Assembly: GCF_002161555.1 (NCBI RefSeq)
Contig: NZ_NFHZ01000020.1
Coordinates: forward strand, 1 to 48,696
Direction: 5' to 3'
Source: Barnesiella sp. An55
Lineage (GTDB): Bacteria; Bacteroidota; Bacteroidia; Bacteroidales; Barnesiellaceae
Length of the DNA: 48,696 nt
Shown here in pieces: positions 1 to 48,696 of this stretch. Under the pieces are notes generated by a model. It saw nothing but the letters and a program-made list of their open reading frames with translations, did not search any database and was not told the DNA's origin. Numbering within the stretch: position 1 is the first letter of the stretch; every line of letters starts with the position of its first letter. A program made the position numbers and the translations under genes.

Positions 1-42
1 TCTCCGCTTCCAATGCTGAATATCAGCAAGTTAAGAATTAAA

Positions 43-61
43 CGCCCATAAAAACGCCCAT
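43..61 (+). repeat. CGCCCA-rich motif at left end
   Basis: CGCCCATAAAAACGCCCAT resembles CGCCCAAAAATACGCCCAA at 48556-48574 (16 of 19 positions). The two lie at the two ends of the window, so they could be integrase arm sites or part of an attachment region; the left copy also sits inside a terminator, which weakens this. Confidence 0.3.
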
Positions 62-84
62 TTTTGGCTTTTGTGGGCGTTTTT
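50..84 (-). terminator. Terminator hairpin after the lysis genes
   Basis: An 11-bp perfect inverted repeat (AAAAACGCCCA at 50-60, TGGGCGTTTTT at 74-84) with a 13-nt loop and a T run on either strand. It overlaps the stop codon of the spanin gene, so it probably ends the leftward late transcript and can also work in the other direction. Confidence 0.75.
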
Positions 85-670
85 ATGTTTTCAAGCGTTT
101 GATAGCGTATGTAATCCCGGCGGCGCAAGCTGCGACTATCCCGGCTAAGAAAATCCAATCAATGAAGCCCGTTTTAGGCGTTTTCTTTTCTTCCGCTTCT
201 TGGCTTTCTGTCCGGCTTGCCGTTATGTCCGTTCCTGCATTTGTATCCGTAGCTTTTTGGCTCGCTTCGTTCCGTGTCGTCGTAGTCGCTTCCGTCCTGT
301 CGCCGTTGATGCTTATCCGTCCGGTGGTAACTGACTTTATGCCGCTTTTCTTTCCGGCTGTCGGATTGTGCCGATCTTCCCGGTTCTGCTCCGGCGTGTC
401 GGAAGTCTGCCCGGCAGGTTCTGCCGTTGTTCCCGTACTTCCGTCGTTGTACTCCGTCCTCGTGAACTCGATAACCACGTTTGTACGGTCGTTTGTTTCG
501 GTAGCGGTTATCACTTCCGCCAAACGATTTTCTGTTTCCCTGCTTTCTGTTTCCTGCGTGGCGGATACGTTCGTTTCTGACGTTCCTTTTACGGTCTTCC
601 GTGTCGAACTGCACCCGGATATCAATATCGGCAGGAAAATCCACAATATAATATATCCTATCCATTTCAT
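83..670 (-). CDS. Probable u-spanin (lysis lipoprotein with C-terminal membrane anchor)
   Basis: 195 aa. The N-terminus is a lipoprotein signal with lipobox LISGC (Cys20). The middle is long, hydrophilic and rich in Thr, Glu, Arg and Asn. The C-terminus has one hydrophobic segment (about residues 168-188) followed by basic residues. A protein tethered to the outer membrane by lipid and to the inner membrane by a C-terminal helix is the topology of unimolecular spanins such as phage T1 gp11, which fuse the two membranes at lysis. It is the last gene of the cassette holin, endolysin, spanin, 10 bp after the endolysin. The assignment is from topology and position; no sequence family was recognised. 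A plain phage lipoprotein is the alternative. Confidence 0.68.
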   Translation of the reverse strand: MKWIGYIILWIFLPILISGCSSTRKTVKGTSETNVSATQETESRETENRLAEVITATETNDRTNVVIEFTRTEYNDGSTGTTAEPAGQTSDTPEQNREDRHNPTAGKKSGIKSVTTGRISINGDRTEATTTTRNEASQKATDTNAGTDITASRTESQEAEEKKTPKTGFIDWIFLAGIVAACAAGITYAIKRLKT

Positions 671-680
671 ACGTCTTTGG

Positions 681-1253
681 TTATCTTTCCGTGAATGAAT
701 GTTTTGTAGGCGGTACGGTGTTGTACGTCAGACTTCCGTAGTCAATATATGAAAGCCTACGCAACCAACCGGCGCGGAAAACCTTTTGCGACGGGTTGCG
801 CCTTACCAAATTTTCGATGAACTCTTCGCGCATCTGTTTGATACGGTCGAAAAGTGCGTGCGGCTCTTGCGCGTTGATGGCGGCTAAGGTCTTTTCCCCT
901 ACAATGCCGTCCACCGTCACACCCAACAGCTTTTGCACCCCCGTAATGCCGTGCTTTCCGCTTCCCCATACCCAATCAACAACTATATTTGCTATTGATT
1001 GGCTTTCTATCCGATCGGCTTTCCACCTATCCCAATAGTGCGGTTTCATTACCCGGTTTACCGCGTCTTCTTCGGTAATGAGCCGTAAGTCGCTTACGTC
1101 TATATCCCCGTCGCCGTCTTTGTCATAACCTACCTGTTTCCATGTGGCGATGGTTACTCCTTTGTTCGTTGCGCCCCCTTTATCTGCCGGGTGGTTTGAA
1201 AACCCACCTTCCCAACTCAAAATGAACGGTGCTAAAATGTCAATCTTTGCCAT
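681..1253 (-). CDS. Endolysin, GH108-type muramidase with peptidoglycan-binding C-terminus
   Basis: 190 aa. The N-terminus carries the glycosyl hydrolase family 108 pattern [20 protein letters not shown]; Glu15 of the WEGG motif is the expected catalytic acid. Residues about 95-130 ([21 protein letters not shown]) resemble the peptidoglycan-binding domain usually attached to GH108. The enzyme should cleave glycan strands of the murein once released to the periplasm. There is no signal peptide, so release depends on the neighbouring holin, which starts 3 bp upstream. The length is normal for the family. Confidence 0.9.
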
Positions 1254-1256
1254 AAC

Positions 1257-1550
1257 TTAATCCTTTTTGTTGTTAATACCTCCGTCTTTATTCAAAGTCT
1301 TTTTCCGCTCTGAAAGGGCTTTGTTTACTCCGCCCCCTGCCATGAATGCACCTGTACAAAGCAGAAATATCCCCAACCCTTCGAGGTCGGTTTCCAAATG
1401 CCCGTTACTGCACACATCCCACACAAGGCAGAAGCAAACACAAAGCCCAATCAATGCGCCAACCAATACAGAAAGCACAAGGGCGAAACTCTTGCTGCTG
1501 TCAAAGCTGTTAGCCCTTATCAGACTTTTCAAGTATTCCGTTATCCTCAT
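1257..1550 (-). CDS. Holin-like membrane protein
   Basis: 97 aa with two hydrophobic segments (about residues 22-47 and 60-78) and a charged, Lys-rich C-terminal tail. Small size, two membrane helices, and a position directly upstream of the endolysin on the same strand fit a holin that permeabilises the inner membrane to start lysis. Its start overlaps the end of the coiled-coil gene 1510-2043 by 41 bp, which suggests translational coupling. No named holin family was recognised, so the call rests on topology and context. Confidence 0.7.
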   Translation of the reverse strand: MRITEYLKSLIRANSFDSSKSFALVLSVLVGALIGLCVCFCLVWDVCSNGHLETDLEGLGIFLLCTGAFMAGGGVNKALSERKKTLNKDGGINNKKD

Positions 1551-2043
1551 TGTTTTCTTTCCTTTCGCTGTCGGTTTCTCCTTCCGGTTCGTCTTTATAG
1601 AAAGCGTCGTAATCTCCTGCCGCGAGTTTCTTCAAGCGGCAATAAGTACGCTTAGGCAAACGCCCTTTGAAACATTCATCATCGGGGCGTACACAAACAT
1701 TGTGTTCGGCTTCTTTCAGCGCGAGCCGCAATTCGTTGTTTTCACGAATAAGGGCGTTATTTTCCCGTTCCTGTTCATGCTTCTCGGCATACAACCTGTC
1801 AAGACGTTCGTTAAGTTCCTTAATCTTTTGGTCTTGCTGTTCTATCCGTTTCTGCAAACTTTCTACGAGGTTTTTCATTACGCCCAGCTCGCGCTCTTCC
1901 TTTTCAACTTCTTTTAGCCCTGCTTCCGCCTGTGCTTTGCGCCTTTCCGGGCGCATGAAGAAAAGGAATTTAATCAGACTTACGCCGCCGAGTGATGCTA
2001 CAATTCCGACTATTACGTTTACCGTTTCCGTTAATGTACCCAT
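1510..2043 (-). CDS. Membrane-anchored coiled-coil protein of the lysis region
   Basis: 177 aa from the ATG at 2043 (MGTLTETV), preferred over the upstream in-frame start at 2085 because it avoids overlap with the preceding gene, which stops at 2048. One N-terminal membrane helix (about residues 8-27) is followed by a long heptad-rich coiled coil (about 35-115, many Glu, Lys, Gln and Leu) and then a Cys-containing section. The C-terminus is acidic. Function is unknown; position suggests a role in lysis timing, as an antiholin or inner-membrane partner, but nothing in the sequence proves it. Confidence 0.65.
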   Translation of the reverse strand: MGTLTETVNVIVGIVASLGGVSLIKFLFFMRPERRKAQAEAGLKEVEKEERELGVMKNLVESLQKRIEQQDQKIKELNERLDRLYAEKHEQERENNALIRENNELRLALKEAEHNVCVRPDDECFKGRLPKRTYCRLKKLAAGDYDAFYKDEPEGETDSERKENNEDNGILEKSDKG

Positions 2044-2047
2044 AGGC

Positions 2048-2431
2048 TTATGCGCTTTCGTCCAATCCAACCGTAGCAAGGTCATCCCTCACCATCTGTT
2101 TTATATCCGCAACGTGTGCGAGGTAAGCCTTGTAGTCGTTTACCGCCTTTGTCTTACGGTCTTCGTCCGTTTCTACTCCCAACTGTGCGGCATAGTAGTC
2201 GTTAATCAAAGAAAATTCTTCGGTTTCGTCTATCTCGCTGCGTATGATGGCACGTGTAAGGTTGTCGTAAGTCGGCTTTTCCCACACTTGCACAGTATCG
2301 TAGTCATAAACGGTCTTTTCGCCTACTTCTTCGTCTTCTATCTTCCTTTCCGTTACGTTGTAGTTGTAATGGAACGAGCCGTTACCCAAATCTTGGATAA
2401 TAGCCGGTCTAACGTCTGAATTTGATTTCAT
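2048..2431 (-). CDS. Hypothetical protein between DGR and lysis cassette
   Basis: 127 aa from the ATG at 2431 (MKSNSDVRPAI); an in-frame start three codons earlier (2440) is possible. Either start overlaps the 3' end of the reverse transcriptase gene by 23-32 bp, so the two are probably translationally coupled. The sequence is hydrophilic and acidic with many Tyr and Asp and no signal or membrane segment. I do not recognise a family. Coupling with the reverse transcriptase could mean a DGR role, but the region also begins the lysis cassette, so its function stays open. Confidence 0.6.
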   Translation of the reverse strand: MKSNSDVRPAIIQDLGNGSFHYNYNVTERKIEDEEVGEKTVYDYDTVQVWEKPTYDNLTRAIIRSEIDETEEFSLINDYYAAQLGVETDEDRKTKAVNDYKAYLAHVADIKQMVRDDLATVGLDESA

Positions 2432-3443
2432 AAGGTGCAATCTTATTTAACTTGTTAATAAAATACTCGCTATCGCTGTGTTTTGCCCAACCCCACCACG
2501 CGGCTACGGCTTGCATAAACTGCGCTTCGCCTATCGGTTTCTTCCTTTTCTTCAACTTGGCTACCTTCCGGCAAAAATTCTTCTTGATACTTTTCCGTAA
2601 CCGCGTTTCGTTGTGGTAGAATACATACCCCAAAAAGTCAATGCCGCGTCCTGTTCTGTCCTTGTGGTCTTTCGCTACTGGGAATATCTGTTTGTTTCCC
2701 TTTACTTCCAAATTCAGCCGTGTAGAAAGGTAGCTTTCAAAATCCGCAAGCAGACCGCGCAAAAACCTTTTTTCGCTGTGAAATACTACAATATCATCGG
2801 CATAACGAAAATAGTACCTTATGCGCTTTACCTCCTTAACCCAATGGTCAAAGTAGGCGAGCATGAGGTTAGCTAAGAATTGGCTTAGGTAGTTGCCTAT
2901 CGGAAGACCGTCCGCGCTGTCTATGATTTCGTCAAGAAGTTTAAGTAGCCGTGTGTCCTTTATCTTCCTGCGTACAATCCTTTTCAGTATGGCATGGTCT
3001 ATGGAAGGGTAAAACTTGCGTATGTCAATTTTCAGACAATACGCGCAGCCGGGCTTATCCCGGTTTATCACGTTCCGCAGTTTGTTCGCTGCCGCCTGTA
3101 TGCCGCGCCCCTTGATGCAACTGTAAGTGTCCGCCGTGAATACTGACACCCATACAGGCTCTAAGACGTTCATTACTGCGTGGTGTACAATGCGGTCGGG
3201 AAAGTACGGCAATCTGAAAATTTCACGCTCTTTCGGTTCATATATAAAGAATGTGCTATATTCCGAAGTCTTGTAAGTTCCTGCTTTCAACGCTTCGTGC
3301 AAAGCCAAAAGGTCTTCTTCAGCGTGCCGGTCATGCACCTTTACGCCGTATGTGTTAAGTTTTCCCTTACGCGCCCTTTGGTCTGCGAGCCGTAAGTTCT
3401 CTAAACTGATTATCCTATCGTATAAGTTTCCTAACCTTTGCAT
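2409..3443 (-). CDS. DGR reverse transcriptase
   Basis: 344 aa, full length for the family. Motifs in order: KIDIRKFYPSIDH (about 138-150, catalytic Asp), GLPIGNYLSQ (179-188), YADD (214-217) and GIDFLGY (267-273). The motif-4 form with IGN and SQ, in place of the QGSP of retron and group II intron enzymes, is typical of diversity-generating retroelement polymerases. The enzyme copies TR RNA with adenine-specific errors and the cDNA replaces a variable region. It lies directly downstream of the template repeat, as in the Bordetella phage cassette. All catalytic residues are present, so it should be active. Confidence 0.96.
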   Translation of the reverse strand: MQRLGNLYDRIISLENLRLADQRARKGKLNTYGVKVHDRHAEEDLLALHEALKAGTYKTSEYSTFFIYEPKEREIFRLPYFPDRIVHHAVMNVLEPVWVSVFTADTYSCIKGRGIQAAANKLRNVINRDKPGCAYCLKIDIRKFYPSIDHAILKRIVRRKIKDTRLLKLLDEIIDSADGLPIGNYLSQFLANLMLAYFDHWVKEVKRIRYYFRYADDIVVFHSEKRFLRGLLADFESYLSTRLNLEVKGNKQIFPVAKDHKDRTGRGIDFLGYVFYHNETRLRKSIKKNFCRKVAKLKKRKKPIGEAQFMQAVAAWWGWAKHSDSEYFINKLNKIAPYEIKFRR

Positions 3444-3563
3444 AGCTTGCTTTGCTGATTAGTCGGGGTTCTTCGGTTTCCCTACCAAATCCCGTTAATG
3501 TTTACTGTTTTCCGCCTTTTTCTCGGCGAGGTCTTTGTCCTTATAAACTTTACAAAAAGTATC

Positions 3564-3676
3564 AGTATAGCTGGGAGCCGATGTTCGCATTCGTATTCGA
3601 AGCCGTGTTATTCGTATTCGCATACGCAAGCCCGGCATTCGCGCTGTTATTCGCGTTACCGCCGAAGAGCACACCC
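3564..3676 (-). repeat. DGR template repeat (TR)
   Basis: 113-bp non-coding repeat between the accessory gene and the reverse transcriptase. Read on the minus strand in the VR1 frame it would encode GVLFGGNANNSANAGLAYAN, with many AAC/AAT codons. Such Asn codons are a hallmark of DGR templates because randomising the adenines gives diverse residues but no stop codons. It aligns without gaps to VR1 (22 differences, all at TR adenines of the coding strand) and over its 3' 76 bp to VR2 (14 differences, all at adenines). The 3' end, with AGCTATACT on the minus strand, differs from the CGGCTTTGC of both VRs, as expected for IMH* versus IMH. Confidence 0.96.
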
Positions 3677-3701
3677 GAAGAACAAACAACCTTTTATTTT
3701 T

Positions 3702-4061
3702 TCACTCAAAGTAATAGCGTGTGCCGCTCGCCCTCATCGTTACCCGGCGTGGAAATGCGTTGCGTTTCTTGATTTCCCTCAAAACGTACTTTATTTCGCT
3801 CGAATTGGTAAAGAACTTTTCGGCTTCGCTGTCTTTGTCATCACGGTTTCTCTTTATCTTCACTAAAAAGCGTTCCGCTCCGAACTTCGTTTTAACTCCG
3901 TCGATGAAGTCGCAAACCCAAAACGTGAGGTTGATCAACTTCTGCTGTGTCGTTTCCCGGCAGTTGAAATGCTTGTTTGCTTCGTCCTGCGGTATTGCCA
4001 AAAACGACAAACTTCCGTCATCTTCTTTCGTTGTCTGCTGTGTCTTGTTATTTTCGTTCAT
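3702..4061 (-). CDS. DGR cassette accessory protein in the avd position
   Basis: 119 aa between the target gene and TR, exactly where Avd sits in the Bordetella phage DGR, and similar in length to Avd (about 125 aa). The sequence is not obviously an Avd four-helix bundle: after a charged N-terminus it shows alternating hydrophobic stretches (LTFWVCDFIDGVKTKFG, RFLVKIKR, FFTNSSEIKYVL) and a C-terminal basic/aromatic end (RRVTMRASGTRYYFE). This looks more like a small beta-barrel or OB-like protein. It is basic overall near the end, which fits nucleic-acid binding. The role as DGR accessory is inferred from position only. Confidence 0.7.
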   Translation of the reverse strand: MNENNKTQQTTKEDDGSLSFLAIPQDEANKHFNCRETTQQKLINLTFWVCDFIDGVKTKFGAERFLVKIKRNRDDKDSEAEKFFTNSSEIKYVLREIKKRNAFPRRVTMRASGTRYYFE

Positions 4062-4092
4062 AACCTAATTTATTATCATTGTACTTTTGCAA

Positions 4093-4125
4093 CCCCAACC
4101 GCCAATAATGGCGCGGCGGTTGGGG
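4093..4125 (-). other. GC-rich hairpin downstream of VR1
   Basis: Perfect 11-bp inverted repeat: CCCCAACCGCC at 4093-4103 and GGCGGTTGGGG at 4115-4125, with an 11-nt loop. It lies 45 bp beyond the 3' end of VR1 and 31 bp past the target gene stop. Hairpin or cruciform structures downstream of VR are known DGR elements that help target recognition. No T run follows, so it is not a typical terminator. Confidence 0.6.
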
Positions 4126-4156
4126 CGTGTTTATGTTTCCGTTTCGTGACGTAATG

Positions 4157-5488
4157 CTACGCCGGGATAAAGCAAAGCCGGGAGCCGAAGTACGCAAGCG
4201 TAAACGAAGCCGTGTAAATCGCAAACGCAGACGCAAGCCCGGCAGCCGCGCCGGAACTCGCGTAACCGCCGAAGAGCACACCCCTCATAGCCGCGCCGGA
4301 AGCAGGTATATTGGTATAGAAGTAATCGGCAAAGTAGGTCGTTGAACTTCCTCCTACCTCTGTCGGCATATTCTCGCCGTGTTCTCCAACCATCAATCGT
4401 TTAACATAGCCCTCTTTTCTCGGCAACTCTCCGCGCAAATCATAGTCGTTATAGCTGCTGTCTTGGAACTTAGCAGGGTCATCACAAACATAAAACTTCG
4501 ATTTTGCTCCGTCCGCTTCGCTCTGTATCTCGCACTTGCATCCGTCAGTCCAACTCCACAAATGCCCGAAAGGGTTTTCTATTCCCCTGTAAGAAGGTAC
4601 GCTTACTTTGGTAACTACTCCCGTGTCGTATTCGTCCGGCATCGTGAACTCAACAACGCCGGTTCGGTTTCCTAAACTATTTGTAGTACCGCAAGGTATG
4701 AACGGGTAATAGCTGTTGTATGCGTTCCACTTCGTACCGTTCAAGGTGGTAACTCCGTTGCCTAATCCTCCCTGCTTGTACCCTTCGCTTGTAGGTTCTG
4801 CGTTGTATGCGGCTTGGCAATTTAAGTTTGCGTACTCAATGACGTAAAGCCAATATGTCGCAAGCTGTGCAGCGTACAGGTCGCAATTCCAACCGCAACC
4901 GTTAAGCCCGGCTTCCCCTCTGTTTCGTGCGTACTTTCGGAAGTTGGTAAGGCTCGTAGCGGTTGCCGGGAGTCCTAACAGGCTTCTATATGTTCCATCC
5001 CATGCGGTATTGTTGTTCCCACCTCTGAAATTAGCCGTCTTGTTTACTACGCTTGCAAGTTTCGGGGTTGTGCTTACTGTGCGGTCTATGGTCGCTTCGT
5101 ATGCACTTCTGTACATCTTCGGCACTTCATGGAAGCCCGGAAGGTTGTACAATGAAATAAGTACGGTTATAGTTGTGCCGTCAAATTCGAATTTACGGTA
5201 GTGCTTTGGTATCTCTACCATTACTTGCCCGGTTGTTCCGGTAAGGTCTGCCGTCGCTCCCGTGTCTGTTTTCGTGCTGTCGGTAGGGTGCAAGTATGTT
5301 ACAACCTCGCCGTTGTCGTTAATCAAGCAACGGCGCATCAATGACTGTACCGGCAGCGTAACGTGCAATTCCGGTCGCCCAACCCTTGTTAATGCCGGGT
5401 CTGCTACATTCACGTTGATTTGCACTCCGTAATAATAATCGTAAGGGAAAGTCGGTTTTGTATTCCCAATTCCTATAAATATACCCAT
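4157..5488 (-). CDS. DGR target 1: variable tail-tip or receptor-binding protein
   Basis: 443 aa from the ATG at 5488 (MGIFIGIGN), chosen because it follows the upstream stop at 5499 without overlap; the start at 5515 would overlap it. The C-terminal half has features of the C-type-lectin/formylglycine-enzyme-like fold of DGR targets: GHLWSWTDG, then RGVLFGG introducing the variable stretch, then a conserved GSRLCF end. VR1 covers about residues 402-439. Variable positions are occupied by Tyr, Ser, Phe, Ala, Leu, Ile and Gly where TR has mostly Asn. It lies between the tail-tip and lysis genes, so it is probably displayed at the tail tip and sets receptor choice. Confidence 0.88.
   Translation of the reverse strand: MGIFIGIGNTKPTFPYDYYYGVQINVNVADPALTRVGRPELHVTLPVQSLMRRCLINDNGEVVTYLHPTDSTKTDTGATADLTGTTGQVMVEIPKHYRKFEFDGTTITVLISLYNLPGFHEVPKMYRSAYEATIDRTVSTTPKLASVVNKTANFRGGNNNTAWDGTYRSLLGLPATATSLTNFRKYARNRGEAGLNGCGWNCDLYAAQLATYWLYVIEYANLNCQAAYNAEPTSEGYKQGGLGNGVTTLNGTKWNAYNSYYPFIPCGTTNSLGNRTGVVEFTMPDEYDTGVVTKVSVPSYRGIENPFGHLWSWTDGCKCEIQSEADGAKSKFYVCDDPAKFQDSSYNDYDLRGELPRKEGYVKRLMVGEHGENMPTEVGGSSTTYFADYFYTNIPASGAAMRGVLFGGYASSGAAAGLASAFAIYTASFTLAYFGSRLCFIPA
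4171..4283 (-). repeat. DGR variable region 1 (VR1)
   Basis: Gap-free alignment to TR 3564-3676 with an offset of 607. All 22 mismatches fall at positions where TR has T on the plus strand (A on the coding strand); 0 of 84 other positions differ, and 7 of 29 adenines are unchanged. It ends 12 bp before the stop codon of the target gene. This pattern is diagnostic of adenine-specific mutagenic retrohoming. Confidence 0.97.
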
Positions 5489-5498
5489 GACTATAATT

Positions 5499-5759
5499 TT
5501 AATAGCCCCAAACAAGGGCGGTTGCTGAACTCGTTTTCTTTATCTCTCGTATGATTTCGGGATTCCACCCGGTTTCAAACCGTGTGCTGATGAACTCGCC
5601 TTCGGGCATTCCCCAAAGGTTCACTTCAAGCACTACCGCCGTTTCGCCGTCGTTCTTCAAGCAAAAAGGCGTGTCCATCTTGAAGTTGCCGCCGGAAAAA
5701 TCAACCGTTCCGGCTACTGATATTTGTGCGCTTACTAAGTCGCCGTTTCTGTTTTGCAT
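5499..5759 (-). CDS. Small hypothetical protein upstream of the DGR target
   Basis: 86 aa, no signal peptide or membrane segment, rich in beta-forming residues (VLEVNLWGMPEGEF, TRFETGWNPEII). It is the first gene of the transcription unit that holds the DGR target, DGR enzymes and lysis genes, with a TAnnTTTG -7 box 26 bp and a palindromic site 44 bp upstream. Its stop lies 10 bp before the target gene start. Position suggests a small tail-tip or fibre-assembly protein; I do not recognise a family. Confidence 0.7.
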   Translation of the reverse strand: MQNRNGDLVSAQISVAGTVDFSGGNFKMDTPFCLKNDGETAVVLEVNLWGMPEGEFISTRFETGWNPEIIREIKKTSSATALVWGY

Positions 5760-5784
5760 AACTTTATCTTTTTACTCTGTCCTA

Positions 5785-5817
5785 CAAAAGTATCAATTAG
5801 TTGTATCAAGTTGATAC
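5785..5817 (-). promoter_or_regulatory. Late promoter for DGR/lysis unit with palindromic operator
   Basis: On the minus strand a -7 box TACTTTTG (5785-5792) fits TAnnTTTG. The palindrome GTATCAAGTTGATAC lies at 5803-5817, 10 bp upstream, over the expected -33 region; no TTTG -33 box is seen. This is one of seven copies of GTATYANNNTRATAC in the window. A regulator bound here could replace or block the -33 contact. Confidence 0.7.
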
Positions 5818-5824
5818 GCTCGCT

Positions 5825-5843
5825 AAGTGTTGGCGAAGTGTTT
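5825..5843 (-). promoter_or_regulatory. 19-bp element B beside operator
   Basis: The minus strand reads AAACACTTCGCCAACACTT, two AAGTGTT half-sites 11 bp apart on the other strand. Near-identical copies lie at 21403-21421 and 32290-32308, each within 8-20 bp of the same palindrome. It is probably a second protein-binding site of these promoters. Confidence 0.55.
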
Positions 5844-5876
5844 GTACTCCGAAGCCGTGAAAATCGGGGTACAAAC
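5840..5876 (-). terminator. Stem-loop separating tail-tip and DGR units
   Basis: 13-bp inverted repeat with one G-T wobble (GTTTGTACTCCGA at 5840-5852, TCGGGGTACAAAC at 5864-5876, 11-nt loop), 35 bp past the stop of the long tail gene. There is no T run, so it may be a weak terminator or an mRNA 3' end stabiliser. Confidence 0.45.
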
Positions 5877-5910
5877 CGCTTATTACCGCTTATTTGCCGT
5901 GATTTCTATG

Positions 5911-8900
5911 TTATTCTCTTATGTTGAGCAAGTATGCATAATAACCGCTGCTTCCGTCCCAAACTAAAAGGAACTCGCGAATATCGCCCTTAGCCATGTT
6001 CCATTTGCCCATATCCGTGTCCGCGTTGTTTCCCATCCTGTAAGGGTAATAGTTGCTGTCCATCGCGTTCCCCCCCGAACTGTTCTTTACGAATTGGTTT
6101 CTACCACAAACGTAACCGACTTTCGTACTTGTCCGGTCGCAAATAATGACTATACGCACCGCAAATGCCGTAGAATTGCTTATGCCCAATACGGTACAAA
6201 TGGAGTCGCGTCTTGGCAATCCTATGCCCGAATTACTGTAAATAAACCTCGGCATCAACTTGAACAAAGTAGGCTTTGTGGCATCGCCCGGTACAAGGCA
6301 ATTATTAGCAGAAGGTGTTAGCTTGGCTATCCCGTAATCTACGATGTAACTGTTGCTCACGATTGCGCCGTTGCTCACGATTCCTATGTTGGTGTTTGCG
6401 CCGGAAACATTGATAAGTATTCCGTAGTTAGTCCCGTAAGGATTAGGCGTATTGTTTGTAAATCGTCCAACTCCAACAATTCCTGTAGAAGCCGGAAGTA
6501 CGTTTGTACCTATCGAAGCCCAACGGTACGAGTCCGAGAACTTTATGAATGTGCCATACAATGAAAATCCGCTGCCGCTTGTTGCTCCCGAAGATGACGA
6601 AACGCCGATTCTTCCGCTTGCAATCTCAAATCCGCCTATTGTTCCGGCGTTGGCATAAATAGTTCCGGTTATCGTTCCTTTGGTCGCTACAAAACTTCCG
6701 TCCTGCAATACCCGGTAAGGAGCGGTAGCCCTGTTGCTTTTGCTTGCACCAGCCCAAAACCTTACGCTTGTGTCCGCCGTGCCTTCTCCGGTTATACCGG
6801 CTTTGATGCTTTGGTCGTTTCCTGCAAGCTGCACCGTTCCGGCTGTTACTATTCCGCCGTCTATGGTTGTCTTTGTGTTGTCGTAGTAAACGGCTTCTAC
6901 CCAATCGTTAGCAACATAGCTTCCCGAAGCCCGTGCGGTTATGCACCGTTTCAAAAGCCCATCTGTCTTTCCTCCCGTAAGCCAAAGGTCGCCGATGTCG
7001 TATGGTGGTTTCGGTGTAGAAACAAACACACGTCGTTTGCCGTCTGCCGTGTCCTGCGCCTTGCTTGCCGCTTCGTAAGCGTCGATAGCCTTTTGGTCTT
7101 CTATCGTAACCCATGCGTAGGAAGAACTATACCGTTTTAATAATTTTGTCGTTGAACTGTACCACATATCGCCTACATGGGCTTTCTTCAATTCCGTAGT
7201 AGTCCACGCGCCAGCCGGGTCGGAAGTCTGAAACCAACTTTCTATTTTCCCGTCTATTTGGTTCGTCAAATTGTTTACGGTCGGAGTGAAGTTGTTGTTT
7301 ATAAAGTTGGTCAGCCCACTGTCATCAGTGTACTTACAAGCCTTTACCCAATCGGAAGCGTTGTAAGAGCCGGAAGTCCGTGCCGTCTTGCAACGCATGA
7401 TGTCGCCGGTCGTTCCTTGTACCCACAAATCGCCTACGTCGTAAGGAGTTGTAGGGGTTGAAACGAATATGCGCCGTTTCGTCCCTGCAAGTTTCAAAGC
7501 GTCGTTTGCAAGTGCCAACGCCTGTGCTACCTCGCTGTCTTGTAATTCCTGCCAACTATAAGTATTACCGTTCTTTACCCAACGGAATACTTTACCCGTA
7601 GCCGTGTTATAGAAAAGGTCGCCTAAATGCTCATCTTTAAGCTGCGTAGTTGTCCAGTCCTTAGCCGGTACGTTGCTTGTAGTCGGGTCGTACTCGTAGA
7701 AAAACTGCTCTATCTGACCGTCCAACTGCGATTGAATTTCATTCAATATGCCCGGTAAAGTGTTGTTTATATAGTCCTTTACCTCGTTTGTTTTATCATC
7801 CACGTCTGAAACGCTTCCCGTACTGCCGTCGTTCTTTACGAATTTGATAACGCCGCCTATCTCGTTGTTGTCCAAATCAAAATAGCAACTTCCGGCATTG
7901 CTTTCGATGCGTCCTGTACGGATAAAACGCCCGTTTATCGTGCTGCTTCCGTAGGTAAGGCTTACAAGCCTGCCCGGATTCTTTCCTCCTTCATCTGTAA
8001 CAACTGAATTAAGTACACCTATAAGGAAATTGTAATACCCGGCTTCGCTATCAACTGTTTTTGCCGTTTCTGAAAGTATTATATTTCCTGCCGTGCCGTT
8101 TGTCGGGCATTTAGCGTAAATGTAGTATGCCGTACCGGAAGTAAGCCCGGAATATGTTGCGCCCTCCAATATCCAATACTTCAAGCCGTCGGGGTCTATC
8201 GCGTAATGTACGAGCAGACCGTTTGACACGTACAGGGTGTTTGCGTTCCCTCCGTAGTTTGGTTGGAATGTGATATTTTGCAGCGTGAACTGCGTACTTT
8301 TCGCGCCTACGCTCAACATCTGCGTTTCTATGGAAAGCGGCTTTATCTTTTCGCTGTAATAGTCGCCCTCCGGGTCGAATACCATGTTTAGAAGCTCCTG
8401 CGTAGCTTTCCATCTGCGCCGTGCCTTTGCCGGGTCTGCAAGTTTGTTGATATGGATAACCTCGTTTATCTCCTGCAATTCGTTCCAAACGCGCACGGTT
8501 GTAGTCTTGGTTATGGTGTCGCTTAGTGTGATGTCGTAACTGTGCGGTTTCAACAGGTCGCGTTCAATCTGCGTAATCCTTACGGCTTTGTTTACGCCTA
8601 TCTGTTCGTCCTCTATGGGTATGAAGTCGCCAACGTGCAAAATCTCGGTTTCCACTTCATCGCCGAACAATGAAGTAAAGAAGCCTTCGGTAAGTTCAAG
8701 TTTATAGCTTACTTGCGGCTGGCTTACCGTAGGGAGGTATTTGCTACCTTCTTCCTCCAAATCTTCTTCGGCTTCTTCTATGTACTCATCGGGCAGCTGT
8801 ATGTCTGAAATGCTGTATTTGTCGCCTACCGCTATTTGGAAAGCCGCAGAAGTTTCCGACGGGAATACCGAGCCGTTTTCGTCTTGGAACTTGTTTATTA

Positions 8901-9921
8901 CGAAAGTCTTTGTAGCGTGGTCGTAGCTGTGCAGGTCAAATTCATAACCTGCCAACCCTCCGCTTTCAAACTTTATTTTTGCGCTCGTTCCGTCTATGAG
9001 GTATTTCGTGGATTTCCCGTCCGAAGCCTTTGCGTTCAAATCAAACATCGTGTTGTCCGCAAATGTAATCACGTCCGCCCCCAATGCTGTAACCGTACCT
9101 ACGCGCTGCGGCTTGATGTCGTAGGTCTTTTCTCCCTCCTTTACGCCGTACAAGGCTATCGCCGCTTCATCCTCAATGTATGAAGTAAGCCGCGTAGCAC
9201 CCGGAAGGCACAGCCTTGTATGCCCGTAGTTTCGCCCTAAGTTTTCAGTTCCACCGTAAACGTATAGACGGGTCACTATCCCGGCATTGTTCACGTTCTT
9301 TCGCTCTAACCGGTACAGACCTTTACCACGTCCGTACCTTAGCGTGAAAGTGTGTGTTATCCCTACTTTCTCTTTGAAATTGAGCGTGTAAGTCGTTCCG
9401 TTTGTTGTTATCTCAAATTCTACGCCGTAATCGCTGCAAAGTTCCTGCGCCACTTGCAGACAGTTTTTTCCGGAATTGGTAATGTTCTTGTATTCCGTGT
9501 TTTCCGGGTATGTGCCTAATACCCACTTTCCGGGAAAGATGCGGTTTATGTTCCACATCAATACCTGCAAATGCCCGGCAAGGTCAGAATAATAGGTTTC
9601 CCCGTATGCGTCTTCGGGGAGGTGGTAATGCACATCTATCAAATCATACTGCAATCCCTCAAACCTCAATTCGTAGGTATAACGCCGTTCTCCTTCTTTC
9701 GCCGGTTCGGGCAGTTGGTTCAGCTTATACGGCTTGCCGTACAATACAAGAACGCAACCTATATCCAAATCCAACGGAAGTGCGGAAGAAACGGTAATGC
9801 TTACCACATCATCGGAAAGCAAGGCGGTTTTTTGGTTCGCCTTGCTCACGCTGCTAACATTCTTCCGGCTGAAAAGCGGTATTTCCGTTCCGTCGGGTTT
9901 CTTGATTATAATCTGTTCCAT
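5911..9921 (-). CDS. Large tail-tip protein with hub-like N-terminus and repeat-bearing fibre region
   Basis: 1336 aa. The first about 500 residues look like the tail-associated hub of siphoviruses (YELRFEGLQYDLIDVHYHLP, LRYGRGKGLYRLERKN, RLYVYGG). The region about 720-1000 holds two degenerate copies of a unit with IDGKIESWF, WTTTELKKAHVGDMWY and RRVFVSTPKPPYDIGDLWL. The C-terminal third is Gly-, Ser- and Asn-rich, as in fibre or receptor-binding domains. It follows the Dit-like gene with a 16-bp overlap. It probably caps the tail tube and contacts the cell surface. Whether it carries a Tal-type peptidase could not be seen. Confidence 0.82.
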   Translation of the reverse strand: MEQIIIKKPDGTEIPLFSRKNVSSVSKANQKTALLSDDVVSITVSSALPLDLDIGCVLVLYGKPYKLNQLPEPAKEGERRYTYELRFEGLQYDLIDVHYHLPEDAYGETYYSDLAGHLQVLMWNINRIFPGKWVLGTYPENTEYKNITNSGKNCLQVAQELCSDYGVEFEITTNGTTYTLNFKEKVGITHTFTLRYGRGKGLYRLERKNVNNAGIVTRLYVYGGTENLGRNYGHTRLCLPGATRLTSYIEDEAAIALYGVKEGEKTYDIKPQRVGTVTALGADVITFADNTMFDLNAKASDGKSTKYLIDGTSAKIKFESGGLAGYEFDLHSYDHATKTFVINKFQDENGSVFPSETSAAFQIAVGDKYSISDIQLPDEYIEEAEEDLEEEGSKYLPTVSQPQVSYKLELTEGFFTSLFGDEVETEILHVGDFIPIEDEQIGVNKAVRITQIERDLLKPHSYDITLSDTITKTTTVRVWNELQEINEVIHINKLADPAKARRRWKATQELLNMVFDPEGDYYSEKIKPLSIETQMLSVGAKSTQFTLQNITFQPNYGGNANTLYVSNGLLVHYAIDPDGLKYWILEGATYSGLTSGTAYYIYAKCPTNGTAGNIILSETAKTVDSEAGYYNFLIGVLNSVVTDEGGKNPGRLVSLTYGSSTINGRFIRTGRIESNAGSCYFDLDNNEIGGVIKFVKNDGSTGSVSDVDDKTNEVKDYINNTLPGILNEIQSQLDGQIEQFFYEYDPTTSNVPAKDWTTTQLKDEHLGDLFYNTATGKVFRWVKNGNTYSWQELQDSEVAQALALANDALKLAGTKRRIFVSTPTTPYDVGDLWVQGTTGDIMRCKTARTSGSYNASDWVKACKYTDDSGLTNFINNNFTPTVNNLTNQIDGKIESWFQTSDPAGAWTTTELKKAHVGDMWYSSTTKLLKRYSSSYAWVTIEDQKAIDAYEAASKAQDTADGKRRVFVSTPKPPYDIGDLWLTGGKTDGLLKRCITARASGSYVANDWVEAVYYDNTKTTIDGGIVTAGTVQLAGNDQSIKAGITGEGTADTSVRFWAGASKSNRATAPYRVLQDGSFVATKGTITGTIYANAGTIGGFEIASGRIGVSSSSGATSGSGFSLYGTFIKFSDSYRWASIGTNVLPASTGIVGVGRFTNNTPNPYGTNYGILINVSGANTNIGIVSNGAIVSNSYIVDYGIAKLTPSANNCLVPGDATKPTLFKLMPRFIYSNSGIGLPRRDSICTVLGISNSTAFAVRIVIICDRTSTKVGYVCGRNQFVKNSSGGNAMDSNYYPYRMGNNADTDMGKWNMAKGDIREFLLVWDGSSGYYAYLLNIRE

Positions 9922-11126
9922 ACTACAATCCCGTTAGTGTCGAAATCCGTAATTTCCTCAATCACTCCGGCAACAATGGTGTAATATATCCCGTTATCGG
10001 CATAAGTATGTTTCAAGGCGTTTTTTCCGGTATAGTCGCCGTAAATGTCTTCGCTTACCGTTCCGTCACCCCAATAGACATTAACCATTTTGTCGCTCTT
10101 TAACTCTATCGTAAGTTCCGCGTTGGAAGCGTTTATCCTTTGGTGTCTTATCACTCGCTTAACCGGGTCGGGTTCTTTCAGTTTCAAGGAGAAAGTACCT
10201 ATCATCTTATCGTCGTGCCAACGTTTGGAGGGGGCTACCCCGTCTTCGCAATATACCTCGTAAACCAACGGCTTTGTAGGGTGTATCGAAATCATAAGCC
10301 TTTGCGTCCCGTCCTGCCGGAAATGCTCATAAAGCCTGTTTACCTTTTCCGTGAAGTCCATCTTTCCGGTTGCTCTCAGCCAACAGTTAAGCGTTATTTC
10401 CCTTTCTTGGTATCGCTTATCTGTCAAATCAATAACTTTTCCGTGATAGTCCGCCCAATCTACGGAAGTAGGCGTTTTCAACTTAGGCAAGTCAAGAACT
10501 CCGGTTGAACTTTCTACGTGCAGGTCAAACTCTTTGAAGTTTACACCGTTTAAGTAGTATTCAAGCTGCGAAATGCTGTTCAGTTCTTCCGCTATTTCGT
10601 TTTCGCTCAATGCTACGTTATATACCTTCAATTCGTCCAAATCGCCATATCCGTTCCCCGTGCTGTAAACGTCTTGAACGATTGCTATACCCGTCAGCGT
10701 TGAAGGAAGTATAAGCGTTTGTATCAACTGTGTATCTAAATAGATACTTACTTGGTTTCCTGCCTTTCTAATCGCAAAGTACCCCCAACTTCCCGGCTCT
10801 ATGTCTATCCATGCTTCCCGATAGCCTCCTTCGCTTTGGTCTGTGTTGCAGAATATACCTATACGCTTGTTAGTATATCCGTCATCAAAAAGTATGCTTT
10901 TCAACCATGCAAGTATGGTAAAGTTACCCGAAAGCGTTACTATGTTGCTTTCAATTTCCGCACGTCCTGCACCGTCAAAGTGTATGCAGTTCCCTTGTTT
11001 GCCGGAAACAAAGCTGCAATCCGTAACCGTTGCGTCATGCCGGTTTTGCGCAAAGTCATAAGCTACCGTAGAGCCGTTGGCTTCATCGAACGGTATGTTA
11101 AGTATCAAGTTTTGTTCTAATGCCAT
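9906..11126 (-). CDS. Dit-like distal tail protein with N-terminal LamG domain
   Basis: 406 aa. Residues 1 to about 195 read as a LamG/concanavalin-like jelly roll (LNIPFDEANGSTVAYDFAQN, FTILAWLKS, GYGDLDELKVYNVALSENEI). Residues about 195-330 resemble a phage distal tail protein (FKEFDLHVESS, KRYQEREITLNCWL, LMISIHPTKPLVYEVYCED, GTFSLKLKEPDPVKR). Dit forms the hexameric ring at the end of the tail tube; added carbohydrate-binding modules are known in evolved Dits. It sits between the tape-measure and hub genes, the normal Dit position. A glycan-binding role for the LamG part is inference. Confidence 0.8.
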   Translation of the reverse strand: MALEQNLILNIPFDEANGSTVAYDFAQNRHDATVTDCSFVSGKQGNCIHFDGAGRAEIESNIVTLSGNFTILAWLKSILFDDGYTNKRIGIFCNTDQSEGGYREAWIDIEPGSWGYFAIRKAGNQVSIYLDTQLIQTLILPSTLTGIAIVQDVYSTGNGYGDLDELKVYNVALSENEIAEELNSISQLEYYLNGVNFKEFDLHVESSTGVLDLPKLKTPTSVDWADYHGKVIDLTDKRYQEREITLNCWLRATGKMDFTEKVNRLYEHFRQDGTQRLMISIHPTKPLVYEVYCEDGVAPSKRWHDDKMIGTFSLKLKEPDPVKRVIRHQRINASNAELTIELKSDKMVNVYWGDGTVSEDIYGDYTGKNALKHTYADNGIYYTIVAGVIEEITDFDTNGIVVWNRL

Positions 11127-11128
11127 AA

Positions 11129-11632
11129 CTATTTACGTTTATCGATTATTTTGATTTTAGCGTTGCCGGTCGCGTTTCCTGTGTAATTTCCGCCGTGAAG
11201 GAATACACTTACACGCGCCGCGTCGCTTGCTGTTACCTCTACTGTTGCCCGGTCTGCTATATCAACCGTGATATAAGCGTAACCGCTTGCTTTGATACTG
11301 ACTTTCGCGTTATCCCTTGCCCATACCTGTGCCACATGAAAGCCCGTAAATTTCGCTGTACCTTCCGAAGTCCCGAAAGCAACGACGTTGCGCAAGTCCT
11401 TTACTTCGATAGGCTCGTTCTTGAATACGCCGTAGTGCTGGCGTATTCCTTTGAACTCCGCCCATAAATCATCCGTGAATGCGTTTCTTAGGCAAAAGTC
11501 CAATCCTTTTATAAAAAGCGTCAAAAGCCGTTCTTTTGAAGGCGCGTTTAGAATGTAATTGTACCATTCTTCGCAAATCCCGTTCGCCTTGGCTTCTTCC
11601 GCAAGTTTCTTTTTTAGCTGTTGAAATTCCAT
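11129..11632 (-). CDS. Hypothetical tail-region protein with beta-repeat C-terminus
   Basis: 167 aa. The N-terminal half is helical and charged. The C-terminal half (about 80-165) has short alternating beta stretches (AKFTGFHVAQVWARDNAKVS, YAYITVDIADRATVEV, ARVSVFLHGGNYTGN) that suggest a beta-solenoid. It sits 2 bp after the Dit-like gene start and 11 bp before the tape-measure stop, inside the tail operon. It is probably a minor tail component; I know of no function. Confidence 0.7.
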   Translation of the reverse strand: MEFQQLKKKLAEEAKANGICEEWYNYILNAPSKERLLTLFIKGLDFCLRNAFTDDLWAEFKGIRQHYGVFKNEPIEVKDLRNVVAFGTSEGTAKFTGFHVAQVWARDNAKVSIKASGYAYITVDIADRATVEVTASDAARVSVFLHGGNYTGNATGNAKIKIIDKRK

Positions 11633-11643
11633 AACTTATCCTT

Positions 11644-14600
11644 TTAATAGTCTGTTATGCCCTGTGAGCGTAGTCCGTCATCGGTAGGCGTTGAAAGCCT
11701 GTTTATAATCCGTAGCAATCTTTCCGCTATCACGCTTATACCCCTATCCATACTTGCAAGGTAGGTAAGCTGTTGGCGTATGAGTGCTATGCTCGTTACT
11801 TGGTTCTGTCTTACCGCGTTTGTCTGTCCGGCTAACAGGTCTATGCTTTCTTGGTTCGCCGTAGCGTAAGCACCGCTTAGGGTTGTCGGGTCGCCAATAT
11901 CTTCAGTTTGCTTGAATAGGTCTTTGTACATATCCATAGCCGCCGCAAAGTTTTGTCCTGCCGCTTGTATAGCTGCCTTGAAACGGTTCTGTTCCGCTTC
12001 TGTCAAACCGTCAAATGTGCCGTTACCTTCTTCGTCAAAACCCATGTCTTTTTGAAGCTGCTTTATAGCCCGTTGCAACGGTTCTTCCAAAAACTGCAAC
12101 TCCAATGCTTTTTTGACTGCGTTTTTAAGCACGTCGTTAGCCACTTCGCCGAACGATTTCGCCGCGCTTTTCCCGTTCTCGAACGCTTCTACAAGCGCAT
12201 CCGCTAATTGGTCGGAAAGTTCCGACGCGGAAGTCTGCGTAATGCTCTGCGTAATATCGGCTATGATGTCTTCAATCTGTCTTCCCAATTCCGCGTACTG
12301 CTCTCGCCATTCGTCTATCTTTCCGTTGTCTGTGTGCTTTTTACTCTGTTCGTCACTTATCATTCCGTTTATTTCGTCCTGCTGTTGGCGCAAATTCTCT
12401 ATCATTGCGGTTTGGTTCTGATAGACCGTTTCGCCCAATGCGTTATCTACGGCGTGTTCCAATGCGTTGTAAGCATAACCCAATTTCGTTACGGCTTCCT
12501 GATGCCGCTTTATGGACTTTTCGGCTTTCCTATCCCGGAAGTTGAACAAATCGAAAGCGGAAGACAGCAAGCCGATAGAGCCTTGAATAATCCCCAACGG
12601 GTTGCCGGTGGCTATTCCTGTGGCTAATTGCCCTGCCCCTTGCATAATGCCGCTTATGTCGCCTAATATCGCTTGCGTTTCGTCGCTCATGGAAACGCCC
12701 ATCTTTTTTATTCCGCTTACCACGCTGTCAAATGCTCCGGAAACAAAATCTATGCTGCTCCCGATTCCGCTAAACGTGTCTTTGAACGCTTCGCCTACAC
12801 TCTTGGTTTCTCCGGTTTCCTTTTTAAGTGCGGCTTTCAACACGGCTAATTGTTCTTCTCCCTCAACTTCAAGCCCTACGGTAAGTTTTATGTTTTCAAG
12901 TTCCGCTATTTTCCGGCGCAACATGTCAATGTACGATGAGCCTTCTTTAAGAAGGTCGGCGTATGCCGTCTTTGCTGCACCGGCTAAAATCTCATCCGAA
13001 CTGTTAATAGCCTCCGTATATTGTTGGTACTGCTGTTTCTTGGATTCCAATGACTGAACAAAAGGGTCGTCGCTATCCAACAGTTTTTCCGCGTTCATCG
13101 CTGCTCGAAGTTCCGCTAAGCTATTTTTCAACGCTAAGAACGGGTTACGGCTTTCCAACTCGTTACGCGCTTTCTCCAACTGTGTATTTATGGCTTGTAA
13201 GTCTGCCGGATTAAACTGCGTGGAAAAGGTTATCTTCTTGTTGTTGATGTCTTCAAGCAGTTTGTTTATTGTACTTGTACTTAACCGTGAAAGGTCGCTA
13301 AACAACTGATTCCAACTCTCCGTAGCCATAAGGCGTGAAGCTGCAAGTTTGCTTAGTTCCTCCTGCTCCTTAGCGTTTATCTGCGCAATCATGGATAAGT
13401 TTCCTTGCTTTTCCGCTTCGGCGCGTTGTTCCGAGTATTTCTGCAAAATTGCCGTCTGCTTCTCTTGGAAAGTCTGGTATTCTGTTAGCAGTTGGTCGTA
13501 TTGCTCGCTTCCGCTCCGGCTCTCATACTCTTTACGTTTCTTCTCCAATGCGGCTAATGCGGCTTCGGCTACCTGCTTTTCTTGCTCGCTGGTGGCTTCC
13601 GCCGATGCCTTTTGCAATAGTTCACGTTTCCGGGCGTAGCTTTCTTCAAAGTCTAACTTCTCCTGCATATAGTTCGCGTATTCTTGAAGAAGTGCCTTTG
13701 TTTCTTCTTTCGCCTGTTGCTTGGCATCATCTTCGGCTACGTCCAAAATGTCGGCTTTGGCATTATCTACGTCCGAATTGTCGCCGCTAAGTTCTTCCCT
13801 CCGCCGTTCTATCAATGCTAATTGCTCGCTTACCGTTTGGCACATGGATAATTCCCTTTGTAGTTGTGCGTCAAAGTCTGAAATAACCGCTTCTTTGGTT
13901 GCGTTAGCTATTTCGTTGTTCAGCGTGGAAAGGTTCTTCAAGTCTGTTGCAGTTTGGTTTGTCTTGCTTGAAATCTTATCGCGTAGGTTCTCCAAATAAT
14001 CGAGGTAGCTCGTACCTTCTTGAAGAAGCGCGGCAAATTCCGTATTTGCTGCTTTCCGTACCGTTTCGTCTGAACTTGTTACCCATTTTAGGTACTTTGA
14101 ATACAACGCTTTCCGTTCGTTCAGTTGTTCGGCAAAAGGGTCTGTTTCCTTTTTACTTCCGCTGTTTCCGCTTTTATAGCTGATACGGTCTAATTCCTTC
14201 TGTTGTTCGGCTATTTGTTTGGCTATGTCCGCTCGTTCCGTGTCGGTAGCCGCTTTGTTATAAAGTTCCTGCAAGCGTCTAAGTTCCTTTTCCGCTTCTT
14301 CTACACTTCCGGCTACCACTTTCCCGGTTTGGTTTCCAATGGATGCCAATATCTCCTTTTCCTTTTGCGTGAAACTGATTTGTTGGTCTATAAGTTTGTT
14401 GTATGTGTCTTGTGTTTTTTGCAATTCTTCTTCCGCTTCTTTCCAATTACTGCTTTTTTCAATAACAACGCCTTTGCGCTGAACTCCGTAGCCGTCTGTA
14501 TAAGTTCCTTTTTTTGAAACATACGCTTTGGGTGTCGTGTCTAACTTGTTCTGCGCTTCAATCACTTTCTTGTACTTCTCTACGGCGAGTTCGCTGGTCG

Positions 14601-15855
14601 CTGTGGCTTTTGCCCGGAGCATCATCGCTTCGACAAATTTTGCGCTATTGGTAACTAATAATTCTTCCGCTTCTTTTGCGTTGCGCACAGAGTAGCCTAA
14701 ATCATCGAATTTATCTACGTTATCCTGTACCCACTTTTCACGCTCTTTCAATGACCCCGTAAGGCTTAACCATTCCGCCTGTAATGTCCGGTAAGCCGTA
14801 ACCGGTTCTGCTGCGGCTTCCGCTACCTTGTTGTTAAATTCTTCTGCCTGTTTCTTTGCTTCCGCCTGTTTGCTCTGCATCCGGGAAATGGCTACAATTG
14901 CGGCGGTAATGGCGACGGAAAGCCCCAATGTAAGCGTAGCCATCAAAGCCGCAGCCGCCGTGTTGGAAATGTGCAACGCTGCCGCAAGGCGCACGTTTGC
15001 CGCCGTAAGCAAGTCTTTTGCCTTTGCTACGGTTACAAGCCTAAACGCGCTATCCTTATTCAGCATTTGTTCTACCTGTTGCAAGCCTATCGTTATGCTC
15101 ATAAGGCTTTGGACTTTTAGCATAACCTTCTGCAAGTTCTCGTTTTCCCCTACGAAAAGGCTTACCGCTCCCTGTGCGGCTGCAAATCCGCCGGAAACGC
15201 CCGAAAGTCCGCTAATAAGTCCTTGCATCCCTCGTTGGTCGTGCGCTAATATGTTGGATTGGTCAGTAGCGTCTTTCCACGCCTTAGCCAAACGCGCGGC
15301 TTCTTCCTGCATCTGCCGGAACTCTTCCGTATTGCGCTTTCCTTCCGCTTCCATCTGTACCAACGCTTCCCGGCACTTTCGCAACTGTGTTTCCAATGAC
15401 TGTTGCGCCCTTGCACTTTTTTCGGCTGCTTCACGCTGTTTGTTTAGCTCCTGTTCCTCTTTCATAAGCGCGTCGGCTTGCTTTTCCGCTTCGCTTATTA
15501 CCTGTTGCCGCAAGTTTATTTCGCTTTTCAGCACGCTTTGTTGTGCTGTCAATGTGCGGTATTCCTCATCGCGCCCCTCCGTGAACGCTTTACCGGCTCT
15601 GCTACCCAATTCCTCATATTGTTTTTGCAGGTCTTTCAAAGCCGTTTTGTTTTCCTCAAATATGCGGTCTATTGTGGCAAATCCCGATTCTATCACGGCG
15701 GCGGTAGCTTCAAAGGCTTTATCTATGCCCTTGCCGTTCTTTACCGCATCCGTGCTGAACTTCTGAATAGCCCTTTTGCTTTCTTCAAGCACTTTCAGTA
15801 GTTCCCTGTTCGTTCCCGAAATGTCAAAAGACAAACCGCCGCCTTGTATGTTCAT
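11644..15855 (-). CDS. Tape-measure protein
   Basis: 1403 aa, the longest gene of the window. The N-terminal 350 residues are coiled-coil; a hydrophobic block lies at about 300-325 (AAALMATLTLGLSVAITAAI). Further long coiled coils fill the middle, and Gly-rich, less charged segments (KKMGVSMSDETQAILGDISG) follow. Tape-measure proteins set tail length; about 1400 aa predicts a tail near 200 nm by the usual 0.15 nm per residue rule. Position after the frameshifted chaperone pair and before the Dit-like and hub genes is canonical. No lytic enzyme motif was seen. Confidence 0.92.
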   Translation of the reverse strand: MNIQGGGLSFDISGTNRELLKVLEESKRAIQKFSTDAVKNGKGIDKAFEATAAVIESGFATIDRIFEENKTALKDLQKQYEELGSRAGKAFTEGRDEEYRTLTAQQSVLKSEINLRQQVISEAEKQADALMKEEQELNKQREAAEKSARAQQSLETQLRKCREALVQMEAEGKRNTEEFRQMQEEAARLAKAWKDATDQSNILAHDQRGMQGLISGLSGVSGGFAAAQGAVSLFVGENENLQKVMLKVQSLMSITIGLQQVEQMLNKDSAFRLVTVAKAKDLLTAANVRLAAALHISNTAAAALMATLTLGLSVAITAAIVAISRMQSKQAEAKKQAEEFNNKVAEAAAEPVTAYRTLQAEWLSLTGSLKEREKWVQDNVDKFDDLGYSVRNAKEAEELLVTNSAKFVEAMMLRAKATATSELAVEKYKKVIEAQNKLDTTPKAYVSKKGTYTDGYGVQRKGVVIEKSSNWKEAEEELQKTQDTYNKLIDQQISFTQKEKEILASIGNQTGKVVAGSVEEAEKELRRLQELYNKAATDTERADIAKQIAEQQKELDRISYKSGNSGSKKETDPFAEQLNERKALYSKYLKWVTSSDETVRKAANTEFAALLQEGTSYLDYLENLRDKISSKTNQTATDLKNLSTLNNEIANATKEAVISDFDAQLQRELSMCQTVSEQLALIERRREELSGDNSDVDNAKADILDVAEDDAKQQAKEETKALLQEYANYMQEKLDFEESYARKRELLQKASAEATSEQEKQVAEAALAALEKKRKEYESRSGSEQYDQLLTEYQTFQEKQTAILQKYSEQRAEAEKQGNLSMIAQINAKEQEELSKLAASRLMATESWNQLFSDLSRLSTSTINKLLEDINNKKITFSTQFNPADLQAINTQLEKARNELESRNPFLALKNSLAELRAAMNAEKLLDSDDPFVQSLESKKQQYQQYTEAINSSDEILAGAAKTAYADLLKEGSSYIDMLRRKIAELENIKLTVGLEVEGEEQLAVLKAALKKETGETKSVGEAFKDTFSGIGSSIDFVSGAFDSVVSGIKKMGVSMSDETQAILGDISGIMQGAGQLATGIATGNPLGIIQGSIGLLSSAFDLFNFRDRKAEKSIKRHQEAVTKLGYAYNALEHAVDNALGETVYQNQTAMIENLRQQQDEINGMISDEQSKKHTDNGKIDEWREQYAELGRQIEDIIADITQSITQTSASELSDQLADALVEAFENGKSAAKSFGEVANDVLKNAVKKALELQFLEEPLQRAIKQLQKDMGFDEEGNGTFDGLTEAEQNRFKAAIQAAGQNFAAAMDMYKDLFKQTEDIGDPTTLSGAYATANQESIDLLAGQTNAVRQNQVTSIALIRQQLTYLASMDRGISVIAERLLRIINRLSTPTDDGLRSQGITDY

Positions 15856-16040
15856 CTATTCAAGTTGTTTATTAGTTTCATAACTTCGTCCGCGTTGTCG
15901 TCCGTAAGCACTATTTCGGTATTTTTCCCCGTTGTGTCTTCGTCTTCAACTCCGGGCGCGTCTATCAACATTCTTTGCACCGTTCCCCACGCTATACCGT
16001 GCAGAAGGTAGTCCAACGTCCAGCCGAAGTGCGCACACAC
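15852..16040 (-). CDS. Tail assembly chaperone C-terminal part, probably reached by -1 frameshift
   Basis: 62 aa as an open frame starting at a GTG, ending with a 4-bp overlap with the tape-measure start. The sequence HFGWTLDYLLHGIAWGTVQ resembles the T part of G/GT-type tail chaperones. The frame has no ATG and stays open upstream, in the -1 frame, for more than 70 bp into gene 16067-16642. The likely product is therefore a fusion made by ribosomal slippage rather than a separate protein. A candidate slip lies at the zero-frame end, CAG GGT TAA (16067-16075). Independent GTG initiation is the alternative. Confidence 0.6.
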   Translation of the reverse strand: MCAHFGWTLDYLLHGIAWGTVQRMLIDAPGVEDEDTTGKNTEIVLTDDNADEVMKLINNLNR

Positions 16041-16066
16041 CGAGCCACGCCGTCCGTGTGGACTTT

Positions 16067-16642
16067 TTAACCCTGTTGCTCTATAAGATTTGTCATCGGG
16101 TCGCTTGTGCGTGTTGCGCTCATCAATCTTATAGAGTTTATAAAATCCCCTAAGTTGCTTACGTTGGTTATCAATATGGCAAGCGTAAGAAGCTGTGAGG
16201 GTGTTACCGTATGCTCAAACAAAGACGCAAGCCGGGATAGCCGCTTCTCGTTCGGTTTTCGCATGAAGTAGCCGCCTTTGTCCGTTACGTCGTAGTAGTC
16301 TTCGCCCAATACCGCTACGGCAACCATTTCGGCGAGCTTCTTGGCTTCCTTTGCCGCCAACTTCTTTGCTGCGCTCAAATAGTCCGCATCATTCAGCTTT
16401 GTTTCGTCTATGGTCATTTCAAGCCATAACGCGCTAAGTCTGTCAAGCGTGGAAAGCGTAGGTTCTGCAATCCGAAACACTTTCTTTTCCTTGACCGTTT
16501 CCCGTTTACGGAAAAAGCCCAATAGTCCGGGCTTGCGCTTGCGGTAGGTTACATCCACATCGAACGTAACGCCGCTGTTTATCATCTGCCTTAACTCGCT
16601 TTGCTCGCGTGTCAAGTTCTCCAACTTTTCGTTATTGTCCAT
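16067..16642 (-). CDS. Tail assembly chaperone (G-type)
   Basis: 191 aa, helical and charged, with a basic stretch RKRKPGLLGFFRKRETVKEK at about 34-53 and helical repeats after it. It lies between the tail-tube and tape-measure genes, the fixed position of the G/GT chaperones that coat the tape-measure protein before tail assembly. Its stop is followed by a -1 frame extension (15852-16040). The family identity is by position and architecture. Confidence 0.75.
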   Translation of the reverse strand: MDNNEKLENLTREQSELRQMINSGVTFDVDVTYRKRKPGLLGFFRKRETVKEKKVFRIAEPTLSTLDRLSALWLEMTIDETKLNDADYLSAAKKLAAKEAKKLAEMVAVAVLGEDYYDVTDKGGYFMRKPNEKRLSRLASLFEHTVTPSQLLTLAILITNVSNLGDFINSIRLMSATRTSDPMTNLIEQQG

Positions 16643-16658
16643 GTTTCTTAAAATGAAG

Positions 16659-16688
16659 AAAGACCCGGAAACAAAGTAGCGGGTCTTT
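16659..16688 (-). terminator. Attenuator-like hairpin after the tail-tube gene
   Basis: Perfect 9-bp inverted repeat AAAGACCCG (16659-16667) and CGGGTCTTT (16680-16688) with a 12-nt loop, between the major tail protein and the chaperone gene. On the minus strand it is followed by a T-containing stretch. It could cut transcription so that more tail-tube protein than chaperone is made. Confidence 0.6.
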
Positions 16689-16739
16689 CCGGTTAGAACT
16701 CATATAATTCAATCGTCAAGAAAATTACCCCACCGATTG

Positions 16740-17249
16740 TTACGCTGACGCTGTAACCTTTCCTACTGCCATCTTTTTTAATCCGGTAGTATTAGGTTTG
16801 AGCACAGTACCGGTTACTTCAATAAGAAGCAATCCTTTTTTGCTGAACTCTCCGTTTATCTTGGAGGTAAGTTTCATACGCGGTATGTGGAACTTTAACC
16901 CTTTTCTCGGAAGTATGATAACTGATTCCTCTACGGAATTAACAACGTCCGGGTAACTCCAAACATCGGATGCTACATCACCACCAAACAACCGTTTTAG
17001 CGTGTCTAAATCCGGGTTCATTATGGAGAATGTGAAAGTAATCTTTCCTTGCTTCTCAATAGTTTCTACCGGATCGTCTTCTTCTTCCGCATAGAACTCG
17101 GTCGTTTCCGGGTCTTCCTGTGACATTTTACAAGTGTCTTCGTAGGTCAAGCCGAATACTTTGTAATCGGTTTCTATGAAATCCAACTTCGTAGGTTCGC
17201 CCGTCTTACCCAATATCTTGGAAAGTCCTAATGTTACTAATGTTGCCAT
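16740..17249 (-). CDS. Major tail tube protein
   Basis: 169 aa, beta-rich with an acidic loop (EFYAEEEDDPVETI) and conserved-looking strands (KITFTFSIMNPDLDTLKRLF, KGLKFHIPRMKLTSKING). Size, fold pattern and position between the neck genes and the chaperone/tape-measure genes fit the tube subunit of a siphovirus. The hairpin after it supports high relative expression. A downstream short spacer separates it from the tail terminator-like gene. Confidence 0.82.
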   Translation of the reverse strand: MATLVTLGLSKILGKTGEPTKLDFIETDYKVFGLTYEDTCKMSQEDPETTEFYAEEEDDPVETIEKQGKITFTFSIMNPDLDTLKRLFGGDVASDVWSYPDVVNSVEESVIILPRKGLKFHIPRMKLTSKINGEFSKKGLLLIEVTGTVLKPNTTGLKKMAVGKVTASA

Positions 17250-17262
17250 TTTGTTATTGTGT

Positions 17263-17679
17263 TTAGTGAATGTTCCAACCTATACGCAAATTGCGGTAGT
17301 GTTGGTAAACCTTTTGTTCTTTAATCACTGTGTCGCTCTCTATCCAAAATTCGAGGTCTGCTATGTTCTGCGCTTCCAAATAGGCTACCACAGCGTCGCC
17401 TATCTTCCGTAATTGTTCCCGGTTCGCTTTGCGTTGCTCCTTTCCGCGTATCTTTACTTTCTTATCGGAAACGTAGATATTCACGTTGGAAGTTCCGCTT
17501 TGCGGCTTCTCGTGCGTAATCGAAATAGTGTTTATTACTATATCTTCGGTTTCGCTGTCGTCCGGGCGTTCGTCCTGTACGCACACAATACCGGAAATCG
17601 TAATCTTTTTCTGCTTTACTCCTTCCGTTATTATCTTGTACAGAATATCGTCGGTGTCTATGCTGCTGCAATTCTTCAT
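17263..17679 (-). CDS. Tail terminator/completion-like protein
   Basis: 138 aa, mixed alpha/beta, no motif of a known enzyme. It lies directly upstream of the tail tube gene and overlaps the HK97 gp10-like gene by 4 bp. In siphoviruses this slot holds the tail terminator that caps the tube and docks to the neck. The call is from gene order and size; the sequence itself (ITISGIVCVQDERPDDSET, NVNIYVSDKKVKIRG) did not identify a family. Confidence 0.6.
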   Translation of the reverse strand: MKNCSSIDTDDILYKIITEGVKQKKITISGIVCVQDERPDDSETEDIVINTISITHEKPQSGTSNVNIYVSDKKVKIRGKEQRKANREQLRKIGDAVVAYLEAQNIADLEFWIESDTVIKEQKVYQHYRNLRIGWNIH

Positions 17680-18158
17680 CTGAAAGCGTTCTTTACGTTA
17701 GTTACTATGTCTGCTAACTCCCTTGCTATCTGCTTTTCGGCTTGTTTTTCGGCGGAAGTAAGAACGTCGCGCCCCTTGCTTTCGACGTGTACGGCGTAGT
17801 TCATACCTGCAACCACTACAAGCGTATAGCCTTCTGTGTGGGTATTGCCTACTTGCCGCGCTAATTTTAGCCCTTCACTCGCTCCGTTGTACTTGGCATC
17901 GTTCTTGGTTACTCTTGGCGGTACGGTTTCAAATGTGCTTTGCCTTATTTCTCTACCGTCCTTGAATACCACGTAACCGATAGAAGAACGCAAGTTACCG
18001 GTTTGGTCTTCCCAATCATTCGCGTGTGGTCGTCTAACAAGCGATACTGCTTCTTCTCCCACCCGGCAAAGGCTTTCTATTATCTGCCTTTCCACTTCTG
18101 CGAGAAAAGCGGCGAAAACGCCGTCTATGCTTCCTTTGAAATTCGCCGTCAAACCCAT
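17676..18158 (-). CDS. HK97 gp10-like neck protein
   Basis: 160 aa from the ATG at 18158; a TTG start at 18167 is possible. It has the typical DQTGNLRSSIGYVVFKDG segment and a later GMNYAVHVESKGRDVLTSAE segment of HK97 gp10-like (tail completion) proteins. These join head connector and tail. It overlaps both neighbours by 4-10 bp in a tight neck cluster. A short paralogue of its central part lies far away at 33280-33573. Confidence 0.82.
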   Translation of the reverse strand: MGLTANFKGSIDGVFAAFLAEVERQIIESLCRVGEEAVSLVRRPHANDWEDQTGNLRSSIGYVVFKDGREIRQSTFETVPPRVTKNDAKYNGASEGLKLARQVGNTHTEGYTLVVVAGMNYAVHVESKGRDVLTSAEKQAEKQIARELADIVTNVKNAFR

Positions 18159-18541
18159 AGCCTGCAATGTAACCTCCCCTTATCGAACTTCAAGCATTCG
18201 CCGGAAATCCTAACCAATCCCGAAATTTTAGCTTCTTCCTTCTTCGCTTGGTCAAGCAACATAGAAGGTTCTACCGGTTCTTCCGTTACCGCTATTTCCA
18301 CCCCTTCGGATATGCGCTCAACTCCTGCCGGAATTTGCACAAGCGAGGAAAACGTAACAAATTTGCCCCCTGCTTCTATCTGCGTACCTTTCCCGTTGGT
18401 TTCTTCCCGGCATCGGCTATGGAATGACCATTCGCCGTCGGGTGTGTTCCAACTCCCGTTTGCGTCCTGTATGGCTTCGCCGCCTGTGGTTCGCTTGTAG
18501 AGGTAGTGTGGGTATTGCCTGTTTACTACGTCCGTTACCAT
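18149..18541 (-). CDS. Head-closure-like connector protein
   Basis: 130 aa. Beta-rich with RTTGGEAIQDANGSWNTPDG and CREETNGKGTQIEAGGKFV, a layout like small head-closure (stopper) proteins. It lies between the gp6-like adaptor and the gp10-like gene with short overlaps at both ends. The function follows from gene order only. Confidence 0.62.
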   Translation of the reverse strand: MVTDVVNRQYPHYLYKRTTGGEAIQDANGSWNTPDGEWSFHSRCREETNGKGTQIEAGGKFVTFSSLVQIPAGVERISEGVEIAVTEEPVEPSMLLDQAKKEEAKISGLVRISGECLKFDKGRLHCRLWV

Positions 18542-18846
18542 CTGTTACTTCTGTTTCTGACTTTTGGCGAAGTCACGGGCGTAATGCCCAATTCGCCGCA
18601 AGTCTGGTTATACCAAAACTTAATAGCTTCCCAATTCCACGAAAGGGAATAGCCGCCTTCGCTCACGTTGGCAAGCGGAATGATAGAGCCGAACTCGGCA
18701 CAAAGGGCGCGTTTGGCGGTCGTGATATCTACTTCCGCTTCCGCGTCCGGGATTAATCCCTGTTGGTTTGTCAATATCAGTTCTACATCTCCACCTTCAA
18801 CGCCGAAACGCGCCGCTGTACGGGAAAACCATTCTTTATACGTCAT
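18535..18846 (-). CDS. Head-tail adaptor (gp6-like) protein
   Basis: 103 aa, mostly helical, starting MTYKEWFSRTAARFGV and ending basic. It is the first gene after the major capsid protein in the direction of transcription, where the head-tail connector adaptor usually lies. It overlaps the next gene by 7 bp. No catalytic motif is visible, and the family match is tentative. Confidence 0.62.
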   Translation of the reverse strand: MTYKEWFSRTAARFGVEGGDVELILTNQQGLIPDAEAEVDITTAKRALCAEFGSIIPLANVSEGGYSLSWNWEAIKFWYNQTCGELGITPVTSPKVRNRSNRW

Positions 18847-18861
18847 AAGCTAACCGGGTTA

Positions 18862-18891
18862 AGCCGGAAAGGGATGTTATCCCTCCCGGCT
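18862..18891 (-). terminator. Hairpin just after the capsid gene
   Basis: Two nested stems, AGCCGG (18862-18867) with CCGGCT (18886-18891) and AGGGA (18870-18874) with TCCCT (18880-18884), 6 bp past the capsid stop. No T run follows, so it more likely stabilises or processes the abundant capsid mRNA than stops transcription. Confidence 0.5.
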
Positions 18892-18896
18892 GTTAA

Positions 18897-20003
18897 TTAG
18901 TGATTCCACGTCGAATTATCGGTACTCATCAGCCACGAACGCGAAGAAGAAAGCCACGCCGGGAAAGCGTTTGCAATGCCCATAGTAACTTCTTCCAAAG
19001 GTTCTTCGTTGGCAAACTTCTTGATAAGCGTGTGACCGTTCAAAGCCTTGATAGCTACCGAGCCTTGTACGTTCATGTCCGCCGGTTTCTTCCAATAAGT
19101 ATTACCCAAAACCTTACTTTCGCTGAACATTACCACGTTCTCGGTAAACGGGTTGCCGCTGAACGGTCGGCTACCGTCGCCCAATTCGATAGTAATGTCT
19201 TGGTCGATAACTACCACCTGCAAGCCGCGCAAGTAGGACAGACCGCGTAAAGCGGTGTTCACTTGCTCAACGCTCGGTGTCTGCTGAATGCCCAAAGCGT
19301 TAGCGGCGAATGATGCGCAAATCTTCTGCACTTCTTCGCACTCGGTAAAGGTCGCGAACGTGTCAAGCGACATAAAGGCGAACTTCAAGTTATGCCCTTT
19401 CTTCTTAGCGGCTCTTACTACCGCCTTAAAGTCTTTGGTAATAGGCTTAGCCGAAGCCGAAGTAGCCCAATTCGCCGAGCCGGTTTGGAAGCCTACCTTT
19501 TGGTCTGCTGGTAATTGGTAATCTACGTCATATTCGCTAATAGCCGATACGTTGTTGGTGTTGGTAAGCGTAATCTTTCCCAAAGAGATAGACTGCAACG
19601 CCATCCACTCCAAACGCGCGGCTACGGCTGTCCAGCAAAAATTGGTATCTTCCGCCCATGCTTCAACCAACCGGCGTAAATCCGGGCTTTGTGAAGTCAT
19701 GGCTACCATGATGTCGTACTCGTTCAGTTCTTCGTCGTTTTTGGTACGCTTTACCGCAATCTTGGGGATGTCGCCCTGTATGCGTGCAATGGCTTCGCGC
19801 GTCTTTTTGTCAATGGTCGCGCCACGAGCTACCAAATCGGCGGCAATCTTTAACCCTACCTGCGTTTCCAACGCTTTCCACGTCAAAGTATAGGTTTCCT
19901 TCAATGGGAAAAGCGTAGGGTAGTAGTAGGGCTTCAAGTCGTAAGTATTAACGACGGCTTGCATGTCCTTTTCTACAAGTCCGCGCATTAAAGTTCCTAT
20001 CAT
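18897..20003 (-). CDS. Major capsid protein (lambda gpE-like)
   Basis: 368 aa. The pattern NTYDLKPYYYPTLFPLKETYTLTWKAL near the N-terminus, then GATIDKKTREAIARIQGDIP and the C-terminal ENVVMFSESKVLGNTYWKKP resemble the phage major capsid E family. It forms the HK97-fold shell. It lies after the decoration-like and scaffold genes and before the connectors, in canonical order. The N-terminus shows no long cleaved scaffold domain, consistent with a separate scaffold gene. Confidence 0.9.
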   Translation of the reverse strand: MIGTLMRGLVEKDMQAVVNTYDLKPYYYPTLFPLKETYTLTWKALETQVGLKIAADLVARGATIDKKTREAIARIQGDIPKIAVKRTKNDEELNEYDIMVAMTSQSPDLRRLVEAWAEDTNFCWTAVAARLEWMALQSISLGKITLTNTNNVSAISEYDVDYQLPADQKVGFQTGSANWATSASAKPITKDFKAVVRAAKKKGHNLKFAFMSLDTFATFTECEEVQKICASFAANALGIQQTPSVEQVNTALRGLSYLRGLQVVVIDQDITIELGDGSRPFSGNPFTENVVMFSESKVLGNTYWKKPADMNVQGSVAIKALNGHTLIKKFANEEPLEEVTMGIANAFPAWLSSSRSWLMSTDNSTWNH

Positions 20004-20016
20004 AGCCTACTGCAAA

Positions 20017-20601
20017 TTAAATTAAAACAATTCCGGTCAATGCGGCTTTAATATCGTCGCTCAATGCCGGGATAACACTCTCTTTGAACTGCCCGATAGT
20101 AACCGCTACTACGAGGTGGTTATCCAAATCCTTCACGTCGTAGCTGTCGCCTGTCAACGCTTTGGGGGCATACTTAAACGCGCTTTTTGTGTCTGCGCTT
20201 TGTGCGGCTGCTTGCACAAGCGCGTTACCCACTTCTGCGGCAACGCCGAGCGTCGTTTCCACCGTAATAGTGTCGTGGGTCGCTTCGGATGTGTCAATGG
20301 CGGTAATGGCGTATGCCTTTGCGCCTACTTTCAGCATCACGAAATCACCCTTTTTGAAGTGATGCCCTTTTTCTACCTTATAGGCTGTCGCGGTATTGTT
20401 AGCAGCTTCCGTAATTCTCGCCGTCTTGATGGCGTGGTAAAGCCCGGCTTCGTCTTTCCCTATTGCCGTACCTTCACGCAAAACAACTCCGGCGATAAGG
20501 TCTGCGGAACAAACGGTTACACCGTTCGGAATGTCCGCCAAATTGTGCGTACAAGCGTGTACTACACGCTCATCCTTCCTGCGGTCTATTCTCAAACCCA
20601 T
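20017..20601 (-). CDS. Capsid decoration or head-fibre-like protein
   Basis: 194 aa from the ATG at 20601 (MGLRIDRRKD); a TTG start lies at 20607. It begins with a basic stretch, then small beta-rich repeats (LYHAIKTARITEAANNTATA, KKGDFVMLKVGAKAYAITAI) and Ala-rich segments. It sits between the scaffold and the major capsid genes, where a decoration or stabilising protein (lambda gpD-like) usually is. Sequence alone does not fix the role. Confidence 0.62.
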   Translation of the reverse strand: MGLRIDRRKDERVVHACTHNLADIPNGVTVCSADLIAGVVLREGTAIGKDEAGLYHAIKTARITEAANNTATAYKVEKGHHFKKGDFVMLKVGAKAYAITAIDTSEATHDTITVETTLGVAAEVGNALVQAAAQSADTKSAFKYAPKALTGDSYDVKDLDNHLVVAVTIGQFKESVIPALSDDIKAALTGIVLI

Positions 20602-20619
20602 TTTCAAATCGTTTTTACG

Positions 20620-21333
20620 TTAAACTTCTTTCCCCGTAAGGGTCTTGTTCTCGGTCTGCGCCTTGATAAAGTCTGCTACGCCGCTACTAATCCCGTCCTT
20701 GTTCACGGCTCCAAAGATGGGCTTTTCGTGTCCTTGCAGTCCCTTATCCGCGTTTTCCTGCTGCAAAGCTGCGATGTCGCCTTGCGCTTCCTCCATGTAG
20801 CTGTTGAAGTCTTCTTCTTTGGCAAAGTTGTTCACGCGGTCAAAGTTGCGCAACATCATTTCCCGCTGTCTTCCCTCTACCTTAGCTTCGTCCAACTTGG
20901 CTACAAATAGTTTACGTCGCGAGTCTGCCACCTTATCGGCGTTAAGTGCGGTAATGCTTTCCTGCATGCCCTTCATTTTTTCTTCGATAAGTTTGCTAAT
21001 CGCGTCAAGCGTCACCGCTCCGCCTGTGTCGGGTGGTGTCTGTTGTCCGCCCGGAGGTGTCTGCTTCCCCTTTTCCACGAAATCATACTTTTCTTTAAGG
21101 CTGCTTTCGTAGGTTTGGTTAGCCTTACTAATCTCCGCGTCGGCACTACGCCGCCACTCCGTTACAAATGCGCTAACTTTGTCGGCGGTAAGTTTATCTA
21201 CGACTTGGTTAGCTTCTTCTTCGGTAGCTACTTGTAAGCCGATTGCGGCTGCCAAATGCTGTAACCCGTCTTTCCGCACGCCTTGAAACTTTGCTACAAG
21301 TAGTGCTAAGATTTTTTCTTGTAATTCGTTCAT
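20620..21333 (-). CDS. Capsid scaffold-like protein
   Basis: 237 aa, strongly helical and charged. N-terminal helical domain (1-90), Pro/Gly-rich linker (KQTPPGGQQTPPDTGG, about 97-110), then a coiled-coil (AISKLIEEKMKGMQESITAL) and a charged tail. High Gln, Glu and Lys content and position just upstream of the capsid gene fit an internal scaffolding protein that guides procapsid assembly. It is the first gene of the capsid/tail transcription unit, and a -7 box TACTTTTG lies 25 bp upstream. Confidence 0.68.
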   Translation of the reverse strand: MNELQEKILALLVAKFQGVRKDGLQHLAAAIGLQVATEEEANQVVDKLTADKVSAFVTEWRRSADAEISKANQTYESSLKEKYDFVEKGKQTPPGGQQTPPDTGGAVTLDAISKLIEEKMKGMQESITALNADKVADSRRKLFVAKLDEAKVEGRQREMMLRNFDRVNNFAKEEDFNSYMEEAQGDIAALQQENADKGLQGHEKPIFGAVNKDGISSGVADFIKAQTENKTLTGKEV

Positions 21334-21357
21334 AAACTATTTTGCTTTAACTTTCTG

Positions 21358-21383
21358 CAAAAGTAAACGTATTAAAGTGATAC
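21358..21383 (-). promoter_or_regulatory. Head/tail operon promoter with palindromic operator
   Basis: Minus-strand -7 box TACTTTTG (21358-21365), identical to that of the DGR/lysis unit, followed 4 bp upstream by palindrome GTATTAAAGTGATAC (21369-21383). There is no TTTG -33 box. This is the likely start of the scaffold-to-tail transcript and a candidate switch for late genes. Confidence 0.7.
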
Positions 21384-21402
21384 ATATTCAAGTATAGGGG
21401 TC

Positions 21403-21421
21403 AAACACTTCGCCAATACTT
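21403..21421 (+). promoter_or_regulatory. 19-bp element B beside operator
   Basis: AAACACTTCGCCAATACTT, one base different from the copies at 5825-5843 (other strand) and 32290-32308. It lies 20 bp from the palindrome at 21369. Same-class regulatory element. Confidence 0.55.
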
Positions 21422-21448
21422 CCAATTCTGCGTTTTTACTCTTGTGCG

Positions 21449-21555
21449 CACGCGCGTTATAGCAACAACATCAACAATGAATATATTTATAGATACTGAT
21501 ATAGATATAAGGTTGTTTTTGCTTGAATTAGGTTGTTTCAGCTTGTTTTATCTTG
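21449..21555. repeat. Decayed copy of the DUF6291 gene repeat tract
   Basis: This non-coding stretch resembles 37276-37442 inside the DUF6291 gene. Exact blocks are 34 bp (21492-21525 equals 37326-37359) and 19 bp (21532-21550 equals 37407-37425); an upstream block has the same CAACAACATCAACA run beside GCGCGTTAT. It has no open frame of its own. It is either a relic of a recombination event or a second site for whatever binds the tract. Confidence 0.75.
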
Positions 21556-21593
21556 TTTTGGGTTGTTTGCATTACTGTTTGTACGCTTTTTGA

Positions 21594-21623
21594 TTGCACT
21601 CTGCCAATAATTCGTTATCTTTG
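21594..21623 (+). promoter_or_regulatory. Promoter of the cargo island
   Basis: TTG (21594-21596), a 19-bp spacer and TATCTTTG (21616-21623) match the Bacteroides consensus. It points rightward into the leader RNA and the secreted-protein gene. Confidence 0.65.
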
Positions 21624-21627
21624 TGGC

Positions 21628-21840
21628 GTTGTCGGGGAGAAATCCGGCAATGAAGGAGAAGCGTTAGGTTTTTTGTATTTGAAAATCGCCAAATTAACAA
21701 ATAACGAAAATGAAACCTACTACGCGCTAATGTCGTATATCCTTATCCGATATACAGGCAAAGCGCGGCTATACGGTTTATTTTCGTTAGGCGTTTGGCG
21801 ATGCCTCAAATACATAAACCTATATAGTCCGCGCTTTTTC
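21628..21840 (+). ncRNA. Structured leader RNA or small RNA with terminal hairpin
   Basis: Just downstream of a good promoter. Visible helices: GTTGTCGG with CCGGCAAT (21628-21635, 21644-21651); AGGTTT with AAACCT (21666-21671, 21713-21718); and a long stem AAAGCGCGGCTATA (21760-21773) with TATAGTCCGCGCTTT (21823-21837, one bulge) ending in a T run. The last helix looks like an intrinsic terminator 56 bp before the next gene. This could be an attenuated leader for gene 21896-22444 or an independent small RNA. An open frame crosses it but has no early ATG. No riboswitch class was recognised. Confidence 0.5.
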
Positions 21841-21895
21841 TATGCGGTTAAATAACACTTACTTCGGGCGGTGGGTACAAAGGTATCAAAAATCA

Positions 21896-22444
21896 ATGAA
21901 GAAACTAATAATTAGTGTCCTTGCTTGCATCTCTTTCTGCATTTCTGCTAATGCGCAAAAAATTAAAGTGAACGAAATCGATAAGTTTACAAAACAACGG
22001 ATCATAGAAACCTCGTTTGAAAAAATAGTTTCCGATAAAAGCGTTTTAGGTTCTTCGGGTGGTAGGCTAATGAAAAATATATGGATAGCCTTCCGAAAAG
22101 TCAATGAAAACGAATATCTACGCCTAAAATGGTGTACAAACAACGTACTTGCTATGGATTCAAACGCAGATGTGATTTTTCTTGATGATAAAGGAAATAC
22201 TTATACATTTCAAAATACGGATTTTACCGTATCCGGAAAAGGCGAGGGAACTGTTGGTGCTTTTGGTTCTGCCTTGTATGGGTTAAATATCTACTTAACC
22301 GGCGATTGCTCTGCTTTGGAAGGTAAAACTATAACAGATATGCGTATAAATACAACTGACGGTTATATAGATTTTGAACTAAATAAGAAAGCTACAAATA
22401 CTATTTCTAAGACTTACAAAGTTTTCAAGGATGCCCAAAAATAG
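21896..22444 (+). CDS. Secreted cargo protein (possible lysogenic conversion gene)
   Basis: 182 aa from the ATG at 21896; an upstream start at 21842 would add 18 residues before the signal. It starts with a clear signal peptide, MKKLIISVLACISFCISANA, cut before Gln, typical of Bacteroidota. The mature part is beta-rich with a Gly-rich middle (SGKGEGTVGAFGSALYG). There is no lipobox, so it is probably periplasmic or secreted. Plus-strand, own promoter, inside the minus-strand late region: the profile of a moron expressed in the lysogen. Function unknown. Confidence 0.8.
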   Translation: MKKLIISVLACISFCISANAQKIKVNEIDKFTKQRIIETSFEKIVSDKSVLGSSGGRLMKNIWIAFRKVNENEYLRLKWCTNNVLAMDSNADVIFLDDKGNTYTFQNTDFTVSGKGEGTVGAFGSALYGLNIYLTGDCSALEGKTITDMRINTTDGYIDFELNKKATNTISKTYKVFKDAQK

Positions 22445-22595
22445 AAACACAAAAGACGAAATCGCCCGGAATATAGCAAATATCCGGGCGCGTCTTGCTA
22501 TACATAAATTGAAGCTATCCGGTCTTGAACGGCAAACAAAGTGGCTCAATGAAAAGGAAGAAAAACACAAACACCAAAGCAATGTATCATCTTGA
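22431..22595 (+). CDS. Small basic protein overlapping the secreted cargo gene
   Basis: 54 aa (start ATG 22431, stop TGA 22593), overlapping the end of the secreted-protein gene by 14 bp, which implies coupling. It is rich in Lys, Arg, Asn and Glu and probably helical (DEIARNIANIRARLAIHKLK). The palindrome 22584-22598 overlaps its stop. No family recognised; support is the overlap, absence of a competing frame and same-strand organisation. Confidence 0.5.
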   Translation: MPKNRNTKDEIARNIANIRARLAIHKLKLSGLERQTKWLNEKEEKHKHQSNVSS

Positions 22596-22603
22596 TACGT
22601 TTG
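22584..22603 (+). promoter_or_regulatory. Palindromic operator overlapping a -7-like box
   Basis: GTATCATCTTGATAC at 22584-22598, followed by an overlapping TACGTTTG (22596-22603, matches TAnnTTTG). No -33 box is visible. One of seven palindrome copies. Confidence 0.55.
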
Positions 22604-22743
22604 AGTATTTTTCGCTATTGCTAATTCTTTTTTGGTGTCAAATAGGGCTATTTAGTTATCTACGTTCCTATCACGCTGTTACCGATTGCTTACGTTTGCT
22701 TATATTATTCCCTTTGTTTATGTCTGGCTTAAAAAGTTATGGT

Positions 22744-22774
22744 TTTGTTTTATCCGTAGTAATCCGTACTTTTG
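22744..22774 (+). promoter_or_regulatory. Promoter of the downstream cargo genes
   Basis: TTTG (22744-22747), a 19-bp spacer and TACTTTTG (22767-22774) match the Bacteroides consensus exactly. The expected start lies about 20 bp before the ATG at 22800. The three genes 22800-23594 probably form its operon. Confidence 0.75.
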
Positions 22775-22799
22775 TTGCTGAACAACAACTTATAATCGT

Positions 22800-23021
22800 A
22801 TGGAAGCAGAAAATAAAATCACGCCGGAAGAAGCCTTCTTCAATTCAAAGGCGGAGTTAGAACAAAAAATAGTCGCACTACTGAAAGAGTTTGCCGGTAC
22901 TAACGCCACTTCAATAACTTTCAAAGGGTGTGTAGATGTACAACCACTTTTCAGCGAAACTGGGCAAATCATGCAAACCCGTATTTCCCGTGTCGAAGTG
23001 GAAACCAAAATAGCGCAATAA
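22800..23021 (+). CDS. Small hypothetical protein, cargo operon gene 1
   Basis: 73 aa, acidic N-terminus, helix (AFFNSKAELEQKIVALLKEF) then beta stretches (ATSITFKGCVDVQP, TRISRVEVETKIAQ). No signal or membrane segment. Its stop overlaps the next start in a TAATG junction, so genes 1 and 2 are coupled. Function unknown. Confidence 0.7.
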   Translation: MEAENKITPEEAFFNSKAELEQKIVALLKEFAGTNATSITFKGCVDVQPLFSETGQIMQTRISRVEVETKIAQ

Positions 23022-23338
23022 TGGATGAAGCAACCAAAGCACTAAGAAAAGGCAATAGGGCGTATAACTCCGCTCTTACGCTTGCGGCTGGCTTAGCTTT
23101 GAAGCAAGCCGTAAAAGATATGTTTGCCAAACCCTCGCCGATTGGAATTATAGGCATTCTTCTTTCCCGTGCTGAACACTCTAAGGGAAAGAAACGGCGT
23201 GAAGCGTTGGCAATGCTTGATAAATTTGTAACCGATAACTATCCACCCGTCAAAGGTGCGCCGCTTCCGTCGGCTGAACTTGAACAGGATAGTTATTGCA
23301 ATGTTCGTTATACAAGAGGGAGGGATTATGAACTATAA
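23021..23338 (+). CDS. Small hypothetical protein, cargo operon gene 2
   Basis: 105 aa from the ATG at 23021, which overlaps the previous stop codon (TAATG). It is basic and helical (LALKQAVKDMFAKPSPIGII, KGKKRREALAMLDKFV), and one hydrophobic stretch (IGIIGILLS, about residues 41-49) is too short to be a membrane helix. It overlaps the next gene start by 11 bp. No family recognised. Confidence 0.68.
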   Translation: MDEATKALRKGNRAYNSALTLAAGLALKQAVKDMFAKPSPIGIIGILLSRAEHSKGKKRREALAMLDKFVTDNYPPVKGAPLPSAELEQDSYCNVRYTRGRDYEL

Positions 23339-23594
23339 AGACTTGAAAGGTAAAACCGTTTTTGACTTCTGCAATGATGCCGAAATTCTTGCGAAAGTAA
23401 CCGGCTTTTCCGAGCCGTTGGAAAGTAAAGAATATATAGAAGGCTGTACGCCGGTAGTTCATGCTCAAATGCTGCAAAGTTTGGCTATTGAAACCAAAGA
23501 CAATGAACTTTACAACGCCGCAAAAAAGTATGAGGATGAATGTTGGAAAGAGCTGCACCAACAATCACAAGAAACCGGACTTATAATTGACTAA
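23328..23594 (+). CDS. Small hypothetical protein, cargo operon gene 3
   Basis: 88 aa from the ATG at 23328, chosen over 23256 because a purine-rich AGAGGGAGGG lies just upstream. Acidic and helical (MNYKDLKGKTVFDFCNDAEI). It is the last gene before a perfect terminator hairpin. Unknown function; the three genes could be a small defence or superinfection module, but nothing shows this. Confidence 0.68.
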   Translation: MNYKDLKGKTVFDFCNDAEILAKVTGFSEPLESKEYIEGCTPVVHAQMLQSLAIETKDNELYNAAKKYEDECWKELHQQSQETGLIID

Positions 23595-23599
23595 TTCGG

Positions 23600-23627
23600 A
23601 AAGGGGCTACTTGCCCCTTTTTCTTTT
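23600..23627 (+). terminator. Terminator of the cargo island
   Basis: Perfect 8-bp stem AAAGGGGC (23600-23607) and GCCCCTTT (23613-23620) with a 5-nt loop and a T-rich tail (TTCTTTT). It also ends the convergent minus-strand MuF transcript, whose stop is at 23626. Confidence 0.85.
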
Positions 23628-25896
23628 ACTTCAAATATCCATTTATTCTTAGCCAATTTTCTACGGTAGTTTGACTATTTCCGCGTATAATCGAAAGCAA
23701 CTTGTTTATTTCCGATTCCTTAATTTTCTTTCCGTCTAAGCGTTTTATTCCTCCGTTAATTAGACCATTCCTTAATCCTGTTTTTTGGTCGCTATACACT
23801 TCGTTAAACAAGTTACGTCGTACCGCTTCCAACACTTTATCAAAGTCAAGCCCCAAACGCTTAATAACAAAATCGTAGTTATTAACCATATTGTTATATC
23901 CTGTTGAATTGCGGTTGCTCATGAATTGCGGTTGCGGTGTTTCTTTGCATCCCAATACACGGTAGAACTCCGGCAAAGACTTTCGCGCTACAAACTCGTT
24001 AGCTAATTCCATAAATGCCCTTTGCGTATCTGTTAAATACATGTTCCCGTGTTTGTTCCTGTTGTGCGTAATCTCGTGCCAAAATGTAGCCATCGCGTCG
24101 GCTTCAAGTTCTGTAATCTCTGCTGATTTTCCTTGTCCTATTTTGCCTAACGCTGATTTAACCCGTGCAAGCCTATCCGTTGTTAGGTAGGTTCTTCCGT
24201 CCATCCATGTAGAGCCGTTATTACCTCTATGCGTTTCTACTCCTAATTTAAGGTCGCCGTTCTCAAACCACTTTTCGGCGAGCCCGTCGTTTATCTCTTT
24301 GAAAGTCTTATCTACCTGTGCTTCGGTGGTATAGTCTTTGAGTAATGCTTTATGCGGCTTATCTCCGTTTTTCGCTTCTTCCTCCTTAGCCTTTGCCAAC
24401 TTCGCTAATGCGTCTTTTACGGCTTGTTTCAAACGGCTAATGCAATCAGCGTAATAGTTGGAGGTAGAGCTTCCGTTTTCGCACAGTATTTCTGTAAACT
24501 CCGCTTGTAGTTGCTCGTATCCGTTCAAATCGGAACTAATGACTTTGCCCAACTCGTTTTGCGCGTCATGCCACTTATCTAAATTCCCGTCCATGATGCT
24601 TTTGACCCTTTCTATTTCCGCTTCCAACGCTTCGCGGTTTCCTGCGGTTCTAAGTGCGTCAATGCCGGAAATATCGCCACCCAAAGAATATGCCCAGCGT
24701 TTAAGGTATCTTATTTCCCTGTCAAACTCCGTACACGGCTTTACCGTGTTCATGGTTTTTGTCGGTATTGCCGCGTTTAACCCTCCTTCAATCTTACCGC
24801 CTTTGAAGTTGTCACGAATGTAGTAGGGGATGGACTTCCAACCCTTAGCCCGTTCCTTTATGCTTTCTATGTATTCCCGAAACTTAACCGGCACGTCTGT
24901 AATAGTTCGCCGTGAAGGTAGGCTTTCATACTTGGCTTTCCTCACAATAGCTTTTAGCCTGTTCGCCCGGTCTTGGTTGTATTCGTCATAATCCGACAAT
25001 ATAGGCACAACGTAGCAACGGCATTGCGGATGCCACCCCGTAAACTTGAACGTCTTAGGATAATCGCCCCATAGTTCGTCGCAAATATCCACTAACGGAA
25101 CTTTTTCGCCCTTGCTATTTGTTATTGTGTGGTTATTGCTCAGCATTACCCGGAAGCCTACAACAAAGTCTAACTTCTGCCACCTCAAAAACTCACTTTC
25201 CCTATATGCCATGTTTACTTCTGTACGAGCCAACCGTTGTGCGTTCTTAGCCGAAGAACGGTAAACGCCTTGTCCGGGATGGTATAGTTTAGCCGCTTTG
25301 CTCAAACGCAAGTTTCCGCCCTTATCACGCACACGCCTATAAAGCCTTCCGGGTTCTTGCAAATAGCCGCGCAAATCCCGGCTTAGTTCTTGTGCGCTTC
25401 TTCCTTCGCCTAATGCTACGTCTATGCCCAATTCCATAGCGTCCTTCAATTCTCCGGCATACTTCCACACCCTTTCACTTAGCCCCAATCCTTCCACCTT
25501 ACGGCGTTGGAATGTACTAAGAGCATCGAGGTTTCGGCTTTGGTATTGCTCCACTTCTTCCCGTGTTAGCTTTACTGTCCGCAATATCGCACTAATAAAA
25601 GCGTCGTTCTTTTTGCAAGCTGCCAACCATTCCGTTTTTGTTCCGGTGGTAATGACTGCTTCTATTTTGCCAACAAGCCGGGTTAATATCCCTTGCGCCT
25701 GTTTTCTCGTTTTAGGGAACTTATCAAACGAAAACTCCGATTCGCTTCCGCCTAATTCCGTCCCTATACGTGCAAACTCATCGCAAGCCGTATTGTATAA
25801 CCGCTCTATCTGTTTGGCGTAACGCTCGGTTGCCGCATAATGCTCTGCGTCAAATCCCCGAAGTTGGGTTATTATGCTGTTTTTGTTGTCGGGCAT
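23626..25896 (-). CDS. MuF-type head morphogenesis protein fused to a zincin-like C-terminal domain
   Basis: 756 aa, much longer than a plain Mu F-type head protein (about 250-400 aa). The N-terminal about 300 residues show the F-like pattern RLARTEVNMAYRESEFLRWQ and end in GWHPQCRCYVVPI, the typical Cys-containing C-terminal motif of the MuF domain. After a charged linker and coiled coil, the C-terminal region carries FWHEITHNRNKHGN, a zinc-metalloprotease HExxH motif (His607, Glu608, His611). MuF proteins with C-terminal toxin or enzyme domains are known and may be injected with DNA. It lies after the portal gene. The substrate is unknown. Confidence 0.85.
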   Translation of the reverse strand: MPDNKNSIITQLRGFDAEHYAATERYAKQIERLYNTACDEFARIGTELGGSESEFSFDKFPKTRKQAQGILTRLVGKIEAVITTGTKTEWLAACKKNDAFISAILRTVKLTREEVEQYQSRNLDALSTFQRRKVEGLGLSERVWKYAGELKDAMELGIDVALGEGRSAQELSRDLRGYLQEPGRLYRRVRDKGGNLRLSKAAKLYHPGQGVYRSSAKNAQRLARTEVNMAYRESEFLRWQKLDFVVGFRVMLSNNHTITNSKGEKVPLVDICDELWGDYPKTFKFTGWHPQCRCYVVPILSDYDEYNQDRANRLKAIVRKAKYESLPSRRTITDVPVKFREYIESIKERAKGWKSIPYYIRDNFKGGKIEGGLNAAIPTKTMNTVKPCTEFDREIRYLKRWAYSLGGDISGIDALRTAGNREALEAEIERVKSIMDGNLDKWHDAQNELGKVISSDLNGYEQLQAEFTEILCENGSSTSNYYADCISRLKQAVKDALAKLAKAKEEEAKNGDKPHKALLKDYTTEAQVDKTFKEINDGLAEKWFENGDLKLGVETHRGNNGSTWMDGRTYLTTDRLARVKSALGKIGQGKSAEITELEADAMATFWHEITHNRNKHGNMYLTDTQRAFMELANEFVARKSLPEFYRVLGCKETPQPQFMSNRNSTGYNNMVNNYDFVIKRLGLDFDKVLEAVRRNLFNEVYSDQKTGLRNGLINGGIKRLDGKKIKESEINKLLSIIRGNSQTTVENWLRINGYLK

Positions 25897-25916
25897 AGTT
25901 ATTTTTCTAAGATTTG

Positions 25917-25986
25917 GCGTTTAAGCGTGTTTCGCTTCGTTGGTATAGGTTTGTACACAGCGGAGCGAAAACGCGCCCACAAACGC
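25917..25986 (-). other. Structured leader ahead of the MuF gene
   Basis: A 15-bp hairpin with one bulged A (GCGTGTTTCGCTTCG at 25925-25939, pairing with 25961-25976) inside an outer GCGTTT/AAACGC stem (25917-25922, 25981-25986), between the operator and the MuF start. It may set translation or processing of this mRNA. Confidence 0.45.
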
Positions 25987-25994
25987 TCAATTTC

Positions 25995-26009
25995 GTATTA
26001 AAGTGATAC
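25995..26009 (-). promoter_or_regulatory. Palindromic operator upstream of MuF
   Basis: GTATTAAAGTGATAC, identical to the copy at 21369. It lies between the portal stop (26018) and the MuF start. No TAnnTTTG box is apparent close by. Confidence 0.65.
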
Positions 26010-26017
26010 ATTTATAG

Positions 26018-27505
26018 CTACAAAGTCGGTTCTCCTTGATAATATGACTTCTCCCGGTCTTCTTCTGCCTGTATTGCGGCTTCCTCATCGTCCACGTTTT
26101 CAGCCCAGCCCAAACGCTGTATAGTAGCTTTCCGGCTCGCTATCTGCTTTTGCCCGTTTGCAGCTTGTAGGATGTTTATCTTGCTTAATTCGTCCTCAAT
26201 AATGTACGGCGTAATCTTCGGCTCAACAATAAGACGGTTTGCGGCTTCTTTCCAATTTATGTTGGCTTGCCCCATGAACGCTTTAAGTACGTTTATACGG
26301 CGTTGAAGGTATTCGGAGAAAATCTCGGTTTTGTCCTGTACCTTCAAATGGGCATCCATAAAAAGAAGCTGCAACGCTATACCGCTTATCGCTCCCAATC
26401 CCTTAACCGTATCAAATGAAATGTCGGGTGTTTGGGTTATGGTATAAATCATTCTTAGTAGCGTATCTATTTCCAACTTTACGCTTTCGGGTGCGTTCGC
26501 CCATGAGAGGTATTGTGCGGTTGCCCCTTGCTCTCCCTCTATGATTGCTCCAGCTTCTCCTTTCCGGGCAAATCCTACTACCTTTCCCTGTACAAATATC
26601 TTGGGGCTTGCATGGTAGTCGTTCGTATCTGCAAAATTTGAAAGTAGCTTTTCCAAACGGTCTATAAGGCTTTGAACGTCTTCCCATTCTACCTGCGGCT
26701 GACTTGCGTATATTATTGGGATTTTGCCTATTGTAATGTCTTTCGGATATCCTTCAACCAATTTCCAATTACCGCCGTTGGTTGTTTCCAACCCCTCGCA
26801 ACTCCATAAATAGTGTTTGTCCTTTGTGTATGTTTCAAAGTAGGTGCGCGTAATGAGGTCGCGGTCTTTCCGTGTGAACTCACGCGAAAAAGCTATAAGG
26901 TCGCGAGCTTCGTCGAAGTAGGGATAGAGCCTATCTCCAAACATCGGACTGAATACCGCAACCTTAAACTTGATGTTCTTTTTGAAGCCGTAAAGCTCGT
27001 GCGGCTCTGTTTCCACCGGATACCACAATTCGGCTACTTCGGTAGTGCTGTAAAGGCTTCGCGCTATGCGTCGGTTAAGCGTTTCTTCCTTAACGTCATA
27101 GAATACCCGGTTTACTGCCTGCAAAAGTGCCTTTTGCGCTTCGTCTTCCGGGTTCGCATTGTAAGTTACCGGGTTTCCGAAAGTGAACGCTACCGCACGT
27201 TTTACGATCAGCTTTTGTATTGCCAATGCTATACGCGCTACCGGTTCAATCCTAAAACCCTGTTCGGTGGTAAGTTCGACGTTTGGGTTAATTCTCTTGA
27301 CTTCTCCGTATTCGTCGCTGTCCTTATCCACTACTACAAGTTTGTCCGGGCGTTTCCGCCTGTCGTTTACCTCATGCAGCTTCGGGTCATATTGTGCCGC
27401 ATACTCCTTTGAGTTGGGTTCGGGTGTATTGCGCCCGTTTCTTAACTCGTTAATCACATTGGTAAGTTCGCTTCCGCTCTTTTCCAAAAGTTCTTCTATT
27501 GTCAT
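26018..27505 (-). CDS. Portal protein
   Basis: 495 aa. Sequence elements fit an SPP1 gp6-like portal: SGSELTNVINELRN, a Gly-rich linker QYDPKLHEVNDRRKRPDKLV, and KNIKFKVAVFSPMFGDRLYP in the middle, ending with helices (QERINVLKAF-like) and an acidic tail. The portal forms the dodecameric DNA gate at one vertex. It sits between the large terminase and MuF genes, canonical order. Length is normal for the family. Confidence 0.9.
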   Translation of the reverse strand: MTIEELLEKSGSELTNVINELRNGRNTPEPNSKEYAAQYDPKLHEVNDRRKRPDKLVVVDKDSDEYGEVKRINPNVELTTEQGFRIEPVARIALAIQKLIVKRAVAFTFGNPVTYNANPEDEAQKALLQAVNRVFYDVKEETLNRRIARSLYSTTEVAELWYPVETEPHELYGFKKNIKFKVAVFSPMFGDRLYPYFDEARDLIAFSREFTRKDRDLITRTYFETYTKDKHYLWSCEGLETTNGGNWKLVEGYPKDITIGKIPIIYASQPQVEWEDVQSLIDRLEKLLSNFADTNDYHASPKIFVQGKVVGFARKGEAGAIIEGEQGATAQYLSWANAPESVKLEIDTLLRMIYTITQTPDISFDTVKGLGAISGIALQLLFMDAHLKVQDKTEIFSEYLQRRINVLKAFMGQANINWKEAANRLIVEPKITPYIIEDELSKINILQAANGQKQIASRKATIQRLGWAENVDDEEAAIQAEEDREKSYYQGEPTL

Positions 27506-27521
27506 AATTCTAAGTATTTAG

Positions 27522-28979
27522 TTATCGAAATATGCTACTTAATCTTTGCGGCTGCTCATTCCGTTTCTCTACCGTTCCCGTAAGCGCGTCCGGTGCGTCG
27601 TCATGGGCATTTTTACCGACTTTCATATATTGGGTTATGTCCTTGTAGAATTTGGGGTACAAATGCTCCCAACCCTTCGGGAAATATGTTAGGTTCTGCA
27701 CTTCTGCGGAATGGTTGAAGATTCGTACATCCTTGTTCTCGGACTGATGAAACCACGTTACCGAAGTCTTGCGGTTGCCTAATAACCTGCATTGTGCTTC
27801 GACGTTCCGGGCAAATCCTCGCCCCCCGTTGTTGCTCTCTATTGTCGCCCTCTCTACCTCATGCTTGGATAACCTCCGCGCCGTTTCCGGTTCTGTCGTT
27901 TCCATCGGCTCTTGCGTATAATACACGTCAAGAATGAAGTTTCCTATTTCCGTTTCAAGGTATATGATGCAGCAAAGAAAGTCCGCGCCTGTGTCCGCAG
28001 TGTCTATGTAGGCTTTAACCGTATGCTTCCGGGTTACGGGTATGGTTTCGTATGTTTTGAAGCCGCGTTCATACATCAAGCCTGTAAGCGGCTTCGGGTT
28101 CTGCATATATTGCGTTTCAAATACCCATGAGTTTTTTTCTTTCAAGTCCTGCAACTCTTTTAGTGTGTGCTTGAACTCCCAAAGCGGCGTTTCCTTGCCG
28201 TTTTCGTCCGTTTCAATTACCGGAAGGCTTAGAACTTCCCATTCGTCCGGCTCTAAGCGTTGCAAATAGCCGCAAAGGTCGTCTTCATCCAAACGCTGCA
28301 TGATGATTATAATCGGGGTCTTGCGGCTGTTTACGCGGTTGCGTATGGTCGTTTCAAACTTTTGGTTTACTTTGTCGCGTACTAACGCGCTTCTTGCGTC
28401 ATCCGGTTTAATCGGGTCATCTATCACTATCGCGCCACCGAAGTCGCCGTTATCTATGCTGCTAAGTTCTTCCACTTCTGCGGCTAATTCTTCTTCGTCT
28501 TCCTTATCCACCAGACCCGCTCCGAAGCCTGTAACCTGTCCGGCTGAACTGACGGCGTAAAGTCCGCCCCCTTCCGTTGTAAACCATTTGCGCGTGTTTA
28601 TGCTCGTTGGCATTGTGCCGGGAAACAAACGCCTGTAACTGCTTTCCCTTATAATTTCCTGCACGCCGCGCGAGTTATCCCGTGCCAAATCATCAGAATA
28701 GGACAAATGTATAAACTTGGCTTTGGGGTTTATTGCCAATCCCATAGCTATGAAGTTCTTTACCGCTAATTCTGTCTTTCCGTATCGTGGAGCAATGTTG
28801 ATGATAAGGCGCGTAGATTCTCCGCGAAATACCCGGTCTAAGGCTTCCGCGATTTTAACATGGTGCTTGCCTACGACAAACTTACGTTTATACTTCTCTT
28901 TGAAGAAGTAGCGCGTAAAGTTTAGCGTACTTTGTAGCGTCCACGTCTTTATTACGTCAATATCCCTTATCTCATTCAT
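27522..28979 (-). CDS. Terminase large subunit
   Basis: 485 aa. Walker A motif APRYGKTE (about 63-70), Walker B IVIDDP (184-189) in GGAIVIDDPIKP, and the C-terminal nuclease part begins near AYIDTADTGADF (about 324-335). The enzyme packages DNA into proheads with ATP hydrolysis and cuts concatemers. It lies 5 bp after the small-subunit-like gene and 16 bp before the portal start. All motifs look intact. Confidence 0.95.
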   Translation of the reverse strand: MNEIRDIDVIKTWTLQSTLNFTRYFFKEKYKRKFVVGKHHVKIAEALDRVFRGESTRLIINIAPRYGKTELAVKNFIAMGLAINPKAKFIHLSYSDDLARDNSRGVQEIIRESSYRRLFPGTMPTSINTRKWFTTEGGGLYAVSSAGQVTGFGAGLVDKEDEEELAAEVEELSSIDNGDFGGAIVIDDPIKPDDARSALVRDKVNQKFETTIRNRVNSRKTPIIIIMQRLDEDDLCGYLQRLEPDEWEVLSLPVIETDENGKETPLWEFKHTLKELQDLKEKNSWVFETQYMQNPKPLTGLMYERGFKTYETIPVTRKHTVKAYIDTADTGADFLCCIIYLETEIGNFILDVYYTQEPMETTEPETARRLSKHEVERATIESNNGGRGFARNVEAQCRLLGNRKTSVTWFHQSENKDVRIFNHSAEVQNLTYFPKGWEHLYPKFYKDITQYMKVGKNAHDDAPDALTGTVEKRNEQPQRLSSIFR

Positions 28980-28983
28980 GCCC

Positions 28984-29424
28984 TTAGTAATTCTCTTGCA
29001 AGTTCTTGAAAAGCTCCTGCGCTTCTTCTTTCGTGAGTGTCCTCGCCGGTATCAAGTCCGCGCCGTCTTTTCCTGTTACCTCCATCCGCTGCATCGGCTT
29101 TCCGTACTGACGTTCTCGCAATTTGTCAAGCGTCGTTGTCTTTCCGTTCTTCATGTCACTAAGCACGGCTATCGCAAGCCCTTTCGGGTACGCCGGTGCG
29201 CCGCTCCATTTTGCCAATACCTTCAAATCGTCTGCGGAAAGCGTCAGTATCGCGGCTTCCCATTCGTTTATCTCGGTTGCGCTAAGACAATAGAACTTCT
29301 TAGCCTTAGCTTTGCTTCCGAAAATCATAACGAGTTGTTCGGGAACACGGTTTTTCGGTCTTCCTTTCGGGTTGCCGCTTTGTCCGGGCTTGAATTTGTA
29401 TTGCTCTATATCCTTAGCTGCCAT
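28984..29424 (-). CDS. Probable terminase small subunit (DUF5681-like)
   Basis: 146 aa. It starts with the DUF5681-type pattern KFKPGQSGNPKGRPKNR and has a helical, basic middle. It lies directly upstream of the large subunit. Small subunits recognise the packaging site on phage DNA. Family members with this N-terminus occur upstream of large terminases; DNA binding is expected but I could not identify a clear HTH. Confidence 0.75.
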   Translation of the reverse strand: MAAKDIEQYKFKPGQSGNPKGRPKNRVPEQLVMIFGSKAKAKKFYCLSATEINEWEAAILTLSADDLKVLAKWSGAPAYPKGLAIAVLSDMKNGKTTTLDKLRERQYGKPMQRMEVTGKDGADLIPARTLTKEEAQELFKNLQENY

Positions 29425-29432
29425 TTGTGCTG

Positions 29433-30866
29433 TTATTTATCGTTTTCCGTGCTGTTCTTGCTTTCTTTGGCACAATTACCCAAATACTGCGCTTTCTCTC
29501 CTGTATATTCTTCCCAACGCTTTATAATCACGTCTATATAACACGGGTCTAATTCAACCATGTAGCAAACGCGCCCTAACTGCTCCGCTGCCATTAGCGT
29601 ACTTCCGCTTCCCCCGAAAAGGTCTAACACGACTTCGCCCGGTCGGGTACTGTTCCGTATCAAACGCCCCATGAGTTTTAACGGCTTCATGGTCGGGTGG
29701 TCTTCGCTCCTTAGCGGTTTGTCTTCGTCTATTACGGTAGTCGGGATTGAGCCTTGAAGGAACTTTTTAAGCAAGTCTTTCATTTCCGCTTTTGTGAGCG
29801 CGTCTATATCGATGTCCTTTTCTTCGTACACCGTAAGCAAATCACGCCGTGCTATGAAGTAGTGCCCTGCACCGGGTTTCCAACCGTACAAACATGGTTC
29901 GTGCTTCCATTGGTAGTCCTGTCTTCCTAAAACCATGTTGTTTTTGTTCCAAATAAGTATCTGCTTTAAGTCCCAACCCACACGCTTTACTGCTATTTTG
30001 AAGTTTAAGCCTTCCGTTCCGGCGTGCCAAATATAGAACGCGCCGCCTTGCTTGAGGTGGTGGTTTGCGTTAGTGAAAGCTGCCGTTAGGAACTCTTGAA
30101 ACTGTTCATCTCCCATCTTATCGTTGGCGATGTCTTTCTGTATTCTGTTGCCTTTGTCTGCTGCGTTTAACGCTTCATTCTTGCTTGAATAGTCCACGTT
30201 ATAAGGTGGGTCGGTTAAAAGCAAATCTACTTTGCTGTCGCCTACCAACAGGCTAACCGTTTCTGCGTCCGTGCTGTCGCCGCAAATAAGCCGGTGTTTT
30301 CCCAAAGCGTAAATGTCGCCAAACTTAGCCTTTGCCTTTTTGGGTAAGTGTTCTTCTACGCTGAAATCATCTTCTTCGGCTTCTTCTTCCTCAACTGTCG
30401 CGTTATCCAATTCCGGCACGTCCACACCCCAATTAACAAGGTCGTTCGCATCCCACACGTTAGCCAATTCGTTCCAATCCCATTCCCCGAAGCCGCTATT
30501 ATCCTTTATGACAATGGCGCGTAGTTTGTCAGTAGAAATGTTTTCGGGCAAAACCTTTACTATCGCTTCGACGTACCCCAATTCTTTAAGGGCGCGGAAA
30601 CGCATATTACCTCCGATGATTATGTATTTCCCGTTATGCCTGTAAACAAGTATTTCCCGAAGTCCCAACATTTCCGGGTCTTCCTCAATGCTTCGCTTTA
30701 ACAACTTAAATTTATCATCATTGATAAGTCGTGGGTTCTTAGGCACGCCGGGAATTTGCCCCTTATTCGGGTATATGTCCGCCAACGGCATAACTTGGCT
30801 TTGTACCATGTCTGCTACGTTCGCTTTCCTAACTTGCTTTGCTGTTGTTTGTCCTTTCTTATCCAT
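29433..30866 (-). CDS. ParB-like N-terminus fused to a DNA methyltransferase
   Basis: 477 aa. The N-terminal about 130 residues match the ParB/Srx pattern (PLADIYPNKGQIPG, IIIGGNMRFRALKELG). Motif TDPPYN (218-223) is the catalytic DPPY of N6-adenine or N4-cytosine methylases and FGGSGST near 440 is the SAM-binding motif, so this is a beta-class permuted-order enzyme. It probably modifies phage DNA to evade host restriction. It sits beside terminase genes, 8 bp after them in transcript order. Which base is modified cannot be told from sequence. Confidence 0.9.
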   Translation of the reverse strand: MDKKGQTTAKQVRKANVADMVQSQVMPLADIYPNKGQIPGVPKNPRLINDDKFKLLKRSIEEDPEMLGLREILVYRHNGKYIIIGGNMRFRALKELGYVEAIVKVLPENISTDKLRAIVIKDNSGFGEWDWNELANVWDANDLVNWGVDVPELDNATVEEEEAEEDDFSVEEHLPKKAKAKFGDIYALGKHRLICGDSTDAETVSLLVGDSKVDLLLTDPPYNVDYSSKNEALNAADKGNRIQKDIANDKMGDEQFQEFLTAAFTNANHHLKQGGAFYIWHAGTEGLNFKIAVKRVGWDLKQILIWNKNNMVLGRQDYQWKHEPCLYGWKPGAGHYFIARRDLLTVYEEKDIDIDALTKAEMKDLLKKFLQGSIPTTVIDEDKPLRSEDHPTMKPLKLMGRLIRNSTRPGEVVLDLFGGSGSTLMAAEQLGRVCYMVELDPCYIDVIIKRWEEYTGEKAQYLGNCAKESKNSTENDK

Positions 30867-30881
30867 TGAAAATCCAATTAA

Positions 30882-30911
30882 AGAGCCGCGCCGCTGTATG
30901 GGTGCGGCTCT
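30882..30911 (-). terminator. Hairpin between micro-gene and methylase gene
   Basis: Stem AGAGCCGC (30882-30889) and GCGGCTCT (30904-30911), 14-nt loop, 13 bp past the stop of the 36-aa gene. The minus-strand T run after it is short, so partial termination is likely. Confidence 0.55.
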
Positions 30912-30924
30912 GTGTTACTCACTT

Positions 30925-31035
30925 CTAAAATGGTGTGTCCATTGAAGGATTCCACGCAACGTAACCCCTTTGGCTCGCTGCGGTGCTTCGCCTTATCCGG
31001 CTACCGCCGCTTCTGCTTTCGCTTCCACTTGCCAT
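30925..31035 (-). CDS. 36-aa micro-gene with strong ribosome-binding site
   Basis: 36 aa from the ATG at 31035, preceded by AGGAGG three bases upstream, which is rare in this genome and makes translation likely. The sequence is Ser-, Gly- and Arg-rich (MASGSESRSGGSRIRRSTAA) and basic, ending in AWNPSMDTPF. It lies between the PLD-like gene and the methylase. No family recognised; the strong RBS is the main support. Confidence 0.55.
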   Translation of the reverse strand: MASGSESRSGGSRIRRSTAASQRGYVAWNPSMDTPF

Positions 31036-31048
31036 AATGCCTCCTGCT

Positions 31049-31798
31049 TTAATCGTTAAACTTCTTTTTAATTAACTCTGCCCATAAGTCATTTCCGCGT
31101 ACCGGCTTCTTTATGGTTGCGTACTTCTCGACAATCCGGCTTAAATGGTCATCGTAGAAGTCGTATAGTTCGGGATTTTCCTCTATCGTGAATTGCTCTA
31201 TATTTCCGCTGCTGCGCAGGTTCGCGCTGCCATGTATTACAACCTTTCGCCCTCCCAATGTTTCAAACTGTGCCGTCTTTGTATGTATTGACGCTACCGA
31301 TAATTGGAATTTGTTTCCGAAGTCAAGTTTTCGGTACATATAGGGGATAAGGCTTCTTATCTCGTTGCCCCAAAAGTACACACTTACTATTAGGTTCAGT
31401 TCATCTATATAGTTCCCTGCAAGCAAGTTGTATAAGCTATCTACGTTGTTTTGGTTAAGCGATAGCGTGCTTACGGTCATTTTCTTGCACTTGGCGTTGT
31501 TTCCCATAATAAACGCTTCTAAGAAATCGCCAAAAATGAAGCTGCCACTAACAAACACGTCGTAGCGTGCGCCGAAGTCCAACCGCAAATCTTTCGCCAA
31601 CTTCACGGCGTTGTCATATAGAACGTACTCCGGCTTCAACTCGTACACTTTCGGCTTTATGTAGCGCGTTTCCTCGTTGTATTCGTCATTCAGTACGTCA
31701 AACAACGACAAATCCAAATCGGGCAGTTCTATGTTTCCGAAATCAACGCCGCTAATATGCAGGTCGGATTCTTCTTCGTTTACTTTCTTTCTTCTCAT
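31049..31798 (-). CDS. Phospholipase D-like nuclease-fold protein
   Basis: 249 aa. One HKD-like motif is visible: H172xK174 (ASIHTKTAQ) followed by GSANLRSSGN (190-199), the pattern of PLD-superfamily nucleases and helicase-linked proteins. Only one such motif is present, so it would act as a dimer. The N-terminus is acidic. It lies upstream of the terminase cluster. It may cut or process DNA; substrate unknown. Confidence 0.72.
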   Translation of the reverse strand: MRRKKVNEEESDLHISGVDFGNIELPDLDLSLFDVLNDEYNEETRYIKPKVYELKPEYVLYDNAVKLAKDLRLDFGARYDVFVSGSFIFGDFLEAFIMGNNAKCKKMTVSTLSLNQNNVDSLYNLLAGNYIDELNLIVSVYFWGNEIRSLIPYMYRKLDFGNKFQLSVASIHTKTAQFETLGGRKVVIHGSANLRSSGNIEQFTIEENPELYDFYDDHLSRIVEKYATIKKPVRGNDLWAELIKKKFND

Positions 31799-31901
31799 CG
31801 CTTCTGCTTTTAGGTTATTAAAAAAGGGCGTGGTTTGGTCGCCGCGCCCTTCCGCTTCGGCTGTCGCCGTTGCTATCAGCTATATGATGCTTTTGTAAAG
31901 C

Positions 31902-32223
31902 CTAAATAACACATGAAACAAATGCGTAAAAAAGCAATGTTATCAATGCTGAAAGTATAAGGAAGCAGACCGCACCGGCTACCGTATAACCCAAATCGGC
32001 AAACTCTACCGTTCCTTTCTTCGTAAAGTGGTCGTATGCTTCTTTCCCTGCACCGGCTACCACTGCTACCACAAAACCGATAATATAGCCGACCGATAAT
32101 ATAGCCGAAAATCATACTTACTACCGCGCAAATAATGAAACCTGCTATAAGGTGTTTCTTTTTGTCCGTCGGGATATTCTTAATAAAGCCCGAAATCTTT
32201 TCTTTTAGTTCTTGTATGGTCAT
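31902..32223 (-). pseudogene. Small membrane protein gene broken by a 16-bp tandem duplication
   Basis: Start ATG 32223, one hydrophobic segment (LIAGFIICAVVSMIFGYIIG). A perfect 16-bp tandem repeat (units 32077-32092 and 32093-32108) adds one base beyond a multiple of three and shifts the frame; the present frame runs on to a stop at 31876 with a Cys/Arg-rich tail unlike any normal protein. Removing one repeat unit restores a second half with GAGKEAYDHFTKKGTVEFAD and further membrane segments ending at 31902, as in the DUF2279/YfiM-like family. The duplication may be recent or reversible, or an assembly error. Confidence 0.75.
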
Positions 32224-32244
32224 AGCTGTATCTTTTTTCTTGTG

Positions 32245-32278
32245 CAAAAATAAAGCGTTTAACGTATCAATTTAATAC
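32245..32278 (-). promoter_or_regulatory. Promoter with palindromic operator for the broken membrane gene
   Basis: Minus-strand TATTTTTG (32245-32252) fits TAnnTTTG and the palindrome GTATCAATTTAATAC (32264-32278) lies 11 bp upstream. Start of the transcription unit running to the terminase genes. Confidence 0.65.
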
Positions 32279-32289
32279 ATTAAACGCTA

Positions 32290-32308
32290 AAACACTTCGC
32301 CAACACTT
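32290..32308 (+). promoter_or_regulatory. 19-bp element B beside operator
   Basis: AAACACTTCGCCAACACTT on the plus strand, 11 bp from the palindrome at 32264-32278. Same element as at 5825 and 21403. It touches the stop of the VRR-NUC gene. Confidence 0.55.
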
Positions 32309-32739
32309 CACGCTTTGCGTTGCATTGGAGGAGGTAAGTAGTTCCTTACTTCCGTTCTGAAATCGTCAAAGCTGCGTATTATGGCGTATTTATTCCCGGC
32401 TCTTTCTGCCGCCTGTTGCCATTCCTTCTGCGTTGCCTGCTGTTTCCCTTTCTCGGTCTTGAACTCTATACAAAGTGAAGCGAAACCGCCAGAAGGTATT
32501 AGTAATATCAAGTCCGAAACTCCGGCGGTAACTCCTTCTGCTTTCATTATTCCGGCTTCTCGCTTATTTCTTGCCCCTCCGTTCGGCACGGCAAACAACA
32601 ATATCGCTAATTCCGGGTATTGAATCCGAAACCACCTTACACAAACACGCTGCAACTGGCTTTCCTCATGTCGCGGCTTTGCCCTTTTGCTTTCCGCGTT
32701 GGCTTTCGCCAACAATTCTTCAAAAGTCATTTTTCCCAT
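32308..32739 (-). CDS. VRR-NUC domain nuclease
   Basis: 143 aa from the ATG at 32739 (MGKMTFEELL); the longer frame starts at TTG. The family core is visible: EESQLQRVCVRWFRIQYPEL, FAVPNGGARN, AGVSDLILLIPSGGFASLCI and EFKTEKGKQQATQKEWQ. The D...E-x-K residues form the PD-(D/E)XK active site. VRR-NUC proteins are stand-alone, often Holliday-junction-cutting, nucleases in phages. It is the last gene of the early/middle block and ends at the late regulatory site. Confidence 0.9.
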   Translation of the reverse strand: MGKMTFEELLAKANAESKRAKPRHEESQLQRVCVRWFRIQYPELAILLFAVPNGGARNKREAGIMKAEGVTAGVSDLILLIPSGGFASLCIEFKTEKGKQQATQKEWQQAAERAGNKYAIIRSFDDFRTEVRNYLPPPMQRKA

Positions 32740-32741
32740 GC

Positions 32742-32897
32742 TCAACTTTTCTTATATACCAATCCAAACAACCACTTTATAGCCTTTCTTTGAAGCCAAT
32801 TTATAGGCTTGTAAACCGGGATGACCGATTTTGTTGCTTCGTGGTGCAAATATGCTACCGGCTTCTGTATCTCTATTTTCAAACTCTTATCTTCCAT
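32742..32897 (-). CDS. 51-aa basic protein
   Basis: 51 aa (start ATG 32897, stop TGA 32742), directly upstream of the VRR-NUC gene, 2 bp apart. Basic, with aromatic residues (PINWLQRKAIKWLFGLVYKK) that could form an amphipathic helix. No family recognised; tight spacing with both neighbours supports it as a real gene. Confidence 0.6.
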   Translation of the reverse strand: MEDKSLKIEIQKPVAYLHHEATKSVIPVYKPINWLQRKAIKWLFGLVYKKS

Positions 32898-32907
32898 TGT
32901 CGTTGCT

Positions 32908-33138
32908 TTAATAGTTATCTACTCTGTTTATCAAATCACGGTCAAAATCCCCGAACAAAGAAGTTTGCCGGGCTTTCTCCCTTTCTGCCAATATGTTTTC
33001 CACACGCTTTATTTCCGCGTCTATCTCGGCTTCCAACCGTTTAGACTTTTGTAGCGCGGAAGGTAATCGCGTCTTGAAGTATTCCTTTTGCGCCTTGCGC
33101 ATGGCTACCACCTTGTCGAAAAATTCTTTATGCCCCAT
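32908..33138 (-). CDS. Hypothetical coiled-coil protein
   Basis: 76 aa, helical throughout and charged (FFDKVVAMRKAQKEYFKTR, SKRLEAEIDAEIKRVENILA). Small proteins like this occur near nuclease and SSB genes of Bacteroidales phages. It has no catalytic motif. Gene spacing of 1-10 bp to neighbours shows it is part of the early operon. Confidence 0.65.
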   Translation of the reverse strand: MGHKEFFDKVVAMRKAQKEYFKTRLPSALQKSKRLEAEIDAEIKRVENILAEREKARQTSLFGDFDRDLINRVDNY

Positions 33139-33139
33139 A

Positions 33140-33283
33140 TCAATACCCGAAAATTTGTAGGTGTACGGAATGCACAGAGCCGCGAAAAGTGCCTTTCTTG
33201 TTCGTGGCTTCTATGTTCCGCCCTAATCGCTTCACTTTGTAACCTGCCCGAATTAGCCGGGCTATCTTTTCTTCGCGTGTCAT
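33140..33283 (-). CDS. 47-aa basic protein
   Basis: 47 aa from ATG 33283 to TGA 33140, between the coiled-coil gene and the gp10-like fragment gene, 4 bp overlap with the latter. Basic (KIARLIRAGYKVKRLGRNIE) with a beta-like end. Supported by the tight packing; no family recognised. Confidence 0.55.
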   Translation of the reverse strand: MTREEKIARLIRAGYKVKRLGRNIEATNKKGTFRGSVHSVHLQIFGY

Positions 33284-33573
33284 AGCTTTACGGTTTTAGT
33301 AGTATCTCCAATACTTACAGCCGCGCTGTATTTCGCGCCTGTTTCCTCTATTGGCTTGTTCCGGTATGCCTTTATATCTTTGTCGCTTACCGGTGTCCCG
33401 TTCCGTAGTATGACATAGCCCATTGAATGGCGCAAACTACCGGTATCGTCCTTATATGCATCCCCGTTTTGTTCTAATGCCTTTCTAATGGTTTTCAAAT
33501 AGGATTTTACACCCTCCTTAATACCGTCGTAAACTATTCCTTCGGTAACTTTAATCTTGCACTTTATTTTCAT
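33280..33573 (-). CDS. Short paralogue of HK97 gp10-like neck protein
   Basis: 97 aa. DDTGSLRHSMGYVILRNGTP matches the gp10-like segment DQTGNLRSSIGYVVFKDGRE of the neck gene at 17676-18158; the stretch before it (EGVKSYLKTIRKALEQNGDA) is helical too. It lacks the C-terminal part of that gene. It lies in the early operon, far from the structural genes, so it is probably not an assembly protein. Either a duplicated relic or a dominant-negative-type regulator; both are inference. Confidence 0.65.
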   Translation of the reverse strand: MKIKCKIKVTEGIVYDGIKEGVKSYLKTIRKALEQNGDAYKDDTGSLRHSMGYVILRNGTPVSDKDIKAYRNKPIEETGAKYSAAVSIGDTTKTVKL

Positions 33574-33790
33574 CGTCTTTGCCCTCTTTCAATTCGTTTT
33601 CTATCGCTTCCGCCCTTGCGTGAAGTTCCTTAGCTACTTTTTTCAAGTAGTTTGCAACTGAGGCAAGAAATATCTTATCTCCTTTTATGTAGCAAGAGGT
33701 ATATTTCCCGGCTTTATCCTTGTTTGCCGTAAATACGGCGTACTGCTTCGCCAAAAGAATGTAAAAGCAGCATATTAGTCTTTCTTTCAT
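33551..33790 (-). CDS. Hypothetical basic protein
   Basis: 79 aa from the ATG at 33790, which follows the upstream stop at 33796 closely; a longer frame to 33940 overlaps that gene and is less likely. It has a hydrophobic N-terminus (LICCFYILLAKQYAVF) and a charged helical C-terminus (KVAKELHARAEAIENELKEG). It may be a membrane-associated protein. No family recognised. Confidence 0.55.
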   Translation of the reverse strand: MKERLICCFYILLAKQYAVFTANKDKAGKYTSCYIKGDKIFLASVANYLKKVAKELHARAEAIENELKEGKDDENKVQD

Positions 33791-33795
33791 GGCTC

Positions 33796-34257
33796 TTAAT
33801 ATCTGAAATCCGTAAAATGAATGACGGCAAACGTTGTTTCGTTCCCTTCTGAGTTCTTTAATATAGGTCGCAAGAACTCGGTAAACTCCACGCTGTTTAA
33901 TCCGTCGTTTCTCGCTATCTCTGAAATCGGTATTTCGCATCCATCAACTTGTGCCGAAAGTTGGCTTACTCCTGTTTGCGCTATTGCCACTTGCTGAATA
34001 CCAACAACCGAAGCAGGTACTTCTAAAATCGTTTCTTGTTGGCTTCTGTATGGCTTTCCGCTCCATTGACGTATGCAAAGCGTTCCGCCTTGCTTTTTTA
34101 GTGCGGCTATCTTCTTTTCCCAATAGGCATAATTGCTTCTTACCGTGTGCCGCTTGCAACCGTCTTTTACGCTTTGGGCAAAATTGGTCGGTTGTCCTGC
34201 CTTCGTATGTCCCTCAAAGAATATTTTACTAAGCAAAACTACTGTTTTCATACTCAT
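33796..34257 (-). CDS. Hypothetical protein next to SSB
   Basis: 153 aa, mixed alpha/beta, with RQWSGKPYRSQQETI and VVGIQQVAIAQTG. The pattern recalls small ASCH-like RNA-binding folds but I would not assign it. It lies 3 bp after the ssb gene start region in the early operon and is likely to act with it. Start codons at 34257 and 34251 are both possible. Confidence 0.6.
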   Translation of the reverse strand: MSMKTVVLLSKIFFEGHTKAGQPTNFAQSVKDGCKRHTVRSNYAYWEKKIAALKKQGGTLCIRQWSGKPYRSQQETILEVPASVVGIQQVAIAQTGVSQLSAQVDGCEIPISEIARNDGLNSVEFTEFLRPILKNSEGNETTFAVIHFTDFRY

Positions 34258-34260
34258 TCC

Positions 34261-34695
34261 TTAAAATGGCAAATCGTCTTTATCGGTTGTTTCTCCGAAC
34301 GGGTTGTTACCACCGTATGCCGGTGCTTGTGGCTGTGCAGGTGCCGCCTGTTGCCCGGCTTGTGTCGCGGTTTGTCCTGTGTCCTGCTTCGTACCCAATA
34401 GTTGAAGTTCTTTTACCCGGCAGTTTACTCCTACCTGTATTCCGTTTGCACCCGTGAATGTCTTTGCAGAAAAGTCACCCCTTACAAATACCTGTGTTCC
34501 TTTTTTCAAGTATTGCACTACCGCACTTTCGCCGGGCTTCAAACAACTTATCCACGTTGTACGGCTTACCGTGTTGCCTTGTGCGTCCTTGTAACGCTCT
34601 GAGGTCGCTACGTTGAACGAAATAAACTTTTGTCCGTTAAACTCCTTAATCTCGGCATCGTTGCCCACGAAACCGCAAAATTCAATCACTAACAT
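34261..34695 (-). CDS. ssb: Single-stranded DNA-binding protein
   Basis: 144 aa. OB-fold pattern: FCGFVGNDAEIKEFNGQKFI at the N-terminus, NVATSERYKDAQGN, WISCLKPGESAVVQYLKKGT, then a Gln/Pro/Ala-rich tail with an acidic tip DKDDLPF, the interaction tail of SSB. It coats single-stranded DNA during replication and recombination. It sits with replication and recombination genes. The family match is clear. Confidence 0.93.
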   Translation of the reverse strand: MLVIEFCGFVGNDAEIKEFNGQKFISFNVATSERYKDAQGNTVSRTTWISCLKPGESAVVQYLKKGTQVFVRGDFSAKTFTGANGIQVGVNCRVKELQLLGTKQDTGQTATQAGQQAAPAQPQAPAYGGNNPFGETTDKDDLPF

Positions 34696-34913
34696 AATTC
34701 TTTGATTTTATGGTTAATATATTCTTTCCAATCCGGCGTTATTATCTCCATTACATCTTTACCCGGATTCCGCTTTTGCCAAATCTTTGCTTCCCGTACC
34801 ATTTCGTCGGCTAACGCTTTGTGTGTTTTATATCCACTCATAGCCATTAGCCCGGAACATTCGGGAATGGGTACTATTTCGTTGTCTATGAAGTCAAAAG
34901 TTAGTTGTTCCAT
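34689..34913 (-). CDS. Small hypothetical protein
   Basis: 74 aa, acidic to neutral, helical N-terminus and beta-like part. Overlaps ssb start by 7 bp, so it is coupled to it. No domain recognised. It could be a small SSB-associated or regulatory protein but nothing shows that. Confidence 0.6.
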   Translation of the reverse strand: MEQLTFDFIDNEIVPIPECSGLMAMSGYKTHKALADEMVREAKIWQKRNPGKDVMEIITPDWKEYINHKIKELC

Positions 34914-34917
34914 AGCT

Positions 34918-35595
34918 TTATATTATCCTTGAAAGCCTTGTTTGTCCGTCATCGTATGAACGCAATAATTTATTTACTCTCAATTTTTGAGCGTAAAGCG
35001 TTCTTATAACTTTCCTTATGTACGCGCTCACGTTACAAACAAACGAGCCTTTATTGCGAATGTTTGTAAGCACTATATCAAAAACTTGCATCCACATTTC
35101 GTTAACGCCTTCTTCTGTAAGGCTCATTTTATTTGCCTTAATGTAGGCTACCGCTTCGTCATGCTTCTTCCAAATATGGGTAACTACTTCCGTATAGTCC
35201 TCCGTTTCGTAAGCCCTCAATACACAACGGCAGAAGTCTATCGCTTTCGCGTATTCTTCTTTTGCTGATTCTACGCTCTTTGGTGTCCGCTGTTTTATGT
35301 TGCGTTCTGCAAGTGCTTTCCGGTCTAACAACACTAATTCGCCGTCTTTTTGTTTCACTACAACAAGATGCCTTCCCATTTTCGCCGGGTTAATACCCCT
35401 CTGTGCTGCGTATAATATCCGTGTAGGACTTCCGGCATACTCCGTTCCTTTATCGTCAGAAATAATGCGTACAAGCCCGTTGCGGTGTGGCTTTATTTTT
35501 TTCCAACCTTTCCCGAAAGCGTTGCTTTGTACTTCTTCCGTTTCTGTATTTATCCGGTATCTTGAAAAACCGGGTATCGTTTTATATTCGCTCAT
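34918..35595 (-). CDS. NUMOD4-like protein without HNH domain
   Basis: 225 aa. The N-terminus (YKTIPGFSRYRINTETEEVQS-like, residues 4-24, and GRHLVVVKQKDGELVLL later) matches the NUMOD4-like DNA-binding module of homing endonucleases, but no HNH motif follows. The C-terminal two-thirds are helical and charged. It may be a degenerate endonuclease or a DNA-binding regulator. It lies upstream of the 34689 gene by 4 bp. Confidence 0.62.
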   Translation of the reverse strand: MSEYKTIPGFSRYRINTETEEVQSNAFGKGWKKIKPHRNGLVRIISDDKGTEYAGSPTRILYAAQRGINPAKMGRHLVVVKQKDGELVLLDRKALAERNIKQRTPKSVESAKEEYAKAIDFCRCVLRAYETEDYTEVVTHIWKKHDEAVAYIKANKMSLTEEGVNEMWMQVFDIVLTNIRNKGSFVCNVSAYIRKVIRTLYAQKLRVNKLLRSYDDGQTRLSRII

Positions 35596-35602
35596 AATCG
35601 AA

Positions 35603-36202
35603 TTACTTTAATACGTCCGTTGGGTTGCTTAATTTTTCACTCAATAGCGTAGCTACCTTTTCAGCAGCCTTTCTGAACTCCCGGTTAAACTTGTATTCGG
35701 CATCGTAGTTCCGCAAATAGTAGCAAATGGTACTTTGGTCGTGGCTCGTTTCTTCTGCAATGCCTTGCGTATGCTCTCCGCGCTTTTTACAATGGTGGGC
35801 GTAAATCATACGTGCGTAAACGTGCCAACGGTTACGGCTGTCTTCCGCTATTGACTTGAAATTTACGCCCATCGCCGTAAGTATCGCCGCTTTTATATCA
35901 CGATGTTTAGGCGGCTTCTCATACTCAATAATCAAACCTAACCCCTTTGCTATCTCGCGTTCCAATGTTGCGCCGATGCTTTTTTCCCAATTAGCCAACA
36001 AGTAAATAGCTTGGCAATCAAGTAACAGCCGTATATCTGTTTTCATCTGTTCCTGCCAACGTGTGCCGGAAGGCAAACCGTTACGGAGAGGATTAACAAC
36101 GTCGTAACCTTTTGCTTTAAGCTCGGCTTCCGCTCTGCTGAACTTTTCCGTATATTCTGCAACCGGAATCCCGGTTATCTGTCCGCTTATGTATATTCTC
36201 AT
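35603..36202 (-). CDS. DUF4406 (deoxyribosyltransferase-like) fused to DnaA C-terminal-like HTH
   Basis: 199 aa. Residues 1-95 read as DUF4406, a nucleoside 2-deoxyribosyltransferase-like fold (MRIYISGQITGIP, YDVVNPLRNGLP, IYLLANWEKSIGATLEREIA). Residues about 100-190 (AAILTAMGVNFKSIAEDSRN, HHCKKRGEHTQGIAEETSHD, QSTICYYLRNYDAEYKFNRE) resemble the DNA-binding domain IV of DnaA. Phage proteins combining a nucleotide fold with a DnaA-type HTH suggest a replication or regulation role. Whether the first domain is catalytic is unknown. Confidence 0.72.
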   Translation of the reverse strand: MRIYISGQITGIPVAEYTEKFSRAEAELKAKGYDVVNPLRNGLPSGTRWQEQMKTDIRLLLDCQAIYLLANWEKSIGATLEREIAKGLGLIIEYEKPPKHRDIKAAILTAMGVNFKSIAEDSRNRWHVYARMIYAHHCKKRGEHTQGIAEETSHDQSTICYYLRNYDAEYKFNREFRKAAEKVATLLSEKLSNPTDVLK

Positions 36203-36318
36203 GTCTAATCGTTTTTTGAAAAACTGTTTTATTTCCTCCGTATCGCGTTTTTTTCATGCCAACCGTTCATCTTATCGCCCGGAACATTCAAAGCCGAAAT
36301 AGGTGCGTTTCTGAAAGC

Positions 36319-37038
36319 CTACGGCGGTGGTAGCCTTGTTAGTCTTGGTCGGTAACTTGGATTCTCAAAGCCTATAAGGTCGAACATCTCTATAAACCTG
36401 TCCGCTATCCTCAAACCGTACCGCTTCGCTATGTCCTCATCGCCTATCAAGTTTGATGTTATGACCGTAAAGAGTTGCCGGTCGTAACGGTGGTAAAGCA
36501 AATCCACCAACGGGCTAACTTCGTTTCCCCATACCTTGATGCTCGCCGGTTCTGTTCCTACGTCATCTATGTACAACAACTCTTCGCCTTTCAGCCTGTT
36601 TAGTAAATCCTGCTTTTCGCCCCTCGCGGCTTCCGTAAGTGCCGATGCCGGTATTACCGTTACTTCCTTCCTTTCGGTTGAAAGTGCGCTATAATACAAC
36701 GTGCCTATAAGCTGCACTATCGAACGCGCTAAGGTGGTTTTTCCGTTTCCGGGTTCGCCGTATAGGAATAATCCGGGCTTGGTACTCGCTCCGAGCAACC
36801 AACGTGCGGCACGCGCTATGTGGTCTTCTGTCGCTTCGTCCGGCTTAAATTCGTGTCCTCTTTGCTCCACTTGATAACGGTAGCACTCGCGTAACATTCC
36901 CGGTACGTCCTGCGTATAGCGGTCGATTCTAAATCGTGCTGCGTAGGGCTTTTTTCTTCGTAGTGCTTCCGCAAACGCCGCTAAGTTTATCCTCTGCGGC
37001 TGCTGTGGATTCCCTGTTTGTCCTTGTTGCTCTGCCAT
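36319..37038 (-). CDS. DnaC-like helicase loader ATPase
   Basis: 239 aa. Walker A GEPGNGKTT (about 94-102) in LFLYGEPGNGKTTLARS, Walker B LLYIDDVG (about 153-160), then sensor-like VITSNL. This is the AAA+ pattern of DnaC/IstB-type loaders that deliver replicative helicase. The gene overlaps the upstream DUF6291 gene by 110 bp, unusually long for this genome. It follows DUF6291 in transcript order, so the pair probably runs phage replication initiation. Confidence 0.85.
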   Translation of the reverse strand: MAEQQGQTGNPQQPQRINLAAFAEALRRKKPYAARFRIDRYTQDVPGMLRECYRYQVEQRGHEFKPDEATEDHIARAARWLLGASTKPGLFLYGEPGNGKTTLARSIVQLIGTLYYSALSTERKEVTVIPASALTEAARGEKQDLLNRLKGEELLYIDDVGTEPASIKVWGNEVSPLVDLLYHRYDRQLFTVITSNLIGDEDIAKRYGLRIADRFIEMFDLIGFENPSYRPRLTRLPPP

Positions 37039-37741
37039 TATCTTTCAATTTTGAACGGTACTTTATCCGTAGTTGGTTTATCAAATGCTGCGCCTGTTCT
37101 TTGTAGTCATTGTGCGTTACTCTTGTCAGTTCCCATTCCGCTATGACTTCTTCGGCTTCTTTCCGTAGTGTGTCCGGGTCTGTGTGAAGCTGCATACAAA
37201 TGACCTCAATTTGCGCCCGGTGCGTTTCGCTGAAAAACTCATCTAAAAACTTCCTGTTGTTTTCTCCTTCTCGCGCGTGCGCGTTATCAACAACAACATC
37301 AACAGAATTATTATTTATTGATTCTGATACTGATATAGATATAAGGTTGTTTTTGCTTGTTTCTGCTTGTTCCTTATCTTCTTCAAGTTGTTCTAAGTTG
37401 TTTTTAGTTGTTTCAGCTTGTTTTAGGTTGTTTTTAGTTGTTTCAACCTGTATTGTTTCGCTCTCTACTTTCGCTTTTTTTCTTGCATTACTGTTCCCTT
37501 TGGGTGCGCCACCCTTTTTCCCACGTTCTACATAGCTTTCATAACGCTTTACGTTGAAATCAATCTGCGGCTTGAAGGAAAGAAACAAAGCAAGCGCAGC
37601 CGGTTCTGTGCTTTCCGGCGGCATAATTCCGTCAAAAGCGTATGCGTAAACCAACCGCGAAACCTCCTTATACAATTCCGGCGGCAAAACGTCTAACGCC
37701 TGTATTATATTGCGAAAAATCACTATGCTATCTTGGCTCAT
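36929..37741 (-). CDS. DUF6291-like replication protein with internal repeat tract
   Basis: 270 aa. The N-terminal 70 residues fit DUF6291 (SIVIFRNIIQALDVLPPELY, EVSRLVYAYAFDGI, NVKRYESYVERGKKGGAP). The middle has a 10-residue repeat, ETTKNNLKQA then ETTKNNLEQL and ETSKNNL, encoded by 30-bp period DNA repeats. Its C-terminus is charged and helical. Position directly before the loader suggests an origin-binding or initiator role, similar to lambda O next to P. DNA of the repeat tract is partly copied at 21449-21555. Confidence 0.72.
   Translation of the reverse strand: MSQDSIVIFRNIIQALDVLPPELYKEVSRLVYAYAFDGIMPPESTEPAALALFLSFKPQIDFNVKRYESYVERGKKGGAPKGNSNARKKAKVESETIQVETTKNNLKQAETTKNNLEQLEEDKEQAETSKNNLISISVSESINNNSVDVVVDNAHAREGENNRKFLDEFFSETHRAQIEVICMQLHTDPDTLRKEAEEVIAEWELTRVTHNDYKEQAQHLINQLRIKYRSKLKDNGRATRTNRESTAAAEDKLSGVCGSTTKKKALRSTI
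37276..37445. repeat. Repeat tract inside the DUF6291 gene
   Basis: Includes two exact 19-bp copies, GTTGTTTTTAGTTGTTTCA at 37397-37415 and 37427-37445, 30 bp apart, plus degenerate copies upstream. Part of the tract recurs at 21449-21555. Iteron-like repeats within an initiator gene recall the lambda origin in gene O. Confidence 0.6.
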
Positions 37742-37790
37742 CGCTTACTTGTTTTTGGGAACGCGCCGTTAGACGCGCTCCCGGTTACTA

Positions 37791-38636
37791 CTATGCTTCC
37801 TCTTGGTCTTTGTATGCCATACAAAAAGCCTTTTCCACAATCGCGTTACAAGCAAACGGCGAAGCCGATAGTATTGAAATATCCACTACCTTACGTTCGT
37901 CGCCGTCTTTCTCGGTGCGTTCATTAACCTTAGCGTCTATCCACGCCGTTATTACCACCTTCGCCGTATCTACGTCCTTCGTCCGTACAATGAAGTCGTA
38001 GGATGTCTTTCCGGGTTCTTCTTCATCCTCTGCCTTTATCGCTACTTCCGCTTCAACCTTGTAATACTTTACATCTCCCCTTTGTTCCTCTGCGTTGTCC
38101 GCTTCCTCTCCGGCTTCGTTTGCCCCTTCCTGCGCTTCTACATACTTCCTCAACCTGTCGTTAAGTATAACAACGTCATCCATCAGCTTTACGCCTGTTA
38201 TGTCGAAAGACTGCGTAAAGTTCAATTCTATGAAGTCCGTAGCTACCTCTATTGCCTTTGTTACGTTCTGTGCCTGCAATATGAAGTTATGCCGCTTCAT
38301 TCCAATAGATGCGCTTACCTTGTACGGGTAAAGCCCGGTTCTTTTATTCTGCGTGGCTAATCTGCGTTGGTTGCTTACTTCTACCTCTTTTATCTCTTCG
38401 GCTTGGATGCTGAAATTTATTTGCGTCGCCAAATCGTTATCTATGTACTTTCCACGCTCAAACAAAATCTCATGCCGCTCAATCGTAATCACTTCGCCGG
38501 TGCTTTCGTCTAAAAAATCTTCTTTCCACGTTTTAAGCACATTCGCCGCCAAATACTTTCCGATAATTCTCCGTGTGTCCGAAGTCTTGAAGCGTACTTC
38601 GTCCTTTCTTGTTTGTATCTTTTCGGGCTGTTTCAT
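37791..38636 (-). CDS. Hypothetical early protein
   Basis: 281 aa, mixed alpha/beta with an acidic insertion (QEGANEAGEEADNAEEQRGD, about 170-190) between two domains. N-terminal half: FLDESTGEVITIERHEILFE, IGMKRHNFILQAQNVTKAIE. C-terminal half: KAEDEEEPGKTSYDFIVRTK. The two halves look related to each other (both end VTKAIEVATDFIEL- and DTAKVVITAWIDAK-type helices). No family recognised. It overlaps the neighbour upstream by 4 bp. Confidence 0.68.
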   Translation of the reverse strand: MKQPEKIQTRKDEVRFKTSDTRRIIGKYLAANVLKTWKEDFLDESTGEVITIERHEILFERGKYIDNDLATQINFSIQAEEIKEVEVSNQRRLATQNKRTGLYPYKVSASIGMKRHNFILQAQNVTKAIEVATDFIELNFTQSFDITGVKLMDDVVILNDRLRKYVEAQEGANEAGEEADNAEEQRGDVKYYKVEAEVAIKAEDEEEPGKTSYDFIVRTKDVDTAKVVITAWIDAKVNERTEKDGDERKVVDISILSASPFACNAIVEKAFCMAYKDQEEA

Positions 38637-39187
38637 ATCTTCTCAATCAAAATTTGTTCGTACAATTCCGTGAATGCGTTACCGGCATAACGTGCCGTAT
38701 CTCTGTCATGAAAGCAAAGCCGCTGGGTAATGCTTGCATGCGTAATTGTGGCTGCGCTATCCGTATCAGCAAATGCAAGTTTTGCTATACCTTTCCCGTT
38801 AGCGTCTTCGTGAATTTCAAAGTATGGATAATACTTCCTAACGTCAGTGTCGTTTATATCCATCTTGCATCCTTCGTTTAGGGCTTCCGTTATGGTTTCC
38901 AATTTGCGCCGGGCTATTTCGTCCTGTCTGAAACCTTGCGCCTTCATGCTTTGTTCGTTCATGGGTTCTATTCCCAACACGTTGCAAGCATCGGCGTATG
39001 ACCTCACTCGTTCGGTTATCCCCTCATATTCCTGCTCATCTGTATAGAAGTCAAAAACGGTAGTATCTTCGTCTTCCTCCGTAAATTCTATTACTTTTTC
39101 CTGCGCTTCTTTCAATGTGTCAAAGCGTCCTATAAGTTCCGTTTCTTGGTCTTCAAGAAGTTTGTACAAAAAAATCTTTTTCATCAT
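38633..39187 (-). CDS. Old homologue of the VR2 target
   Basis: 184 aa. The segment from SYADACNVLGIEPM to the C-terminus aligns with the N-terminal 115 residues of the 41196-41963 protein (SYEDACNVLNIQPI). It keeps the QRLCFHDRDTARYAGNAF end of the variable domain but lacks a TR-like stretch: differences from TR occur at all bases, not only adenines. It has its own N-terminal part (YKLLEDQETELIGRFDTLKE). It was either never, or is no longer, a DGR target. Intracellular, unknown function. Confidence 0.72.
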   Translation of the reverse strand: MMKKIFLYKLLEDQETELIGRFDTLKEAQEKVIEFTEEDEDTTVFDFYTDEQEYEGITERVRSYADACNVLGIEPMNEQSMKAQGFRQDEIARRKLETITEALNEGCKMDINDTDVRKYYPYFEIHEDANGKGIAKLAFADTDSAATITHASITQRLCFHDRDTARYAGNAFTELYEQILIEKI

Positions 39188-39203
39188 TTCGTGAATTTAT
39201 TAG

Positions 39204-39602
39204 TTAAAACAATGTTCCTTCTTTGGGCTTCTGCGCATCCCCGTACAATATCCTACGTTGCCGGGCTATGGCTAAGCGCACTTCCTTTATTGCGTTCTCG
39301 CGTCCTAAAAGGCTTTCTTCATAATCCATAAGTTCCGCTTCGGTGGTGGCTAAGAAGTAGCCGCCGGAGGTAGCTATCAATCCGGGCAAAGCATCGGTAG
39401 TCCGTATGTGGTTTATTATCTTCCTGCATCGGGCTTCATCTATCTTATACCCTGCTATTGTCAGCCGCATTACGATCGTCCGGTTTGTTACCGCGTTCTC
39501 CTTTCCCGTCTTTGTCTTTAACCCTGCCAATATGACGGGTAAAAGCTCCTTTTCTTCGTACTCGGTAAGCGGTTGGGTTTCTTTATCAAATCCTTTGAGC
39601 AT
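39204..39602 (-). CDS. Hypothetical protein, possible winged-helix
   Basis: 132 aa. The segment NRTIVMRLTIAGYKIDEARCRKII has a helix-turn-helix-like look and is followed by a GLIATSGGYFLATTEAELM hairpin that could be a wing. No clear family. It lies just after the MBL-fold gene in the early operon, 2 bp apart. Confidence 0.62.
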   Translation of the reverse strand: MLKGFDKETQPLTEYEEKELLPVILAGLKTKTGKENAVTNRTIVMRLTIAGYKIDEARCRKIINHIRTTDALPGLIATSGGYFLATTEAELMDYEESLLGRENAIKEVRLAIARQRRILYGDAQKPKEGTLF

Positions 39603-39604
39603 GG

Positions 39605-40363
39605 CTAAAAAGGTGTTTTGTTGAACTTGATTTTTAATCCCGGCTTCGCTATATGCACCGTTTTACCGGTCGCTTTCGCTATGCCGTTCCGAAAAGCCAC
39701 ACCATCGCCGTTTCCGTCGCTGATATGGATTAATACAATGTTGTTTACCGCTGAAAGGTCGTTCGCTTTCAAAGCGTCCAGACAGGTATAATAACTTAGG
39801 TGGCTTCTTCTTACCCTTTCCTGCAAAACTTCCGGTATCGTTCCGTCGGCTACTCTCCGGGCTAATATATCCGGGTCATAGTTGCACTCGATAAGAATGT
39901 TGCTTAACCCTTTGAACTTACAAGGCAAATAGAACGTATCGGTAGCGAATAGCACACCGCCGGTTTCCTCATGCCAAATGTAGAAGCCGAGCGGTTCTGC
40001 CGCATCGTGCTTCGTTTGGAATGGAATAACCACAAATCCGCCTAATCGAAACTGCCCGTAGTTCCCTGCACTGCCTTTTATCGGCGTTGGCTTATATCCG
40101 CCCTTGATGTACTTTTGTGCGCCCTCTATCGTTCCTTCAGAAGCGAATACCGGTATAGCGTAACTCAATACTTCGTTAATCCTCCCGGCATGGTCGCCGT
40201 GTTCATGCGTTACCAAACAACCTACGACTTTGCGCACGTTTCCATCCAAAGCGGCTAATACCTGCTTGAACGGTTTTCCGGCTTCAAGCAGCAGGGCTTC
40301 TCCTGCATTCTGCAAAACGTAGGAGTTGCCCTCGCTGTTAGACCCTATAACGGTAAGTTCCAT
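39605..40363 (-). CDS. Metallo-beta-lactamase-fold hydrolase
   Basis: 252 aa. The HxHxDH motif (THEHGDH; His53, His55, Asp57, His58) and later KHD and SHLSYY segments are the metal sites of the MBL fold, as in YycJ/WalJ-type nucleases. It probably acts on nucleic acid or phosphodiesters. Found with RecT-like and SSB genes, so a DNA-processing role is likely. Start at ATG 40363 is followed by an MELTVIGSNSEGNSYVL strand-loop typical of this fold. Confidence 0.85.
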   Translation of the reverse strand: MELTVIGSNSEGNSYVLQNAGEALLLEAGKPFKQVLAALDGNVRKVVGCLVTHEHGDHAGRINEVLSYAIPVFASEGTIEGAQKYIKGGYKPTPIKGSAGNYGQFRLGGFVVIPFQTKHDAAEPLGFYIWHEETGGVLFATDTFYLPCKFKGLSNILIECNYDPDILARRVADGTIPEVLQERVRRSHLSYYTCLDALKANDLSAVNNIVLIHISDGNGDGVAFRNGIAKATGKTVHIAKPGLKIKFNKTPF

Positions 40364-40365
40364 AA

Positions 40366-41187
40366 TCAGAAAGCCGGTTTAGCGTTATTGTTACCTCGCC
40401 CGTTACGTGCCGGAGGTGCTTCGCTTACGGGTGCTTGCGGCTGCGGTGCTGTGGTCGGTCTTACTTCCTCTGCACTTTCAAAACCGATAGCCGCCCCCGT
40501 ATTCGCTTCTTCCCTAATCTCAACTGCAACCGCATCAATCACTTGCGTACTTGATTCGTCGCCATCGCCGAAGTCCGAGCCGGTTATATACTCGTATAAG
40601 GCTTTCTTTGCTTTCCGCTCTGCCTTCCCCCGTATTTGGTCGTTGCTGCTGTAATCATTCCTTGCTACGGTGGTGTTCACGGTAAAGCTGTTTTTCTCCC
40701 CGTTATGCTCGTAATTGATTTTGCAGGCTAATTCGGCGTATTGTGGGCTTTGGCTTTTGTCCTGCCCAATCTCTATCACGTAGCGCACACCCAATTTTTT
40801 AAGAAGTGCGGTATAGCCTTCTTTTGTCGGGTACATCCGTTCCGCTAAAATGTTGAATTGGTTTCCGGTCGGAAGCAAGCCTATTATTACCGCGTCTATG
40901 ATACAATCACGCACAACGTCGCGGCTGTAAAGCGGCAATGTCTGCCCCTTCTTGTTAGGCTTCCCCGTCCTGTCGGTCATAAAGCCTATTTTAGTATTCA
41001 TCAAAGGCATAAATACCTTATCCATAACTTCGTCTGTCAAGGCTTCGCGAAGCAATGTTACAATACTTACGGCGTTGAACGCCGCCGCTACGTTGCCCAC
41101 TATTTCCAACGTCGTAGCTTCCTTGCAAGCTAAGGCGAATTTTTCTTTTGCGGCTTCAAGCGTAGCCGGTAGTTTACTTTGGCACAT
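40366..41187 (-). CDS. RecT-like single-strand annealing protein
   Basis: 273 aa. The core QFNILAERMYPTKEGYTALL (about 106-125) and the preceding LPTGNQ fit the RecT/Redbeta family; the C-terminus is Pro/Ala-rich and disordered, also typical. It anneals complementary single strands during phage recombination. It lies between the MBL gene and the VR2 target. Domain assignment is by motif; the nuclease partner is not an obvious RecE. Confidence 0.82.
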   Translation of the reverse strand: MCQSKLPATLEAAKEKFALACKEATTLEIVGNVAAAFNAVSIVTLLREALTDEVMDKVFMPLMNTKIGFMTDRTGKPNKKGQTLPLYSRDVVRDCIIDAVIIGLLPTGNQFNILAERMYPTKEGYTALLKKLGVRYVIEIGQDKSQSPQYAELACKINYEHNGEKNSFTVNTTVARNDYSSNDQIRGKAERKAKKALYEYITGSDFGDGDESSTQVIDAVAVEIREEANTGAAIGFESAEEVRPTTAPQPQAPVSEAPPARNGRGNNNAKPAF

Positions 41188-41195
41188 GGTTAATT

Positions 41196-41963
41196 CTATT
41201 TTCCGGGTTCTGTGAATAATTCGGCGAAGAATTTCGCGCCCTCCTGCTTAATCCGCTCATGCAGTCTTTGCATGGCTACAATTTCCGTAGCCTGTTTAAC
41301 AAGCGGTGCAGATTCTTTCCGGGTAAGGAGTTCGGCTATTCCGTAAGTTATAGCCTTTCCGTTCCCACTGATTCCGATAATTGCCCCTGTTGCGCTTTTC
41401 CCTCTTTCGTCGGTTGTTTCCGTGTCGCAAGCAATCATCACAATTCCGCGCGTCTTCTTTTCTTTTGTCAATGGCTCTAATTGCGTTGCCACAATTTCGG
41501 TTGCTTTCTTGATAAAATCTCCTTCGGGTAAACTTTCCAATCTTGCACGTGTTTCGTCGCTCATCACTGCTTCCGTATCTTCTTCCACCGAAGCCGGAAG
41601 GCAATAGAAGTCCGTGTACAGGTCGGCGAACGTGGCGGCGGCGTAGTCGCTCATCGCTTCCGTTTTGAAGCAAAGCCGGGAGCCGATGCTCGCACCCGTA
41701 ATCGAAGCCGCGGTAGCCGTAAGCGCACACGCAAGCCCGGCATTTTCGTAGTAGAATACCGGAAAGTATTTGTATTGGCTTCTGTTGTTCCAATCCGGCT
41801 TCCAACCTCCGTTGATGGCTTTTGTTATTACTGTCAGTTTGTGGTAAGCTAACATACTTTTGCGGTCTTCTTTCGGGAAAGCTGCTACCGCGTTTTCACT
41901 GATAGGCTGAATGTTCAAAACATTGCAAGCGTCCTCGTAGGACTTGATTTCTTTGTAGTTCAT
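41196..41963 (-). CDS. DGR target 2: early protein with variable region VR2
   Basis: 255 aa, no signal peptide or membrane segment, so probably cytoplasmic. The N-terminal domain (about 1-115) begins SYEDACNVLNIQPI and contains the VR2 stretch (residues about 74-98) ending GSRLCFKTEAMSDYAAATFA; this domain family, with KYFPVFYY and GSRLCF, is related to the C-terminal variable end of DGR target 1. The C-terminal half carries two copies of an (K)ATEIVA(TQ/MQ) helix and a Gly-rich IGISGNGKAITYG segment. Its function is unknown; it lies beside the RecT-like and ATPase genes. Confidence 0.82.
   Translation of the reverse strand: MNYKEIKSYEDACNVLNIQPISENAVAAFPKEDRKSMLAYHKLTVITKAINGGWKPDWNNRSQYKYFPVFYYENAGLACALTATAASITGASIGSRLCFKTEAMSDYAAATFADLYTDFYCLPASVEEDTEAVMSDETRARLESLPEGDFIKKATEIVATQLEPLTKEKKTRGIVMIACDTETTDERGKSATGAIIGISGNGKAITYGIAELLTRKESAPLVKQATEIVAMQRLHERIKQEGAKFFAELFTEPGK
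41669..41744 (-). repeat. DGR variable region 2 (VR2), second target 38 kb from TR
   Basis: 76-bp gap-free match to TR 3564-3639 (offset 38105). All 14 differences are at TR adenines of the coding strand, none at the other 54 positions; 8 of 22 adenines are unchanged. Reading frame agrees with TR and VR1 frames. The IMH side (GGCTCCCGGCTTTGCTT on the minus strand) is identical to VR1, including the three bases that differ from TR. Confidence 0.93.
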
Positions 41964-41982
41964 ATTACTGTTATTTTATTGG

Positions 41983-44043
41983 TTAGAAATTGTTTACTGC
42001 AAAATCATCTTTCGTTACCACCAACTTTATAAGTTGGCTATTAACCGGTATAAATTCATTCACGCTTTCGGCTTCATCAACGAATATAGGTGCGCTTACG
42101 TCGTGAAAAGCGCAAAGGGTGTTTATTACGTCAAGCCCTGCGTTTACCTTTCCTGCCGCGTTTTTGTCTGAATACTTCACGCCGTCTATGTAGCAAATGC
42201 AGTCAGGCACTTGTTTCGCGTCTTCTATCTGTGTGCGGTACATCTTGAACTTTACCCGGCTGAATAAAGAGTTTACCCGGCGTTCTACTTCGTTCATTTG
42301 TGCCGTAACAAAATCGTCGATAGTCGTTTCTTCTGTCTGCAAGTTGGCTTTTTCCTGTGCCAATACTTCGGCTTCCGCTTTAAGTTCCTTAATTCGCTTC
42401 TCGTTGGTTTCAATCGTTGCACGTATATTCAGTTTGCGTTTCACTTCGTCAAGCTGAGCGGCTATCTCTGCTTTCCTCTTGCGAAGTCTTGCGGTATTGT
42501 CCGCTCCTCCGCTATCCGTTTTCGGCAGTCTTGCGGAAAGTGTTTCTATCTCGCTTTGAATCGTAACCCATTCCGGTATGTCTTCTCCTTTTATATCCGG
42601 TTCTGTACTTACTCTTGGATTCTCTGAAAGTGTCCTTTCCAATTTGGCACGTCTTTCCGCATAATCGGCTACGGCTGCTTGGTGCTTTTCTTCTTCTTGT
42701 TTGAGAAGTCCGTATAGTCTGTTTATTTCCGATTCTTGCGCGGCTATTTGGTCGGTCAGTTTCTTCCCGTTGTCGTTTATACCCTCCAACCGCTTTTCTT
42801 TGTCTTGGTAGAATTTGTTTCGTGCTTCTATCCTGTCGGCTTCATATTTTTGTAAAGCCGTCGCATCTGCGCATACGTGCTTGAATAATGGGCATACAAG
42901 GTTGTCCGTTTCTGCAAATTCTTCGGCGTTCACTTTATACCACTTCTCGCGCAGTTCGTCTTGCTGTATCGTATAACTTTGCTTTGTTGATTCTGCGCGG
43001 CTGATGTCGTTTTGAAGCCGGGTACGTTCCGCCTTGTAGCTCCGTTCCTCGTTTTGCTCGTTTGATGCTATTTGGCGTAACTCACGTTCCGCATTATTGT
43101 ATGTTTCGTTTTTCTTGTATGCTTCGTTCCGAGCTTTGTCCTTAGCGTCAAACAATAGTTTTTGTTGCCGCGTCCTCTTTGCGTTAATTTCCCCTTGAAT
43201 TTTCGCGGCTTGGTTGTAGGCAATACGGTTCGCTTCGGCTGCTGATGCTACCGATTCGTCTATTTGCGTAAGTTCTGCTTCCAAAGCGTCCTTTTCCTTT
43301 TCCAACGCTTCGTAATCCGGTGCTTCCGGCGTAACTTGCGTAATTGCGTTTATGGCTGTTGGTATCTTTTCGAGTTGTTCATTTACCTTTGCCTTCCGTG
43401 CGGATACCTCACGCTTGTAATCCTCCAAAGTTTTTCCGGTAAGCTGCGCAAGCAGAAGGGCAAACCGTTCGTTTCCTCTTGCTATTTCTTCGTCGCTTAC
43501 GTTCCCGGCTATTTGCAGCAACATTTCACGTTGCGCCTTCCAATGAAGCGTAAGGAAATAGTATGGGTCTGTTATAATTTTGAAGACAGCTTCGGGTATG
43601 ATGGCGTTAATACGCGCTTCATATTCCGCTTTTGTTTTCAATGGCACACCGTTGTAGAAAAAATCGGTATGGTGTCCTTTTAGCACTCTCCCGGTTTCTC
43701 CGTTTGGCACTTTCCATTCTTCAACCAATACCCGGCGGAGTTCCACGCTTTCAACCGCTCCCGTTTCGGTATCGGTAATCTCAAAAACTCCGGTAACTCC
43801 GTGTTCGAGGTCAGGAATGAAATTTCCGTTTTCGTCTGTAGTCTTGATGCCAAACTTGCTATCGGTTTCCCCTTCGCTGTTTTTACCCCAAAGAAGCCAA
43901 CTAAAAGCATCCTTGATGGTTGTCTTACCTGTTCCGTTACGTCCGCTGATGGTTGTAACATCGTCGCTAAACTCTATTGCGACGTTCCGCAAGCCCTTGA
44001 AATTAACAAGCTGCAAGCGTTTGATAATTACTTGTTTATTCAT
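41983..44043 (-). CDS. RecF/SbcC-like SMC-type ATPase
   Basis: 686 aa. Walker A GRNGTGKTT (about 34-42), long coiled-coil arms (about 215-560) with a CPLFKHVCAD hinge segment that may be a zinc-hook-like or hinge site, and C-terminal Walker B APIFVDEAES. This is the AAA/SMC arrangement of DNA repair ATPases such as SbcC or RecN. It may help recombination or replication of phage DNA together with RecT. It lies upstream of the VR2 target. Confidence 0.87.
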   Translation of the reverse strand: MNKQVIIKRLQLVNFKGLRNVAIEFSDDVTTISGRNGTGKTTIKDAFSWLLWGKNSEGETDSKFGIKTTDENGNFIPDLEHGVTGVFEITDTETGAVESVELRRVLVEEWKVPNGETGRVLKGHHTDFFYNGVPLKTKAEYEARINAIIPEAVFKIITDPYYFLTLHWKAQREMLLQIAGNVSDEEIARGNERFALLLAQLTGKTLEDYKREVSARKAKVNEQLEKIPTAINAITQVTPEAPDYEALEKEKDALEAELTQIDESVASAAEANRIAYNQAAKIQGEINAKRTRQQKLLFDAKDKARNEAYKKNETYNNAERELRQIASNEQNEERSYKAERTRLQNDISRAESTKQSYTIQQDELREKWYKVNAEEFAETDNLVCPLFKHVCADATALQKYEADRIEARNKFYQDKEKRLEGINDNGKKLTDQIAAQESEINRLYGLLKQEEEKHQAAVADYAERRAKLERTLSENPRVSTEPDIKGEDIPEWVTIQSEIETLSARLPKTDSGGADNTARLRKRKAEIAAQLDEVKRKLNIRATIETNEKRIKELKAEAEVLAQEKANLQTEETTIDDFVTAQMNEVERRVNSLFSRVKFKMYRTQIEDAKQVPDCICYIDGVKYSDKNAAGKVNAGLDVINTLCAFHDVSAPIFVDEAESVNEFIPVNSQLIKLVVTKDDFAVNNF

Positions 44044-44064
44044 ATAGCTGAATTATTAAAAAAA

Positions 44065-44370
44065 TTATTGTTTCTTGTTATTCTTCTTTGCAAGTTCCAA
44101 CGCCTTATCAGCGTCGATAATAATCAATGCGCCAACCTGCGTTATCGCTTCGTCTATCTTGCCGGACTGCTTTAAGCGCGAAGCCGTTGTTTTGCTGCAC
44201 CCTAAAAGTTTCTGCAACCCTTTCAGTCCGTACACATACCTTTTGGGCTTCTCCCGTTCTTCCGCTTCCGGCTTGTTTTCCCGTATAGCCCTTACCCTTG
44301 CTTCCACTTCATCCAAAAGTTCGCCGAGCGTAAGGTCTATAACCCTTTTGTTGCTATTTGTCGTTCTCAT
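44065..44370 (-). CDS. DUF3853-like DNA-binding protein
   Basis: 101 aa. A helix-turn-helix region GLKGLQKLLGCSKTTASRLK (about 50-69) and GALIIIDADKALEL (about 80-93) are the pattern of DUF3853, an excisionase-like protein family common in Bacteroidales mobile elements. It may act as a regulator or excisionase. It overlaps the next gene by 4 bp. Function is inferred from family resemblance. Confidence 0.7.
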   Translation of the reverse strand: MRTTNSNKRVIDLTLGELLDEVEARVRAIRENKPEAEEREKPKRYVYGLKGLQKLLGCSKTTASRLKQSGKIDEAITQVGALIIIDADKALELAKKNNKKQ

Positions 44371-44615
44371 CTTTCGTCCTCCAATCCGTTGTCAAATTCA
44401 TCATCAAAATCTTTTATATCCGGCAGTATTTTTCCGCCAATCCAAATTGAAGCCGTTAAGTTTCCGACTATCAGCGCAACCGCCCAAAGCGGTATAGAGT
44501 CCATATCAACGGCTAAGCAACAAAATGATAGCCCCAACCAAACAAGCAGCAGGTATTCGTACCATTTCAATGGTCTTTCCCACTGAATACCGAAAATTTC
44601 ATATAGCTTCCTCAT
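44367..44615 (-). CDS. Small membrane protein
   Basis: 82 aa with two hydrophobic segments (about 20-37 and 44-64) separated by DSIPLW and an acidic C-terminus (DDEFDNGLEDER). It overlaps the LuxR-type gene by 4 bp and the DUF3853-like gene by 4 bp, so all three are coupled. Function unknown. Confidence 0.65.
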   Translation of the reverse strand: MRKLYEIFGIQWERPLKWYEYLLLVWLGLSFCCLAVDMDSIPLWAVALIVGNLTASIWIGGKILPDIKDFDDEFDNGLEDER

Positions 44616-45013
44616 GCCCTAAAATTTAGAAAGTTGAAAGTATTATCTTCTCCTTCTTTGTTGCGTCTGACTATCCTTGCTATTCGTACCAACCTTTTAT
44701 CTCTCCCAATTCTGAAAATATCTCCGTTACCGGATAACTCTCTCGGAAGCAATACAAGTAGGAGCACAATAGCTGTAATGGCACGTTTCAACGGGTCAAG
44801 ACTTACGGGTACTCCGCACTTCGTACAAAACCACCATACGCACAACTCCGTAGCTTTCTGTATGCCCAATTTTGCGTATATGTTCCGGGCTGTGTTCTCG
44901 ATGGTGCGCGTTGAAACAAACAACCTGCTTGCCACTTCCTTTTTGCTTGCGCCCCATGCGAGCAGCTCGGCTACTTGGTTTTCCCGTCTGCTTAGTTCTG
45001 CCTTGAAATTCAT
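44612..45013 (-). CDS. LuxR-type HTH protein with membrane segment
   Basis: 133 aa from the ATG at 45013 (MNFKAELSRRENQ); a TTG start lies at 45022. The N-terminal half is a LuxR/GerE HTH (SRRENQVAELLAWGASKKEV and RTIENTARNIYAKLGI). A hydrophobic segment (AITAIVLLLVLLP, about 84-96) follows, then a basic tail. Membrane-linked LuxR-type proteins occur in Bacteroidales elements. It could regulate early genes. The stop overlaps the next gene by 4 bp. Confidence 0.78.
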   Translation of the reverse strand: MNFKAELSRRENQVAELLAWGASKKEVASRLFVSTRTIENTARNIYAKLGIQKATELCVWWFCTKCGVPVSLDPLKRAITAIVLLLVLLPRELSGNGDIFRIGRDKRLVRIARIVRRNKEGEDNTFNFLNFRA

Positions 45014-45249
45014 ACGCCCCAAATGTTTGTAATACCGAAGCGGTTAAATACGCTTTCCACTGCTTCCGCCTGTGTTACTTTCGGCTCTATCTTGCCGTCG
45101 CGGTAAGCGTAGAAGCTGTTACGGTTGTTTATTCCCAATGCCCGGTACAACTCCGCTACCACCTCCTTGTATTCTCCCATTTTTACTTGGTTCAGCCCCT
45201 TTGCAAATCCGAGCCGCCCCGTTCTCTTGTTAGTGTCTGTCAATACCAT
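45010..45249 (-). CDS. Small HTH-like regulator
   Basis: 79 aa. A helix-turn-helix-like stretch (YKEVVAELYRALGINNRNSF) and a following DGKIEPKVTQAEAVESVF. Family members accompany LuxR-type genes in Bacteroidales elements. First gene of a leftward unit preceded by a structured leader and an operator (45412-45426). It overlaps the LuxR-type gene by 4 bp. Confidence 0.65.
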   Translation of the reverse strand: MVLTDTNKRTGRLGFAKGLNQVKMGEYKEVVAELYRALGINNRNSFYAYRDGKIEPKVTQAEAVESVFNRFGITNIWGV

Positions 45250-45454
45250 AATTATTTGTTTTTATCGTTTATAATTCGTGCGCGGTAGTGGGTTTGCCCC
45301 ACCTACGCCCGAAGCGTTCCGCGCTGCGGTGCTGTTTCCGCCGTCACCGGTTTATAGCCTTTACAAGAGGGATTCTCTTTCCGTTGGCTTATATGTGGTA
45401 TTCCTCTTTCTGTATTACTTTGATACACTTTAAGAAATAACACACCCTTACCCG
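45250..45454 (-). other. Leader region with hairpin and operator
   Basis: 205 bp without a plausible ORF (no minus-strand ATG). It has a hairpin near 45290 (GTAGTGGG with CCCACCTAC, one bulge) and the palindrome at 45412-45426. No TAnnTTTG box was found. It probably holds the control region of the LuxR/DUF3853/ATPase operon. Confidence 0.45.
45412..45426 (-). promoter_or_regulatory. Palindromic operator upstream of early regulator operon
   Basis: GTATTACTTTGATAC, exact match to GTATYANNNTRATAC. It lies 162 bp upstream of the 45249 start and downstream of the DUF3873-like gene. Confidence 0.6.
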
Positions 45455-45670
45455 TCAAGCGGTTTTATCCTGCAACCACTTATCACGGCGTTGCCTGCAA
45501 TCCTCCAACGTGTTTCCCACGCAGCTAAACAGTTCGCCATCCGTGTGCCGATAATCGTACTGCACGCGCTTAACTCTTTTCCTGCCTATCCGGGTACTGA
45601 ATGTTTCGTACTTTTCACTTCCTGCGGCGCAAACGCTGCACCCTCTGTCATCGTTCATTGTTGTTGTCAT
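45455..45670 (-). CDS. DUF3873-like small protein
   Basis: 71 aa. Contains CSVCAAGSEKYETF and YDYRHTDGELFSCVGNTLED plus CRQRRDKWL, the conserved pattern of DUF3873, a small family found on Bacteroidales mobile elements. Cys residues at the N-terminus may bind metal. Function unknown. An alternative start is the second ATG (45658). Confidence 0.72.
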   Translation of the reverse strand: MTTTMNDDRGCSVCAAGSEKYETFSTRIGRKRVKRVQYDYRHTDGELFSCVGNTLEDCRQRRDKWLQDKTA

Positions 45671-45703
45671 ATAGCTGTTATGTTTATAGTGTTATACAAT
45701 CTG

Positions 45704-45928
45704 TTACTTACAATAAAAGGTTATACGCAGCCCCCTTCTAAGTTTGCACCGGCAGCAATCCAACCCCGATTCAAAAGCCCTTGTTACAAATTTGTCTGCT
45801 AAGGCTTCGCCTATCAATTCAAGAAGCCCGGTAACGCCTACTAATTTGTTTATGCGCTTTCCTTTTCCATCTATACCGCTTGCCTTTATCAAGAAATTGC
45901 GGTTAATTGTCTTACTTGTGTGTACCAT
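45704..45928 (-). CDS. Small hypothetical early protein
   Basis: 74 aa, basic at both ends with Gly and Lys in the middle (GIDGKGKRINKLVGVTGL). It is the first gene of the leftward early unit, after promoter 46021-46052. A Bacteroidales-wide small protein family of this type appears familiar but I cannot name it. Function unknown. Confidence 0.6.
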   Translation of the reverse strand: MVHTSKTINRNFLIKASGIDGKGKRINKLVGVTGLLELIGEALADKFVTRAFESGLDCCRCKLRRGLRITFYCK

Positions 45929-45967
45929 ATAGCTTTTATTTTTCTGTAAATTAGCGTGTTTTTGCTA

Positions 45968-45998
45968 TTGCTGTCCGCCAATTTTTTGCTTAACTTTG
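45968..45998 (+). promoter_or_regulatory. Rightward promoter of the repressor
   Basis: TTG (45968-45970), a 20-bp spacer and TAACTTTG (45991-45998) fit the Bacteroides consensus. Transcription would run into the repressor-like gene at 46116 through an about 110-nt leader containing the switch-region repeats. Confidence 0.6.
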
Positions 45999-46012
45999 CG
46001 AATGAATAACTA

Positions 46013-46078
46013 ACACGGTGCAAATGTAATGTAAAAGCATACAACAAGCAAATAAAAAGCATACAATTTTCACCGTGT
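46013..46078. promoter_or_regulatory. Genetic switch operators
   Basis: Two exact 12-bp direct repeats AAAAGCATACAA (46033-46044 and 46055-46066; 22 bp apart, two helical turns) lie over the leftward promoter. Outside them is an inverted pair ACACGGTG (46013-46020) and CACCGTGT (46071-46078). Binding of the adjacent repressor here would shut the early promoter and control its own transcript. Confidence 0.65.
46021..46052 (-). promoter_or_regulatory. Leftward early promoter
   Basis: Minus strand: TTTG (46049-46052), a 20-bp spacer and TACATTTG (46021-46028), a full match to the Bacteroides consensus. It reads into gene 45704-45928 and the early genes. Two direct repeats (46033-46044, 46055-46066) overlap and flank its -33 box. 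Confidence 0.75.
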
Positions 46079-46115
46079 CTTTGATTTTTAACATTTATAT
46101 ACATTGAAATGCAAT

Positions 46116-46544
46116 ATGCAAAATGAAGGTGGTGTAAAAGAGCGACTTAAAGAGTTTGTTTCTTATTTGAATATAAGCGAAAGAGAATTTTGCCGTACTA
46201 TTGGCGTAGGCTCTGCGTATATCGCAAGCATAAAGAAGTCTATTAAAGCAGACAAATTGGAATCAATAACAAAGCAATATCCGCAACTTAATCCCGTGTG
46301 GTTGATTCGTGGAGAAGGCGAAATGCTTATACCTGTACGCCCGGAAGAAGACAGTATGCCGAAAAGCACGGAATTAGCCCCTACGGAAATGCTGTATAAA
46401 CTCCTTGAAGATGCCAAAGAGGAAAAGGCGCGTTTGCTCTCTATAATAGAAAGCCAACAAAGGACAATCGAAACGCTTGCCGAACTTACCAAAAAAGCCA
46501 ATGCCCGAACGGACGGAAATGCCGGATGTGCCGCTGCCGTTTAG
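46116..46544 (+). CDS. Repressor-like HTH regulator
   Basis: 142 aa from the ATG at 46116; a TTG at 46104 is upstream. N-terminal HTH (RLKEFVSYLNISEREFCRTI, VGSAYIASIKKSI), then NPVWLIRGEGEMLIP, the ending common to Bacteroidales phage repressors, then a coiled-coil C-terminus (KARLLSIIESQQRTIETLAE). Divergent from the early operon with operator repeats between them: the CI-like position. No autoproteolysis (Ser-Lys) domain is visible. Confidence 0.85.
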   Translation: MQNEGGVKERLKEFVSYLNISEREFCRTIGVGSAYIASIKKSIKADKLESITKQYPQLNPVWLIRGEGEMLIPVRPEEDSMPKSTELAPTEMLYKLLEDAKEEKARLLSIIESQQRTIETLAELTKKANARTDGNAGCAAAV

Positions 46545-46758
46545 ACTTCGGCAAAAAGGTTTCCTTATGGTAACTCTTATACATTATTATAGAGAGCGTT
46601 ACGCTATGAAATTGGAAAAATAAAGCGTATTATAGTGATACTCCTAAACGCACAGAAACGCCCCTAATTTTGACGTTCTCCGCTTGGTTGGGTAACACTA
46701 CCATTTTAATGAGAAATGCGCTTAAATCGAAAATTCGAGAAAAATAACTGAAAGCTGT
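46545..46758. promoter_or_regulatory. Integrase operon control region
   Basis: 214 bp. It includes an imperfect inverted repeat at about 46570-46605 (possible terminator of the repressor gene), palindrome GTATTATAGTGATAC at 46627-46641, and a -7 box TAATTTTG at 46665-46672, 23 bp after the palindrome. No -33 box is seen. It probably drives the 46759-48547 operon. Confidence 0.6.
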
Positions 46759-46944
46759 ATGATAGAAATAAATGTAGATAAGTATTATAGCAACCGGGCT
46801 TATTATCCCTTTATTCCCGGTTCAGTCTTTGACGCTTTGGAAAAAGCCTATTTGTCGGGAAAGGAAACGGCGTTAGTTCAGAAGTGTGATTATGAAACAA
46901 TGGTGTCTAATATAAATGCTTCCTTATGCCGCGAACAACTGTAA
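46759..46944 (+). CDS. Small hypothetical protein before the second HTH gene
   Basis: 61 aa, Tyr- and acid-rich (EINVDKYYSNRAYYPFIPGS), no motif recognised. Overlaps the next gene start by 19 bp. The promoter with TAATTTTG lies about 90 bp upstream. Likely a small regulator of the integration operon, but unproven. Confidence 0.55.
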   Translation: MIEINVDKYYSNRAYYPFIPGSVFDALEKAYLSGKETALVQKCDYETMVSNINASLCREQL

Positions 46945-47234
46945 ACACTTCGCCTATTAGCGATGCTGTAAGCCGCCGTTTCTTTGTCGCTCTTGACGCG
47001 CTTATAAATACCGGTAGGGTTGATTCGCTCAACCAATTTTGCGAACTTCATAACCTTACTTCGGCACGTTATAGGGAAATGCGGCTGACTTATGGCATAA
47101 CTCCCAATCCCCAACACAAACCACGTTATAAGAACTTGGAAATAGAAGCCATTTATACGATGGTGGCTAATTACCCTATATCCGCGCATTGGTTACTGAC
47201 CGGGCGCGGCGAAATGATGACCGATAAGAAATGA
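46926..47234 (+). CDS. Second HTH-like regulator, co-transcribed with integrase
   Basis: 102 aa. N-terminal helical part (SRRFFVALDALINTGRVDSL, NQFCELHNLTSARYREM) followed by YPISAHWLLTGRGEMM, the same WLLTGRGEM-type ending as Bacteroidales phage repressors. It overlaps the integrase start by 4 bp (ATGA). A regulator of integration or excision is likely. Confidence 0.7.
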   Translation: MPRTTVNTSPISDAVSRRFFVALDALINTGRVDSLNQFCELHNLTSARYREMRLTYGITPNPQHKPRYKNLEIEAIYTMVANYPISAHWLLTGRGEMMTDKK

Positions 47235-48547
47235 AGTATAGCGTAAAGTTTCAACTATCAACCCGTGAAGGAATGAACGCAAAAAGCGTTCCAATCCGTT
47301 TGCGCGTATGTTATTCCGGGTATCGTATAGATATCCATTCCGGATATGTTATTGATGCTAATAAGTGGGATAAGGAAAGCCAACGGGTAACGCTTGGCTC
47401 TAAAAACTGCTATAAGCAAACTTCGGGCGAAATAAATAGGGGATTGGCTAATATGGTTTCTAAGGTTGAAGAAGTCCTAACACGCTTTGAACTCGAAAAC
47501 CATCGAACGCCAACGCCAAAAGAATTTAAGCCGCTTTTCTATGCTTCAATCGGTCGGAACATTGCCGAAGAAAAAGAAGAAGCCCGGCAACAACCGCCGT
47601 GCTTCTTTGAGGTCTTTGACCGGTTTACTTCCGAAATGGGCGTTACTAATAATTGGACGAAAGCGACCTACACTAAGTTTGCAAGCATTAGGCATCACTT
47701 AATGAACTTTCGCCCGGAACTTTCCTTAGATGGCTTTTCAAAGTCTGACTTTGCCGCCTTTGTGTCTTATCTGCAAAAGGAAGAAGGGCAACTTAATACT
47801 ACCGTCGCTAAAAATGTCGGTTTCGTTCGTTGGTTCTTACGCTGGGCTTCCGCAAACGGTTATTATTCCGGTGCCGCCCATTTGCAATATCGCCCACGTT
47901 TTAAGGGCTTGGACTGCAAGGAAGTTATATTTTTGACTTGGGACGAATTGCAACACTTCTTGAACTTTAAGTTTCCGCCTAATAAACCGTCGCTTCCTCC
48001 CGTCCGTGACGTGTTTTGTTTCTGCTGCTTTACCGGTTTGCGGTATTCTGACGTTGCCCGGCTCAAAGTTTCCGACATCAAACGTGATGCCGTACCTCCT
48101 TATATTTCTATCGTTACTAAAAAAACAACGGATAGGCTACATATTGAACTAAACAGCTATTCTCTTGCAATACTTGACAAATACAAAGGAATACGCTTGC
48201 CCAACAATAGGGCTTTACCCGTACTAAGCAACGTAAAAATGAATGAACATCTACATGAAGCTGCCGAAATCGCCGGAATAAACGAGCCTGTTAGTGTTGT
48301 GTCGTATAGCGGAAGTGAACGTAAAGAAGTGGTAGTACCTAAATACGCGGTTCTAACCACACATTGCGGAAGACGGACGTTTATAGTAAATGCGCTTCGT
48401 CTTGGCATACCGGCTTCGGTTATAATGGAATGGACGGGACATAGCGATTATAAAGCCATGAAGCCTTATATTAAAATAGTGGATGCGGCAAAAGCCGAAA
48501 ATATGGCACGGTTTGACAACTTCGGGAAAACTGATAAGAACGGGTAA
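47231..48547 (+). CDS. int: Tyrosine site-specific integrase
   Basis: 438 aa. N-terminal arm-binding part, core-binding SAM-like domain (about 125-215: FFEVFDRFTSEMG, FAAFVSYLQKEE), catalytic domain with Arg271 (GLRYSDVARLK), H378xxR381 (HCGRR), His404 (WTGHSDYKA) and nucleophile Tyr413 (KPYIK). It integrates and excises the phage. It is the last gene at the right end, next to the probable attachment region. All five catalytic residues are present. Confidence 0.95.
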   Translation: MKYSVKFQLSTREGMNAKSVPIRLRVCYSGYRIDIHSGYVIDANKWDKESQRVTLGSKNCYKQTSGEINRGLANMVSKVEEVLTRFELENHRTPTPKEFKPLFYASIGRNIAEEKEEARQQPPCFFEVFDRFTSEMGVTNNWTKATYTKFASIRHHLMNFRPELSLDGFSKSDFAAFVSYLQKEEGQLNTTVAKNVGFVRWFLRWASANGYYSGAAHLQYRPRFKGLDCKEVIFLTWDELQHFLNFKFPPNKPSLPPVRDVFCFCCFTGLRYSDVARLKVSDIKRDAVPPYISIVTKKTTDRLHIELNSYSLAILDKYKGIRLPNNRALPVLSNVKMNEHLHEAAEIAGINEPVSVVSYSGSERKEVVVPKYAVLTTHCGRRTFIVNALRLGIPASVIMEWTGHSDYKAMKPYIKIVDAAKAENMARFDNFGKTDKNG

Positions 48548-48555
48548 AATGTACA

Positions 48556-48574
48556 CGCCCAAAAATACGCCCAA
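48556..48574 (+). repeat. CGCCCA-rich motif after integrase
   Basis: CGCCCAAAAATACGCCCAA, two 6-bp CGCCCA units 12 bp apart, just after the integrase stop; similar motif at 43-61. Possible integrase-binding site. Confidence 0.35.
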
Positions 48575-48628
48575 AAACAGATTTAATGTTTGATTATGGT
48601 AGTTTCAAATGGTATCACTTAAAACAAT

Positions 48629-48675
48629 AAGACATAGACAGTTATATACTTGTTGGGTACGTCTGCCTATGTCTT
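48629..48675. other. Inverted repeat near right end
   Basis: AAGACATAGACAG (48629-48641) pairs with CTGCCTATGTCTT (48663-48675), one G-T wobble, 21-bp loop. It may be a terminator or a crossover-flanking structure of the attachment site. Confidence 0.45.
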
Positions 48676-48696
48676 AAAATAAACCTCTTAGAGCCT

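Follow-up and report, generated by a model that had tools for sequence, protein, structure and literature searches.

In phages, diversity-generating retroelements (DGRs) are usually explained as tropism switches. For BPP-1, adenine mutagenesis that depends on the reverse transcriptase (RT) and copying in one direction only have reportedly been established. Its tail DGR is said to combine an RT, a template repeat (TR), adenine-specific change and a tail target, as the locus described here does, but to have that single target beside the RT and a hairpin after the variable region (VR). DGRs with several targets are also known, and in the available parts of the literature the phage targets are mostly tail or other host-binding proteins (PMC8143477, PMC7981956, PMC6642488, PMC8525569, PMC12386605, PMC10367356, PMC8144416, PMC10743442).

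The closest described case is Quimbyvirus (Benler et al. 2021, PMC8008677). As far as the accessible parts of that paper go, one DGR with adenine-specific variation serves a tail-side VR and a distal second VR in a probably non-structural gene, which lies among defence-related genes with nuclease, methyltransferase and tRNA ligase genes around it; the RT is spread over three frames, and the abstract contrasts the second target with the structural targets known before. Four inducible gut prophages (Nature 2025, PMC12629997) also carry a second VR, located away from the RT and close to counter-defence genes, and LoVEphage-type prophages were reported as inducible in the same article. The portions of it at hand do not name a protein family or describe RT-adjacent DGRs dedicated to one, unlike what we report below. 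The Bacuni phages of Bacteroides uniformis likewise have a VR next to the RT and another on a remote ORF, but both targets are described as fimbrial-tip-like adhesion proteins whose VR is 3'-terminal, according to the parts of PMC8143477 available. Tentaclins, as described in extracts of PMC10743442, resemble our case in that one TR serves two unlike proteins, one of them with its VR away from the C-terminus; the phage tentaclins, however, are 313 aa or longer with N-terminal C-lec and then Ig domains.

The DNA analysed here, called the window below, is one whole contig of 48,696 bp that reads as a temperate phage. Genes for endolysin, tail, capsid, portal and terminase proteins were found on the minus strand. 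The window also encodes an integrase, an SbcC-like ATPase and a DnaC-like helicase loader. As in Quimbyvirus, one TR serves a tail protein and a distal non-structural protein, the latter being non-structural from context only. We interpret the locus as a prophage DGR of the order Bacteroidales, working or until recently so, with two live targets, VR1 in the tail gene and the distal VR2 (probability roughly 0.85).

The DGR core and the tail target

The tail gene with VR1, a small gene, the TR and the RT form a set on the minus strand.

2409-3443, minus: DGR reverse transcriptase (P0004), 344 aa, an open frame with YADD and GNYLSQ (GxxxSQ) motifs
3564-3675, minus: TR, 112 bp matched by VR1; the part 3564-3639 is matched by VR2
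3702-4061, minus: small gene between the VR1 gene and the TR, phrog_19665
4157-5515, minus: tail protein, the target of VR1; phrog_5302, tail, E 1.7e-138
4171-4282, minus: VR1, in the 3'-terminal part of the tail gene; 22/29 TR adenines and 0/83 other positions changed over 112 bp

P0004 matched RVT_1 (E 3.7e-18) and the phrog_1423 reverse transcriptase (E 5e-125). In NCBIfam it gave RT matches below the cutoff only; the profiles used were general RT models, none of them DGR-specific. Its GNYLSQ fits the GxxxSQ motif as quoted in the available text of PMC12386605. The sequence-only reading had proposed that a single DGR diversifies a tail protein and a second target, and the phrog_5302 match bears out the tail side of this proposal. 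The tail frame as listed begins at TTG with a hydrophobic N-terminal stretch, and a later start is possible. The sole match of the small gene was phrog_19665, a family of unknown function; a weaker phrog_19665 match was also seen next to the RT in L015, a relative with Mu-like transposition genes, and the product is a candidate DGR accessory protein.

VR2 as a second, distal target

41196-41963, minus: VR2 target gene, encoding P0001, 255 aa; phrog_11581 (unknown function), E 5.8e-42
41669-41744, minus: VR2, the variable region of the distal target; 11 free and three fixed 3'-end adenine changes and no other change relative to the TR

VR2 aligned with TR positions 3564-3639 over 76 bp without a gap, with changes at 14 of the 22 TR adenines and at none of the 54 non-adenines (Fisher p 4.7e-10). 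These are exactly the figures given from the sequence alone, with one amendment. VR1, VR2 and a third region, VR3, described below, agree in the differences at 41677, 41673 and 41671 (QLY to RLC), and a similar 3'-end difference from the TR recurs in the VRs of relatives; these three of the 14 were therefore counted as fixed, leaving 11 free adenine changes. When both strands of the window were scanned with the 112-bp TR, three matches exceeded the threshold, namely the TR itself, VR1 (score 81.2) and VR2 (56.4), whereas the best score in 20 shuffles was 13.2. Identity to the TR stops outside the borders of VR2 (16/76 upstream, 10/76 downstream). The region was said to lie in the correct frame, which we could confirm: at gene offset 219, codon positions 1 and 2 hold 21/22 of the TR adenines, and no stop is created. 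VR2 covers residues 74-98 of the 255 in P0001, in the middle of the protein and not at the C-terminus. That VR2 is a DGR target is in our judgment close to certain.

All three regions share GGCTTTGCTT where the TR has AGCTATACTG, so that the TR counterpart of this stretch carries adenines. We infer that GGCTTTGCTT, in which both live targets end, is a homing mark, in the absence of homing data. In DGRs of the BPP-1 type a stem-loop reportedly follows directly after the VR, although this is said not to be universal. A hairpin search behind the VRs found a 5-bp stem after VR2, none after VR1, and different stems or none after other VRs. A hairpin behind VR2 as the homing signal was rejected, since this single stem is not shared and conservation of a hairpin at this place was not seen.

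The contig lacks an exact terminal direct repeat of 15 to 300 bp, and its completeness is thus not established; if it circularises, the shorter path from VR2 to the TR is about 10 kb, compared with 38 kb in linear form. Two stretches of the window (21492-21588 and 37326-37473) contain 10-bp periodic GTTGTTT-type repeats, and a 46-nt stretch is 89% identical between both. Rewriting of VR2 in trans by the RT at 2409-3443 is inferred, as there are no data on RT dependence, and present activity of the DGR in the window itself is not shown, there being no reads or expression data for this prophage.

Template and variable regions in related elements

Within the genus the gene was sought in nine genomes, including its own, and was found in its own genome only, so that no strain of the same prophage was available for comparison. 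A profile search across the order found the family in 11/393 genomes, again with its own genome included. The related loci comprised 12 other viral ones, 10 of them with the RT in the same contig, and eight bacterial ones. In a tblastn search of phage records, P0001 matched nothing at 1e-5; P0002 (the paralogue introduced below) and a short relative did match as queries. Fifteen distinct records were matched by two queries, and the four that were examined all had an RT.

The gene and an RT occurred on one contig or record in 27 elements, each counted once, and a TR-VR pair was found in 26 of them. The remaining element, BT-TP2, contains an RT, but no pair was found and its record breaks off within the gene. 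Duplicates were L032 (of L009), L033 (of L012) and G284 (of L027). A usable RT was lacking on the contigs of seven family loci: none was found with the gene in L007, L014, G102 and G299, G318 had RT matches on other contigs only, and L029 and L030 had weak RT matches only. The L029 contig seems to stop short of the expected RT site.

We compared 42 VRs from 25 phages or prophages with their TRs, including two VRs of L029 that were scored against the TR of its sister L028. The VRs differed from the TR at 565/870 adenines and at 23/2432 other positions. No non-adenine difference was present in 31 of the 42, and the other 11 had one to six. Twelve of the 23 non-adenine differences came from L009, six in each of two VRs. 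The 26th element, L043, was scored apart and gave 12/24 adenine differences with one non-adenine difference in one VR, and 16/24 with none in the other. In 25 of the 26 elements with a pair, each VR had at most two non-adenine differences. A third VR of L034 (51 bp, 12 adenine and no other differences) is not in the table of 42. In L009 and L023 the 73 bp compared include just 11 TR adenines, and perhaps this TR is drifting out of use.

Since the VR ranges in this table had been cut by their match to their own TR, the assignment of VRs to TRs was tested again with whole genes and TRs carrying 40-bp flanks. The own TR ranked first of 25 for all 37 untrimmed genes or gene-bearing stretches. L029, L043, G135 and G379 were not in this test; the last two were excluded because TR and VR lay in the same fetched piece. 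The sequence-only reading had named two outcomes that would refute it, a VR2 identical in all relatives and differences from the TR spread over all base types. Neither was obtained: the VRs of the relatives are not identical, each fits its own TR best, and their differences fall at adenines in the proportions given above.

A decayed paralogue and a natural strain pair

The window holds a second member of the family.

38633-39187, minus: P0002, paralogue of the VR2 target; phrog_11581, E 9.6e-24
38713-38779, minus: VR3, a decayed variable region within a TR-like stretch at 38712-38779; differs from the TR at 11/20 adenines and 13/47 non-adenines

P0002 no longer has certain residues that hardly vary among the family members (GWKPDW to GCKMDI, and GSRLCF to TQRLCF). 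Its orthologues in L028 and L029 are clean VRs, with 14 and 10 adenine differences, respectively, and no others against the TR of L028. VR3 thus seems to be a copy that is no longer rewritten. It drifted at all bases while VR2 did not, and therefore serves as an internal control for VR2.

L028 and L029 are 95.3% identical over 18.4 kb and were compared as strains, with positions assigned by the TR of L028. The orthologues of P0001 differ at 10/23 TR adenines, 2/53 other VR sites and 29/650 sites outside the VR, and those of P0002 at 11/21, 0/53 and 30/475, respectively. The VRs are not the most divergent bins, as non-VR bins of 76 bp reach 16 and 12 differences compared with 12 in VR2 and 11 in the P0002-type VR; the restriction to adenines alone sets them apart. 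Adenine-restricted variation in related phages, which had been suggested as a check, was accordingly seen in a natural pair.

These comparisons bear on an explanation without retrohoming, in which the VR2 gene and the TR derive from one lectin-like coding sequence and have been held alike by constraint on the protein. Such ancestry would fit the GSRLCF end, which is conserved in most of the family and in most of the RT-proximal tail targets seen. It does not fit the lack of any change at the 54 non-adenines of VR2, third codon positions included, the preference of all 37 genes for their own TR, the variation between L028 and L029, or the 13/47 non-adenine changes accumulated against the same TR by the unrewritten paralogue. 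We consider this explanation scarcely tenable. Chance similarity of VR2 to the TR was rejected along with it, on the TR scan against shuffles, the adenine-only counts and the own-TR test. The evidence is better described by two targets, VR1 and VR2, kept variable from one TR.

The VR2 protein

P0001 consists of an N-terminal VR domain (about residues 1-122) and a C-terminal alpha/beta extension. The extension (41196-41560) has no Pfam match and is present in five of the 36 aligned members of the phrog_11581 family (the window, L005, L027, L028 and L029). Conserved residues were found across all 36. AF2 models had mean pLDDT values of 80 and 82, with values below 50 in the middle of the VR loop; in the model of P0001 a helix is predicted after the VR, followed by a further domain. 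Among solved structures there was no convincing match (the best Foldseek E value was 1.4 for P0001, the 126-aa domain gave none, and one sequence match had E 0.34). Four matches at E 0.001 or better were found among predicted viral structures, all to uncharacterised phage proteins. With the VR loop modelled at such low confidence, whether the VR domain has a C-type lectin fold is undecided.

P0001, at 255 aa, matched no Pfam family at E 0.1 and on these grounds was rejected as a tentaclin, a protein with an N-terminal C-lec domain and Ig domains after it. Membership in a defence system was rejected as well, since no PADLOC model matched any of the four family proteins tried. In one relative, a single open frame (L011:9404-10336) contains two fused family domains, each with its own VR.

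Genomic context of the VR2 gene

The genes around the target are as follows.

36319-37038, minus: DnaC-like helicase loader, which marks the replication module
39605-40363, minus: metal-dependent hydrolase of the metallo-beta-lactamase superfamily, phrog_392; also a neighbour in L028 and Versailles
40366-41187, minus: neighbour without a recognised family; the label RecT-like is unsupported
41983-44043, minus: SbcC-like ATPase adjoining the target, phrog_77
47231-48547: integrase

The target had been placed between RecT-like and SMC-like genes. The SMC-like neighbour is indeed SbcC-like, but the RecT identity of 40366-41187 was dropped, as no profile or database search supports it; the corresponding position in Versailles is occupied by an annotated recombination protein. 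Of the 32 PADLOC models matched by the SbcC-like neighbour, those listed mostly cover its ATPase end, and we read the matches as generic.

The window and L028 share the order SbcC-like protein, target, unknown protein, metal-dependent hydrolase, phrog_2113, P0002-type gene and helicase loader. In Versailles the order is SbcC-like protein, recombination protein, hydrolase, NinB-like protein, target and replisome organiser, and in L008 it is exonuclease, Gp2.5-like SSB, two targets, RT, DNA polymerase and helicase/primase. In L015 a transposase and transposition genes (Mu-like) are followed by the targets and the RT, and the family member of LoVEphage lies near a Holliday junction resolvase, methyltransferases and a tRNA ligase. 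In all 36 aligned members, every 19-residue window stays at or below a Kyte-Doolittle mean of 1.61, a result from hydropathy only, without a signal-peptide predictor. The description of the VR2 protein as early and probably intracellular is supported by this hydropathy and by the module of SbcC-like protein, hydrolase and helicase loader, though not by expression data. From the context we infer that the protein is very probably non-structural and acts in the cell, whether infected or lysogenic.

It could instead be a minor component of the virion, or be ejected from it, and encounter the surface or cytoplasm of the host during entry. Most phage DGR targets described in the accessible parts of PMC8144416 and PMC10743442 are virion proteins, and the Versailles member is annotated as a tail protein. 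Yet this label can be explained by VR similarity, the only tail match of P0001 being confined to residues 73-103 (E 0.003). The genes also lie outside the structural genes in every context examined (the window, L028, Versailles, L008, L015 and LoVEphage), and a strongly hydrophobic stretch is missing. A place in the virion is improbable, and we continue with an intracellular protein. The annotation in Bacteroides phage Versailles itself (L056:6001-6582) probably arose from similarity of its VR to phrog_5302.

Placement of the targets relative to the RT

Two ARRANGEMENTS were found among the 26 elements. In 13 the target is far from the RT, at about 14 kb in LoVEphage and no less than about 35 kb in the remaining 12. 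Twelve of these distal-type elements were checked, and in all of them a phrog_5302 tail protein was the RT-proximal target; cr52_1 is the unchecked one. In the other 13, two or three copies of the family domain directly adjoin the RT. An RT tree with 24 rows placed the 12 beside-RT elements that it included in one supported group (98/94); L043 and LoVEphage were not included.

On seven of the 13 beside-RT contigs the family copies were the only VRs found. The scan was ungapped with a score threshold of 22 and left out at most about 300 bases of a contig; these contigs measure 17 to 63 kb, and their completeness is unproven. Among the seven, G004 has genes for terminase, portal and virion structural proteins.

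VR2 might also be a passive landing site that carries the homing end and has no selected function. In BPP-1, retrohoming is said to need only the 3' end and homology, and VR3 shows that targets can decay. A mere by-product is nevertheless hard to reconcile with residues conserved across the 36 aligned members, or with a family that is the only target found in 7/7 contigs scanned, each of which keeps two or three copies. We regard it as very improbable and retain the view that VR2 belongs to a protein under selection.

Three further features were seen among these elements. In LoVEphage (L062-L064) the RT homology is split in three separate pieces. The RT frame of cr52_1 (L059), a crAss-like phage, has six TAG codons, as expected with TAG recoding. 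In G333 (L096-L099) a single contig holds two DGRs; each has a TR of its own and a distal target at a distance of about 45 kb.

The split RT, the methyltransferases and the tRNA ligase of LoVEphage resemble those of Quimbyvirus, and the second target of Quimbyvirus is therefore probably a member of the same family, an inference made without sequence comparison and from the parts of PMC8008677 available.

Proposed function and significance

In the mechanism we propose, the RT would copy TR RNA with errors at adenines, and the cDNA would replace VR1 at the C-terminus of the tail protein. At a distance of 38 kb it would also replace VR2, which lies centrally in a small, soluble-looking protein of the recombination module. 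The variable loop may bind a partner that itself changes quickly, most likely factors of the host, or of rival phages, acting on phage DNA as it replicates or recombines. The phage would then diversify a protein for counter-defence or recognition alongside its diversified receptor-binding protein. A counter-defence role, as opposed to some other role inside the cell, is inferred from position alone, and we put it forward only tentatively.

The variable protein could also work during lysogeny, recognising incoming rival phages or plasmids. The integrase in the window would agree with such a role, as would the sporadic occurrence of the family (the 11 of 393 genomes given above), which is expected of variable accessory functions. 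The gene, however, lies in a recombination module, and in L008 between a Gp2.5-like SSB and a DNA polymerase, and expression data are lacking. Action against superinfection thus appears unlikely, and a partner acting on the phage's own DNA remains our preferred reading.

The sequence-only reading considered a target of this type unusual. Its novelty is smaller than thought, as tail and distal non-structural targets of one DGR have already been reported in Quimbyvirus and in the four gut prophages, as far as the accessible parts of PMC8008677 and PMC12629997 show. A literature search, which was not exhaustive and did not cover supplements, found no publication that names the phrog_11581 family or DGRs devoted to proteins of a replication module. 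New here, beyond what was found in print, are the family, its breadth, the apparently dedicated DGRs, and the place beside genes of replication, recombination and transposition.

More generally, small intracellular binders diversified by DGRs may accompany the replication, recombination and transposition modules of Bacteroidota phages, forming an 'adaptive' repertoire against factors of the host or of rivals that change and that act on phage DNA, and some phages may run a DGR for this family only, keeping two or three variable copies without a tail target. We offer this as a conjecture that could well prove wrong. The partner of the VR2 protein is a testable question, with defined genes, phages on record (Versailles and the LoVEphage type) and a decayed paralogue as control. 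A conserved family of non-structural targets, apparently with DGRs of its own, would mean that phages also keep variable a protein that acts inside the cell.
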